Of a stretch of DNA of 47,808 nucleotides, positions 1 to 47,808 are shown one piece after another; the stretch's first letter is position 1, and every line of letters starts with the position of its first letter. Where the stretch lies: positions 1 to 47,808 of the forward strand of contig JAQBYC010000025.1 of assembly GCA_027623205.1 (NCBI GenBank). Direction: 5' to 3'. Below the pieces are notes generated by a model. The model saw nothing but the letters and a program-made list of their open reading frames with translations, did no database searches and had not been told where the DNA came from. Origin of the DNA: Pseudomonadota bacterium (GTDB lineage Bacteria > Pseudomonadota > Alphaproteobacteria > GCA-2731375). The translations under genes and the position numbers were made by a program.

Positions 1-65
1 CCTAGCAAATAAAAGCGGACATTTAATGTGCTACAAAAACCGGACATCTGTATGTGTCATTGACA
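1..65 (-). mobile_element. Partial insertion-sequence end (IS21-like?), left edge
   Basis: Read on the minus strand from 65 towards 1, the sequence begins TGTCA. It carries two copies of an ATGTCCG-type block (plus strand 40-47 and 15-22) separated by 17 nt that include GCTACAAAAA. The right edge (47742-47808) has the same architecture in the opposite orientation. Terminal TG and repeated internal blocks are typical of IS21-family ends, but no transposase lies inside the window, so the family is a guess. Only the end of the element is present. Confidence 0.55.
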
Positions 66-314
66 TGGCTCATGCGCGCGAAAGCACGGCCGCCCGCCGC
101 GGATGAACAGATCCAGAAAACAAATAGCTGCGGTGGAATTTTGCCCGCGCCAAATTTCCCGCAGCCCATAGCTATCGGCACTCGCTTAGGTGCTTTAGTC
201 TTGAGATGCTTTTCGGTACACTTAAAACAACGCTTGGCCAAACCATTGCACTGAACTTGGACCGGCCAGGCAACGGGATTGGCGCACAACACTTCAACTT
301 GGGAGCAGCAGGAA
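66..314. other. Intergenic leader upstream of the transporter operon
   Basis: About 250 bases lie between the insertion-sequence end and the first transporter gene. I see no convincing ORF, RNA gene or clear sigma-70 promoter. The promoter of the transporter operon must lie here or in the adjacent insertion-sequence end. A possible ribosome binding site, GGAG at 302-305, precedes the ATG at 315. Confidence 0.4.
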
Positions 315-1502
315 ATGTCGAAACGAATTTTGGCTCAAACCACCAGCCTGGCCATTGGCCTGACCATTGGTATCGCCCTGGCGGCAACGCCGGTCGCCGC
401 GGAAACCGTTAAAGTCGGTTTCATCACCACATTGTCCGGCCCCGCCGGCATTATTGGCAAGCCCATGAAGAACGCCTTCGAACTGGGCTTGGAACATGTC
501 GGCGGCAGGCTCGGTGGCCTGGACACGGAAATTTTCTATGGCGACGATCAACGCAAGCCTGACGTGGCCAAGCAGCTGGTAAACAAGATGATCAAGCGGG
601 ATGGCGTACAAATTATCTCGGGCATTATCTGGTCCAATCTTCTGATGGCGGTGCATGGCACGGTGACCCGATCCGATACCTTCCTGATCAGTTCCAACGC
701 CGGACCATCGCCAGTGGCGGGCAGGGATTGTTCCGAAAACTTCTTCAATGTGGCGTTCCAGAACGACATGATGCCCGAAGGCATGGGCAAATATATGACC
801 GACAAGAAGATCGACAACGTCTATGTCATGGCCCCGAATTATCAGGCCGGCAAGGATATGATCAAGGGCTTCAAGCGGATGTTCAAGGGCAAGGTCGCGG
901 GCGAGGTCTATACCAAGCTGGGCCAGAAGGACTATCAGGCGGAGATTTCCGCCCTGCGCGCAGCCAAACCGTCCGCCGTATTTGTCTTTCTGCCGGGCGG
1001 CATGGGGATCAATTTCGTGAAGCAGTATGCCCAGGCCGGCCTGTCGGGCGCAATACCGTTGTATTCGGCCTATACCGTGGACGCCATTTCGCTGCCGGCG
1101 CTGAAGGATGCCGCGGTGGGAACTTTCGGCGTACAGCATTGGAGCCCGGATCTCGGCAACACCGTCAATCGCCGTTTCGTCGCCGAATACCGCCAGAAGT
1201 ATGGCGCGACACCGCCCTTCTACGCCGCGCAGGCCTATGACACCGTGATGTTCCTGGACACCGCCATCCGCAACGCCGGCGGGATCTCTGACCGGGCCAA
1301 ATTGCGGGCCGCGATGCGGGCCGGCGATTTTCCGACCACCCGCGGCACCTTCAAATTCAACAACAATCATTTCCCTATTCAGAACATCTATCTGCGGGAA
1401 GCCGTGAAGGATGCCGATGGCAGCTATGTCACGCAGACCCGTGGGGTGATCATTTCCGCCCATGGCGATTCCTATGCCAAATTTTGCGGCATGAAGTGGT
1501 AA
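315..1502 (+). CDS. Branched-chain amino acid-type ABC transporter, periplasmic binding protein
   Basis: This 395-residue protein is the periplasmic ligand-binding component of a LivK-type (peripla_BP_6) ABC importer. The N-terminus has a basic start, a hydrophobic stretch and a cleavage site near residue 29 (VAA-ETVKVG), followed by the family opening 'VGFITTLSGPAG'. An in-frame TTG at 279 could extend the protein, but ATG 315 begins the signal peptide and has GGAG 9 nt upstream. The permease and ATPase genes follow on the same strand, making the module complete. The ligand cannot be read from the sequence. Such proteins bind branched-chain amino acids but also amides, urea and aromatic acids. 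Confidence 0.9.
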   Translation: MSKRILAQTTSLAIGLTIGIALAATPVAAETVKVGFITTLSGPAGIIGKPMKNAFELGLEHVGGRLGGLDTEIFYGDDQRKPDVAKQLVNKMIKRDGVQIISGIIWSNLLMAVHGTVTRSDTFLISSNAGPSPVAGRDCSENFFNVAFQNDMMPEGMGKYMTDKKIDNVYVMAPNYQAGKDMIKGFKRMFKGKVAGEVYTKLGQKDYQAEISALRAAKPSAVFVFLPGGMGINFVKQYAQAGLSGAIPLYSAYTVDAISLPALKDAAVGTFGVQHWSPDLGNTVNRRFVAEYRQKYGATPPFYAAQAYDTVMFLDTAIRNAGGISDRAKLRAAMRAGDFPTTRGTFKFNNNHFPIQNIYLREAVKDADGSYVTQTRGVIISAHGDSYAKFCGMKW

Positions 1503-1548
1503 GCAGGGCGAGTTGGATTGTTACCAGAGGCGCCATTGGAACAGATCG

Positions 1549-1580
1549 GGACCGTCGGATCGACAGCGATCCGACGGTCC
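1549..1580 (+). other. Perfect 14-bp hairpin between binding-protein and permease genes
   Basis: The arms 1549-1562 and 1567-1580 are perfectly complementary over 14 bp with a 4-nt ACAG loop. No T-run follows, so it is not a classical intrinsic terminator. An RNA hairpin here would stabilise the upstream binding-protein message or attenuate read-through, as is common for operons that make more binding protein than permease. Confidence 0.75.
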
Positions 1581-1605
1581 GGCAAATCTGATCTGAATTG
1601 AGTCG

Positions 1606-1629
1606 GAGCGGATCAGGAATGATCCGCTC
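1606..1629 (+). other. Perfect 10-bp hairpin, second of a tandem pair
   Basis: The arms 1606-1615 (GAGCGGATCA) and 1620-1629 are perfectly complementary with a GGAA loop. It lies 25 nt after the hairpin at 1549-1580 and shares a GGATC core with it. There is no T-run. The pair probably acts together as an mRNA-stability or attenuation element ahead of the permease genes. Confidence 0.65.
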
Positions 1630-1683
1630 GTGATGCTGCCGTTTGCATCCGGGCCTGCAATACCAATCACTAAGAGGCGCGCA

Positions 1684-2607
1684 ATGGATCCGCTGCTGCT
1701 ATTAGAGCAGGCCTTCAATGGATTGCAGTTCGGGGTGATGTTGTTTCTGATCGCCGCCGGTTTGACCCTGGTGTTCGGCATCATGGATCTGGTCAATCTG
1801 GCCCATGGCAGTCTGGTCATGATCGGTGCCTATCTGGCGACAGCATTGGTTGCCTGGACCGATTCATTCCTGCTGGGCATGCTCCTGGCCTTGCCGGCGA
1901 CCTTTGCCGTCGGCGTACTGGTCGAGGTCATCGCGCTGCGCACCCTCTATCGCCGCGACCATCTGGACCAGGTCCTGGCGACCTTTGGCCTGATCCTGTT
2001 TTTCAACGAAGTCGTACGCATCGTCTGGGGCCCCATATCCCTTTATTCGGGCCTGCCGAGTTATCTTTCCGGGCATGTTGAAATAATCCCCGGCGTCCCC
2101 TATCCGGTATTCCGCCTGGTGATCATCGCCGTCGGTCTGCTGGTTGCCGGCATTATCTATGGGATCGTGGCACACACCCGACTGGGCATGTTGATCCGGG
2201 CCGGCGCCTCGAACAACGAGATGGTAGGCGCCCTGGGGGTGAATATTAAGTCGCTGTTCACTTTGGTCTTTGCCCTGGGTGCCGTCTTCGCCGGACTGGC
2301 GGGCATGATGCTGGGTCCGCTGACCAGCGTCGAACCCGGCATGGGAGAGCCGCTGTTGATCCTCGCCTTCGTGATTATCATTATTGGCGGCATCGGTTCC
2401 ATCCGGGGGGCTTTTATTGCGGCCATCGTGGTCGGCATGGTCGATACGGTGGGCCGGGTCTTCCTGCCAGTGCTGTTGCGCGCCTTTGTTTCGGATGCGG
2501 CGGCCGATACCGCCGGTCCCGCCCTGGCTTCAATGTTGATCTATATCCTGATGGCGGCGATCCTTGTGGTTCGCCCCCGTGGCCTGTTTCCAGCCAGGAC
2601 GGGATAG
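1684..2607 (+). CDS. livH: LivH-type ABC transporter permease
   Basis: This 307-residue integral inner-membrane protein belongs to the LivH permease family. It has about eight hydrophobic segments and the characteristic start 'LLEQAFNGLQFGVMLFLIAAG' region, followed by 'GIMDLVNLAHGSLVMIGAY'. The ATG at 1684 was chosen because it begins the family N-terminus and has AAGAGG just upstream. An in-frame GTG at 1630 would overlap the second hairpin. It pairs with the LivM-type permease starting 8 nt downstream to form the translocation pore. Two tandem hairpins separate it from the binding-protein gene. Confidence 0.92.
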   Translation: MDPLLLLEQAFNGLQFGVMLFLIAAGLTLVFGIMDLVNLAHGSLVMIGAYLATALVAWTDSFLLGMLLALPATFAVGVLVEVIALRTLYRRDHLDQVLATFGLILFFNEVVRIVWGPISLYSGLPSYLSGHVEIIPGVPYPVFRLVIIAVGLLVAGIIYGIVAHTRLGMLIRAGASNNEMVGALGVNIKSLFTLVFALGAVFAGLAGMMLGPLTSVEPGMGEPLLILAFVIIIIGGIGSIRGAFIAAIVVGMVDTVGRVFLPVLLRAFVSDAAADTAGPALASMLIYILMAAILVVRPRGLFPARTG

Positions 2608-2615
2608 GCTGGGCC

Positions 2616-3593
2616 ATGAACAGACGGCAAATCTGGCTGACGCTGATCACTCTGACCCTGTTCGCCCTGGTGCCGCCACTGACGAGCATTTTCGGTCAAC
2701 CGTTCTATGTGGACCTGATGGCCCGGATCATGATCTTCGCCCTTGCCGCCATCAGCCTGGATTTTATTCTGGGCCACGGCGGCATGGTCAGTTTTGGTCA
2801 CGCCGCCTATATGGGCATTGGCGCCTATACGGTGGGTATTTTCAGCTATTACGGCATCGACAACGGCTTTATCCAGTTTCCCCTGGCGATCGCCGCCGCA
2901 GCCCTGATCGGACTGATCTTTGGCGCCTTGAGCCTGCGCACCTCCGGCGTCTATTTCATCATGATCACCCTGGCCTTTGCCCAGATGTTGTATTTTTTGG
3001 CAATCAGTCTGGAAGAATTCGGCGGTGACGACGGCATGGCCGCCTCACGCAGCAAGTTCGCCGGGCTGATCGATCTGAATGATTCGAACCAGTTTTACTA
3101 CCTGGTGTTGGCCTGTCTGGCCCTGATGCTGTTCATCCTGCATCGGCTGGTTCAATCCCGCTTTGGCATGGTGATCCGCGCCTGCCGAACCAATGAAAAA
3201 CGCATGCAGGCCCTGGGTTTTCAGACCTATCGCTACAAATTGACCGCCTTTGTCATTGCCGCCAGCATGTGCGGCCTGTCGGGCGCCCTATTTGCCAATT
3301 TGAACGAGTTTGTCTCTCCGGATGCGATGCATTGGACCCGTTCGGGCGAGATCATGATCATGGTGATCATGGGCGGCATTGGCACCTTAATCGGGCCGGT
3401 TCTGGGCGCCACCGGGTTTTTGCTGTTGGAAGAATACCTGCCGGAATGGATGGAAATGTTCATGACCGATGCTGGCGAGCATTGGGCGATTGTCATGGGA
3501 CCCATCCTGATCGTCATTGTGTTGTTCGGCCGCGGTGGCATTCACGCCCTCTTTGCCCGAAAATGGCTTGCCAGAGGCAACGGTCATGGTTGA
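2616..3593 (+). CDS. livM: LivM-type ABC transporter permease
   Basis: A 325-residue polytopic membrane protein of the LivM family, the second permease of the importer. It has multiple hydrophobic helices and the family signature 'LDFILGHGGMVSFGHAAYMGIGAY' region near residues 46-70. A conserved 'GGIGTLIGPVLGA' loop lies in the C-terminal half and interacts with the ATPases in this family. It begins 8 nt after the LivH stop and its 3' end overlaps the LivG start by 8 nt, so translation of the subunits is coupled. Confidence 0.92.
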   Translation: MNRRQIWLTLITLTLFALVPPLTSIFGQPFYVDLMARIMIFALAAISLDFILGHGGMVSFGHAAYMGIGAYTVGIFSYYGIDNGFIQFPLAIAAAALIGLIFGALSLRTSGVYFIMITLAFAQMLYFLAISLEEFGGDDGMAASRSKFAGLIDLNDSNQFYYLVLACLALMLFILHRLVQSRFGMVIRACRTNEKRMQALGFQTYRYKLTAFVIAASMCGLSGALFANLNEFVSPDAMHWTRSGEIMIMVIMGGIGTLIGPVLGATGFLLLEEYLPEWMEMFMTDAGEHWAIVMGPILIVIVLFGRGGIHALFARKWLARGNGHG

Positions 3594-4368
3594 GCCGGTC
3601 CTGCGCATGGAAGGGCTATGCAAAAGCTTCGGCAGTCTGATCGCCACGGATGATCTGCATCTGGATATCGCCCAGGGAGAAATCCACGCCATCATCGGTC
3701 CCAATGGCGCCGGCAAGACCACCTTGGTCGCGCAAATATCGGGCGAATTGCGCCCGGACAGGGGGCGGATCAGTTTTGCCGGGCGCGAGATCACCCGTCT
3801 GTCCGTGGCGGCCCGGTCCGCTCTGGGTCTGGCACGATCTTTCCAGATCACCTCGATCTTCCCTGATTTTACGGCGCTGGACAATGTTGCCCTGGCCGTT
3901 CAGGCCCACGCGGGGCACTCTTTTCGATTCTGGCGCCCGGCCCATGGGGATGCCGCCCTGCGTCAGCCGGCAGGAGAGGTCCTGGAACGAATTGGCCTGG
4001 GCGCCAGGGCGAATGAACCGGCCGCCAACCTCAGCCATGGCGAGCAGCGGCAATTGGAAATCGCCATGGCACTGGCGACCGAACCCAGCCTGCTGTTGCT
4101 GGACGAACCCATGGCCGGCATGGGGCGGGATGAATCAGCGCGAATGGTCGCGCTGTTACAAAGTGTGAAAGGGCGGCTCACCATCGTCTTGATCGAACAT
4201 GACATGGACGCGGTTTTCGCCCTGGCCGACCGTATCACGGTCCTGGTCTACGGCCGCGCCATTGCCACCGGCCGGCCGGAAGAAATCCGCGCCAACGCGG
4301 CCGTCCGCGCCGCATATCTGGGAACGGAAAATGCTTCGCTGGATTCCGCGGCAGATGCCAATGCTTGA
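3586..4368 (+). CDS. livG: LivG-type ABC transporter ATP-binding protein
   Basis: A 260-residue cytoplasmic ATPase of the Liv family. Walker A is GPNGAGKTT near residue 38-46, the ABC signature appears as LSHGEQRQLEIAMAL, and Walker B is LLLLDEPMAG followed by a switch histidine in 'LIEHDMDAV'. ATG 3586 is chosen because it opens the family N-terminus and gives an 8-nt overlap with the permease gene. Its own 3' end overlaps the next ATPase gene by 8 nt (ATGCTTGA). Two different ATPases, LivG and LivF, normally form a heterodimer on the LivHM permease. Confidence 0.93.
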   Translation: MVEPVLRMEGLCKSFGSLIATDDLHLDIAQGEIHAIIGPNGAGKTTLVAQISGELRPDRGRISFAGREITRLSVAARSALGLARSFQITSIFPDFTALDNVALAVQAHAGHSFRFWRPAHGDAALRQPAGEVLERIGLGARANEPAANLSHGEQRQLEIAMALATEPSLLLLDEPMAGMGRDESARMVALLQSVKGRLTIVLIEHDMDAVFALADRITVLVYGRAIATGRPEEIRANAAVRAAYLGTENASLDSAADANA

Positions 4369-5074
4369 ACTTTCCGACATCGATGCCTTTTACGGCCAAA
4401 GCCAGGCGCTGTTCGGAATGAGCCTGTCCGTGCAGGCTGGCCAGGTGGTCAGCCTGATGGGCCGCAACGGCATGGGTAAGACCACCACCATCCGCACTAT
4501 CATGGGCCTGATCCAACCGCGCGCCGGCAGTCTGTCGTTTCAACAAACCAGCCTGATTGGTCTCGCCCCCTTTCGCATCGCCCAGCTCGGCCTCGGCCTG
4601 GTGCCCGAAGGGCGACAGATTTTCCCCAACCTGACCGTCCGGGAAAACCTGGTCGCGACGGCACGCCAACGGCAAGGCCCAACCAGACGCCGCGGCGAAT
4701 TTTGGACCTTGGCGCGGGTCTATGCCTTGTTTCCCCGCCTGGAAGAGCGCCAGGGCAGCATGGGCGATCAGCTTTCGGGCGGCGAGCAGCAAATGCTTGC
4801 CATCGGCCGGGCCCTGATGACCAATCCAGAATTATTGCTGCTGGACGAGGCGACCGAAGGACTGGCCCCCTTGATCCGAACCGAAATCTGGTCTTGTCTG
4901 GCGGGCTTGAAAGGCGTAGGTCAAGCCATCCTGGTGATCGACAAGAATGTCGAAGCCTTGACCGCGATATGCGACCGCCATTTCATCGTCGAGAAAGGCC
5001 ATCTGGTATGGAGCGGTAATTCATCGGAACTGCGCGCCAATCCGGACGTCCAGCACCAATATCTTGGCGTTTAA
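4361..5074 (+). CDS. livF: LivF-type ABC transporter ATP-binding protein
   Basis: A 237-residue ATPase of the LivF family. It has Walker A GRNGMGKTT, the signature LSGGEQQMLAIGRAL and Walker B LLLLDEATEG. The usual family phrase 'LGLVPEGRQIFPNLTVRENL' is intact. The start at 4361 gives MLELSDIDAFYG and overlaps the LivG stop; an ATG two codons upstream at 4355 is equally possible. This completes the five-component importer. The terminal switch region reads 'VIDKNVEAL' instead of the more usual 'VEQN', placing Asp-Lys where Glu-Gln is common. Confidence 0.93.
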   Translation: MLELSDIDAFYGQSQALFGMSLSVQAGQVVSLMGRNGMGKTTTIRTIMGLIQPRAGSLSFQQTSLIGLAPFRIAQLGLGLVPEGRQIFPNLTVRENLVATARQRQGPTRRRGEFWTLARVYALFPRLEERQGSMGDQLSGGEQQMLAIGRALMTNPELLLLDEATEGLAPLIRTEIWSCLAGLKGVGQAILVIDKNVEALTAICDRHFIVEKGHLVWSGNSSELRANPDVQHQYLGV

Positions 5075-5110
5075 CAGCTTGGTATCCAACGACCAGAAAT
5101 TCGAGGACTC

Positions 5111-5821
5111 ATGACCGACCAACCCCTGAACGAGACTGAACTGGCGGCTCTGCGCGCCTGGGACACGCCGACTATTTGTAACGCTCTGGAAATCACCTCG
5201 CCGGAACGCCGGGCCATTGGTTTTACCGTCGAACCCCTGGTCTGCGCCTTTCCTGACCTGCCCCCCATGGTCGGCTACGCCCGCACCGCCAACATTCGCG
5301 CCGCCGAACCCTCCAGCCGCCCGGCGGCGGAAATGCGCGACCAACGTCTGAGCTATTACCGCTATGTGGCGGACGGTATCGGCCCGACGATCTCGGTCAT
5401 TCAGGATATGGATGGCCCGAAGCGTGGCTGCGGCGCCTTTTGGGGTGAAGTCAATTCCACCATCCATCATGCCCTGGGTTGCCTGGGCACCATTACCGAC
5501 GGCTCGGTCCGTGACCTTGACGCCGTGGCGCCGGGTTTTCAGTTCATCGCCGATCGTATCGGGCCGTCCCATGCCCATGTACATCTGGAGGATTTCGGCA
5601 AGACCGTCAATGTGGCCGGCATGCTGGTCAACTCCGGCGATCTGGTCCACGCCGACCGTCACGGCGCCGTGGTCATTCCCCACGCCGTCGCCCGCCTCGT
5701 GGCGGATGCCTGCAAACTGTTGGAACGCCGGGAAGCCGTCATCCTGGAAGCCTGTCGCCAGCCGGGCTTCGACGTCGAAGCCCTGGGCCGCGCCATGGCG
5801 GATTCAAACGAGATACATTAG
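5111..5821 (+). CDS. RraA-like / HMG-CHA aldolase-family protein
   Basis: This 236-residue protein belongs to the RraA-like family, which includes 4-hydroxy-4-methyl-2-oxoglutarate/oxaloacetate aldolases and regulators of RNase E. The diagnostic core 'GAFWGEVNSTIHHALGCLG' followed by 'TDGSVRDLD' near residues 113-140 contains the glycine-rich loop and the Arg-Asp pair that binds substrate and metal in the aldolases. It follows the transporter ATPase by 36 nt on the same strand, so it is probably co-transcribed. The placement suggests it acts on the imported compound or its breakdown product. Substrate is not determinable, and family names are often misassigned as 'dimethylmenaquinone methyltransferase'. 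Confidence 0.82.
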   Translation: MTDQPLNETELAALRAWDTPTICNALEITSPERRAIGFTVEPLVCAFPDLPPMVGYARTANIRAAEPSSRPAAEMRDQRLSYYRYVADGIGPTISVIQDMDGPKRGCGAFWGEVNSTIHHALGCLGTITDGSVRDLDAVAPGFQFIADRIGPSHAHVHLEDFGKTVNVAGMLVNSGDLVHADRHGAVVIPHAVARLVADACKLLERREAVILEACRQPGFDVEALGRAMADSNEIH

Positions 5822-5838
5822 GCTATGAAATAATCAGC

Positions 5839-5860
5839 CCCTCCGGCAAATGGCGGAGGG
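5839..5860. terminator. Hairpin between convergent genes
   Basis: Seven-base arms CCCTCCG (5839-5845) and CGGAGGG (5854-5860) with an 8-nt loop lie between the ends of the RraA-like gene and the convergent beta-oxidation gene. A T-rich but interrupted tract (ACCTTCTTATTA) follows on the plus strand. A weak bidirectional terminator is likely. Confidence 0.5.
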
Positions 5861-5886
5861 ACCTTCTTATTACCAGTGGCCTGGTC

Positions 5887-7977
5887 TTAAGCGGCTTGCA
5901 GACTGGCGAAGTTTTTACCTTCAGCAACCAGTTTTTCCAGCAACGGCGCCGGGCGCCAGCGTTCGCCGAATTCGGCATGGAAACGCTTGATATCAGCCAG
6001 GACATTCTCCAACCCAATGGCATCCGCCCAAGCCATCGGTCCGCCGCGATAGGCCGGGAAACCATAGCCGTTGATATAGATGATATCGATATCCGAGGGC
6101 CGCATCGCCATGCCTTCGGCCAGGATCTGCGCCCCAATGTTGATCAGCGGATACAGGCAGCGCTTGACGATGTCTTCCTCGGAAAACTCCCGCCGCGCGA
6201 TGTTTTTCTCTTTCGAGACCTGTTCGATGATCCCCTGCACCTCCGGATTGGGGATCGGCGTGCGGTCACCTTCCTTGTAGTCATAGTAGCCGCCGGCGGT
6301 TTTTTGTCCGAAGCGGCCCAACTCGCAGATACGGTCGGGAATCGTGCCGCCATATTCCTCGTTGGTTGGGCGGTCGGCGGCGCGCGCCTTGCGCACCAGC
6401 CAGCCCACATCCAGGCCGGCCATGTCGCCCATGGCAAAGGGACCCATGGGCAAGCCAAAATCAAAGATTGCCTTGTCCACCTGCTGTGGCAGGGCGCCAT
6501 TTTCCAGTAGGAACGTGCCTTCGCCGGTGTAGCCGTGCAGCATGCGATTGCCGACAAAGCCAAAGCAGTTGCCCACCAGAACGGAAATCTTGCCAACCTT
6601 GCGGCCAATGCCCATGGCGGTGGCGATGGTTTCGGGCGATGACTTGGCGCCCCGCACCACTTCCAACAGGCGCATGACGTTGGCGGGCGAGAAGAAATGC
6701 ATGCCGATCACGCTTTCGGGCCGCTTGGTGGCCGAGGCGATCTCGTCAATACTCAAGGTCGAGGTGTTGGAGGCCAGGATGGCGCCGGGTTTCATCACGC
6801 CGTCCAACTTGGCGAAGATTTCCTTTTTCAGTTCCATCTTCTCGAACACCGCCTCAATCACCAGATCCGCATCACCGATATCGGCTAAATCCGTGGTCGA
6901 GGAAAACAGCGCCATGCGCTGGTCCATTTTGGCCTGGGACAACCCACCCTTGTTCACCGTATTCTGGTAATTGCGCTGGATGATGCCCATGCCCTTGTCC
7001 AGGTTTTCCTGGGTCACTTCCAGCATTATCACCGGAATACCCGCATTGGCAAAGTTCATGGCGATACCGCCGCCCATGGTGCCCGCACCGATCATGGCGA
7101 CTTTCTTGATGTCCTTCATAGGCGTATCTTTGGGCACATCGGGAATTTTGGCTACTTCACGTTCGGCGAAGAAAACATGCCGTTGGGCGGCTGATTCCGG
7201 CGAGGTCACGCATTCCATGAACAAGGCCCGCTCCCGCGCGATGCCCTCATCGAAGGACAGGGTCGTCGCCGCTTCGACACAATCAATGCATTTCCATGGC
7301 GCCAGGAAGCCGCGGAACTTCCGCGCATTGGCCTTGCGATAGGTATCGAACAGCCCCGCATCCGCCTCGCAGGGGATATCGCGGATCTTGCGCAAAGGCG
7401 CATTTTCCGCCACCAACGTTTCGGCAAACGCAACCGCGCCCGCCAGTAAATCGTCGCCAACCTCGTCCACGATGCCCATTTCCTTGGCCTGCGGCGCCGG
7501 CACGAAGGCGCCGGAGGTGATCAGATCCAGAGCTTTTTCCGCGCCCACCAGACGGGGCAGTCTTTGGGTGCCGCCGGCGCCGGGTAACAGGCCCAGTTTC
7601 ACTTCCGGCAGACCCACCAGGGCCGCAGGCACGGCAAAGCGGTAATGGCAGCACAGCGCCGTTTCCAAACCGCCACCAAGGGCGGTGCCATGGATCGCGG
7701 CAACGATCAGTTTGGTGCTGTTTTCCATTGCCAACAAAACCTCGTGGAACGGCTTGCCCTTGGGCGGCTGGCCGAATTCACGGATATCGGCGCCGGCAAT
7801 GAAGGTGCGGCCGCCGCCCAGCAAAACCATGGCCTTCACATCCGGGTCCGCCTGGCCTTTGTCAAAAGCCGCGCCCAGACCATCGCGGACCGCGGCACTT
7901 AAGGCGTTGACCGGCGGGCTGTTGACCGTGATGACGCCGATGGCGCCTTGTTTCGTGAAATCAACCGCGTCTGACAT
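5887..7977 (-). CDS. Bifunctional enoyl-CoA hydratase / 3-hydroxyacyl-CoA dehydrogenase (FadB/FadJ type)
   Basis: A 696-residue multifunctional beta-oxidation enzyme. The N-terminal crotonase domain (about residues 1-190) has 'GTALGGGLETALCCHYRFA' and 'PEVKLGLLPGAGGTQRLPR', which supply the oxyanion hole and catalytic glutamates. The 3-hydroxyacyl-CoA dehydrogenase part starts near residue 290 with the NAD loop GAGTMGGGIAMNFA and contains the catalytic histidine in 'IGMHFFSPAN'. The C-terminal helical domain is present. ATG 7977 is preferred because AGGAG lies 9 nt upstream; an in-frame TTG at 7983 is less likely. It hydrates enoyl-CoA and oxidises 3-hydroxyacyl-CoA. No thiolase is adjacent. 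Confidence 0.93.
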   Translation of the reverse strand: MSDAVDFTKQGAIGVITVNSPPVNALSAAVRDGLGAAFDKGQADPDVKAMVLLGGGRTFIAGADIREFGQPPKGKPFHEVLLAMENSTKLIVAAIHGTALGGGLETALCCHYRFAVPAALVGLPEVKLGLLPGAGGTQRLPRLVGAEKALDLITSGAFVPAPQAKEMGIVDEVGDDLLAGAVAFAETLVAENAPLRKIRDIPCEADAGLFDTYRKANARKFRGFLAPWKCIDCVEAATTLSFDEGIARERALFMECVTSPESAAQRHVFFAEREVAKIPDVPKDTPMKDIKKVAMIGAGTMGGGIAMNFANAGIPVIMLEVTQENLDKGMGIIQRNYQNTVNKGGLSQAKMDQRMALFSSTTDLADIGDADLVIEAVFEKMELKKEIFAKLDGVMKPGAILASNTSTLSIDEIASATKRPESVIGMHFFSPANVMRLLEVVRGAKSSPETIATAMGIGRKVGKISVLVGNCFGFVGNRMLHGYTGEGTFLLENGALPQQVDKAIFDFGLPMGPFAMGDMAGLDVGWLVRKARAADRPTNEEYGGTIPDRICELGRFGQKTAGGYYDYKEGDRTPIPNPEVQGIIEQVSKEKNIARREFSEEDIVKRCLYPLINIGAQILAEGMAMRPSDIDIIYINGYGFPAYRGGPMAWADAIGLENVLADIKRFHAEFGERWRPAPLLEKLVAEGKNFASLQAA

Positions 7978-8127
7978 GCTCAATATCTCCTGTATATCGG
8001 CCGGCCCTGAAACGGCGCGGCGCCTAGCTCGAATTTCTTGTTGCCTGTTTCATAGCACGAATCCAACGCTCGGAAAGCCGCGAAAACAACCGTTGGCTCA
8101 GCGGGCGCAATCTCGAGCCCGGCAGTG

Positions 8128-8155
8128 TTGACAACCGGGGGAGGCTGCCTAACAG
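8128..8155 (+). promoter_or_regulatory. Candidate sigma-70 promoter
   Basis: TTGACA (8128-8133) is a consensus -35 box, followed after 16 nt by TAACAG (8150-8155), a weak -10 box. It would drive the small ORF at 8194 and the GMC oxidoreductase at 8526. The -35 match is strong and the -10 is poor. Confidence 0.4.
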
Positions 8156-8193
8156 TGGGTCCGCGACCTGCCCTCCGGCAACAGGGAAAATAA

Positions 8194-8511
8194 ATGCTGC
8201 GGTATATGGCTCACCTCGTATTGGCTGTTGGCATGACGGCACCATTCGCCGCCGCCCTGGCGCAAGACACCGCGCCGGCGGTTGACCTGGTGTTGGTGGC
8301 GGAGGGGTTGAGCGCGCCGCTATTGCTGGTCGAACCGCCGGCCGCGTCGTGGCGCGCCCTGTGGCCCATCGAAATTCCCAAGCGGCCGGATGTGCGGCTG
8401 CATGGTCTTGGCGAGGACGCGGACGGCGAACTCTATCTGATGACCACGGCGCAGGGGATCCCGGTGGGGAATTCGGGCGAAGTCTGGAAACCGGCGCCCA
8501 CAAAAGATTGA
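8194..8511 (+). pseudogene. Small secreted ORF resembling the fused ends of a PQQ-type sugar dehydrogenase
   Basis: A 105-residue ORF with a signal peptide (residues 1-24, ending in ALA-QD). The next segment 'VDLVLVAEGLSAPLLLVEPP' looks like the start of soluble PQQ-dependent sugar/sorbosone dehydrogenase-like beta-propellers. The segment 'LHGLGEDADGELYLMT' with its GEVWKPAP tail looks like the very end of such proteins. Normal members are several hundred residues, so the propeller blades seem to be missing through an internal deletion near residues 50-55. It may be a remnant or a domesticated small periplasmic protein. Its stop is 14 nt before the GMC oxidoreductase start. The family assignment rests on remembered family patterns. 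Confidence 0.55.
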
Positions 8512-8525
8512 CAGGAGTAGAAAAC

Positions 8526-10166
8526 TTGGCGGATTCTTTCGATTATGTGATCATTGGCGCCGGTTCAGCCGGGTGCATTCTGGCCAACCGCCTGACCGCG
8601 GACGGCAACCATACGGTTTGTCTGCTGGAAGCCGGGCCACCGGACTGGAATCCCTATATCCATATTCCGGCAGGCTTCATAAAAACCCTGACCAACCCGA
8701 ATGTGAACTGGCTTTACCAGGCGGAGCCCAGCCATTGGACGGGCGGCCGGAAGATCGACGTGCCCCGGGGCAAGACCCTGGGCGGCTCCAGTTCCATCAA
8801 CGGCCATATTTACAACCGCGGTCAGCGGATGGATTTCGACGGCTGGTCCCAACGCGGCAACCAGGGTTGGGGCTATGCCGATGCCCTGCCCTATTTTCGC
8901 CGTTGCGAGCGGCGGATCGGTGGCGCGGACGACACCTTCCGGGGCCGAGAGGGCAATCTTCAGGTCACCGACCTGAATTATTCCCACCCCCTGTGCGACG
9001 CCTTCATTGATGGTGCGGAACAGATCGGCATTCCACGCAATGCGGACTACAACGGCGCCAGGCAAGAGGGTATCTCGTACGTCCAGCGCACCGCCTACCG
9101 CCGCCGCCGGGTCAGCACGGCGCGGGCCTTTCTCAACCCGGCGAAATCGCGCCCGAACCTGACCGTCCGCACCAACGCGCAGGCCACCCGCATTCTGCTC
9201 GAAGGCAAGCGCGCCGTCGGCGTCGCCTACAGCAAGGGCGGGCGGGGCGGCCGCAGCTTGGAGGTGCGGGCCAACCGCGAGGTCATCCTGAGCGGGGGGG
9301 CGATTAATTCGCCGCAAATTCTACAGCTTTCGGGCGTCGGCCCAGGGGCGCTGCTGCAATCGCTCGGCCTCGAGGTAATGCACGAGTTGGCGGGCGTCGG
9401 CGAAAACCTGCGTGACCACTACGCACCCCGTTTTACGGTGCGGGTAAAGAATGCCGAAACCATCAACGAGCGCGCCCAGGGCCTGAACATCGTCGGCGAG
9501 GTGGTCAAGTATTTCATCGGCGCCAAGAGTATCGTCAATCTGAGCCCGTCCATGGTCTATGGCTTCTGGCATTCCGACGCAGTGGCCCGAAGCAATGATC
9601 TGCAGTTCATCTTCACCCCGGCCAGCTATAAACAGGGGGTGCACGGGCTGCTTGACGATCATCCGGGCTTTACCGTTGCCTGCTGGCAGCACCGACCGGA
9701 AAGCAAGGGCTGGGTCCGCGCGCGCACGACCGATCCGTTCGACAAACCGCTCATCCAGCCAAATTATTTGGCCGAGGAAGAAGATCGCCGGGTGACGATT
9801 TGCGCCATGCGGCTGGCGCGCCGGCTGATCAATACAGAAGCCATGAAACCGTATATGGATTTCGAGGTGAGCCCCGGTGACGATGTGCAGACCGACGAAG
9901 AGCTGCTTGAGGCGGCGCGGGAATACGGCAACACCACCTTTCACGTCATGGGTACCTGCCGCATGGGCCCCGAAACGGATCCGACGGCGGTAGTCGACGA
10001 TCAGCTTCGGGTGCGCGGCATGCAAGGCTTGCGCGTGATCGATGCCTCCATCATGCCGGTCATGGTTTCGGCCAATCTCAATGCGGCAACCATGATGATT
10101 GCCGAAAAGGGCTCCGACCTGGTGCTGGGTAAACCGGCCCTGGACCCCATCATCGTGCCGGACTAA
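8526..10166 (+). CDS. GMC-family FAD-dependent oxidoreductase (choline dehydrogenase-like)
   Basis: A 546-residue flavoprotein of the glucose-methanol-choline family. The Rossmann FAD-binding loop GAGSAG lies at residues 11-16 and the family signature '[20 protein letters not shown]' near residue 80-100. The C-terminal catalytic region 'TTFHVMGTCRMG' supplies His, and 'VSANLNAATMMIAEK' supplies the paired Asn. The start is TTG 8526, with AGGAG at 8513-8517 and 8-nt spacing; longer in-frame starts would run through the preceding ORF. It oxidises an alcohol, with substrate unknown. It sits at the edge of a catabolic gene island and converges with the SMP-30 gene 15 nt away. Confidence 0.9.
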   Translation: MADSFDYVIIGAGSAGCILANRLTADGNHTVCLLEAGPPDWNPYIHIPAGFIKTLTNPNVNWLYQAEPSHWTGGRKIDVPRGKTLGGSSSINGHIYNRGQRMDFDGWSQRGNQGWGYADALPYFRRCERRIGGADDTFRGREGNLQVTDLNYSHPLCDAFIDGAEQIGIPRNADYNGARQEGISYVQRTAYRRRRVSTARAFLNPAKSRPNLTVRTNAQATRILLEGKRAVGVAYSKGGRGGRSLEVRANREVILSGGAINSPQILQLSGVGPGALLQSLGLEVMHELAGVGENLRDHYAPRFTVRVKNAETINERAQGLNIVGEVVKYFIGAKSIVNLSPSMVYGFWHSDAVARSNDLQFIFTPASYKQGVHGLLDDHPGFTVACWQHRPESKGWVRARTTDPFDKPLIQPNYLAEEEDRRVTICAMRLARRLINTEAMKPYMDFEVSPGDDVQTDEELLEAAREYGNTTFHVMGTCRMGPETDPTAVVDDQLRVRGMQGLRVIDASIMPVMVSANLNAATMMIAEKGSDLVLGKPALDPIIVPD

Positions 10167-10181
10167 GGGGAGCTTTCGCGA

Positions 10182-11078
10182 TCAGGCGGCAACGGCGGCC
10201 GGATTGCCCGGCACCTTGACGCGAATGCGATAGAGCGAGGTCGAGGCGGTCAGGAACAAGCTGCACATGTCCCTGTCACCCCAGGTGAAGTTCGCGGTTA
10301 CCTCGGGGGTCAGGATCACGCCCAGACAGGTTGCATCGGGGGCGAAGACGTGAACGCCGCCCGGACCACTGCAGTAGAGATTCCCGCCGCTGTCGATCTT
10401 CAGTCCATCGGGGGGCCCCTCGCCCGCCCCGACCGTCTCGCTCCAGACGATTGAATTGGCGATGGACCCGTCGGCGCGCACATCAAACGCCCGGATATGT
10501 CCGCGTTCGGTATCGTTCACGAAGAGCCGGGATTCATCGCGCGAGAAACAGAGACCGTTGGGCTGCGCAAAATCGTCGGCCTGCAGGGTTACGGCATTGT
10601 CGTCCGGCGCGATGCGATAGACGCCCTGGAAAGAAAGCTCGGGATCGCGCGGCACGCCGAAATACGCAAGACGCCCATAGGTCGGATCCGTGAAATAGAT
10701 GGCGCCGTCGCTTTTGACAATGACATCATTGGGGCTGTTGAGCTGTTTGCCGCCATAGTGGCTGGCCAATACCGTAATGCTGCCGTCCTGCTCGCTACGT
10801 GTCACCCGGCTGGTGGCATGCTCGCAGGTCACGATGCGGCCCGCGCCGTCATAGGCGTTGCCGTTGGCCATGTTGCACGGCTTGCGGAAGGTGGTGACGC
10901 CGTCGGCGGCGCTCCAGCGCCGCATGTGATTACCCGGCATGTCGCTGAAGATCAGGTTTTCCGCCGTGGGATGCCAGATCGGTCCCTCGGTAAAGTCGAA
11001 ACCACCGCCCAGCCGCTCGAACTCGACGTTGTCGCCCACCACCGCGCGAAAGCGTGGGTCGCGGATTTCTACATTCAT
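10182..11078 (-). CDS. SMP-30/gluconolactonase-family lactonase
   Basis: A 298-residue beta-propeller of the SMP-30/gluconolaconase/LRE family, members of which open sugar-acid lactones using one divalent metal. Visible family landmarks are 'FDFTEGPIWHP' near residue 28 (metal-binding Glu), 'LNSPNDVIVKSDGAIYFTDP' (Asn), 'AQPNGLCFSRDE' and 'PPDGLKIDSGGNLY' (Asp). The start has GAGGAGG about 8 nt upstream. No signal peptide is seen, so it is probably cytoplasmic. It lies downstream of the fumarase-superfamily lyase on the same strand. Next to a keto-deoxy sugar acid dehydratase-like gene, a role in sugar-acid breakdown is reasonable but inferred. Confidence 0.88.
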   Translation of the reverse strand: MNVEIRDPRFRAVVGDNVEFERLGGGFDFTEGPIWHPTAENLIFSDMPGNHMRRWSAADGVTTFRKPCNMANGNAYDGAGRIVTCEHATSRVTRSEQDGSITVLASHYGGKQLNSPNDVIVKSDGAIYFTDPTYGRLAYFGVPRDPELSFQGVYRIAPDDNAVTLQADDFAQPNGLCFSRDESRLFVNDTERGHIRAFDVRADGSIANSIVWSETVGAGEGPPDGLKIDSGGNLYCSGPGGVHVFAPDATCLGVILTPEVTANFTWGDRDMCSLFLTASTSLYRIRVKVPGNPAAVAA

Positions 11079-11189
11079 GACAGGTCCTCCTCTATCTGGC
11101 GCACGGGCCGACTGTCAGCATACCGCTCGGCGCCGGAAAAATCCTGGAACATCCAATATGAGGTATTTTCAGGTCGAACTGATTTGACT

Positions 11190-12548
11190 TCAAGCGCCAA
11201 GCGCTGCCGCCATGCCGCGGGCGCGGGCGGCTTGCGCCTCGGCAAGCTGGCGGCACAGGCCGGTATAGCGGGTCGGGTCGAGCATGCCCTCGATCTGGTC
11301 TCTCGAGAGGTGCCGGTTGAAGCGCGCGTCCGCCGCGAGCAGATCACTGAAGCTTCCTTCGCCCCTGGCTGCCGCCTGCGCCGCGTCATAAACGATGTCG
11401 TGCGCCTCCTGACGTCCCACATGTTCGCCCAGCGCCAGCATGACCGGTTCGGCCATGATCAGTCCCTCGGTGAGGTCCAGATTGGCGCGCATGCGCGCGG
11501 GCTTCAGGACAAGACCCTCGGCGAGAATTCGAACCCGCTCGAGCGTATCGCCCAAAAGTACGCAGACCTGATTTTGCGCATACCGCATCATCAGGGATGT
11601 CTGCCGGTTCGCTTCGTGCTCCGTCATCACGGTCTCAAGCGCCAGCGGCACCATGGTCCGGATTTGCGCCGCATAGGCCATGATATCCTGGGAGAGATGG
11701 GGGTTTCGCTTCTGCGGCATGGTGCTGCTGCCCACCGTGCCCGGGAAAATCGGCTCCTCGACCTCGCCGAATTCCTGCTTCATGCCGGTGTAAATCTCAT
11801 TGGCGAATTTCCCGCAACTCGCCGCCAACAGTGCCAGCAGCATGATGTGTTCGGCAAGGTGATCCATGATGCTGCGCGCGGGAACCGGCATCGGCGGCAT
11901 GTCGAGATGGGCGGCCATCCGCGCCTGTACTTCCAGGCCCCGGTCACCGAACGAGGCGACGGTCCCGGCGCCGCCGCCCAGCAATGCCCTGAAGACACGC
12001 GGCTCGCACTCCGTAAGACGCTCCACGTGCCGGGCGAATTCATCGATCCAGATCGCAACCTTAAGCCCGTATGTCGCGGGTACCGCGTGCTGTCCGTGCG
12101 TGCGGCCCGGCAGCGCCATGTCTTTCGACCTTTCGGCAAGATCGGCCAGGGCGGCGAAAACCGCGCCAAGCTGGCGCAAGAAAATCCGATGCGCCCTGCG
12201 CAGTTGCAGCAGGTCCCCGGTCTGTGTGATGTTCTGCGTGGTGGCGCCCCAGTGCACATAGTTGCCAGCGTCACCATCGCAGAGACGCGACAATTCCCAG
12301 ACCAGCGGCACCAGGGTGTGTCCGGTGCGGTGAAAAGCCTCGGCAAGACGCTCCCGGTCGAACAACGAAAGATCGCACTTGCGGACGATTTCGTCCGCCG
12401 CCTCCGCTGGTATCATGCCGAGCTCGGCCTCCGCTTTCGCGAGCGCCGCCTCTACATCCAGCCAGGCCTGCCAGCGGGCATCCTGCGCGAACAGTGCCGC
12501 GACACCCGGATCGGGAACACGCAATGATGTCGGATTACCCTGCTGCAT
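11190..12548 (-). CDS. Fumarase/aspartase-superfamily lyase (PcaB / adenylosuccinate lyase-like)
   Basis: A 452-residue member of the superfamily containing adenylosuccinate lyase and 3-carboxy-cis,cis-muconate cycloisomerase. The signature loop GSSTMPQKRNP is at residues 273-283. 'VHWGATTQNITQT' near residue 98 and 'RTHGQHAVPATYG' near residue 149 form the other conserved regions, including the histidine at 151. ATG 12548 is preferred, with GGGGAG upstream, over an upstream in-frame start at 12641. Its location in a catabolic island rather than near purine genes favours a PcaB-like or substituted-succinate lyase role over purine synthesis. The exact substrate is unknown. Confidence 0.85.
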   Translation of the reverse strand: MQQGNPTSLRVPDPGVAALFAQDARWQAWLDVEAALAKAEAELGMIPAEAADEIVRKCDLSLFDRERLAEAFHRTGHTLVPLVWELSRLCDGDAGNYVHWGATTQNITQTGDLLQLRRAHRIFLRQLGAVFAALADLAERSKDMALPGRTHGQHAVPATYGLKVAIWIDEFARHVERLTECEPRVFRALLGGGAGTVASFGDRGLEVQARMAAHLDMPPMPVPARSIMDHLAEHIMLLALLAASCGKFANEIYTGMKQEFGEVEEPIFPGTVGSSTMPQKRNPHLSQDIMAYAAQIRTMVPLALETVMTEHEANRQTSLMMRYAQNQVCVLLGDTLERVRILAEGLVLKPARMRANLDLTEGLIMAEPVMLALGEHVGRQEAHDIVYDAAQAAARGEGSFSDLLAADARFNRHLSRDQIEGMLDPTRYTGLCRQLAEAQAARARGMAAALGA

Positions 12549-12586
12549 GATGTCCGCTCCCCGTCTTTGAATGCAATACACGATTG

Positions 12587-12598
12587 ATTGTGCACACT
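12587..12598. promoter_or_regulatory. Near-perfect palindrome upstream of the lyase gene
   Basis: ATTGTGCACACT is a 12-bp palindrome with one mismatch, centred about 45 bp upstream of the lyase start. Its form suits a dimeric repressor such as a GntR-type regulator. No regulator gene is adjacent. Confidence 0.35.
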
Positions 12599-12651
12599 CA
12601 CCCGCGGCGATGATAGTTAAACCGGTCGGAATTGGCCGCAATTGGGGATAG

Positions 12652-12667
12652 AATGGTCATGACCATT
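12652..12667. promoter_or_regulatory. Perfect 16-bp palindrome, candidate operator
   Basis: AATGGTCATGACCATT is a perfect palindrome in the divergent region between the lyase and LLM oxidoreductase genes. The TGGT...ACCA form is common in FadR/VanR-subfamily GntR operators. It lies about 26 bp upstream of the candidate -35 box of the LLM promoter. Confidence 0.55.
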
Positions 12668-12692
12668 GGTATGAATTTGAACTGAAACGCCG

Positions 12693-12728
12693 ATGACCCC
12701 TGACAACGCAAGGCGGTATAATCCGCCT
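12693..12728 (+). promoter_or_regulatory. Candidate promoter with TATAAT inside a palindrome
   Basis: A perfect -10 box TATAAT (12717-12722) is flanked by 6-bp inverted arms AGGCGG (12711-12716) and CCGCCT (12723-12728). A moderate -35 box ATGACC (12693-12698) lies 18 nt upstream. A repressor on this palindrome would block RNA polymerase directly. Transcription would start near 12730, giving a leader of about 28 nt for the LLM gene. Confidence 0.55.
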
Positions 12729-12757
12729 GTAACATTCGGCTGTGGAGGATCCTCGTC

Positions 12758-13654
12758 ATGAGGGCCGGCTTTGGTATTCCCAATAATCAGGGCGTTGAAA
12801 ATCCTAACGATCTTGTCGGACTGGCGGTTACGGCGGAGCAATTGGGGTTTTCCAGCGTCTGGGTCCGAGAGCATCTTTTTCACGCCACTTATGTGGCGGA
12901 ACGGCTTGGCGACAAGCCCTATCATGACGCCTTGACGATATTGACCGCCATCGCCTGCGCCACCAAATCGGTACGGCTGGGCACGTCGGTGCTGGTATTG
13001 CCCTGGCACGATCCGGCGCGGCTGGGCAAGATGATCGCCACTTTGGATCAGCTCTCGGGCGGGCGGGTGGATTTGGGCGTTGGCGTGGCGACCACACGCG
13101 ATGAGTTCGAGAATCTGGGCGTTGATTTCGCCACGCGCGGCAAACGCACGGATGAGATACTGGGCGCATTGCAAGCGCTGTGGACCCAGGACACGCCGCA
13201 GTTTACAGGCGAATTTTACCGCTACGGCGGCTTGAAATTTTCACCAAAACCATTGCAGACCCCCTACCCGCCGCTGTTGATCGGCGGCTCAAGTGCCGCC
13301 GCCCGCCGCCGCGTGGCGCGTTTTGGCGATGGCTGGCATACCCTGCGGCAATCACCAAACCAGTTCGCGGAAGGCCGGCGGGATATCATCCGGCTGACCG
13401 AGGCGGCGGGCCGGGATCCGGCGGTGCTACGCTATTCCCTGACCCTGCCCATGCGCTTTACCGGCACGCCGCCCGGCGCACCGGTGCAGGACCGCACCGC
13501 CCTGACGGGCACGGACGACGACATCATCGAAACCCTCAGGGCCTATCGTTCGGCGGGGCTGGATGAAATTGTCGTCAGCGTCAGCAGCGCCGATGTAAAC
13601 TGCAACAGCGATGCCATGGCCCGGTTCATGCAACAGGTCTGGCCCAAGCTGTAA
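12758..13654 (+). CDS. LLM-class flavin-dependent oxidoreductase
   Basis: A 298-residue TIM-barrel oxidoreductase of the luciferase-like monooxygenase superfamily. It matches the pattern of the 'probable F420-dependent oxidoreductase' subgroup, with 'AEQLGFSSVWVREHLF' near residue 27-42, 'VRLGTSVLVLPWHDPARLGK' near residue 72-90 and 'LDQLSGGRVDLGVGVATTRDE' following. In proteobacteria these usually use reduced FMN supplied by a partner, but F420 use cannot be excluded. A GGAGGA Shine-Dalgarno lies about 9 nt upstream. It leads an operon-like run with the TauD-type dioxygenase 30 nt downstream. Confidence 0.88.
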   Translation: MRAGFGIPNNQGVENPNDLVGLAVTAEQLGFSSVWVREHLFHATYVAERLGDKPYHDALTILTAIACATKSVRLGTSVLVLPWHDPARLGKMIATLDQLSGGRVDLGVGVATTRDEFENLGVDFATRGKRTDEILGALQALWTQDTPQFTGEFYRYGGLKFSPKPLQTPYPPLLIGGSSAAARRRVARFGDGWHTLRQSPNQFAEGRRDIIRLTEAAGRDPAVLRYSLTLPMRFTGTPPGAPVQDRTALTGTDDDIIETLRAYRSAGLDEIVVSVSSADVNCNSDAMARFMQQVWPKL

Positions 13655-13684
13655 ACCACCGTGAAGCAGCCGGAAGGAAGTCCC

Positions 13685-14548
13685 ATGTCCCTAACCGTCA
13701 CGCCCATCGCTCCGGTGTTTTGCGCCCGGATCTCCGGCGTCAGTATCAACAAGCCGCTCGACGATGGGCCATTTGGTGCGATCCGCGCCGCCCTCGACGC
13801 GCATCTTGTCCTGGTTTTCTCCGATCAGCCAATGACCGACGAACAGCAGATCGACTTTAGCGAAAGATTCGGGCCGCTGGAGGGCACAGCGGCGGCCGGG
13901 GTTAATCCCGGCGCCGGAACGCCGTTCGCGCGCCAATCCAACCTGGATATCAAGACCGGCGCGGTAATTCCGCCAGACGACCGGCGCATGTTCTATCAGA
14001 AAGCCAACATGCTGTGGCATGCCGACAGCACGTTCAAGGCGATACCCTCGTTATGTTCGGTGTTGACGGCGCGCGTCGTGCCACCGGAGGGAGGGGCCAC
14101 GGAATTCGCCTCGACCAGGGCGGCTTACGCCTCGCTCAGTGAACCGCAAAAGGCGGAAATCGAGGACCTGGTCGTCGAGCATGATTTTGCCTATTCCCGC
14201 GGTCTGGTCGGGTTCACCTTTACGCCCGAGGAACTGGCTCATACGCCGCCCGTCCGGCACCGGCTGGTGCGAACCAACAAGGCGACCGGGTTGAAATCCG
14301 TGATGATCGGCGTCCACGCCAAATGCGTGGTGGGTTGGCCGGAAGATGAAAGCCGGGGGCTGCTGGACGATCTGTTGGCGCGGGCGACCCGGCCTGAAAA
14401 TACCTACCGCCACGACTGGCGCGAGGGCGACGTCATCGTCTGGGACAACCAGGCCGCCGTGCATCGCGCCACCGAATACGATACAACCAAACATCAACGA
14501 TTGATGCAGCGCACGACGATTTCAAGCCGCGCCGTGTCAGCTAAGTGA
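13685..14548 (+). CDS. TauD/TfdA-family Fe(II)/2-oxoglutarate dioxygenase
   Basis: A 287-residue non-haem iron dioxygenase of the TauD/TfdA family. The facial triad is visible as H112 and D114 in 'WHADSTF' and H260 in 'WDNQAAVHRATEYD', followed by the 2-oxoglutarate-binding arginine in 'QRLMQRTT'. ATG 13685 is chosen because GGAAGG lies just upstream. The family hydroxylates sulfonates, aryloxyacetates, sulfate esters and similar small molecules. Its pairing with an LLM oxidoreductase suggests cleavage of a C-S, C-O or C-N bond, but the substrate is unknown. Confidence 0.9.
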   Translation: MSLTVTPIAPVFCARISGVSINKPLDDGPFGAIRAALDAHLVLVFSDQPMTDEQQIDFSERFGPLEGTAAAGVNPGAGTPFARQSNLDIKTGAVIPPDDRRMFYQKANMLWHADSTFKAIPSLCSVLTARVVPPEGGATEFASTRAAYASLSEPQKAEIEDLVVEHDFAYSRGLVGFTFTPEELAHTPPVRHRLVRTNKATGLKSVMIGVHAKCVVGWPEDESRGLLDDLLARATRPENTYRHDWREGDVIVWDNQAAVHRATEYDTTKHQRLMQRTTISSRAVSAK

Positions 14549-14678
14549 AACGCACTTCCCGTTGCGTCACGGATCATGAAACCGGTGAACGGCCGTAGCG
14601 CATCATGTTTAAAAACGCGGAAGGGCCGATACTCGACCGCATTTCGCCAAGACAGCCGATCACCGAGTTGGAGGAAAA

Positions 14679-15611
14679 ATGTCATCCGCAGCGCAGCTTC
14701 AACCCTATCGCGGGGTCTATCCGATCGCGCCGACGCCATTCAGCGAAGACGAAAGCCTCGATTTGCAAGGCCAGAAACGGGTGTTGGACTGCATGATCGA
14801 TCAGGGCGTGGACGGCATTTGTATTCTAGCAAACTACTCCGAGCAGTTTTTGCTGGCTGATGCCGAGCGCGACCGCCTACTCGTCACTTGCTTGGAGCAC
14901 GTGGCGGGGCGGGTGCCGGTTATCGTTACCTGCAGTCATTTCAGCACCCGGATTTCCGTAGAAAGGGCGCGGCAAGCCGAAGCAGCGGGCGCAAATATGA
15001 TCATGATGATGCCGCCGTATCATGGCACCGGCTTAAAGGCATCCGAGGCGGGGAACTTCGCCTATTTTCAAAGACTCGCGGATGCGATCGCCATTCCGAT
15101 AATGGTACAGGACGCGCCGTTGAGCGGGGTAACCTTGTCGGTCCCCTTTCTGGCGGACTTGGCCCGTCAAATACCGCAAATAGGCTATTTCAAGGTCGAG
15201 GTTCCAGGTGCGGCCGGCAAATTACGGGACCTGATTGCTGCCGGCGGCGCAGCGATCAAGGGGCCGTTTGATGGTGAAGAATCGATCACCTTGATGGCCG
15301 ATTTGGCAGCCGGGGCAACGGGCACCATGCCAAGCGCCCTGTTGCCGGAGCTTATTCGGCCTGTCATTATGGACTATCTTGCGGGCAAACCGGGGTCGGC
15401 CGCCGAAACCTTTGCCCGTATCCTACCCCTCATCAACTTTGAGAACCGGCAATGCGGTCTAAGAGCGACCAAGACCGCGATGAAGGAAGGCGGGGTTATA
15501 AAATGTGATGCGGTTCGCCATCCTTTGGAACCGCTGCATCCGGAAACCCGGCAACAACTTTTACGGCAGGCAGCTGCTTTGGATATTCTGGCCTTGCGAT
15601 GGGGCAAGTAA
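14679..15611 (+). CDS. DapA-family aldolase/dehydratase, 2-keto-3-deoxyarabonate dehydratase-like
   Basis: A 310-residue (beta/alpha)8 protein of the dihydrodipicolinate synthase family. The Schiff-base lysine is K172 in 'IGYFKVEVPG'. Two canonical DapA sites are replaced: the GTTGE loop reads 'ANYSEQF' (residues 51-57), and the strand normally carrying the catalytic tyrosine reads 'IMVQDAP'. 'MMPPYHG' and 'LINFENRQCG' are also present. This combination is what I know from L-2-keto-3-deoxyarabonate dehydratases rather than lysine-biosynthesis DapA. It would dehydrate a 2-keto-3-deoxy sugar acid. The next gene follows after 25 nt. Confidence 0.82.
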   Translation: MSSAAQLQPYRGVYPIAPTPFSEDESLDLQGQKRVLDCMIDQGVDGICILANYSEQFLLADAERDRLLVTCLEHVAGRVPVIVTCSHFSTRISVERARQAEAAGANMIMMMPPYHGTGLKASEAGNFAYFQRLADAIAIPIMVQDAPLSGVTLSVPFLADLARQIPQIGYFKVEVPGAAGKLRDLIAAGGAAIKGPFDGEESITLMADLAAGATGTMPSALLPELIRPVIMDYLAGKPGSAAETFARILPLINFENRQCGLRATKTAMKEGGVIKCDAVRHPLEPLHPETRQQLLRQAAALDILALRWGK

Positions 15612-15636
15612 CTGCGGCGCCAGGAAGAGGTGTGAC

Positions 15637-16695
15637 ATGCGTGCACTTGAGGTCTTGAGCATCCAACGGATCGGGGCCGAGGAGCGGGCCATGATCGAGG
15701 CCGTGGATCCGGCGATCAAGTTGACCGACGCTGGCGGCTGGTTTGACGGCGAAATTCGCGAGACCTGGCCGGCTTTCACCTGCGACCGTTATCTACAGCC
15801 CGACGCCAGAGGCAGCGGCAGCCGTGAGGAACGCGACCGTCTGCTAGCCAAGGCGGAAGTTATACTCGGCGGTTGGCCTTTTCCACTGGATCTGCGCGCC
15901 AGAGCAAAGAAATTAAGGTGGCTTCATCAGCGCCCGGCCGGTGCCAGCAATTTGCTTCGGGGCGATCTCTGGGGCAGCGACGTCGTGGTATCTACCTCGC
16001 GCGGTTTAGGAAATACGCTGGCAATGGCGGAGTATGCGCTCGCTGGAATACTACATTTTGCCAAGGGTTTGCCTCAAGCTGCGATCGATCGCGATGCCAA
16101 CCGCTTCTCCCATCGCGCCTACCGCCCGCTCCTGCTGAAAGGCAAGACCGCCTGCATTGTCGGCGTCGGCGGCATCGGGCAGGATGTCGGCAGACTTTGC
16201 GCCGCCATCGGCATGCGAGTTGTCGGCACGCGCCGCAAGCCGCGCGACGACATGCCGCTACCCGAGGGTTTCGCGATGGTCGGTAGCCCCGCCGATCTTG
16301 ATCACCTCCTGCCGGAGGCCGATTTCGTGGTGATCTGCTGTCAGTGGACGCCGCAGACGACCCACCTGTTTGACGCCGGCCGCTTCGCTCTGATGAAAAC
16401 GGGAAGCGTTCTGCTCAACGTTGCCCGTGGAGAAATCGTCGACGAGACAGCTCTGCTCGACGCGCTGCAACGTGACCATCTGCGCGGCGCCGCGCTCGAC
16501 GTCTATGACGGTGAGTTTGAGAAGGCGCCGCTGGCGCAACTCTGGTCAGATCCCCGCGTATTGATCACGCCACATATCTCAGGGGCCAGCGATCTGAACC
16601 GGCATCGCGCCATAGAGCTCTTTTGCGACAACCTCGCCGCATACCTCGCCGACCGGCCACTGGTAAATGTCATCGATTGGGAGCGGGGCTACTAG
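15637..16695 (+). CDS. D-2-hydroxyacid dehydrogenase family protein
   Basis: A 352-residue NAD(P)-dependent oxidoreductase of the D-isomer-specific 2-hydroxyacid dehydrogenase family. The cofactor loop is 'CIVGVGGIGQDVGRLCAAIG' near residues 170-189, and the arginine in T-R-R-K after it hints at NADPH preference. Catalytic residues lie in 'LNVARGEIVDE' (Arg), 'ALDVYDGEFE' (Glu) and 'LITPHISGA' (His). ATG 15637 has GGAAGAGG upstream. Pfam-type members are usually 310-340 residues, so this one has a slightly long N-terminal domain. It probably interconverts a 2-keto acid and a D-2-hydroxy acid from the neighbouring pathway. Confidence 0.88.
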   Translation: MRALEVLSIQRIGAEERAMIEAVDPAIKLTDAGGWFDGEIRETWPAFTCDRYLQPDARGSGSREERDRLLAKAEVILGGWPFPLDLRARAKKLRWLHQRPAGASNLLRGDLWGSDVVVSTSRGLGNTLAMAEYALAGILHFAKGLPQAAIDRDANRFSHRAYRPLLLKGKTACIVGVGGIGQDVGRLCAAIGMRVVGTRRKPRDDMPLPEGFAMVGSPADLDHLLPEADFVVICCQWTPQTTHLFDAGRFALMKTGSVLLNVARGEIVDETALLDALQRDHLRGAALDVYDGEFEKAPLAQLWSDPRVLITPHISGASDLNRHRAIELFCDNLAAYLADRPLVNVIDWERGY

Positions 16696-16827
16696 GTGCG
16701 ATTTCTCCGATGCGCCGCAATTTCGCCGGCAATCTTCCCGCCAGACAGGGTCTTGATGGAACCTCGCCCTGTCGCCACCATGGCCACTGACGAGGTTTGA
16801 TCCCAGAGGACACAGGGTAATAAAGTC

Positions 16828-17589
16828 ATGACGACACGCGAAGCGTTGCGGCGATCCGGGATGGCAATACGGGAGAGGCTCGGGTTTCCTTCCAATAGTC
16901 CCGAAACGGAACTGGCGCCCGGTCTCGACCGTTTGGCGGAAGAATTCGTATGGGGATCCATCTGGGCGCGGCCCGGCCTGGCGCTGGATGATCGCATGCT
17001 GACCGTGCTGTCAGCCCTGACCTCGCAGCAGCGCCTGCCGCAGCTACGGCGTTATATTGGCGCGGCCTTGCATATCGGCGTTCCGCCCCGCGCGATCCAG
17101 GAGGTCTTCATCCAGTGCGGCCTGTATTCCGGATTTCCCACCATTCTGAACGCGCTGGCGCTTGCCAACGACGTATTCGCGGAACAGGGTGTCGCCGTGC
17201 CGGATACGGCGATGCCGGATATGGACGCCGAGGCGCTCATGGCGCTGGGGCGGGAAACAATGCTTGGGCTGCATGGTGACCGGGCCCACCAGGGCTACGC
17301 CGCGCCGGACAACACCACGACAGCGGCGATGTACCCGACGGCGATCGCCTATGGCTACGGCGAAATCTGGAACCGCCCGGACCTCAGCCACCGTCAGCGT
17401 ATGATCTGCGCCGTGGCCGCCTTTACAGCAATCGATCACCTGTCCCAACTGGTCAAGTTCGCCCAGTCGGCGCTCAATACCGGTCTGACCCGGGAGCAGA
17501 TCGTTGAAATCATCATGCAAACTGGCCCCTATTCCGGGTTCCCACGGGCGCTCAACGCGCTCGCAGCCTTCGGCGACGCACGCGGATGA
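16828..17589 (+). CDS. Carboxymuconolactone decarboxylase (CMD)-family protein, tandem repeats
   Basis: A 253-residue all-helical protein with two CMD-type repeats. The first spans about residues 40-115 (ending 'QCGLYSGFPTILNAL') and the second about 165-250 (ending 'MQTGPYSGFPRALNAL'). The repeated G-Y-S-G-F-P phrase shows the internal duplication. Classical PcaC decarboxylases are about 130 residues with one repeat, so this is a duplicated homologue. No Cys-X-X-Cys AhpD redox pair is seen. It follows the hydroxyacid dehydrogenase by 132 nt and precedes an SDR by 24 nt. Function beyond the family is not known. Confidence 0.83.
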   Translation: MTTREALRRSGMAIRERLGFPSNSPETELAPGLDRLAEEFVWGSIWARPGLALDDRMLTVLSALTSQQRLPQLRRYIGAALHIGVPPRAIQEVFIQCGLYSGFPTILNALALANDVFAEQGVAVPDTAMPDMDAEALMALGRETMLGLHGDRAHQGYAAPDNTTTAAMYPTAIAYGYGEIWNRPDLSHRQRMICAVAAFTAIDHLSQLVKFAQSALNTGLTREQIVEIIMQTGPYSGFPRALNALAAFGDARG

Positions 17590-17613
17590 GAACCAGACAA
17601 CGAGGAGTAAACC

Positions 17614-18381
17614 ATGCGTTTCAAAGATCAGGTAGCTGTCATCACTGCCGCCGGCGCCGGCATCGGCAAAGCAACGGCCGAGATCATGGTCCAGGAAGGT
17701 GCCACCGTCATCGCCATCGACGTTGACGGTTTGCGACTGGAACAGCTGAAAAATGAAATGCTCGGCGCACCAGGCACGTTGATACCTAAAACGCTCGACG
17801 CCGCAGATCAAACTTCGGTTCGAGAGGTCGTCGCCGAAATCTTAAATACGCAAGGCCATATCGACATTCTAGTCAACGCTGTCGGCGGCAGCACCATTAT
17901 TGAAAATCCGGCAGCGACGGTTGACGAACTATCCTTTGATGATTGGCGGAAGTTGATCGATTTCAATCTCAATGCCACCTTTTTATGCTGCAATGCCGTC
18001 GTGCCCGGGATGAAACGGGCCGGTCACGGCAAAATTATCAATCTCGCGTCGATCGCCGGACGTGGATTGAGCGGGGCGAGCAGCAGCGCTTATGCGGCGG
18101 CGAAGGGCGGCATCATTGCGTTCACACGGAAGCTTGCCTACGAACTGGGGCCTTCCGGCATCAACGTCAATGCCATTGCGCCGAGTCTGACATTGACAGA
18201 AAGAATCCGGCCCCATTGGGAAAAACGGAATTCCGAACAACAGGCGGTCGAAATTGAACGAACCCCGCTGCGTCGCGTTGCCGAAGCCGTCGATCAGGCA
18301 AGGGTGATAGCCTTTCTTGCGTCACGGGATGCCGACTTTGTCACCGGCCTCACCATCGATGTGACTGGAGGCATCTCATAG
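17614..18381 (+). CDS. SDR-family NAD(P)-dependent oxidoreductase
   Basis: A 255-residue classical short-chain dehydrogenase. The cofactor motif TAAGAGIG is at residues 11-18, and D36 in 'VIAIDVDG' suggests NAD preference. The catalytic set is S146, Y160 and K164 (YAAAK), with the NNAG-like motif appearing as 'LVNAVGG'. The C-terminal phrase 'VTGLTIDVTGGIS' is the usual family end. GAGGAG lies about 4 nt upstream of the start. It is probably co-transcribed with the CMD-family gene and oxidises or reduces a secondary alcohol or ketone in the same pathway. Confidence 0.92.
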   Translation: MRFKDQVAVITAAGAGIGKATAEIMVQEGATVIAIDVDGLRLEQLKNEMLGAPGTLIPKTLDAADQTSVREVVAEILNTQGHIDILVNAVGGSTIIENPAATVDELSFDDWRKLIDFNLNATFLCCNAVVPGMKRAGHGKIINLASIAGRGLSGASSSAYAAAKGGIIAFTRKLAYELGPSGINVNAIAPSLTLTERIRPHWEKRNSEQQAVEIERTPLRRVAEAVDQARVIAFLASRDADFVTGLTIDVTGGIS

Positions 18382-18443
18382 CCGGGCCGGCAGGACTAAG
18401 GCTCGTCAATGCAAACGGCGATCGTTAGGTAGGGAGTGGGCCT

Positions 18444-19025
18444 GTGAGCATGCAGGGCAGTTTTTTGCGGATCCTTCGTACTGTTCACGGTTGGCTGGGT
18501 ATAATTGTCCTGCCCTGGGCGCTGAGCATGGGTCTGACCGGTCTGTACATGAACCATTCCGGATTTGTCCTGTCATTCTTCCCGCAGGATGAATTTTCCG
18601 AAAGCCGGCTGGACGAACTGAAACCGCCGGCCCCTATCACCCGTGAAAACGCGCGCAGTCTGGCAAAGTCAATTTGGCCGCGGCAGCCGGTCCAAAAACT
18701 CTGGCAAGAGGACTATCATGGCAGGCCCAGTTTCTTTGCCGAGACCAGCAAGGGCTGGGTCATTCTTTCCATTCCAACCGGCCACCACTATGTCAAAACT
18801 CCCTATACCCGGCGAACATTCACGCCGAAAGAGGGCCTGGTTCACTCGAAAATATACTGGGGAAACATTTTCGAGGATCTGCATGAAACCGGGTGGCTGG
18901 GCGGCGGCTTGGGCACATGGTTGGCGGATTTATTCTGCATCGCTTTAGTATTATTTGGCGTGTCAGGCTCGATGATGTGGTCAATCCCGAGAATTGGGCG
19001 GCTGATCAAGGGCTGGGCAAACTGA
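18444..19025 (+). CDS. PepSY-associated transmembrane protein
   Basis: A 193-residue membrane protein with the PepSY-associated TM pattern: an N-terminal helix 'TVHGWLGIIVLPWALSMGL' near residues 12-32, a periplasmic middle with the PepSY-like 'ITRENARSLAKSIWP' segment, and a second helix near residues 160-185 ('LADLFCIALVLFGVSGSMMW'). GTG 18444 has GGGAG upstream; ATG 18450 is the alternative. Such proteins are often near iron or copper uptake or ferric reductases, but no such gene adjoins it here. It ends 26 nt before the convergent CoA-transferase gene. Confidence 0.75.
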   Translation: MSMQGSFLRILRTVHGWLGIIVLPWALSMGLTGLYMNHSGFVLSFFPQDEFSESRLDELKPPAPITRENARSLAKSIWPRQPVQKLWQEDYHGRPSFFAETSKGWVILSIPTGHHYVKTPYTRRTFTPKEGLVHSKIYWGNIFEDLHETGWLGGGLGTWLADLFCIALVLFGVSGSMMWSIPRIGRLIKGWAN

Positions 19026-19051
19026 TAGTCTCCGAACCGCTGTCGGCCGTC

Positions 19052-20263
19052 TCAGATGATTTTCCGTTGCCGCAGGGCGGTGATCTCCGCATCGCTGTAG
19101 CCGAGCCCGGAAAGGATTTCTACATTGTGCTCCCCCAACTTGGGTGCGACACCAATTTTGGCGGGGGTTTCCGAGAACTGCCATGGCGAGCCATGCACCT
19201 TGAGGGTCTCGCCGAGCTCCGGATACTCGACCTCGCTGATATAACCGTTGGCGAGTACGTCGGGGTCGTTCGATGCCTCGAGCAGCGTGTTGACCGGCGC
19301 CGAGACAATGTCGGCGGCGCGCAGGATTTCCACCCATCGATCACGGCTGTCCGTGGCGAATAGTTCAGCCAGGGCACCCAGGATCGTATCCTTCCTGGCC
19401 TCGGAAACCAGGGCAAGCCCAAGGTCGGCAGCGCCGCGCGCCTCAAGTGTCGCGAGGAAGCCCAAGGCCTCCATGGCGCGCGTCCAGTCCGTGTGACCCA
19501 GTTGAAACACCAGTGGCTTGCCGTCCCGGTCGTTGAACGTCGCCGCAATGCCTGGGCGTTCACGGGTGCCATTGATACGTGCGCCGGTGATCGGATTGGC
19601 GTTTCGCCACATCGCGGTGGTCAGCGTCCAACCCATCAGACGGACCACGCCGCCGACCAGCGATGTCTCCACCTTCTGCCCGATGCCGGTGTTTTTGGCA
19701 TAATACAGCGCCGCCAAAAGGCCGCCGAATGTCAGAATCGCACAGGATTCATCGGCCACCGAGACCACACCGGTGCGCATGGTCTCGCCCGGTCCCGCAT
19801 AGGCCTCGGCCACACCGCCCAACGCCTGGCCGACGGCATCGGTTCCCGGCAACTGCGCGTGGGGCCCAAGCTGGCCGTAACCGGAAACCGAGACATAAAC
19901 CAGCGCCGGATTGATTTTCTTGAGTTCCTCATAGCCGAAACCATTTTTCTCGGCCGCGCCTGGGCGGAAGTTCTGGCCGAAGATATCAGCCTTCTCAACC
20001 AGTTTATGGAGTATTTTCCGGCCCTCATCGAATTTGAGATTCAATGTCAGGCTTTTCACACCCCGGTTGTTGGTCTCGAAGAACGAGCTGATCTCGCCCT
20101 TCAATTCGCCGGCGGTTCTGGAACCGTCACCAACCCCCGGCACTTCGATCTTGATGACCTCGGCGCCCAGATCCGCCATCAACATGTAGGGCACCGTTCC
20201 CGCCTGTGCGGTCGAGCAGGTGACGGCTTTGACACCGGTGAGTGGTCCAATTTGGTCGGCCAT
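19052..20263 (-). CDS. CaiB/BaiF-family (class III) CoA-transferase
   Basis: A 403-residue class III CoA-transferase. The family opening 'GPLTGVKAVTCSTAQAGTVPYMLMADLGAEVIKIEVPG' is clear, with the usual 'FFETNNRGVKSLTLNLK' downstream. The catalytic aspartate falls in 'PGTDAVGQALGGVAEAY' near residue 155-165. ATG 20263 gives the normal length; upstream in-frame extension to 20395 lacks family similarity. Such enzymes move CoA from one acid to another, for example formyl-, carnitine- or succinyl-CoA. No acyl-CoA dehydrogenase or lyase adjoins, so the substrate is unknown. Confidence 0.9.
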   Translation of the reverse strand: MADQIGPLTGVKAVTCSTAQAGTVPYMLMADLGAEVIKIEVPGVGDGSRTAGELKGEISSFFETNNRGVKSLTLNLKFDEGRKILHKLVEKADIFGQNFRPGAAEKNGFGYEELKKINPALVYVSVSGYGQLGPHAQLPGTDAVGQALGGVAEAYAGPGETMRTGVVSVADESCAILTFGGLLAALYYAKNTGIGQKVETSLVGGVVRLMGWTLTTAMWRNANPITGARINGTRERPGIAATFNDRDGKPLVFQLGHTDWTRAMEALGFLATLEARGAADLGLALVSEARKDTILGALAELFATDSRDRWVEILRAADIVSAPVNTLLEASNDPDVLANGYISEVEYPELGETLKVHGSPWQFSETPAKIGVAPKLGEHNVEILSGLGYSDAEITALRQRKII

Positions 20264-20568
20264 GGCGCGATTCCTCGTACTGTCAAAGGGTTTCCCATGA
20301 AAACGGATCCGCCGGGATTGCCAAGTCTTTCCCGGCGACATGAGTGACGACATAGTTACAGAATACCGCGCTGGTGACCTTTGGCAACAAGGCAAAATCT
20401 GACAGTCAGAGACGGCAGGCTCATTTAAGCCGTATTAGCCGTATATCGCAAACGCACGCTTTGCTAAGCTGGTTCCCGGTGGGGCAATTATCCATCAATG
20501 CAAGGCAAATCAGGCTTGCCCCTGGGTATTTGCCGGGGCAGCGGGCGTCTCAGTTTCGAGGTATCTCC
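20264..20568. other. Divergent intergenic region, CoA-transferase / cyclase
   Basis: These 305 bases separate two divergent genes and must hold promoters for both. No convincing ORF or RNA gene is seen. A short direct repeat, AGCCGTATTAGCCGTATA near 20428, and a 6-bp imperfectly spaced inverted repeat (20517-20522 and 20535-20540) are the only structures I noticed. I could not assign promoters with confidence. Confidence 0.35.
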
Positions 20569-22464
20569 ATGACGGTGGCAGCACAAACAGTCGATACAGA
20601 AGCACCGACGCCGGTCTCAACGGTGGGGACCGAGGCGATCCTGGAAGAAATCCGTGTCGTGCAATCGGTTCAAACGCAGCGCAGCATGCCGGTGCTGCTG
20701 CTTGGCAACACCTTGGCCGTTGCGATCGTATTCTATATTGACTGGTTCGCGGTCGTTTCCAGTTATGCGGTCTATTGTCTGGGTCTGGAATTGCTTTTGC
20801 TGCTGCCCATGTTACGCAGCTACATCCGTTTGCGTGGTCGACCGCGACCGGACCAGGTTAGCGTGCGGCGGATTCGTCTGATCGAAATCCACTCCTTCCT
20901 GTTAGGGTTGGTCTGGGCCTTCGCCGTCTTCCTGTTGATGCCTGAATTGAGCCAGATCAACGGTGCCGTCATTGTCATGGTCATGTATTTCCTGGGCTAT
21001 GGCGCCGTGGCGCTCACCCCAAGCCTGCCCAGGGCTTCCGCCGCCTACTTCGCACCCATAATGCTGGTCACCTTTTTCAGCGCCTACCTCAATAATGTCC
21101 TGAGCGCGGATTTGCTGATGCTGATCATCTTCTCGGGCTCGGTGGCGATCGCCCGGACCATGTGGCAAAGCTGGCAGGACATGACCACGACGGTGCGTTT
21201 AAGCCTGGAACGCTTGCAGGCGGAGACGGCGTTGCACCGGCAGGAAACCCAGGCCATGCGCTCGATGATCGAAGCGATCCCGTTTCCCCTGGTGTTGACG
21301 CGGGAAACCGGAACCGTCGAGGCTACTGAACAGGCAGCCCGGCAATTCGGCATCCCTGCCGGCGAGGTGAGCGGACTGCGTATCCAGGACTTTTTCATGG
21401 ATCCGGCTGAGCAGCAGAAAATGGCGGACTTGCAGGAGGAGCGGGGACGGCTGGAGGAGTACGAGGTGCAACTGAAGAACGCCCAGGGCAAACCGTTCTG
21501 GGCCCTGCTGTCCTCCCTGCCCTTGAAATACGAAGGCGAAGACTGCTGGCTCAATGCAATCTATGTCATCGATGACCGCAAACGCGCCGAGGCTGATTTG
21601 CTTGACGCCAAACGGCGGACCGAGGAAGCGAACCAGACCGCGCTGGAACAGAACAAGATGCTGGAAACCGTCTCCAATCAGCTTGCCAAGTATATTTCGC
21701 CGCAGCTTTACCAGGCAATCTTCAGCGGCGAACAAAAGGTCGAGATCGAATCCAAACGCAAGAAGCTGACGATTTTCTTTTCCGATATTGCGCGCTTCAC
21801 CGAAATCACCGATCGATTGGAATCCGAAGAACTAACCGCACTGCTGAACCAGTATTTGACGGAGATGTCGAAAATCGCGCAGGAGCATGGCGCCACGATC
21901 GACAAGTTCATCGGCGATGCCATGGTGCTATATTTTGGCGACCCGGACACCAGAGGCGTCAGGGAGGATGCTGCGGCCTGTGTTCGCATGGCCATCGCGA
22001 TGCAGCGCCGCATTCGCGAACTTCAAACCATATGGCGCGGGGACGGACTGGAACAGCCGTTCGAACTCCGCATCGGCATCAATACCGGCTATTGCACGGT
22101 CGGAAACTTCGGCAGTGAGGACCGCATGGACCACACCATCATCGGCAGCGAGGTCAACCTGGCTGCCAGGCTGCAGTCCCACGCGGACGTAGGCGGCATC
22201 CTGCTGGCGAACGAGACCCATTCGCTGGTCAAGGAGTGGCTGTTGGCCGAGCAGGGTGAAGCCATTACCGTCAAGGGTTTCCCCAAACCGGTCATGACCT
22301 TCCGGGTGAAAGGTATCTATGATGAACTTGCCTTGGAAACCGGTCTTATCCATCGTGAGCAGAGCGGCCTGACGCTCACCATCGACCGGAACCACCTGAA
22401 CGGGACAGACAAAGCCAACGCTATAGCGGTGCTCGAAGACGTGCTGGCGCAACTTAAGGATTAG
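20569..22464 (+). CDS. Membrane-anchored PAS-domain class III adenylate/guanylate cyclase
   Basis: A 631-residue signalling protein. Residues about 40-200 contain roughly six hydrophobic segments. A PAS-like domain spans about 225-340 and ends at 'AIYVIDDRKRAE'. A coiled coil (340-372) leads into a class III cyclase domain at about 398-580. Metal ligands are D406 (FFSDIARF) and D450 (FIGDAM). K446 in 'IDKFIGD', together with the later D-x-T in 'MDHTIIGSEVN', favours ATP over GTP as substrate. Asn and Arg of 'VNLAARL' stabilise the transition state. ATG 20569 has GAGG upstream. It probably makes cAMP in response to a membrane or redox cue. Confidence 0.88.
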   Translation: MTVAAQTVDTEAPTPVSTVGTEAILEEIRVVQSVQTQRSMPVLLLGNTLAVAIVFYIDWFAVVSSYAVYCLGLELLLLLPMLRSYIRLRGRPRPDQVSVRRIRLIEIHSFLLGLVWAFAVFLLMPELSQINGAVIVMVMYFLGYGAVALTPSLPRASAAYFAPIMLVTFFSAYLNNVLSADLLMLIIFSGSVAIARTMWQSWQDMTTTVRLSLERLQAETALHRQETQAMRSMIEAIPFPLVLTRETGTVEATEQAARQFGIPAGEVSGLRIQDFFMDPAEQQKMADLQEERGRLEEYEVQLKNAQGKPFWALLSSLPLKYEGEDCWLNAIYVIDDRKRAEADLLDAKRRTEEANQTALEQNKMLETVSNQLAKYISPQLYQAIFSGEQKVEIESKRKKLTIFFSDIARFTEITDRLESEELTALLNQYLTEMSKIAQEHGATIDKFIGDAMVLYFGDPDTRGVREDAAACVRMAIAMQRRIRELQTIWRGDGLEQPFELRIGINTGYCTVGNFGSEDRMDHTIIGSEVNLAARLQSHADVGGILLANETHSLVKEWLLAEQGEAITVKGFPKPVMTFRVKGIYDELALETGLIHREQSGLTLTIDRNHLNGTDKANAIAVLEDVLAQLKD

Positions 22465-22487
22465 CCCTGGGTCAATATCCGGCATTG

Positions 22488-22533
22488 CAAGCGCATGGGT
22501 CTGCCTGGAGCACTTTTGATCCAGATGCGCTTG
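22488..22533. repeat. Nested inverted repeat after the cyclase gene
   Basis: Outer arms CAAGCGCAT (22488-22496) and ATGCGCTTG (22525-22533) are perfect over 9 bp. They enclose an inner 5-bp hairpin CTGGA/TCCAG (22505-22509, 22520-22524). It lies between the convergent cyclase and YaiI-like genes and may be a terminator or a dispersed palindromic element. Confidence 0.5.
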
Positions 22534-22584
22534 GAATTTTCAGCATGAAGCAATTGAACCAATTATTCTAAGTTTGAAGAGTCT

Positions 22585-22609
22585 GAGCATGATTTAAAGA
22601 AACATGCTC
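22585..22609. terminator. Hairpin at the convergent cyclase / YaiI-like junction
   Basis: Arms GAGCATG (22585-22591) and CATGCTC (22603-22609) pair over 7 bp around an A/T-rich 11-nt loop, overlapping the stop codon of the minus-strand gene. It probably terminates one or both convergent transcripts. Similar GAGCATG...CATGCTC palindromes occur as dispersed repeats in alphaproteobacteria. Confidence 0.45.
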
Positions 22610-23058
22610 TAGGCGCGCCGCCGCGCTTGAACGGCTGTTTCCAGCGCCTGCAGAAAGCGGGATCTGTCTTTTTTCGAAAATGGCGCCGGCCCGCCCGTGA
22701 TCTGGCCGATCTCGCGCAGACCCGCCATCAGGTCGCGGGTCGCCACCGCCATGCCGATGGAGTCCTGGGAAAAGGCCCTGCCGTTCGGCTGGATGGCGCC
22801 GGCGCCCTTTTTTAGGCAACGGTCGGCCAGGGGGATATCATTGGTGACGGCGATATCGCCGGGTTCGATATGTTCCGCGATCCAATCATCGGCCGCATCG
22901 GGGCCCTGGGCGACCACGACAACCTGGATCATCGGCGAGGCATGGGGACGGATACCGCCGTCGCTGACCAGATGAACCCGCAGGCCATGGCGTTCGGCCA
23001 CCCGGATGACTTCATCCTTGACCGGACAGGCATCGGCATCAACGAAGATCTGGAGCAT
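22609..23058 (-). CDS. YaiI/YqxD family protein (DUF188)
   Basis: A 149-residue cytoplasmic protein of the YaiI/YqxD (DUF188) family, which has a PIN/NYN-like fold. The N-terminus 'IFVDADACPVKDEVIRVAERHG' and the central 'DIAVTNDIPLADRCLKKGA' are diagnostic, with acidic residues placed as in metal-dependent nucleases. Length is normal for the family. ATG 23058 is used because it starts at the conserved 'MLQIFVDADACPV'; an upstream in-frame start at 23103 adds an unconserved leader. Its molecular role is not established. Confidence 0.9.
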   Translation of the reverse strand: MLQIFVDADACPVKDEVIRVAERHGLRVHLVSDGGIRPHASPMIQVVVVAQGPDAADDWIAEHIEPGDIAVTNDIPLADRCLKKGAGAIQPNGRAFSQDSIGMAVATRDLMAGLREIGQITGGPAPFSKKDRSRFLQALETAVQARRRA

Positions 23059-23384
23059 GCTATTTCGAACCTGTGTTTGGCTGCTGAGCCGGTACCGTAG
23101 CACGATCCAACAACGGTGTGGACGGCTACGCGCCGGAACAGACCGCTTCGCCGAGCAGCATTAGATCTGGTTTAATTGCACGTCGGCGCCAGGCTTCGCC
23201 GGGCCGTCCTCATATGGCACCGCAAACCCGGCACCATGAGGCAACGCGGATTCTCAGAACCCACTGGAAACCAAGCGCCCCGCGCGGCTCCTACACCACG
23301 CGGTGGGACACGATCACCATGCGCCGGCACACAAAACCTGCTATTGCTGGTCCCGCCAAGAAATAACAATACTGGGTTGGGTGG
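23059..23384. other. Divergent intergenic region, YaiI-like / amino-sugar kinase
   Basis: These 326 bases are GC-rich and contain no ORF that resembles a protein family. I looked for tRNA-like folds and found none. The promoters of both divergent genes should lie here, but no clear -35/-10 pair stood out. Only short 4-5 bp inverted repeats, for example CGGCG/CGCCG near 23186, were seen. Confidence 0.35.
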
Positions 23385-24290
23385 GTGAACGGCAGCGTGC
23401 TTAAGGAGCCATTGTTTCTGGGTATTGATGGCGGCGGCTCCGGCTGCCGGGTTCGGCTGTGCAATGGCGCGGGGGATGTTCTGGGTCAGGGTCAGGCGGG
23501 GCCCGCCAATACCCTGTTGGGCCTGGGGGCGGTATTTGCCGAAATTACCACAGCCACCCACCAGGCGCTGGCACAGGCAGGTTTGCCGGGCAGCGGCAGC
23601 GAATTGATCGGCCAATTGCACGCCGGCGCCGGGCTGGCCGGGCTGTCCCTGGCGCGCGAGCAGAAAAAACTGGCGGCCTTCGCCCATCCCTTTGCCACCT
23701 TCCGCGCCGAGACCGACGCCTATGCGGCCTGCCTGGGCGCACACGACGGCGCCGATGGCGGTGTTGTTATCGCCGGTACGGGCAGTTGCGGCCTGGCTAT
23801 GGTGGCGGGTCGAATATACACGGTCAGCGGTTGGGGTTTCGCCATCTCGGATCAGGGCAGCGGCGGCGCCCTGGGCCGCGCCGCCCTGCGCCAGGCCCTG
23901 TCGGAACACGACGGCATACTGCCTGCAAGCCCTTTGGGACGGCGTATCATGGCCCATTTTCAGAATCGGCCGGAAGCGATGTTCCTGTGGTCGGAAAGCG
24001 CGACGCCGGGCGATTATGCTACATTTGCGCCTTGGGTGTTCGACACTGCCGGGGACGGCGATGCCGGCGATGCCGGCGCCAGGACACTGGTGCGGCAAAC
24101 AGCGGCGGAAATCGCGCAGTTGATTGCGGCGCTGGGCGCCAAGGGCGCGCCGGGGATTGCCCTGACCGGCGGCCTGGCCGGTCCCATACGGCCCTGGCTG
24201 CCAGAATACGCGCTGCGCCTGTTGACCGTGGCCAAGCATGATCCGTTGCATGGCGCCCTGATGCTGGCCAGATCCGGGGCCGGCGCATGA
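23385..24290 (+). CDS. BadF/BadG/BcrA/BcrD-type ATPase, probable N-acetylglucosamine kinase
   Basis: A 301-residue member of the ASKHA (actin/hexokinase) fold. The phosphate-1 loop is 'LGIDGGGSGCRVRL' near residues 11-24, phosphate-2 is 'VVIAGTGSCGLAM' near residue 126, and 'ISDQGSGGALGRAAL' follows. This set is typical of N-acetylglucosamine kinases annotated as BadF/BadG family. The GTG start at 23385 is accepted because it begins the family region. Its stop overlaps the NagA start (ATGA). Phosphorylation of GlcNAc followed by deacetylation is therefore the likely pathway, perhaps for cell-wall or chitin sugar recycling. Confidence 0.87.
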   Translation: MNGSVLKEPLFLGIDGGGSGCRVRLCNGAGDVLGQGQAGPANTLLGLGAVFAEITTATHQALAQAGLPGSGSELIGQLHAGAGLAGLSLAREQKKLAAFAHPFATFRAETDAYAACLGAHDGADGGVVIAGTGSCGLAMVAGRIYTVSGWGFAISDQGSGGALGRAALRQALSEHDGILPASPLGRRIMAHFQNRPEAMFLWSESATPGDYATFAPWVFDTAGDGDAGDAGARTLVRQTAAEIAQLIAALGAKGAPGIALTGGLAGPIRPWLPEYALRLLTVAKHDPLHGALMLARSGAGA

Positions 24291-25429
24291 ACCAGCTTTT
24301 ACGCAATGCCCGAATTTTTACGGGCGACGAGATCTTGCAGGGCTGGGACCTGCTGCTGGCCGACGGCGCATGTCAGGCGCTGTCGCCTCCCGGCGCAATC
24401 GACAATGACAGCGCGGCGGTCGACCTGGACGGCGGCCTATTGGCGCCGGGCTTCATCGATTGCCAGGTCAACGGCGGTGGTGGGGTGTTGTTCAACGATC
24501 AACCGGACCCGGCGGCGATCGCGGCCATCGCTCGGGCCCATCGGGCCTTTGGCACCACCGGCTTGTTGCCGACCCTGATCAGCGACGATTGGGCCACCAT
24601 GACCGCCGCCGCCGAGGCCGTCCGGGCGGCGCTACGAGAGGGGCAGCGGGGATTGCTGGGCCTGCATTTCGAGGGGCCCTATCTAAACCCGGCCCGCAGG
24701 GGCGCTCATGACGGCGGGCGCATCAGGCCCCTGGAATCCCGGGCAATGGAGCTTTTCAGCGCCGATGGTCTTGGCGTGGTGGTGGTCACCCTGGCGCCCG
24801 AAATGGTGCCAAGCGGTACTATTCGCACGTTGTCCCAGGCCGGCGTCCGGGTCAGCGCCGGGCATAGCGCGGCCAGCCATGACCAGATCACCGCCGCGTT
24901 GGACGAGGGCCTATGCGGCTTTACCCATCTGTTCAATGCCATGCCGGCCATGCAAGGCCGCGATCCCGGCATCGTCGGGGCGGCCCTGGACGACCCGGAC
25001 AGCTGGTGCGGCCTGATCGTCGATGGCCATCATGTCCACGCGGTTACGCTACGTGTCGCCCTGGCCGCCAAGGCCCAACGCCGCATGATGCTGGTAACGG
25101 ACGCCATGCCCTCCGTGGGCGCAATGTCCGACAGTTTTCAATTGGCCGGGCGGACGGTGACCGTCAAGGATGGCCGTTGCACCACGGCCGACGGAATTCT
25201 GGCTGGCTCCAACCTGAATATGGCCGCCGCCGTGCGCAATACGATGGTTCTGCTTGGACAACCGTTGGAAGAAGCCCTGCGCATGGCTTCGCTATATCCC
25301 GCCGAATTTCTGGGGTTGGCGGACCGGCGCGGCCGCATCTGCCCTGGTTATCACGCCGATCTGGTATTGCTGGATGACAGTCTGAATGTGCAGCGGACCT
25401 GGATCGGCGGCGAAATGTCGGTTCATTGA
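24287..25429 (+). CDS. nagA: N-acetylglucosamine-6-phosphate deacetylase
   Basis: A 380-residue amidohydrolase that converts GlcNAc-6-P to glucosamine-6-P and acetate. Landmarks are 'LAPGFIDCQVNGGGGVLFND' near residue 54-73, the metal-binding Glu in 'LHFEGPYLNPARRGAHD', His in 'VSAGHSAAS', His in 'GFTHLFNAMPAM' and the catalytic Asp in 'LVTDAMPSVG'. Length is normal. It overlaps the kinase gene by 4 nt, so the two are translationally coupled. No nagB is present, so glucosamine-6-P may go to cell-wall synthesis or to a deaminase elsewhere. The 3' end overlaps the convergent EamA gene by 7 nt. Confidence 0.93.
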   Translation: MNQLLRNARIFTGDEILQGWDLLLADGACQALSPPGAIDNDSAAVDLDGGLLAPGFIDCQVNGGGGVLFNDQPDPAAIAAIARAHRAFGTTGLLPTLISDDWATMTAAAEAVRAALREGQRGLLGLHFEGPYLNPARRGAHDGGRIRPLESRAMELFSADGLGVVVVTLAPEMVPSGTIRTLSQAGVRVSAGHSAASHDQITAALDEGLCGFTHLFNAMPAMQGRDPGIVGAALDDPDSWCGLIVDGHHVHAVTLRVALAAKAQRRMMLVTDAMPSVGAMSDSFQLAGRTVTVKDGRCTTADGILAGSNLNMAAAVRNTMVLLGQPLEEALRMASLYPAEFLGLADRRGRICPGYHADLVLLDDSLNVQRTWIGGEMSVH

Positions 25430-26361
25430 CGGTGGTTCGATGGGGGCCGATTGCTGAGCCAAATGCCACCGCTGATCAGAGCCATGGACAACAGGGCTTC
25501 GGGCCTGGGCTGTTCGCCTAGAAAGGCGACGCCTAGAATCAGAGCGACCAAGGGCAACAGGTAGTTGGCCGACATCACAAAATTGGCTCCCCGTTCCTGC
25601 ACCAGAATGAAAAATAATAATGTCGCCCCGCCGGTACAGACCGCACCGAGCATAAAAACCGCGCCGACCGCCAGCCAGCCGGGGCGCAGGCTCAGGCCCG
25701 GATCCACCGCGAAGGCAAAGGGCAAGAGCACGACCGTCGCCAAAAGCGAGACGCTACAGGCGGCCACCGCCGGCGGCAAAGGCGGCATGCGCCGGGCGAT
25801 CAGAGCGTTCAAGGCAAAGCTCAAACCAACCAGAAACAGCGACGCCTGGGCCAGAAGATTCGCCCCGGCGCCTGCCAAAACGCTCCCCTCCAGACTCGCC
25901 ACGGCGCCCGGTCCCAGCAGCACGACAATGCCCAAAAACCCTGCGGTGACGCCCATGATGCGGGTCTTGGTCATCTTCTCGTCCTTGGTGCCGAAATGCA
26001 CCACGACCAGCGTGACCAGCGGTGTGGCGCCAATGAAAATGCCGGCCAGATTACTGTCCAGTTGGGTCTGCGCCTGGGCAATCAGAAAAAACGGCAAGGC
26101 ATGGCCCACGACCGCCAGGACTGCCAAAATCAACCATTGCCGCCCCGGAGAGGGCAAGTTGTGCCCCTGGCGCCGCGCCACGGCATAAAGCAACCCGGCC
26201 GCCACAGCCGTGCGCGCCAGGGCGACCATGACCGGCGGCAGGTCCGCCAGGCCCAATTCCACGAATAGAAAGCTGGAACCCCAGGCAGACGCCAGCGCCC
26301 CCAACAACAAATAATGGCGGACGGAAGGCCGTTGGCTTATAGCCTGCCCCGGTGATGGCAT
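25423..26361 (-). CDS. EamA/DMT-family transporter
   Basis: A 312-residue inner-membrane protein with about ten hydrophobic helices arranged as two EamA repeats. The first repeat begins 'LLLGALASAWGSSFLFVELGL' and the second begins near residue 160 ('GAGANLLAQASLFLVGLSFALNALIARR'). These drug/metabolite transporters usually export amino acids or metabolites. It is the last gene of a minus-strand run that starts with the fused ferredoxin oxidoreductase, 55 nt after the 2TM protein gene. The substrate is unknown. Confidence 0.88.
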   Translation of the reverse strand: MPSPGQAISQRPSVRHYLLLGALASAWGSSFLFVELGLADLPPVMVALARTAVAAGLLYAVARRQGHNLPSPGRQWLILAVLAVVGHALPFFLIAQAQTQLDSNLAGIFIGATPLVTLVVVHFGTKDEKMTKTRIMGVTAGFLGIVVLLGPGAVASLEGSVLAGAGANLLAQASLFLVGLSFALNALIARRMPPLPPAVAACSVSLLATVVLLPFAFAVDPGLSLRPGWLAVGAVFMLGAVCTGGATLLFFILVQERGANFVMSANYLLPLVALILGVAFLGEQPRPEALLSMALISGGIWLSNRPPSNHRQ

Positions 26362-26416
26362 CTTAAGCCAGAGGTCCTTGATATGATGCCAATGGTACTA
26401 TGCTTGGGATCGGCGT

Positions 26417-26770
26417 CTAGTCCGGTGACTTGTCCGGTTCGGGGGGCGGGAATTGAGGCGCCTCAAAATTGGTGGGCTTGATATAGATATCCTTGACGTG
26501 CTGGAAATCATAGGCGTACCGGCGCAATTTATCCGCCCGGTCATCGGCCCAATCGTCGCTGGCGCTGAGACTGCGCACCAGCAGGAAATGCAACGAGAAG
26601 ACCACATACCAGATTACCAGGGGCCAGAATAACGGCATCCAGGGCATCCAGGTCACCCGCCCGCCAACCATCAGAATGGCGCTGACCACGAACAACAGAC
26701 CATGATGCCATAACAAGGTGACCGGCGAGCGCCCCCGGTAATATGCAACAATGCGTTTGATGCGATCCAT
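26417..26770 (-). CDS. Small 2TM-domain protein
   Basis: A 117-residue protein with two hydrophobic helices (about residues 18-36 and 43-65), separated by a tight 'VTWMPWMPLFWP' turn. This matches the 2TM domain found alone or beside signalling domains in bacteria. The C-terminal 50 residues are charged and end in a proline/acidic tail. It lies 14 nt after the SDR gene and 55 nt before the EamA gene on the same strand. Its function is unknown; a role as a membrane adaptor is only a possibility. Confidence 0.72.
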   Translation of the reverse strand: MDRIKRIVAYYRGRSPVTLLWHHGLLFVVSAILMVGGRVTWMPWMPLFWPLVIWYVVFSLHFLLVRSLSASDDWADDRADKLRRYAYDFQHVKDIYIKPTNFEAPQFPPPEPDKSPD

Positions 26771-26784
26771 GTGGGTCTCGATCT

Positions 26785-27480
26785 CTAGAAATTCTCGACC
26801 CAGGGCCGCAGTTCGATGGAGTGGGACCAGACGCTGCGGTGCTGCGCGTGGGTCTGGTAATAGGTCTCGGCAATGGCATCGGGCCGCAGGCGGGCGTCTT
26901 CCGCGTGCTCGCCAATGCCGCCGTCAATATTGAAATGGGCCACATGCACGCCCTGGGGGTGCAATTCCCGCGCCATGGATTCCGCCAGCCCCCGCAGACC
27001 GAACTTGCCCACGGCGAAGGTCGCGGAATTGGCAAAGCCCTTCATGGAGGCCGTGGCGCCCGTAAACAGGATGCTGCCCGCGCCCGCCGGTCCCAGGCGG
27101 CGGGCCGCTTCCCGCCCGACCAGAAAGCCGCCCAGGCAGCAGCGTTCCCAACTGTCGGTGAATTCCGCCAGGCTGGTCTCCGCCACGGGCTTGCGCACGC
27201 GGCCTGACGCGTTATAGATCGCCACGTCGATAGCGCCCAGATCCGCCTCGGCCTGCTTGAACAGCGCCGTGACAGAATCTTCGGAGGTGGCATCGCAGGC
27301 ATAGGCCTTGGCGGAGCCGCCCGTGGCAGCGATGCCATCGACGATGCCGGCCAGTTTTTCGGCGTTGCGCGCGGCCACCGCCACGGCATGGCCGGCCTTG
27401 GCAAAGCGCCGCGCCAGCGCCGCCCCCAGACCGGGGCCGACGCCAACGATGAGGCAAGTGCCGGGGTTTGCGTCAGTCAT
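26785..27480 (-). CDS. SDR-family protein with Phe in place of the catalytic Tyr
   Basis: A 231-residue short-chain dehydrogenase-like protein. The cofactor loop reads GVGPGLG at residues 13-19, and 'VAVAARNAEKL' suggests NADP(H). The serine-bearing strand is 'ILFTGATASMKG' and the lysine is K159, but the usual Tyr of Y-x-x-x-K is F155 (FAVGK). The fold is complete, so this is a substitution rather than a broken gene. It starts 3 nt after the stop of the fused ferredoxin oxidoreductase gene, implying co-translation. It may bind cofactor without classical catalysis, or belong to a recognised atypical SDR group. Confidence 0.85.
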   Translation of the reverse strand: MTDANPGTCLIVGVGPGLGAALARRFAKAGHAVAVAARNAEKLAGIVDGIAATGGSAKAYACDATSEDSVTALFKQAEADLGAIDVAIYNASGRVRKPVAETSLAEFTDSWERCCLGGFLVGREAARRLGPAGAGSILFTGATASMKGFANSATFAVGKFGLRGLAESMARELHPQGVHVAHFNIDGGIGEHAEDARLRPDAIAETYYQTHAQHRSVWSHSIELRPWVENF

Positions 27481-27483
27481 GGT

Positions 27484-30400
27484 TCACTCCGCTGCATCGG
27501 GTTGTGATTGAGGGTTGCGCCAGGCTTCCTCCAAGAGGGCCTGTTCCGCCGCCGCGGCCTTTTGGCTGCGTTCCTTGATATGGCCATAGCCGCGAATTTG
27601 TGCCGGAATCCCGGCAATCTGCACGGCCAGCGCATGGTTGTCCGGGGACAGGTCCGCCAACAGCGTTTCGATCGTGGCGCGATAGCCGGGGATGGCCGCG
27701 CGTTCGGCGCGGCGTTCGTCCGTGCGGCCAAAGATATCGAAGGGGCCGTCCCGCAGACCTTTCATTTTGGCCAGCAGCTTGAAGGCGGTCATGACCCAGG
27801 CGCCATATTCCCGCTTGATCAGATGGCCGGTGTCCGGGTCACGGCGGCTGATCAGGGGCGGCGCAAGATGGAACTTCAATTTCAGATCACCCTGGAACTG
27901 TTTGTCCAAGCCGGCCTGAAAGCTTTCGTCGGCATACAGCCGCGCCACCTCGTACTCGTCCTTGTAGGCCATCAGCTTGAACAGGTTTTGCGCCACCGCC
28001 TCTGTCAGGCCGGTCATGCCCTTGCCCTTGCTCTGTTCCGCCTTTTCCACCTGGCGGACAAAGGCCACGTACTGGGCTGCATAGGCGGCATCCTGATATG
28101 CGGTCAGGAAGGCGCTGCGGCGGTCGATGATATCGTCCAGGGTTTCCGCCACGGCCACTTCCGCTGACAGTGCCGGTTGCGCGGCCCTGATGACCTGATC
28201 GGGATCAACCGCCGCCAGGCGCCCCAAGGCGAAGGCCCGGCGGTTCATGGCCACGGCAACGCCGTTCAATTCGATGGCCCGGTCAATAGCGGCGCCGCCC
28301 ACCGGCAGGGCGCCGCGCTGATAGGCATGACCCAGCAGGAACAGATTGGCTGCGATGGCATCCCCCATCAGGGCCGCGGCCAGACCGGAGGCGTCGATGA
28401 ATTCGGTGCGGTTGTCACCGGCGCTGTCCCTGATCAACTTACGCAGCTCATCCGCATGAAACTCCGTGTCCGGATTCAGGGTAAAATCAGCGGTTGGCGC
28501 CAAGTGACTGTTGACGATGGCCTGGGTGCCGCCGCGGCTGAGTTTACGTAGGGCATCGGGGCTGGCGGCGACCACCATATCGGCGCCCAGCAAAAGATTC
28601 GCGCCGCCAGCGGCGATGCGCACCGCATGTAAATCGTCCGGCGACGGCGCGATGCGGATATGGCTCAACACGGCGCCGTTTTTCTGCGCGATGCCGGTGA
28701 AATCCAGCACCGTAACGCCCTTGCCCTCCAAATGGGCCGCCATCCCCAGCAGAGCACCGACCGTGATGACGCCGGTGCCGCCAATACCAGTGACCAGAAT
28801 GTTATAGCCGCCATCCGCCGGCGCGATATCGGGATCGGGCAGGGCAGCAGCGGCCTGGTCCAGATCCGCTGTACTGGCAGCCTCGGCCCGGCGTGGTATG
28901 GCGCCAGAAACGGTCACAAAGCTGGGGCAAAAGCCCTTGATGCACGAGAAATCCTTGTTGCAGGCGGACTGGTTGATCTGCCGCTTGCGGCCAAAGGGCG
29001 TCTCCAAAGGCTCCACCGAAACGCAGTTCGATTGCACGGAGCAATCGCCACAGCCCTCGCAGACCGCCTGGTTGATAAAGGCCCGGCGGTCGGGGTCGGG
29101 AAAAGTACCGCGCTTGCGTCGGCGGCGTTTTTCCGCGGCACAGGTCTGATCGTAGATCAGGACGCTGCAGCCCGCTGTCTGGCGCAATTCCTTTTGCACC
29201 TTATCCAACTCGTCCCGGTGCCGGATCGTGACGCCTGGCGCCCAGTCCGTGCCGCCGGCGTATTTATCCGGCTCGTCGGTGACAACAATGATCCGGGAGA
29301 CCCCTTCGTGATGGACCTGCTGGCTGATCTGCCAGGGCGAAAGTGGGCCGTCGTGGGGCTGACCGCCGGTCATGGCCACGGCATCGTTGAACAGGATTTT
29401 GTAGGTAATATTGACCTGGGCAGCCACGGCAGCACGGATCGCGGAGATGCCGGAATGATAATAGGTGCCGTCCCCCAGATTGGCGAAGATATGCCTTTCA
29501 CCGGTGAATGCGGCCTGACCCAGCCAGGGCACCCCTTCCCCGCCCATTTGCGTGAAGGTCTCGGTCGAACGGTCCATGGACAAAGCCATGAAGTGGCAAC
29601 CGATACCGGCCATGGCGCGGCTGCCTTCGGGTACCTTGGTCGAAGTGTTGTGGGGACAACCGGAACAGAAGTAGGGGGCCCGCTGGATTGGCGCCGCAGC
29701 CTGCAAGGCAGCGGCTTCCTTGCTGTCCAGTAACGCCATGCGATCGTCGATGATGGGCGAGGTTACATATGAACCGATACGCGAGACGATGATGCGCGCG
29801 ATCTGGCCCGGTGATAGTTCGCCGTCAGATGGGCACAGCAACTGCCCGCCCTCGTCGAACTTGCCGACCACCCGCGGGCGTACGTCGGCCCGCCAATTGT
29901 AAAGCTGTTCCTTTAGCTGGTTTTCGATAACCGCGCGCTTTTCCTCGATCACCAGCACTTCGTCCAGGCCTTCCGCGAAGGCGCGAATGCCCTCCCGCTC
30001 CAACGGCCAGGGCATGCCGACCTTGTATAGTCGCAAGCCGATTTGCGCCGCCATTGCCTCGTCGATGCCCATATCCTCCAGGGCCTGACGGGTATCGAGA
30101 TAGGATTTGCCGGCGGCAACGATGCCGATACGCGGTTGCGGCGAATCCCAGACGATCCGGTTTATGCCATTCAGCCGGGCAAAGGCCAGCGCGGCATAGA
30201 TCTTATGCCGTTGCAAGCGCTCTTCCTGGCTCCAGCGATCATCAGGCCAACGGATATTGAGGCCGCCGGGCGGCATTTCGAAATCAGGATACCGGATATC
30301 CAAGTGATCGGGATCGACGAACACGGAGGCGGAACTTTCCACCACCTCGGAAACGCATTTGAAGCCAACCCAGACGCCAGCGTAGCGCGACATGGCCCAT

Positions 30401-30972
30401 CCCAACAGGCCATAGTCAAGGTATTCCTGCACCCCGGCAGGATACAACATGGGCACCATCCACGAGGCCAGATTGTGCTCGCTTTGCCCCGGCACGGTGG
30501 AGGATACCGCGGCATGATCGTCGCCGCACATCATCAGGACTCCGCCATTGGGATCGGTGCCCGCATGGTTGGCGTGGCGCACCACGTCGCCGCATCGGTC
30601 CACCCCTGGCGCCTTGCCGTACCAGATGCCAAAGACGCCGTCGTAATTTGATTTTGGCCCCAGGTTAAGTTGCTGGCTGCCCCATACGGCGGTCGCGGCC
30701 AGGTCTTCGTTGACGCCGGGTTGAAAGATGATGTGGTTCTTTTCCAGGAACGGCTTGGCCTGCCAAAGCTGTTGGTCGAAACCACCCAGGGGCGAGCCAC
30801 GATAACCTGAAATATAGCAGCCTGTTTGCAAGCCGCGGGCCTGATCACGCTGCCGCTGCAGCATGGGCAGGCGGACCAGAGCCTGGGTTCCGGTCAGGAA
30901 TATCCGACCGGATTGCAAAGCGTATTTGTCATCCAACGAAACGTTGGCGAGCGAAACCGCGGCAGTTGTCAT
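27484..30972 (-). CDS. Fused indolepyruvate ferredoxin oxidoreductase-family protein
   Basis: A 1162-residue fusion of the alpha and beta-type chains of 2-oxoacid:ferredoxin oxidoreductases. The N-terminal pyrimidine-binding region has 'TGCYISGYRGSPLGGFDQQLW'-like sequence near residue 48-68. The thiamine diphosphate domain carries 'GDGTYYHSG' near residue 500. An iron-sulphur segment at about 635-690 contains 'CEGCGDC' and 'CIKGFCP'. The gamma-type domain starts with 'VTGIGGTGVITVG' near residue 733. ATG 30972 begins the conserved region. It would decarboxylate a 2-keto acid, possibly aromatic or branched-chain, to an acyl-CoA and reduce ferredoxin or another carrier. Confidence 0.9.
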   Translation of the reverse strand: MTTAAVSLANVSLDDKYALQSGRIFLTGTQALVRLPMLQRQRDQARGLQTGCYISGYRGSPLGGFDQQLWQAKPFLEKNHIIFQPGVNEDLAATAVWGSQQLNLGPKSNYDGVFGIWYGKAPGVDRCGDVVRHANHAGTDPNGGVLMMCGDDHAAVSSTVPGQSEHNLASWMVPMLYPAGVQEYLDYGLLGWAMSRYAGVWVGFKCVSEVVESSASVFVDPDHLDIRYPDFEMPPGGLNIRWPDDRWSQEERLQRHKIYAALAFARLNGINRIVWDSPQPRIGIVAAGKSYLDTRQALEDMGIDEAMAAQIGLRLYKVGMPWPLEREGIRAFAEGLDEVLVIEEKRAVIENQLKEQLYNWRADVRPRVVGKFDEGGQLLCPSDGELSPGQIARIIVSRIGSYVTSPIIDDRMALLDSKEAAALQAAAPIQRAPYFCSGCPHNTSTKVPEGSRAMAGIGCHFMALSMDRSTETFTQMGGEGVPWLGQAAFTGERHIFANLGDGTYYHSGISAIRAAVAAQVNITYKILFNDAVAMTGGQPHDGPLSPWQISQQVHHEGVSRIIVVTDEPDKYAGGTDWAPGVTIRHRDELDKVQKELRQTAGCSVLIYDQTCAAEKRRRRKRGTFPDPDRRAFINQAVCEGCGDCSVQSNCVSVEPLETPFGRKRQINQSACNKDFSCIKGFCPSFVTVSGAIPRRAEAASTADLDQAAAALPDPDIAPADGGYNILVTGIGGTGVITVGALLGMAAHLEGKGVTVLDFTGIAQKNGAVLSHIRIAPSPDDLHAVRIAAGGANLLLGADMVVAASPDALRKLSRGGTQAIVNSHLAPTADFTLNPDTEFHADELRKLIRDSAGDNRTEFIDASGLAAALMGDAIAANLFLLGHAYQRGALPVGGAAIDRAIELNGVAVAMNRRAFALGRLAAVDPDQVIRAAQPALSAEVAVAETLDDIIDRRSAFLTAYQDAAYAAQYVAFVRQVEKAEQSKGKGMTGLTEAVAQNLFKLMAYKDEYEVARLYADESFQAGLDKQFQGDLKLKFHLAPPLISRRDPDTGHLIKREYGAWVMTAFKLLAKMKGLRDGPFDIFGRTDERRAERAAIPGYRATIETLLADLSPDNHALAVQIAGIPAQIRGYGHIKERSQKAAAAEQALLEEAWRNPQSQPDAAE

Positions 30973-31087
30973 GCCAATTCCCCAATTATTCCGACCGCTC
31001 CGTACGCACCGGCTGTTATAAAGGTAAGCCTTTCTGACATATTTGCAAACGACCAGCGAAACCACCCGCCAATGCCGTTGGGGCCGA

Positions 31088-32494
31088 TCACCGTCCCACG
31101 TCGATGCCGAATTCAGCCACCTTACGGTACAGGGTGGAGCGGCCAATGCCAAGGCGGCGGGCGACTTCAGTCATTTGCCCGTCATATTTATCGATTGCCA
31201 ATCGGATCATGTCCGCCTCCATGGCGCCCAAGGTCCGCACTTCGCCGGCCGCATCCAGCCCCGGCAGGGCGCCCATGCCCCCCCCATTTATGGCCATTGG
31301 CGTTGCCATGCCCATGCTCTGGGCGATTTGCGGGAAGTCCGCCAAATTCAGTTCGTCGCCATCGCACAGTACCACGGCCCGAAATATCGCATTTTCCAAC
31401 TGCCGTATATTGCCCGGCCAATCAAATCCCTCCAGCAGAGCCAGGGCATGTTCGGACAGCCCACGAACGGCCTTGCCCTCGGTGGCGGCAAGTTTGGCGA
31501 CGAAGTGGGCGGCCAGCGGGGCGATGTCTTCCTGGCGTTCACGTAAAGGCGGAATACTGATCGGAAAAACATTCAGCCGGTAATACAGATCTTCCCTGAA
31601 TTTTCCCTCGCTGACCTGTTGCTGCAAATTCCGATTGGTGGCCGAAATCAGACGGATATCCACCCGCACCGGGGCGCGGGCACCGACCGGGTCAACCTCG
31701 CCTTCCTGTATGGCCCGCAACAATTTGACCTGCATATCCTGGCGCAATTCGCCGATCTCGTCCAAAAACAAGGTGCCGCCGTCGGCTTCCTGGAATTTGC
31801 CGGCGTGACGTTCGTTGGCGCCGGTGAAGGCGCCTTTCTCATGGCCGAAGAGGATGCTTTCAACCAGATTTTCCGGGATGGCGCCGCAGTTCACCGCCAC
31901 GAAGGCTTTGCCGGACCGCTCGCCCGACCCCTGAACGGCGCGGGCGATCATCTCCTTGCCGACGCCGCTTTCGCCTTCAATCAGAATTGGGATGTTCGAT
32001 GACGCAGCCCGGCGGGCCAGGTCCAGGACGGCAGTCATGGCGTCGCTACGACCGACCAGATCGTCAAATTGCATGCGCCCATCAACCTGCCGGGTCAGGC
32101 GCGAGACCTGGCCGGACAGTAGGTTCATCTTCAGGGCATTCTCCATTGATACCAGCAATCGTTCCGGGCTGGCCGGCTTGGGGATGAAGTCCGCTGCGCC
32201 GGCCTGCATTACCTTGACGATGACGTCGATGCCACTTTGGGCCGTCAGCACGATCACCGGCAGATCCGGTCGCCGCGGCTTGACCTGCTGCAAAACCGCA
32301 AACCCGTCCACCTCCGGCATCACCAAATCCAGCAGGATCAGGTCGATGCCATTGCTCTCTTCGGATTTCATGAATGCCACGGCGTCCTGGCCACCCTTGG
32401 CCACGGCCACATCATAGCCGTGCCGGCTGACCACGGCTTCCAACAGACGCCGCTGGGTAGGATCATCATCGACAATCAACACTGTTTGCGCCAT
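31088..32494 (-). CDS. Sigma-54-dependent NtrC-family response regulator
   Basis: A 468-residue transcription factor. An N-terminal receiver domain (about 1-118) has the acidic pocket D9-D11, phospho-acceptor D56 in 'LLDLVMP' and the K of 'PKP'. The AAA+ domain (about 140-370) has Walker A GESGVGKE and the sigma-54 contact loop GAFTGA in 'HEKGAFTGANERH'. A Fis-type helix-turn-helix ('MTEVARRLGIGRSTLYRKVAEFG') ends the protein. ATG 32494 has TTGAGGG upstream; TTG 32503 is less likely. No sensor kinase is adjacent. It lies 115 nt upstream of the fused ferredoxin oxidoreductase gene on the same strand. Confidence 0.92.
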   Translation of the reverse strand: MAQTVLIVDDDPTQRRLLEAVVSRHGYDVAVAKGGQDAVAFMKSEESNGIDLILLDLVMPEVDGFAVLQQVKPRRPDLPVIVLTAQSGIDVIVKVMQAGAADFIPKPASPERLLVSMENALKMNLLSGQVSRLTRQVDGRMQFDDLVGRSDAMTAVLDLARRAASSNIPILIEGESGVGKEMIARAVQGSGERSGKAFVAVNCGAIPENLVESILFGHEKGAFTGANERHAGKFQEADGGTLFLDEIGELRQDMQVKLLRAIQEGEVDPVGARAPVRVDIRLISATNRNLQQQVSEGKFREDLYYRLNVFPISIPPLRERQEDIAPLAAHFVAKLAATEGKAVRGLSEHALALLEGFDWPGNIRQLENAIFRAVVLCDGDELNLADFPQIAQSMGMATPMAINGGGMGALPGLDAAGEVRTLGAMEADMIRLAIDKYDGQMTEVARRLGIGRSTLYRKVAEFGIDVGR

Positions 32495-32532
32495 TGCCCT
32501 CAATCCAGTCGCTTATTATTTATGATGCACGT

Positions 32533-32561
32533 ATTGTAGGGCCTGTGCCATTTCGGGACAA
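32533..32561 (-). promoter_or_regulatory. Candidate sigma-70 promoter for the NtrC-type regulator
   Basis: On the minus strand TTGTCC (32561-32556) and TACAAT (32538-32533) are separated by exactly 17 nt and lie about 40 nt before the regulator's ATG. Both boxes are good matches and the spacing is ideal. Confidence 0.55.
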
Positions 32562-32591
32562 GCGGTGATTGATTAGGAGCGGCAGGTAATC

Positions 32592-34361
32592 ATGGACTCG
32601 GAAATATTACCGCAATGGGACTTGAGCGATCTTTACACCAGCCCGACCGCAGTGGAATTGGTGGCGGATCTGGCAAGGGCGGAAGCGGCAGCAAACCGCT
32701 TCGCGGAGGATTACACCGGCAAGGTCGGGGCTTTATCGGCGCCGGATCTGGCCCAGGCTATCATCCGCTACGAGCAGGATGAGGATTTATTGGGGCGGAT
32801 CGGCAGCTATGCCCAGCTCCGCCATGCGGCGAATGTTTCCGACCGCGAGATTAGCCGTTTCTACCAAACCACCATGGAGCGGTTGAGCGGGATCACTTCC
32901 AAATTGATCTTCTTCACCTTGGAACTGAACAAAATCGGGGATGAATCCCTTGACGCGTTGTTGACGTCCGATCCCGGTGTGGCCCGATATGCCCCCTGGT
33001 TGCGCGACGTCCGGGCCAGCCGGCCCCATCAACTGTCTGACGAGCAAGAGCGTTTGCTGCATGAAAAACAGGTCACGGGGCGGGCCGCCTGGGTCCGTTT
33101 GTTCGACGAAACAATGGCGGATATGCGCTTCTCCATAAATGGCGAGGAACGGTCGCTGGAACAGACCCTGCATCTGCTGCAGGAGACCGATGGCACCCAA
33201 CGCAAGGCAGCGGCCAAGGCCCTGGGCGCCGGCTTCAATGACAAGAAAGGCCTATTTGCCCTGATCACCAATACCCTGGCCAAGGACAAGGCGATTGAGG
33301 ATAAATGGCGCCGTTTTGCCCGCCCCGACAGTGCACGGCATCTATCCAATCATGTTGAGGACGCGGTGGTGGATGCCCTGCGTCAGGCGGTGACCGCCGC
33401 CTATCCCCGTCTGTCCCATCGTTATTATGCCTTGAAGGCGCGTTGGTTCGGCGCCGAGGCACTGGACTACTGGGATCGCAACGCCCCCCTGCCCGACGAG
33501 GGTCAACACAGCTTTACGTTCTCCGAGGCCCGGGATCGGGTATTGGCTGCCTATGGTCAGTTTTCTCCGGTCATGGCCCAGATCGGCCAGCGCTTTTTCG
33601 ACAACGCCTGGATCGATGCGCCCGCCAGCCCCGGCAAATCGTCGGGCGCCTTTGCCCATCCCACCGTACCTTCGGCACATCCCTATTTGCTGTTGAACTA
33701 TCAGGGTCGGGTTCGCGATGTCATGACCCTGGCCCACGAACTGGGCCATGGCGTGCATCAGGTCCTGGCCGCGGAACAAGGCGCTTTGATGGCGGATACA
33801 CCACTGACCCTGGCTGAAACCGCCAGCGTGTTTGGCGAGCAATTGACCTTTCGCGCTCTGCTGGAGGCGGAAACCTCGGCCCCCCGGCGCCGGGCCATGC
33901 TGGCCGGCAAGACCGAGGACATGTTGAATACGGTGGTGCGCCAGATCGCCTTTTACGACTTCGAACGGCGATTGCATGACGAGCGGTGCCAGGGCGAGAT
34001 TTCGGTGGAACGCATTGGCGAAATATGGATGGCGGTACAGGCGGAAAGCCTGGGTCCGGCGATCCGCCTGCACGACGAGTATGCCAACTACTGGTGCTAT
34101 ATTCCCCACTTCGTGCATTCGCCGTTTTATGTCTACGCCTATGCGTTTGGCGATTGCCTGGTGAACTCCCTCTACGCGGTTTATCAAAAGGATAGTGCCG
34201 GATTTGCCGGCAAGTATCTTGATATGTTGCGCGCCGGGGGCACTTTGCGGCATCGTGAATTGTTGGCGCCATTTGGCCTGGACGCGACCGATCCGGGTTT
34301 CTGGCAACAGGGACTGGGCGTGATCGAACGCTTTATCGATGAACTGGAAGAATTGTCCTGA
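32592..34361 (+). CDS. pepF: Oligoendopeptidase F (M3 family)
   Basis: A 589-residue cytoplasmic zinc metallopeptidase of the M3B group. The zinc site HELGH is at residues 382-386 in 'TLAHELGHGVHQ', with the third ligand Glu in 'LAETASVFGEQL' about 25 residues later. 'HDEYANYWCYIPHFVHSPFYVYAYAFG' near residue 495-522 supplies the conserved His/Tyr residues that bind substrate. AGGAG lies upstream of the start. It trims oligopeptides of roughly 7-17 residues. It is divergent from the NtrC-type regulator and is followed after 10 nt by the ABC1-kinase gene. Confidence 0.94.
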   Translation: MDSEILPQWDLSDLYTSPTAVELVADLARAEAAANRFAEDYTGKVGALSAPDLAQAIIRYEQDEDLLGRIGSYAQLRHAANVSDREISRFYQTTMERLSGITSKLIFFTLELNKIGDESLDALLTSDPGVARYAPWLRDVRASRPHQLSDEQERLLHEKQVTGRAAWVRLFDETMADMRFSINGEERSLEQTLHLLQETDGTQRKAAAKALGAGFNDKKGLFALITNTLAKDKAIEDKWRRFARPDSARHLSNHVEDAVVDALRQAVTAAYPRLSHRYYALKARWFGAEALDYWDRNAPLPDEGQHSFTFSEARDRVLAAYGQFSPVMAQIGQRFFDNAWIDAPASPGKSSGAFAHPTVPSAHPYLLLNYQGRVRDVMTLAHELGHGVHQVLAAEQGALMADTPLTLAETASVFGEQLTFRALLEAETSAPRRRAMLAGKTEDMLNTVVRQIAFYDFERRLHDERCQGEISVERIGEIWMAVQAESLGPAIRLHDEYANYWCYIPHFVHSPFYVYAYAFGDCLVNSLYAVYQKDSAGFAGKYLDMLRAGGTLRHRELLAPFGLDATDPGFWQQGLGVIERFIDELEELS

Positions 34362-34371
34362 TGGTGCACGG

Positions 34372-35730
34372 ATGAGCGGAAAAAAGGAAAAGGACCGTGA
34401 AGGCGACAGCATTGGCGGCCGGGTCCGCCGCTACGCCAAAGTTGGCACCGCCGTGGGCGGTCTGGCGGCGCGTCTGGCGGGCGACCGCATGTTCGGCATT
34501 TCGATCGATCGCCCGGGCCACGCCAAGGATCTGAAGAACGCGCTGGGTGGTCTGAAGGGACCGTTGATGAAGGTGGCGCAAATTCTAGCCACCATACCCG
34601 AGGCCCTGCCCCAGGAATATGTCGATGAGTTGATGCAGCTGCAGGCGAACGCCCCAGCCATGGGCTGGCTGTTCGTGAAGCGCCGCATGGCCGCGGAACT
34701 GGGCCCCGATTGGCAGGACCGTTTTGACAGTTTTGAACACGAGGCCGCCGCCGCGGCCTCGTTGGGACAGGTGCACCGCGCCAGCCTGGACGGCATGGCC
34801 CTGGCCTGCAAACTGCAGTATCCCGACATGAATTCGGCGGTGGAGGCGGATCTGGCGCAGTTAAAGCTGATCTTCTCGATTTATGGCCGCTATGACCGCA
34901 CCATCGACACCACCCATGTTCATGCCGAGATCGGTGAGCGTCTGCGCGAAGAATTGGATTATCACCGCGAAGGCCGGCACATGTCGCTGTTCGCCGAAAT
35001 CTTGAAGGGACAGCGCCATATTCACGTCCCCACTATCGTGCCGGAACTGTCCACCGGCCGGCTGCTGACCATGAACTGGCTGGAGGGCCAGCCCCTGCTG
35101 GCGTTCCGCGAGGCCGACCTGGAAACCCGCAACACCCTTGCCCTGAACATGTTCCGCGCCTGGTACCTGCCCTTTTACAACTGCGGCGTGATCCATGGCG
35201 ATCCGCATCTGGGAAATTACGCCGTACGCCCAAATCTAGACATCAACCTTTTGGATTTCGGCTGCATCCGCGTATTCGAGGGGAAATTCGTCGGCGGCGT
35301 GATCGACCTGTACCGGGCCATCCGTGATGGCGACAAAGAGTTGGCCGTGCATGCCTATGAAACCTGGGGCTTTACCGGGCTAAGCCACGAGGTGATCGAG
35401 ACCCTGAACCTGTGGGCCAATTTCGTTTATGGCCCGTTGCTGGAGGACCGTAGCCGGCGGATTCGGGAAGACGACATCGCCGGCGTTTACGGCCGCGACG
35501 TCGCGGAAAAGGTCCACCGCCGTCTGCGCGAACTGGGCGGCGTACAACCGCCAAGGGAGTTCGTCTTCATGGACCGGGCCGCCATCGGCCTGGGCGGTGT
35601 CTTCATGCACCTGAATGCGGAAGTGAACTGGTACCGCGAATTCCACGAACTGATCGACGGCTTTGACCTGGCCCAAATGCGCCGCAGGCAAAGCCGTCTG
35701 CTGAAAAAATTCGACCTGCCCTTGCCATAG
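34372..35730 (+). CDS. ABC1/AarF/UbiB-family atypical kinase
   Basis: A 452-residue protein of the ABC1/ADCK/UbiB family. The family-specific K-x-G-Q-like element appears as 'GPLMKVAQILATIPEALP' near residue 62-80. The Ala-rich nucleotide loop is 'AAAAASLGQVHRAS', the lysine is in 'ALACKLQYP', and the catalytic segments are 'GVIHGDPHLGNY' and 'LLDFGCIRVF'. UbiB-like proteins support ubiquinone biosynthesis, but this one lacks the C-terminal membrane helices usual in UbiB and so is a soluble homologue. ATG 34372 begins after the pepF stop by 10 nt, so the two are probably co-transcribed. Confidence 0.88.
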   Translation: MSGKKEKDREGDSIGGRVRRYAKVGTAVGGLAARLAGDRMFGISIDRPGHAKDLKNALGGLKGPLMKVAQILATIPEALPQEYVDELMQLQANAPAMGWLFVKRRMAAELGPDWQDRFDSFEHEAAAAASLGQVHRASLDGMALACKLQYPDMNSAVEADLAQLKLIFSIYGRYDRTIDTTHVHAEIGERLREELDYHREGRHMSLFAEILKGQRHIHVPTIVPELSTGRLLTMNWLEGQPLLAFREADLETRNTLALNMFRAWYLPFYNCGVIHGDPHLGNYAVRPNLDINLLDFGCIRVFEGKFVGGVIDLYRAIRDGDKELAVHAYETWGFTGLSHEVIETLNLWANFVYGPLLEDRSRRIREDDIAGVYGRDVAEKVHRRLRELGGVQPPREFVFMDRAAIGLGGVFMHLNAEVNWYREFHELIDGFDLAQMRRRQSRLLKKFDLPLP

Positions 35731-35916
35731 ACAAATTCGGTATTCATCAACGGGCGCGTTGCGCGTCGTCCAGGGCGTCGTTGCAACCGGGGTCGCCGGC
35801 GATCCAGGGCAATCTCAAAAACAGCGCAACTATGCTCCAACAGCCATCGCGCGGTGCAATTAACCAAAAAATGGTAAAATCCCTGTGAAAATATGCCGTT
35901 AGGTTGAAACGACCCA

Positions 35917-35944
35917 TTGATTGCCGCGCCCGCTTTGCTATAGT
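35917..35944 (+). promoter_or_regulatory. Candidate sigma-70 promoter for pntAA-pntAB-pntB
   Basis: TTGATT (35917-35922) and TATAGT (35939-35944) are separated by 16 nt, followed by a GC-rich discriminator. Both boxes match well. Transcription would start near 35952. Confidence 0.55.
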
Positions 35945-36026
35945 CCGCGCGTTCCGATGGGTAGTTGGGCTAAAGGACTTTGGCGCCCACCATCGCGAAC
36001 AGCCAGGGTCTGCCAACGAACCCATC

Positions 36027-36045
36027 TTGCGGCATCACGCCGCAA
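36027..36045 (+). other. Hairpin in the pnt leader
   Basis: TTGCGGC (36027-36033) and GCCGCAA (36039-36045) form a perfect 7-bp stem with a 5-nt ATCAC loop, about 65 nt upstream of pntAA. No T-run follows. It might affect leader stability or translation. Confidence 0.4.
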
Positions 36046-36109
36046 CGTATGCCGTGTTTGGTTTGCCTAACCGATGCCGGCACGGCGGCACGGTCTGACG
36101 AGTTGGGAT

Positions 36110-37270
36110 ATGAGTATGAAGATTGCCGTAATGAAAGAACGGCGGGCCAACGAACGGCGGGTGGCGGCGACGCCGGAAACCGTCAAGAAATTCGCCGGTC
36201 TTGGCGTCGAAGTCGTGGTTGAGGCCGGTGCCGGTGCCACGGCCCATTTCAGTGACAAGGATTTTCAGGATGCCGGCGCGGCCATAGCGGCCGATGCTGC
36301 CGCCGCCCTGGCGGGCGCGGATGTAATCCTGAAGGTGCGCCGGCCCATCATGCCCGGTGAGGACGGAATGGATGAACTGACCCTCATGCGCGCGGGCCAG
36401 ACCCTGATCGCCATGCTTAATCCGTTAATCCGGCGGTCCGATTGCGACGCCTACGCGGCCGCCGGTATCGATGCCTATGCCATGGAACTGATGCCCCGGA
36501 TCAGCCGCGCACAAAGCATGGATGTGTTGTCCAGCCAGGCCAACCTGGCCGGTTACAAATCGGTGCTGGACGCGACGGAGGAATTTGACCGGGCCCTGCC
36601 CATGATGATGACGGCGGCGGGCACCATTGCGCCAGCCAAGGTTTTTGTCATGGGGGCCGGTGTGGCGGGATTGCAGGCCATTGCCACCGCCCGGCGCCTG
36701 GGCGCCGTGGTCTCGGCCACCGATGTGCGTCCCGTTGCCAAGGAGCAGGTGGAAAGCCTGGGCGCCACTTTTGTCATGGTTGCGGATGAGGAATCCGCCC
36801 AGGCCGAGACAGAGGCCGGCTATGCCAGGGAAATGAGCGACGAGTACAAGAAAAAGCAGGCCGCCCTGATCGCCGAAACCATTGCCAGGCAGGATATCGT
36901 TATCTGTACCGCCCTGATCCCCGGCCGGGCGGCCCCGGTGCTGGTGGACGAGGCCATGGTCGCCTCCATGAAGCCCGGATCGGTAATCGTGGACCTAGCG
37001 GTGGAGAACGGCGGCAATTGCGCCCTGTCGGAAATGGGTCGGGTGGTCGAGGTGAACGGCGTCAAGATCATCGGCCATGCCAATTTCCCGGCCCGGCTGG
37101 CGGTCGATGCCTCGAACCTGTATGCCCGGAACCTGTTTAATTTTCTGTCACCGCACATCAATGGTGAAAATGGCGCCTTGTCTTTCGATTTCGAGGACGA
37201 GACGGTCTCGGGTGTGTGCCTGACCCGGGATGGCGCCCTCATCCATCCAATGTTGAGTGCGAAGGAGTAA
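36110..37270 (+). CDS. pntAA: NAD(P)(+) transhydrogenase, alpha subunit part 1
   Basis: A 386-residue soluble NAD(H)-binding subunit (domain I) of the proton-translocating transhydrogenase. It has 'MKIAVMKERRANERRVAATPE' opening similarity to alanine dehydrogenase, the mobile-loop region, and the Rossmann motif 'VMGAGVAGLQAIATARRLGA' near residue 180-200. ATG 36110 (MSMKIAV) is preferred; a second ATG two codons on is possible. As in Rhodospirillum rubrum, the alpha chain is split into separate PntAA and PntAB genes. The complex transfers hydride between NADH and NADP+ driven by the proton gradient. Confidence 0.94.
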   Translation: MSMKIAVMKERRANERRVAATPETVKKFAGLGVEVVVEAGAGATAHFSDKDFQDAGAAIAADAAAALAGADVILKVRRPIMPGEDGMDELTLMRAGQTLIAMLNPLIRRSDCDAYAAAGIDAYAMELMPRISRAQSMDVLSSQANLAGYKSVLDATEEFDRALPMMMTAAGTIAPAKVFVMGAGVAGLQAIATARRLGAVVSATDVRPVAKEQVESLGATFVMVADEESAQAETEAGYAREMSDEYKKKQAALIAETIARQDIVICTALIPGRAAPVLVDEAMVASMKPGSVIVDLAVENGGNCALSEMGRVVEVNGVKIIGHANFPARLAVDASNLYARNLFNFLSPHINGENGALSFDFEDETVSGVCLTRDGALIHPMLSAKE

Positions 37271-37276
37271 TGCGTA

Positions 37277-37576
37277 ATGGATGTGGCGAATAGCATCGAT
37301 CCCTTCATCTATCGCCTGGCGATTTTCGTATTGGCAATTTTTGTCGGCTACTATGTCGTGTGGTCGGTCACGGCCGCGTTGCACACGCCCTTGATGAGTG
37401 TGACCAACGCCATCTCGTCGGTCATTATCGTCGGCGCTCTGATCGCCGCCGGGCCGATAGACATGTCTTTCTCCAAGATTTTGGGCGTCGTCGCGATTGG
37501 GCTGGCTTCGGTCAATATATTCGGCGGTTTCCTCGTCACCCAGCGCATGCTGGCCATGTACAAGAAAAAGCAATAG
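37277..37576 (+). CDS. pntAB: NAD(P)(+) transhydrogenase, alpha subunit part 2
   Basis: A 99-residue membrane subunit carrying the alpha-chain part of domain II. Three to four hydrophobic helices are seen: 'IYRLAIFVLAIFVGYYVVW', 'TNAISSVIIVGALIAAG' and 'VVAIGLASVNIFGGFLVT'. The phrase 'PLMSVTNAISSVIIVGAL' is highly characteristic. It begins 6 nt after the pntAA stop and is followed by pntB after 12 nt. It forms part of the proton channel together with PntB. Confidence 0.94.
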   Translation: MDVANSIDPFIYRLAIFVLAIFVGYYVVWSVTAALHTPLMSVTNAISSVIIVGALIAAGPIDMSFSKILGVVAIGLASVNIFGGFLVTQRMLAMYKKKQ

Positions 37577-37588
37577 GGGCCTCGGATC

Positions 37589-38971
37589 ATGTCGGCAAAC
37601 CTGACGGCCCTGGCCTATTTGGTCGCCTCGGTCCTGTTCATCATGGCCCTGCGCGGCCTGTCTTCACCGGAAACAGCCCGTGGCGGCAACGTCTATGGCA
37701 TGATCGGCATGGCCATCGCGGTCGTCACCACGGTGATCAACCCCGAAGTGGTTTCCTATGGCTGGATCCTGACGGCCCTGGTGATCGGCGGCGCCATCGG
37801 CGCCTTTATCGCCCGGCGCATCACCATGACAGATATGCCGCAGCTGGTGGCCGCCTTTCATTCTCTGGTCGGTCTGGCCGCGGTGCTGGTCGCCGCCGGC
37901 GCTTATTATAATCCGACCGCCTATGGCATCGCGGACGCGGGCGGCGCCTTGAAACTGGCCAGCCGGATCGAAATGGGCATCGGCGTAGTGATCGGCGCGA
38001 TTACCTTCTCGGGCTCCATCATCGCCTTTGGCAAGTTGCAGGGCATCGTTACCGGCAACCCGATTACCTTTGCCGGCCAGCATGCCCTGAATGCCCTGTT
38101 TGGCGCCGCGATTGTCGTGCTCGTCGTGCTGTTTACCATTCAGCCGGACCCGCAATGGTTCTGGGCCATGACCGCCCTGGCCTTCGTCCTGGGCTTTTTG
38201 CTGATCATCCCCATTGGCGGCGCCGATATGCCGGTCATCGTTTCCATGCTGAACAGCTATTCCGGCTGGGCCGCCGCCGGTATCGGCTTCACCCTGGAGA
38301 ACACCGCCCTGATCATCACCGGCGCCCTGGTCGGATCATCGGGCGCCATCCTGTCCTACATCATGTGCAAGGCCATGAACCGTTCGTTCATCTCGGTGCT
38401 GCTGGGCGGATTTGGCGGCGACGCGGCGGCCTCCGCCACCCGCAGCGACAAGCCGGTAAAGGCCGGCAGTGCCGATGATGCGGCCTTTATCATGAAGAAT
38501 GCCTCGTCCGTCATCATCGTACCTGGCTACGGCATGGCCGTAGCCCAGGCCCAGCACGCGGTGCGCGAGATGGGCGATAAGCTGAAGAAACATGGGGTCA
38601 AGGTCACCTACGCCATTCATCCCGTGGCAGGCCGCATGCCCGGCCATATGAACGTGCTGCTGGCGGAGGCCAATGTCTCCTATGACGAGGTGTTTGAATT
38701 GGAGGAGATCAATTCAAATTTCGCCAACACCGACGTCGCATTTGTGATCGGCGCCAACGACGTCACCAACCCCGCCGCCCACGAACCCGGCAGCCCCATC
38801 GCCGGCATGCCCATCCTGGACGTGGATCGCGCCCGGACCTGCCTGTTCGTCAAACGCAGCCTGTCACCTGGTTACGCCGGCATCGATAACGCCCTGTTCT
38901 ACGCCGACAACACCATGATGCTGTTCGCCGACGCCAAAAAGATGGTCGAGGATATCGTCAAGGCGCTGTAA
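37589..38971 (+). CDS. pntB: NAD(P)(+) transhydrogenase, beta subunit
   Basis: A 460-residue subunit with a membrane domain (about residues 1-260, eight or nine helices) and a C-terminal NADP(H)-binding domain III. The latter has the loop 'VPGYGMAVAQAQHAV' near residue 310-324 and 'HPVAGRMPGHMNVLLAEANV', then 'VIGANDVTNPAAH'. All are standard PntB features. It completes the pnt operon, a source of NADPH for biosynthesis and redox defence. The stop is followed by a short hairpin at 39059-39076. Confidence 0.95.
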   Translation: MSANLTALAYLVASVLFIMALRGLSSPETARGGNVYGMIGMAIAVVTTVINPEVVSYGWILTALVIGGAIGAFIARRITMTDMPQLVAAFHSLVGLAAVLVAAGAYYNPTAYGIADAGGALKLASRIEMGIGVVIGAITFSGSIIAFGKLQGIVTGNPITFAGQHALNALFGAAIVVLVVLFTIQPDPQWFWAMTALAFVLGFLLIIPIGGADMPVIVSMLNSYSGWAAAGIGFTLENTALIITGALVGSSGAILSYIMCKAMNRSFISVLLGGFGGDAAASATRSDKPVKAGSADDAAFIMKNASSVIIVPGYGMAVAQAQHAVREMGDKLKKHGVKVTYAIHPVAGRMPGHMNVLLAEANVSYDEVFELEEINSNFANTDVAFVIGANDVTNPAAHEPGSPIAGMPILDVDRARTCLFVKRSLSPGYAGIDNALFYADNTMMLFADAKKMVEDIVKAL

Positions 38972-39058
38972 TGTTGGCCTGTGATAAAAGCCGGCGTATC
39001 GCAAGTTCATTGCTGCGCACAAGGAAATGAGCAGGACTTGAAGGCGTGGAACTGAACA

Positions 39059-39076
39059 ATGCCCCCAAAAGGGCAT
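39059..39076. terminator. Hairpin downstream of pntB
   Basis: ATGCCC (39059-39064) and GGGCAT (39071-39076) form a 6-bp stem with a CCAAAA loop between the convergent pntB and VOC genes. No strong T-run follows, so termination efficiency is uncertain. Confidence 0.4.
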
Positions 39077-39103
39077 GATAACTAATCCAGTCCCGATCGC
39101 AGA

Positions 39104-39511
39104 TCAGGCGTTGTTTTCCAGCAATTCGACCCAGTTTCCGTCCGGGTCTTCGATCATGGAAATACGGACACCTGGGCGTACCTCTTTTGGTTCAATCGCC
39201 ACGACGTAGCCGGCGGCGCGGCATGTCTCGGTCATTGCCGTCAGATCCTGTACGGTGATCGTCCAATAGCGTATGCCGGACGCCCCACGCGGACCGCCGC
39301 TGTTGTCCGATTTTTCAGGTACGTCGTCATGTTTGACGATTTTCACCAGGGTCGTGCCGCACATCAGACGGTGCATGGTGCCGCCACCCGTTGCCGGCGT
39401 ATCCGCGACATGCTCCAATCCCAGGGTATCGCGATAGAATTTCAGCGCCGCTTCGCCATCGCGCACCACAATGTCGATATCGATGGAATCCTTGCCTAGT
39501 TCGATGCTCAT
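39104..39511 (-). CDS. VOC-family (glyoxalase/dioxygenase fold) protein
   Basis: A 135-residue vicinal oxygen chelate protein. It has two beta-alpha-beta-beta-beta repeats: 'DIDIVVRDGEAALKFYRDTLGLEHV' at the start and 'WTITVQDLTAMTETCRAAGY' from about residue 80. The ending 'ISMIEDPDGNWVELLEN' supplies the typical C-terminal metal-binding Glu. The usual first-strand His is Asp here. ATG 39511 starts the conserved region. Members include glyoxalase I and methylmalonyl-CoA epimerase; the substrate is unknown. Confidence 0.83.
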   Translation of the reverse strand: MSIELGKDSIDIDIVVRDGEAALKFYRDTLGLEHVADTPATGGGTMHRLMCGTTLVKIVKHDDVPEKSDNSGGPRGASGIRYWTITVQDLTAMTETCRAAGYVVAIEPKEVRPGVRISMIEDPDGNWVELLENNA

Positions 39512-39643
39512 CCGCCGTCTCCCATGCCAGTTCAGATTTTCAGATCGCCCTGGAGAATAGCCCACATGCGACCGTTGGACACGCGCGAAGACTGCCCGCC
39601 TGGCAGGACGAACGCCTGAAAAAGGTCAGGTTTGATGTTTGCC

Positions 39644-39895
39644 CTAGTCATGAATTGGATCCAGCTCAAAAACCAGGACCTGCCCGGTTTTCCGGGTTGA
39701 CACGCTAGCGGCCTCGTCCAGCCATTGGGCCACGGCGAGGCGGGCATGATATTCCGGCACCGCGGGATGATGCAGGTTGAAAATTCTGGCCGCGGCGTCG
39801 TGGGCCCAATTTTCGGGCACATTGCGGGCCCTCAGTTCGCGGTAGGTGCGCGTCACCACGATACGGCATGCGCACATTCTATCTTTGTCACACAC
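39644..39895 (-). CDS. Small conserved-looking protein of unknown function
   Basis: An 83-residue ORF starting at GTG 39895, with AGGAG about 9 nt upstream, or at ATG 39877. The sequence has 'RTYRELRARNVPENWAHDAAARIF' followed by 'HHPAVPEYHARLAVAQWLDEA', which reads as a helical basic protein rather than a shadow. Three cysteines cluster near the N-terminus (C2, C8, C10 from the GTG start). I do not recognise a named family. It sits between the VOC gene and the iron-binding protein gene on the same strand. Confidence 0.55.
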   Translation of the reverse strand: MCDKDRMCACRIVVTRTYRELRARNVPENWAHDAAARIFNLHHPAVPEYHARLAVAQWLDEAASVSTRKTGQVLVFELDPIHD

Positions 39896-39986
39896 GGCCT
39901 CGTTCTCCTTTCGCGTTCGGCTTGATTGGTGTTGGGATTTCCGAGTCACGAGCAATTGTCGTGAATCTGCGGTAGCCGTGGATTGC

Positions 39987-41036
39987 CTATTTATTAAAGG
40001 CGACTTGATCCAACAGTTTGGTCGCCGTGTTGCGCTGGTTGGCGATCTTCGACAAATAGGCGGTATCGGGCTTGAATTCACCCCAGGACGCGACCAGGGG
40101 GCTCAACGGAACGCCGGCCTTTACCGGGTATTCGAAATTCGTTTCGGCATAGATCCGCTGCGCCCGATCGCCGCTCAGGAACTCGATCAGCTTGATCGCA
40201 TTGGCCTTGTTCCTGGCGCTTCTGGTGATCGCGGCGCCGCTGATGTTGACATGGGCGCCACGGTCATTCTGGTTGGGGAAGATGATCCTGACCGAACTCG
40301 CCCAGTCCTTTTGCACCGGATCCTTCTCGTTGGTCGCCATCTTGCCCATGTAGTAGGTGTTGCCCACGGCGACATCGCACTCGCCCTCGTACACCGCCTT
40401 GACCTGGGCCCGGTCATTGCCCTGGGGCTTGCGCGCCAGATTGGCCTTGACGCCCCTGGCCCATGCCTCGGCCGCCGCCGCGCCCTTCGCCACCACAATC
40501 GAGGCCAGCAGGGAAACGTTGTAAACATGCTTGCCGGAACGGATGCAGACCCGCCCCTTCATCTTGGGGTCGGCCAAATCCTCATAGCTGCTCACTTCGC
40601 CCGGCTTGACCCGGGTCTTGGAGGCATAGATGACCCGGGCGCGCATGGTCAGGCCGAACCAATTGCCATCCGGATCGCGGTATTGCGGCGGAATGTTGGC
40701 GGACAGCGTCGCCGATGACACGGGCTGCAACAGGCCCGCCTTCTCATGGTTGTGCAGATTGCCGATGTCGGACACCAGAATTAAATCCGCCGGGCTGTTC
40801 AGGCCTTCGGATTTGAGCCGCTCGAGCATGCCCTTCGTCAGATACACCATGTTGACCTTGACGCCGGTCTCCTGGGTATAGGCCTCCAGCAGCGGTTTCA
40901 TCAGGAACGGCTGGCGCGAGGAGTAAAGGTTTACTTCACCGTCCGCCGCCAGCGCCGGCGATGATACAACAGCCGCGCCGAGTACCGCCGAACAGACAAT
41001 CCCGCGGGTCAACACACTTTTGAACTTCATCTTCAT
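39987..41036 (-). CDS. Fe(3+) ABC transporter periplasmic binding protein
   Basis: A 349-residue ferric-ion binding protein of the FbpA/FutA/AfuA type. The signal peptide covers residues 1-30 (ALA-ADGEVNLYS). The mature start 'EVNLYSSRQPFLMKPLLEAY' and the tandem iron-ligand tyrosines Y228-Y229 in 'VAVGNTYYMGKM' are diagnostic. A consensus-like promoter and a Fur-type box lie just upstream, so it is expected to be iron-repressed. The permease and ATPase genes of the transporter are not next to it, so the binding protein is an orphan here. ATG 41036 or 41030 are both possible. Confidence 0.92.
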   Translation of the reverse strand: MKMKFKSVLTRGIVCSAVLGAAVVSSPALAADGEVNLYSSRQPFLMKPLLEAYTQETGVKVNMVYLTKGMLERLKSEGLNSPADLILVSDIGNLHNHEKAGLLQPVSSATLSANIPPQYRDPDGNWFGLTMRARVIYASKTRVKPGEVSSYEDLADPKMKGRVCIRSGKHVYNVSLLASIVVAKGAAAAEAWARGVKANLARKPQGNDRAQVKAVYEGECDVAVGNTYYMGKMATNEKDPVQKDWASSVRIIFPNQNDRGAHVNISGAAITRSARNKANAIKLIEFLSGDRAQRIYAETNFEYPVKAGVPLSPLVASWGEFKPDTAYLSKIANQRNTATKLLDQVAFNK

Positions 41037-41102
41037 CTTCTCCCATTGCCTCGCAAGGCGACTGCCAATCTTGAAGTTCGGTATTTGATTATATTTTCTT
41101 AC

Positions 41103-41123
41103 TGCAAATGATACGCATTCGCA
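41103..41123. promoter_or_regulatory. Fur-like iron-responsive operator
   Basis: A 21-bp imperfect palindrome. The outer 8-base arms TGCAAATG (41103-41110) and CATTCGCA (41116-41123) match at 7 of 8 positions. This closely follows the TGCRAATGA-type Fur boxes of alphaproteobacteria. It overlaps the expected transcription start of the iron-binding protein gene. Confidence 0.75.
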
Positions 41124-41131
41124 ATTATACT

Positions 41132-41160
41132 TTAATAACTTTTGCCAGAAATTCTGTCAA
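41132..41160 (-). promoter_or_regulatory. Sigma-70-type promoter of the iron-binding protein gene
   Basis: On the minus strand TTGACA (41160-41155) and TATTAA (41137-41132) are separated by exactly 17 nt. The -35 box is perfect. The Fur-like box lies immediately downstream, so a bound repressor would block initiation. Confidence 0.7.
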
Positions 41161-41408
41161 CATTAATTCTGCGGCAGCCTGTAGGCAGCCAGACAAACAG
41201 ATGCCGGTGCACGAAAGCGACGGCGGCTCCGTGCGCCGTCCCAACCACCAATTTACAGGTAAAAATCATCTTCCCATTGTTCTACTTTGGCGTCCGTCAA
41301 CGGACTGAGTTGCGTCGCCGGCCATCTCGCCATATCGTCTCTGCCATAGCGACGTCCCTATCCTATTTTCAACATTCTCTTGGTCCGAAATATTCCGGCC
41401 CATGAACG

Positions 41409-42524
41409 ATGGAGCAGCCAGTGAGTGAAGCAGCGAGCAAGCCGGTACGCAAACAGGACTATCGGATCGCCCTGATACCAGGCGATGGGATTGGTCACGA
41501 AGTGGTGCCGGCGGCAGCGGCGGTGCTGGAAAAAGCTGGCAGCCGGTTCGGTTTTCGCTTCGAATGGGCGGAGTTCGATTGGAGTTGCGAACGCTATGCC
41601 AAGACCGGGCAGATGATGCCCGACGACGGCGTCGAGCAGTTGCGGGCCTTTGACGGCATCTTTCTGGGCGCGGTGGGTTATCCCGGCGTCGAGGATCATA
41701 TTTCCCTGTGGGGCCTGTTGATTCCGATCCGCCGGGCCTTCGACCAGTATGCCAACGTCCGGCCGCTGAAGCTGTTCGAGGGAGTTAACAGCCCGCTGGC
41801 CGGACGCGGTCCCGGCGATATCGACATGGTCATCGTCCGCGAGAATGCCGAGGGCGAGTATTCACAAATGGGCGGACGCATCTATGCCGGCACCGACCGC
41901 GAAACCGTGATCCAGGAGAGCGTCTTTACCCGCTATGGCGTCGACCGTATCATTCGCCATGCCTTTGAACTGGCGAGCAGACGTGCCGGCGGGCGGGAGA
42001 AACCCGGTCATGTCACCTCGGCAACCAAGTCGAATGGCATCATCCATACCATGCCCTTTTGGGACGAGCGGTTCGAGGTGATTGCCGCCGAATATCCCAA
42101 GATTGAGACGGACAAGTTCCATATCGATATTCTGACGGCCCATTTCGTCCAGCATCCCGACTGGTTCGATGTGGTGGTCGGTTCGAACCTGTTTGGCGAT
42201 ATCCTATCCGACCTGGGCGCCGCCGTGGTTGGCGGCATGGGCCTGGCGCCGGCAGCCAACCTGAACCCCGAAGGCGACCACCCCTCGATGTTCGAACCGG
42301 TGCACGGTTCCGCCCCCGACATTGCGGGCAAAGGCGTGGCCAATCCCGTGGCGCAGATCTGGACCGGCGCCATGATGCTGGATCACCTGGGCGAGGGCGA
42401 GGCCGCCCGGGCCATCGAGGCGGCCATCGCCGCGGTGCTGGCCGACGGCTCGGTACGGACGCCGGACCTGGGCGGCCAGGCCGACACCGCTACGCTAGCC
42501 CAGGCCATCGCCGACGCGCTATAG
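41409..42524 (+). CDS. ttuC: Tartrate dehydrogenase/decarboxylase-type isocitrate/isopropylmalate dehydrogenase family protein
   Basis: A 371-residue NAD- and metal-dependent beta-decarboxylating dehydrogenase. The N-terminus has 'IALIPGDGIGHEVVPAA', and the tartrate/D-malate-type phrase 'GDIDMVIVRENAEGEYSQMGGR' lies near residue 136-157. 'VGSNLFGDILSDLGAAVVGGMGLAPAAN' and 'EPVHGSAPDIAGKGVANPVA' follow. The 'RENAEGEY' and 'SLWGLLIPIRRAFDQYANVRP' segments favour tartrate dehydrogenase/D-malate dehydrogenase over LeuB. It acts on a D-2-hydroxydicarboxylic acid. It is divergent from the iron-binding protein gene and converges with the next gene 12 nt away. Confidence 0.88.
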   Translation: MEQPVSEAASKPVRKQDYRIALIPGDGIGHEVVPAAAAVLEKAGSRFGFRFEWAEFDWSCERYAKTGQMMPDDGVEQLRAFDGIFLGAVGYPGVEDHISLWGLLIPIRRAFDQYANVRPLKLFEGVNSPLAGRGPGDIDMVIVRENAEGEYSQMGGRIYAGTDRETVIQESVFTRYGVDRIIRHAFELASRRAGGREKPGHVTSATKSNGIIHTMPFWDERFEVIAAEYPKIETDKFHIDILTAHFVQHPDWFDVVVGSNLFGDILSDLGAAVVGGMGLAPAANLNPEGDHPSMFEPVHGSAPDIAGKGVANPVAQIWTGAMMLDHLGEGEAARAIEAAIAAVLADGSVRTPDLGGQADTATLAQAIADAL

Positions 42525-42536
42525 CCCGGAAACCCT

Positions 42537-43352
42537 TTAGCTACCGGTACTGATGGCTTTCCAATAGTTTGAGTTAAGCCCTTTCATCAGCCGGTCGTGT
42601 TGACCCTGCATACAGCGGCGCATATCGCCTGGCACCGCCCTTCCGGAGTAATAGCGGCACAGTTCATAGGCGTTCTGGGCCATATGCGCGGCCATGGGGC
42701 TCAAACCGCCGCGCCGGGCCTGCAGCAGCAATTTGCCCCAGTCTCGCGCCGTAGCCGTGGCATCGGCGTCATGGTTGGGTAGCAGGTTGACCAGGTTATT
42801 GGTCACCCGCGCCGCGGCCATGGCTTCCGTATTCCTGTCGACCACAATGCCGCCGATGGGCCGCAACGCGTCTACCACATGGGCCAGTTCACCGGCGCTG
42901 ATCGGATTATCATCCCCTTCGACGGCCTCGGGCGCCAACGTGACATGCGCCGCCAGGCTGACGGAAACCAATTGCAGTCCCAGGTGTTTCCGTAGGCCCG
43001 GGGCAAGACTAATTTGAATGGCGGAATGTCCGCGCAAGGATTGAAAGCGCAGCGCGTCCCGCGCGTCAAGGACCATCCGGCGGCCATCACGGGCGGTGCC
43101 GCTGACCGTGATATGGCTTTTCTCCGTCAGCCAGTATTTGGTGCCGGGTTTGGGCGAAAATCGCGCCGGCTGAAGGCAGAAAGTGGTGAACTCGGCGCTG
43201 CACGTATCACCGTTGCAGGCCAGCTGCACTGGCCTATCCGTCGCCACCACCGCCAGCGCCTGAGGCGCCGCCCATGCCCCGGCGGCCGTCATCGATAGGC
43301 CAAACAACGCCATACACGCCGTCAGGAAGGGCACAATCTTGTCTTGCGTCAT
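42537..43352 (-). CDS. Exported protein of unknown function
   Basis: A 271-residue protein with a clear signal peptide (residues 1-29, ending in AWA-AP). The mature part has an N-terminal region with three cysteines ('LACNGDTCSAEFTTFCLQPA') and then a beta-rich stretch. A C-terminal helical half ends with two further cysteines ('ELCRYY', 'MRRCMQ'). I do not recognise a family. The start has GGGGAG about 6 nt upstream. It is separated from the GMC gene by 193 nt and converges with the tartrate dehydrogenase gene. The Cys content would suit disulfides in the periplasm. Confidence 0.78.
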   Translation of the reverse strand: MTQDKIVPFLTACMALFGLSMTAAGAWAAPQALAVVATDRPVQLACNGDTCSAEFTTFCLQPARFSPKPGTKYWLTEKSHITVSGTARDGRRMVLDARDALRFQSLRGHSAIQISLAPGLRKHLGLQLVSVSLAAHVTLAPEAVEGDDNPISAGELAHVVDALRPIGGIVVDRNTEAMAAARVTNNLVNLLPNHDADATATARDWGKLLLQARRGGLSPMAAHMAQNAYELCRYYSGRAVPGDMRRCMQGQHDRLMKGLNSNYWKAISTGS

Positions 43353-43545
43353 GATCAACTCCCCATTGCCGCACAGAACCGCCCGAAGATAGTCGCAATT
43401 TGCCAACGAGCGCCACAATCGGCGTTATGGTAAATCGAAACTGGGATCTTTGCGGTCACGCTTTCGTGATCAAGCATCCCAAGTGCGTCAGGGCCGGGAT
43501 CAGGCAGGGGCAGACCATATTTGCATTTGCGGCTACCACGTTGCC

Positions 43546-45171
43546 TCAAAACGCCTTGATCATGTCCGCCGCCTTCTCGGCGATCATGATGGTCGGTGCA
43601 TTGGTGTTGGCGCCGGGAATAGTGGGCATGATCGAGGCATCCACCACCCGCAGGCCCGCCATGCCATGCACCCGCAGCTGGCTATCGACCACGGCCATGG
43701 CGTCCTGGCCCATCTTTGCGGTGCCCACGGGATGATAGATGGTGTCGGCACGGTTGCGGATATCCGCCATGATCTGCTGGTCGGTCTGGACCTCCGCCGT
43801 CATCAGTTCCCGGCCCCGAAACGGCGCCAGCGCCGGGGCCTGCAATATACGCCGGGCCAGCTTGAAGCCGGCCACCAGGCTGTCCAGATCCTCCTGCGCG
43901 GCCAGAAAATTCGGGTCGATCCGTGGCGGGGCCATTGGGTCGGCGCTGTTCAAGCCGACGCTGCCCTGGCTTTTCGGGCGCAACAGGCAGACATGACAGC
44001 AATAGCCGCGCCGGAAATGGCGCTTGCGGGTGTGGTCGTCCACAATGGCGGCGGTAAAATGCAATTGCAGGTCGGGAATGGCCTGATCGGCGCTGCTTTT
44101 CACAAAGCCGCCGCTTTCCGTGGAATTGGAGGCGATGATCCCGGTGCGCTGCCGGCGCCATTCCAAAATCCCCCCGATCAGTTTTACCGCGCTGGCGAAA
44201 GTCAGGCCCATGGCATGAGGCGAGGCTGACAGATAAGGGATCGTGATATCGATGTGATCCTGCAGGTTCCGTCCAACGCCGGGCAGTTCATGGGCCACGG
44301 CGATGCCATGACTGCGCAATTCCCCGGCCGGGCCGATGCCCGATAACAACAGCAATTGCGGCGTCTGCAAGGCCCCCGCCGACAGAATGACCTCGCGCGC
44401 CGCCCGCAGCTCCTGCGTCAGCGCGCCTTGGCGGTACAGCACCCCCACGGCCTGTTTGCCATCCAGGACAACCTTCGTCACCTGCACCCCGGTCAACACT
44501 TGCAGATTGTCCCGCGCCAGGGCCGGGGTCAGAAAGGCCCTGGCGGCGGAACAGCGTTCGCCGTTGACCTGGGTGAATTGAAAGCGGCCCACACCTTCCT
44601 GTTCGGCGCCGTTGAAATCGTCATTGCGGGGCAGCCGCAGTTCCATCCCCGCATCGACAAACGCCTGCGCCAGGGGGTTGGGCGTGCGCAGGTCTGCCAC
44701 ATTCAGGGGGCCACCCGTGCCGTGATAATCGCCATCGATATTCGGGGCGCGCCGCTCCTGGTTCTGGGACTTCTTGAAATAGGGCAGGACCTGGGCATAG
44801 GACCAGCCAGGATTGCCCAGTTCAGCCCAGTGGTCATAGTCGGCGGCATGGCCCCGGGTATAGATCATGGCGTTGATGGAGGACGAGCCCCCGAGCACCT
44901 TGCCCCGCGGTTGATAGCCGCGCCGCCCCGCTTTCCCGGCCTGGTGCAGGCCGGCCTGGGGCACGGTTTCAAAGGCCCAGTTGAGGTATTTACCGGGCAG
45001 AATCGCGCCGATGCCAATGGGCGCACGCACCAAAATACTGGTGTCGGGTGGTCCCGCCTCCAACAGGCAGACGCGGCTGGCCGGGTCCTCGGACAGGCGC
45101 CCCGCCAGCGCACAGCCTGCCGAACCGCCACCGACGATGATATAGTCGAATTCCGCCATGGCACTGTTCAT
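43546..45171 (-). CDS. GMC-family FAD-dependent oxidoreductase (choline/alcohol dehydrogenase-like)
   Basis: A 541-residue flavoprotein. The FAD loop GGGSAG is at residues 14-19, and '[21 protein letters not shown]' near residue 87-107 is the GMC signature. '[13 protein letters not shown]' provides the catalytic histidine and '[15 protein letters not shown]' the paired Asn. ATG 45171 has GGAGA 6 nt upstream; ATG 45159 is an alternative. It is the third gene of the selenoprotein operon, 22 nt after the PhnD-like gene. It shares the family but not the operon with the GMC gene at 8526. The alcohol oxidised is unknown. Confidence 0.92.
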
Positions 45172-45193
45172 GGGCTGTCTCCGCCAGCCCCAC

Positions 45194-46000
45194 TCATCGC
45201 AGTTCGGCGTAACCTGCCGCGGCCGCCTCTGCTTCCATCTCCAACATGATACCGTAGTCCGGCAAGGACAGATCAGCGAAACCCTGGATCATCAGGGCAT
45301 CCCGCGCCGTCGTCAGGGCCGGGTCGGCCAGGGCCCGGTCGACGGCGGCCCGCAGCCGGGTCCAATCGTCCGAAGACGTGCCAGCGCCGGTAACATAGGG
45401 CAGTGCCGGCGCCGCCCGGGTCTGCGCCAACACCCGTGTGCCGGCGACCGAGGCCGGGTCGTGGCGCAACATCAAGGCATGGGTGACACAATCTATGGCG
45501 GCAATATCCGCCTCGCCACGGGCGATCATGGCAATGGACCATTGATGCTTGCCCGCCACCGTGACGTCGCCAAAAAACCGCCCGTCCCGGGCCAGCGGCG
45601 CAATGGTGTAGCGCAACACGTTCATGCCCGACTGGGACTCCCAATCGTTGATGGCGCAGACGCCACCGCGCAGATCCTCCAGCGTGCTCGCCTGACTATC
45701 GGCCCCGACCACGATCAGGCTGCAGTAATTCGGGCCGTCACAGCCCACCGCGCCATAGACCGGCGTCGCCAGCAGGGTCAGATGGCTGGTGAACTGTTTC
45801 AGCAGGGGATAGCCGCAGGTCTGGCTCAGCAACAAGTTCGGCGCCCGCCACAATTCCTCCCGCTGCCCGCCGCGCCACAGTTGGTCCGGAACATCCGCGA
45901 TGCCCTCCCGAGCGCAGGCGCGGGCCAGACCAGCCCACCAGGCATCGGTGGCGGCGCGTACCGGTTCCAGATCGTACATGGTCAGGCCGGCCAGCCTCAT
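45194..46000 (-). CDS. PhnD-like periplasmic-binding-fold protein without signal peptide
   Basis: A 268-residue protein with the phosphonate/phosphite-binding (PhnD/TauA-like) fold. Recognisable parts are 'SQTCGYPLLKQF', 'SLIVVGADSQASTLEDLRGGVCAINDWESQSGMNVLR' and 'IARGEADIAAIDCVTHALM'. It begins directly with 'MRLAGLTMYDLEP' and has no signal peptide, so it may work in the cytoplasm or as a ligand-sensing partner rather than an importer subunit. Its start overlaps the selenoprotein stop by 4 nt (ATGA), so the two are translationally coupled. No permease or ATPase is adjacent. Confidence 0.83.
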   Translation of the reverse strand: MRLAGLTMYDLEPVRAATDAWWAGLARACAREGIADVPDQLWRGGQREELWRAPNLLLSQTCGYPLLKQFTSHLTLLATPVYGAVGCDGPNYCSLIVVGADSQASTLEDLRGGVCAINDWESQSGMNVLRYTIAPLARDGRFFGDVTVAGKHQWSIAMIARGEADIAAIDCVTHALMLRHDPASVAGTRVLAQTRAAPALPYVTGAGTSSDDWTRLRAAVDRALADPALTTARDALMIQGFADLSLPDYGIMLEMEAEAAAAGYAELR

Positions 46001-47664
46001 GGCGCCACGATCACCTCCGTCACGGCGCGGGTGTTGCCGAACGAGGGAATGATGCAGGAATGCCGGCCCGCACCGCCGGCGACCACCACCTGGATATCGT
46101 CGTGACTGGAGGCGATATGGGCGCCGTCGTCGCCGTCCGCCAGCAGACGGCCGGGCACATACCGTCGCATGATGACGCGTTGCGGCTGGGATAGATCATG
46201 ACCGGGGATGATCGCCTGTTCGATCAGGAAGTCTTTGATGTCGGCCTTGGAAAAGCCGTCGCCGGCGATGATTTCAGCGTGTTCCGGTCCCAGGACCAGC
46301 ATAATTTCGCCGCCCAGATAGCTGTTGTTCAGCCCCGGACTGGACATGGTGCCGCCGATGGTCAACAGCACTTCCTCGGCCGTCTTGCCGTAATGATCGT
46401 TGACGTTATGGGGGCCTTCAACGCCGCAAAGGGTAATGGTGCTTTGTTCCGCATCGAAGCCCCGCTCCATGGAAAGCGTTTCGCCCCAGGGGTTCCCGGT
46501 CAGGCTTTCGGCGAAGCAGAAGCTGAACTTGGCCGGCGTGCCCAGGGTCGCCCGGTCCAGGATTCCGGGCGTGCCCCCACCCACGTTCAGTAGGATGGAA
46601 CGTATAGCCCGTCCGATGGACGCATTGGCCAGGGTGCCCTGGCCCATGGCGTTATAGCTGCTGTTGACATCAATGGCCTCGACAATCGGGCCAGAGATCA
46701 GGGCCATCACGGTGCAGGGGTGGGTGGTGGTGTTCAGGGCCTTCAAATTCAGGGCCGGTTGGCCCAGGGCCTTCGCCGCGGCGACCAGCACCGGCAGATG
46801 GCTGGGCAGACAACCCGCCATGACACCATTGATCGCCACCTTGGCCACCGTGGCCTGGCCCTGGCGTGGCTCTATCCGGGCCAACATCTGTGTGGGATCA
46901 AGGCCGCTGTCGCCCAGCATTCTCGTGTAGCGTTCGGGGGTCGGCGGAATGATCGGCAGACCGTCGGTCCAGCCCCGGCTGTAGAACAGGCGATTGACCC
47001 CTTCCAGGTCATCCGGGCCCTGCAGGCGTTCAGGGGCATCAGGGGCCGAGAAATTACCTTCGAACATGGATCGATAGCGCAGGCGCTGCTTGGCCAGCGG
47101 CTCCTTCAGCCTGAATTCTTCCCGCAGCGCTTCGGCATCGGTCTGCCAGATGCGGATAATTTCATCGACCACACCACGGGCCATGGCAGCCACCGCGTCG
47201 GGCAGCAGTTTGGCCACCGGATGGGGCACAATGGCGATGGGCAGGCCCGGCATGCCGAGGCATTGGCTTTCCGCCTTGCCCAATGCGTAGAATTCGTCGC
47301 TGCAGACAGTGGCGACGGGGATACCGCGTTTCTCCAATGTGATGCCGTCATGGATACACCACGACGTGCAAGAGCCTCAATCCCCGAAGGCAGCGGCGAC
47401 CATGTGACAACGGTTGAGGAATTCATCGCTGAAGTCCGCCGGAACCGACGCCGCCTTTTGGCCGCGCAGAAATTCGACGTTGTCGAACCGTTCGGCCAGC
47501 AGTTCCTGAATATTGTCAAGAAACAGGTCCGCGTTGGCCTTTTGATTCGAATGCAAGCCGATAACGATTTTCTCGACGCCGTAGCCAGCAAGAGACCGGC
47601 GCGGCGCCAGAGGCATATCTTCGTTGGCGAAGACACCGCAGGGATTCATCAATTCGCGAGCCAT
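45997..47664 (-). CDS. UGSC-family selenoprotein with in-frame UGA read as selenocysteine
   Basis: A 555-residue protein if the TGA at 47379-47377 is read as Sec at position 96. The sequence around it is 'MVAAAFGD-U-GSCTSWCIHDG', matching the U-G-S-C motif that names this family. The N-terminal part (residues 1-95) has 'MNPCG', 'APRRSLAGYGVEKIVIGLHSNQKNADL'-type spacing and the helix preceding the motif. Residues 110-180 continue with 'EKRGIPVATVCSDEF' and 'GMPGLPIAIVPHPVAK'. A second domain (about 215-550) starts 'SRGWTDGLPIIPPTPER'. Reading continues in frame for 460 codons after the TGA, with full conservation. AGGA lies upstream of ATG 47664. Confidence 0.88.
47343..47379 (-). promoter_or_regulatory. 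Selenocysteine UGA and candidate bacterial SECIS hairpin
   Basis: The UGA is at 47379-47377. After 10 nt, an 8-bp stem forms between CGUCGUGG (47366-47359) and CCAUGACG (47353-47346), with one G-U pair and a UGUAU loop. Three further pairs below a bulged A extend it (47370-47368 with 47345-47343). The loop begins 18 nt after the UGA and has G as its second base. Both fit the bacterial SECIS pattern of a loop 16-37 nt from the UGA with G in the first two loop positions. Confidence 0.75.
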
Positions 47665-47695
47665 CTAAAACTTCCTGTCCAATTCAATTCAGCTG

Positions 47696-47724
47696 ATTAC
47701 ATCAGGCTGGGCGCAACGGCACAA
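47696..47724 (-). promoter_or_regulatory. Weak candidate promoter for the selenoprotein operon
   Basis: On the minus strand TTGTGC (47724-47719) and TGTAAT (47701-47696) are 17 nt apart, about 30 nt before the ATG. The -10 box lacks the important second A. It lies in the short space between the insertion-sequence end and the gene. Confidence 0.25.
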
Positions 47725-47741
47725 GAGCGGCGGCACAAGAG
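47717..47741. repeat. Short direct repeat beside the insertion-sequence end
   Basis: CGGCACAAGAG occurs at 47717-47727 and again at 47731-47741, with a 14-nt period, immediately next to the TGTCA end of the insertion sequence. It may be chance or a trace of the insertion. Confidence 0.4.
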
Positions 47742-47808
47742 TGTCAGTAGCGAATGATATGTCCGGATTTTGTAGCAGACGATATGTCCGGTCTTTGGAA
47801 GCGTTCCA
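47742..47808 (+). mobile_element. Partial insertion-sequence end (IS21-like?), right edge
   Basis: The sequence begins TGTCA at 47742 and has two ATGTCCGG blocks (47759-47766, 47784-47791) separated by 17 nt that include ATTTTGTAGC. The left edge of the window has the same layout in the reverse orientation, with most repeat bases conserved and the 7-nt spacers different. It is the outer end of an element whose body lies outside the window. Confidence 0.55.

Follow-up and report, generated by a model that had tools for sequence, protein, structure and literature searches.

The locus and its two divergent genes

The window analysed here is a whole contig of 47808 bases (C56) from a draft genome of 5.02 Mb in 228 contigs, estimated to be 96.94% complete. 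In it, a gap of 209 bp (12549-12757) separates a lyase gene on the minus strand from an LLM-class (luciferase-like) oxidoreductase gene on the plus strand, and this divergent layout is real. The first-pass annotation had read the gap as a control region carrying three palindromes, and all three sequences are indeed found in it, at 12587-12598, 12652-12667 and 12711-12728. The features of the locus are the following:

11190-12548, minus strand: lyase gene, 452 aa, with Lyase_1 and ADSL_C domains (Pfam), fumarase/aspartase superfamily
12557-12562, minus strand: ribosome-binding-site-like GGGGAG of the lyase gene, read from the sequence
12586-12598, minus strand: conserved lyase element AGTGTGCACAATC, with its core GTGCACAAT at 12587-12595, overlapping the 12-bp palindrome
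12587-12598: 12-bp palindrome ATTGTGCACACT, one mismatched pair
12612-12616, minus strand: CTATC box preceding GTGCACAAT by exactly 16 nt, a possible -10 box of the lyase gene
12652-12667: perfect 16-bp palindrome AATGGTCATGACCATT, not conserved
12693-12722, plus strand: candidate sigma-70-like LLM promoter (ATGACC, 18 nt, TATAAT at 12717-12722)
12711-12728: 6-bp inverted arms AGGCGG/CCGCCT around TATAAT, at chance level and not conserved
12758-13654, plus strand: LLM oxidoreductase gene, ATG at 12758

The start of the lyase at 12548 is backed by homologues that begin with MQQ or MEQ and by the GGGAG site, which is present in six of the seven aligned lyase leaders, the seventh (G002) having AGGAG. 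The possibility that the lyase is longer at its N-terminus, with coding sequence running across the conserved element, was considered and rejected: the open reading frame of the window reaches 12641 by way of a TTG, and the corresponding extension in G005 is only 7 aa long. The closest solved structures in the PDB are a fumarate lyase (3c8t), trans-aconitate decarboxylase and 3-carboxy-cis,cis-muconate cycloisomerase; the protein matched 16 NCBIfam families and reached the cut-off of none, and therefore no substrate was assigned. The LLM protein scores above the cut-off of TIGR03619 and passes no other among the best 25 of 32 families. Its gene, preceded by a ribosome-binding site (GGAGG, 12744-12748), heads a same-strand run of TauD, DHDPS-like, 2-hydroxyacid dehydrogenase, CMD and SDR genes.

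The 10 proteins scanned around the site include no DNA-binding regulator, and the sole one among 9 further proteins of the window is a sigma-54-type response regulator about 18 kb away (31091-32503). Within these two sets the earlier remark that no regulator gene adjoins the gap is borne out.

Palindromes in the gap and the GntR question

Chance levels were taken from dinucleotide shuffles of the gap. The perfect 16-bp palindrome arose in 73 of 20000 shuffles and is the only one of the three features rarer than chance. Palindromes of 12 bp with no more than one mismatched pair turn up in 64% of the 3000 shuffles drawn (1.04 on average), and the gap itself holds four, one of them lying within the 16-mer. 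Inverted 6-bp arms separated by 0-10 nt occur in 39% of 3000 shuffles. In the whole window two perfect 16-bp palindromes are present where 60 shuffles gave 1.58 on average, and meeting one somewhere in 47.8 kb is therefore unsurprising. The second, GCTTCGACGTCGAAGC, lies at 5766-5781, inside an RraA-like gene.

The 16-bp palindrome could be the operator of a ligand-responsive GntR/HutC-like repressor acting on both genes, a reading that we consider very unlikely. Apart from its rarity in shuffles and its position between the two starts, its resemblance to known sites speaks in its favour. Operators of the HutC subfamily have 4 nt between GT and AC and the core GTMTAKAC (PMC4494728), and the dre site of DasR is A(G/C)TGGTCTAGACCA(G/C)T (PMC4398421); the palindrome shares with them the length of 16 bp, the TGGTC/GACCA arms and the 4-nt GT-AC distance. 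However, in those sites the centre is TA, whereas the core GTCATGAC has AT and does not conform to GTMTAKAC, and the 16-mer is a single unconserved copy in a genome with no match to the UTRA (HutC effector) domain. Operators of the FadR subfamily (PMC4494728) also carry GT/AC boxes within a palindrome, with the core GTM-N0-1-KAC and a GT-AC distance of 2-3 nt. The 16-mer departs from this rule in having 4 nt between GT and AC and N2 between M and K; the 2 nt of the 12-mer fit, but in its core GTGCAC the GT is followed by G instead of A/C.

Loose matches also seem to favour such an operator: at up to three mismatches the 16-mer has 34 places against 7 for the backward pattern, and WTGGTCNNGACCAW at up to one mismatch has 120 against 29 for the backward control. 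Of these 120, however, 10 TGGTCNNGACCA places were fetched, and nine lie in open reading frames while the tenth is the 12652-12667 site itself; we therefore put the excess down to coding-sequence composition, and a regulon of the 16-mer was rejected on that account. A further 14 16-mer-like loci (up to three mismatches) were fetched as well. The exact 16-mer is unique in the 5.02-Mb genome, and its nearest other match there, two mismatches away and among the loci fetched, is inside an open reading frame. The window has one more place at up to three mismatches (3455-3470, within a transporter gene), where 0.23 were expected by chance and two or more arose in one of 100 shuffles; the looser pattern TGGTN{2,6}ACCA occurs three times against 2.35 expected, which is chance level. 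Across 116 genomes, the 16-mer or a form with one mismatch at most is found in nine, the exact form solely in the source genome and the near forms at eight places in eight of the other 115, one of which is the genus member G004.

G002 is the sole other genome found with the same divergent pair. Its gap of 153 bp aligns poorly to that of the window and lacks the 16-mer, the GC arms and GTGCACAAT; it has a TGGT-N5-ACCA, a weak look-alike with a different spacing to which we gave no weight. The 130-bp LLM leaders of 15 relatives, G002 among them, contain no perfect palindrome of at least 12 bp, no GGCGG/CCGCC arms and no GTGCACAA; this set leaves out L042, with only 62 bases upstream, and the distant L013, L014 and L044. 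In a single case of the 15 (L041) the leader has in common with that of the window a 10-bp GAGGATCCTC at the ribosome-binding site. Recurrence, which the first-pass annotation had named as the check on its palindromes, speaks against two of them. A shared operator of the divergent pair finds no support in G002, and joint control of the lyase and the LLM operon finds none in the 15 leaders, which are devoid of the 16-mer, the GC arms and the lyase element. Most probably the 16-mer and the GC arms arose incidentally; at the very most they would be a peculiarity of this one species.

A link to GntR-family genes had also been suggested, and it is unsupported. The UTRA domain has no match in the source genome, while 8 of 14 control genomes are positive; among nine other genus members searched (G010 left out) it is found in G003 only. 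The GntR model gives five matches in the source genome, four of them over the cut-off. Two are full-length domains, in proteins that appear by eye to be FadR-like and MocR-like, and neither is near the site; the remaining three resemble, again by eye, proteins of the Crp, Rrf2 and DeoR types. Control by a GntR/HutC regulator was ruled against on these grounds, namely the absence of a UTRA match and of a full-length GntR gene near the site. It is possible that a regulator was missed in a draft that is 96.94% complete.

The only FadR-like GntR gene seen (L060) has a palindrome of its own, with a spacing different from that of the 16-mer. This perfect palindrome, AAATTGGTCTGACCAATTT, stands between the gene and a divergent open reading frame and is identical in the source genome (contig C109, L060 ~1811-1829) and in G002 (contig C123, L061 ~1367-1385); it is likely to be an autoregulatory operator of FadR type.

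A conserved element upstream of the lyase gene

Orthologues of the LLM protein (77-87% identical) are present in nine of the ten other genus members searched, the best match in G010 being at 36%. Those of the lyase (84-92%) are present in eight of the ten and in neither G006 nor G009, so that nine of 11 genus members searched have the lyase; G012, of the same family, has an orthologue at 82%. The two genes are adjacent only in the source genome and G002, and both are present on different contigs in G001, G003, G004, G005, G007 and G008. The copy of G007 (C301:2343-3551, L080) has one internal TGA and its lyase match stops at residue 403 of 452, which indicates a truncated copy or an assembly error.

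We read the regions upstream of ten lyase genes at least 82% identical, that of the window included; seven have a separate leader, while in G001, G012 and G007 the lyase seems, by eye, to lie directly behind other coding sequence. The word GTGCACAAT is identical in five of the seven leaders (the source genome, G010, G005, G004 and G008) and absent from those of G002, the closest in layout, and of G003. In the first four of these five it follows CTATC at the same spacing of 16 nt, G008 having TTTTC instead. Around it the leaders have diverged: between lineages, identity is 29-51% in the left flank and 10-43% in the right, and only the close pair G005/G004 reaches 80% on the left. Four lineages have a word of up to 9 nt in common, where 5000 shuffles gave at most 7, once; the leaders for this comparison were picked after the motif had been seen, and the figure measures its strength and is not a blind test. 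Conservation upstream of orthologues against diverged flanks, as expected of a lyase-specific cis element, was thus found in five of seven leaders. By the same evidence it is most improbable that the three palindromic features and the conserved 9-mer are all accidental leftovers of shared ancestry: two of the three features are at chance level, the genomes are few and the word is missing from two of the seven leaders, all of which would suit such an origin, but the 9-mer is invariant in five leaders while its flanks have fallen to 10-51% identity.

The genes across the gap, named by eye from their translations, are the LLM gene in the source genome and in G002, a TauD-like gene in G010, a zinc-type dehydrogenase gene in G005 and G004, and another LLM gene in G008. 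Since the neighbour changes from genome to genome while the element travels with the lyase, and since the 15 LLM leaders are without it, we attribute the element to the lyase and see no fixed divergent pair behind it.

What the leaders share is approximately AGNGTGCACAATC(G), a word whose symmetry is limited to the GTGCAC core; with AGN on one side and AATC on the other, this asymmetry argues against a simple 12-bp dyad. The 12-mer palindrome is unremarkable alone but overlaps GTGCACAAT, the only element of the gap that comparison with relatives supports. The proposal that the gap is a control region finds support on the lyase side alone, where the word recurs, and none as regards a palindromic site. 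The palindrome that merits attention at this locus is thus an imperfect one, which overlaps a probable control element that is conserved; relatives lend no support to the most perfect of the three.

In longer form the element is nearly private to the lyase: RNGTGCACAATYG occurs at five places in five genomes, four of them lyase leaders, with none for the backward control, and the copy of the window, which ends in ATCAA, misfits its last two letters. The shorter AGNGTGCACAATC has one exact place and seven one-mismatch places in the source genome. Over ten genomes its exact form has four places, of which three are lyase leaders and the fourth falls within an open reading frame of G007; at up to one mismatch there are 55 against 12 for the backward control, which makes the loose form common. 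Thirty AGNGTGCACAATC loci were fetched: 24 lie inside a predicted open reading frame of at least 100 aa, a count that includes the window's own site owing to the TTG-extended frame, and three of the other six are lyase leaders. A search of 385 genomes of the class for distant lyases gave seven with a match, four of them new or outside the genus; the stretches fetched around the distant lyase loci of G376, G093, G207 and G141 (59-64% identical) contain neither GTGCACAA nor its complement.

The string TTGTGCACA resembles a DnaA box; this candidate was dropped, the last base differing among relatives.

Two proposed promoters and a candidate operator

On the LLM side, the candidate promoter ATGACC-18-TATAAT scores 10 of 12 against sigma-70 hexamers 16-18 nt apart, and the scan that found it gave one site against a shuffle mean of 0.4. 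The -10 region aligns by eye with those of L041 and L045, and TATAAT is plausible as the -10 box of the LLM gene.

The interpretation that we favour, as probable on the sequence comparisons, is that two distinct promoters stand back to back in the gap, with an element particular to the lyase under an unlinked regulator on one side, the LLM gene using its own TATAAT on the other, and the 16-mer and GC arms incidental. The two sides would act independently: the LLM gene would be transcribed from its own -10 box, while the asymmetric AGNGTGCACAATC(G)-like element, whose distance from CTATC is constant, would be the putative site of an unlinked regulator of the lyase only. If CTATC is the -10 of the lyase, the element would fall just past the transcription start, and a repressor bound there, just downstream of CTATC, might block promoter escape or elongation, or tune transcription. 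In 82 leaders CTATC is no commoner than its reversed control (11 forward, 5 as reverse complement, 11 reversed), and its role as a -10 is therefore weak.

Alternatively, GTGCACAAT could be part of the core promoter, either as a -10-like CACAAT with CTATCA at 18 nt or as a start-site element, instead of an operator. We hold this to be rather unlikely: in its favour, the word keeps a constant 16-nt distance from CTATC in four leaders and from TTTTC in the fifth, but CTATCA and CACAAT are both poor sigma-70 hexamers against the consensus, the promoter scan finds no site on the lyase strand, and in the five genomes searched the 13-base form is found at hardly any place other than lyase leaders, unlike a general promoter word. 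The lyase element has a partial parallel in the KstR site, a conserved, promoter-overlapping site found by aligning leaders (PMC1995591); the lyase word is likewise conserved near a promoter against diverged flanks. The KstR site is symmetric, a palindrome whose regulator is known, whereas the lyase word is asymmetric. Among the four papers that a literature search on motif strings listed, none has a title pointing to such an operator. If the element is an operator, it offers a handle on the unlinked regulator, and hence on the substrate of this lyase of the fumarase superfamily.

A more specific version of the favoured reading, which we consider unlikely, is that AGNGTGCACAATC(G) would be the operator of a dedicated unlinked regulator with the lyase as its main or only target in the genus, that it followed the gene through several changes of neighbourhood, and that ATTGTGC-N8-GCACAAT would represent the complete site with both halves. 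This 22-bp dyad arises in G004 and G005 from an added left half, ATTGTGC, and may be the full form of the element; the other three leaders are without it. ATTGTGC-N-GCACAAT as a genus-wide operator was rejected: in a search of 15 genomes, G010-G014 not included, it has three places in G004, two in G005, three in G007 and one in G017, with none in controls, and only two of these are lyase leaders, the others having no common target besides an open reading frame that looks, by eye, ABC-transporter-like.

An ATTGTGC-N7-GCACAAT dyad stands at or near the start of a predicted open reading frame, ABC-transporter-like by eye, in G004 (contig C21, L112), G005 (contig C7, L109) and G007 (contig C351, L116), each time at 1501-1521 of the locus. 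In the lyase leader of G010 (contig C2, L099 ~6725-6742), a perfect hairpin, GACGCAA-GGAA-TTGCGTC, is seen by eye right after GTGCACAATC.
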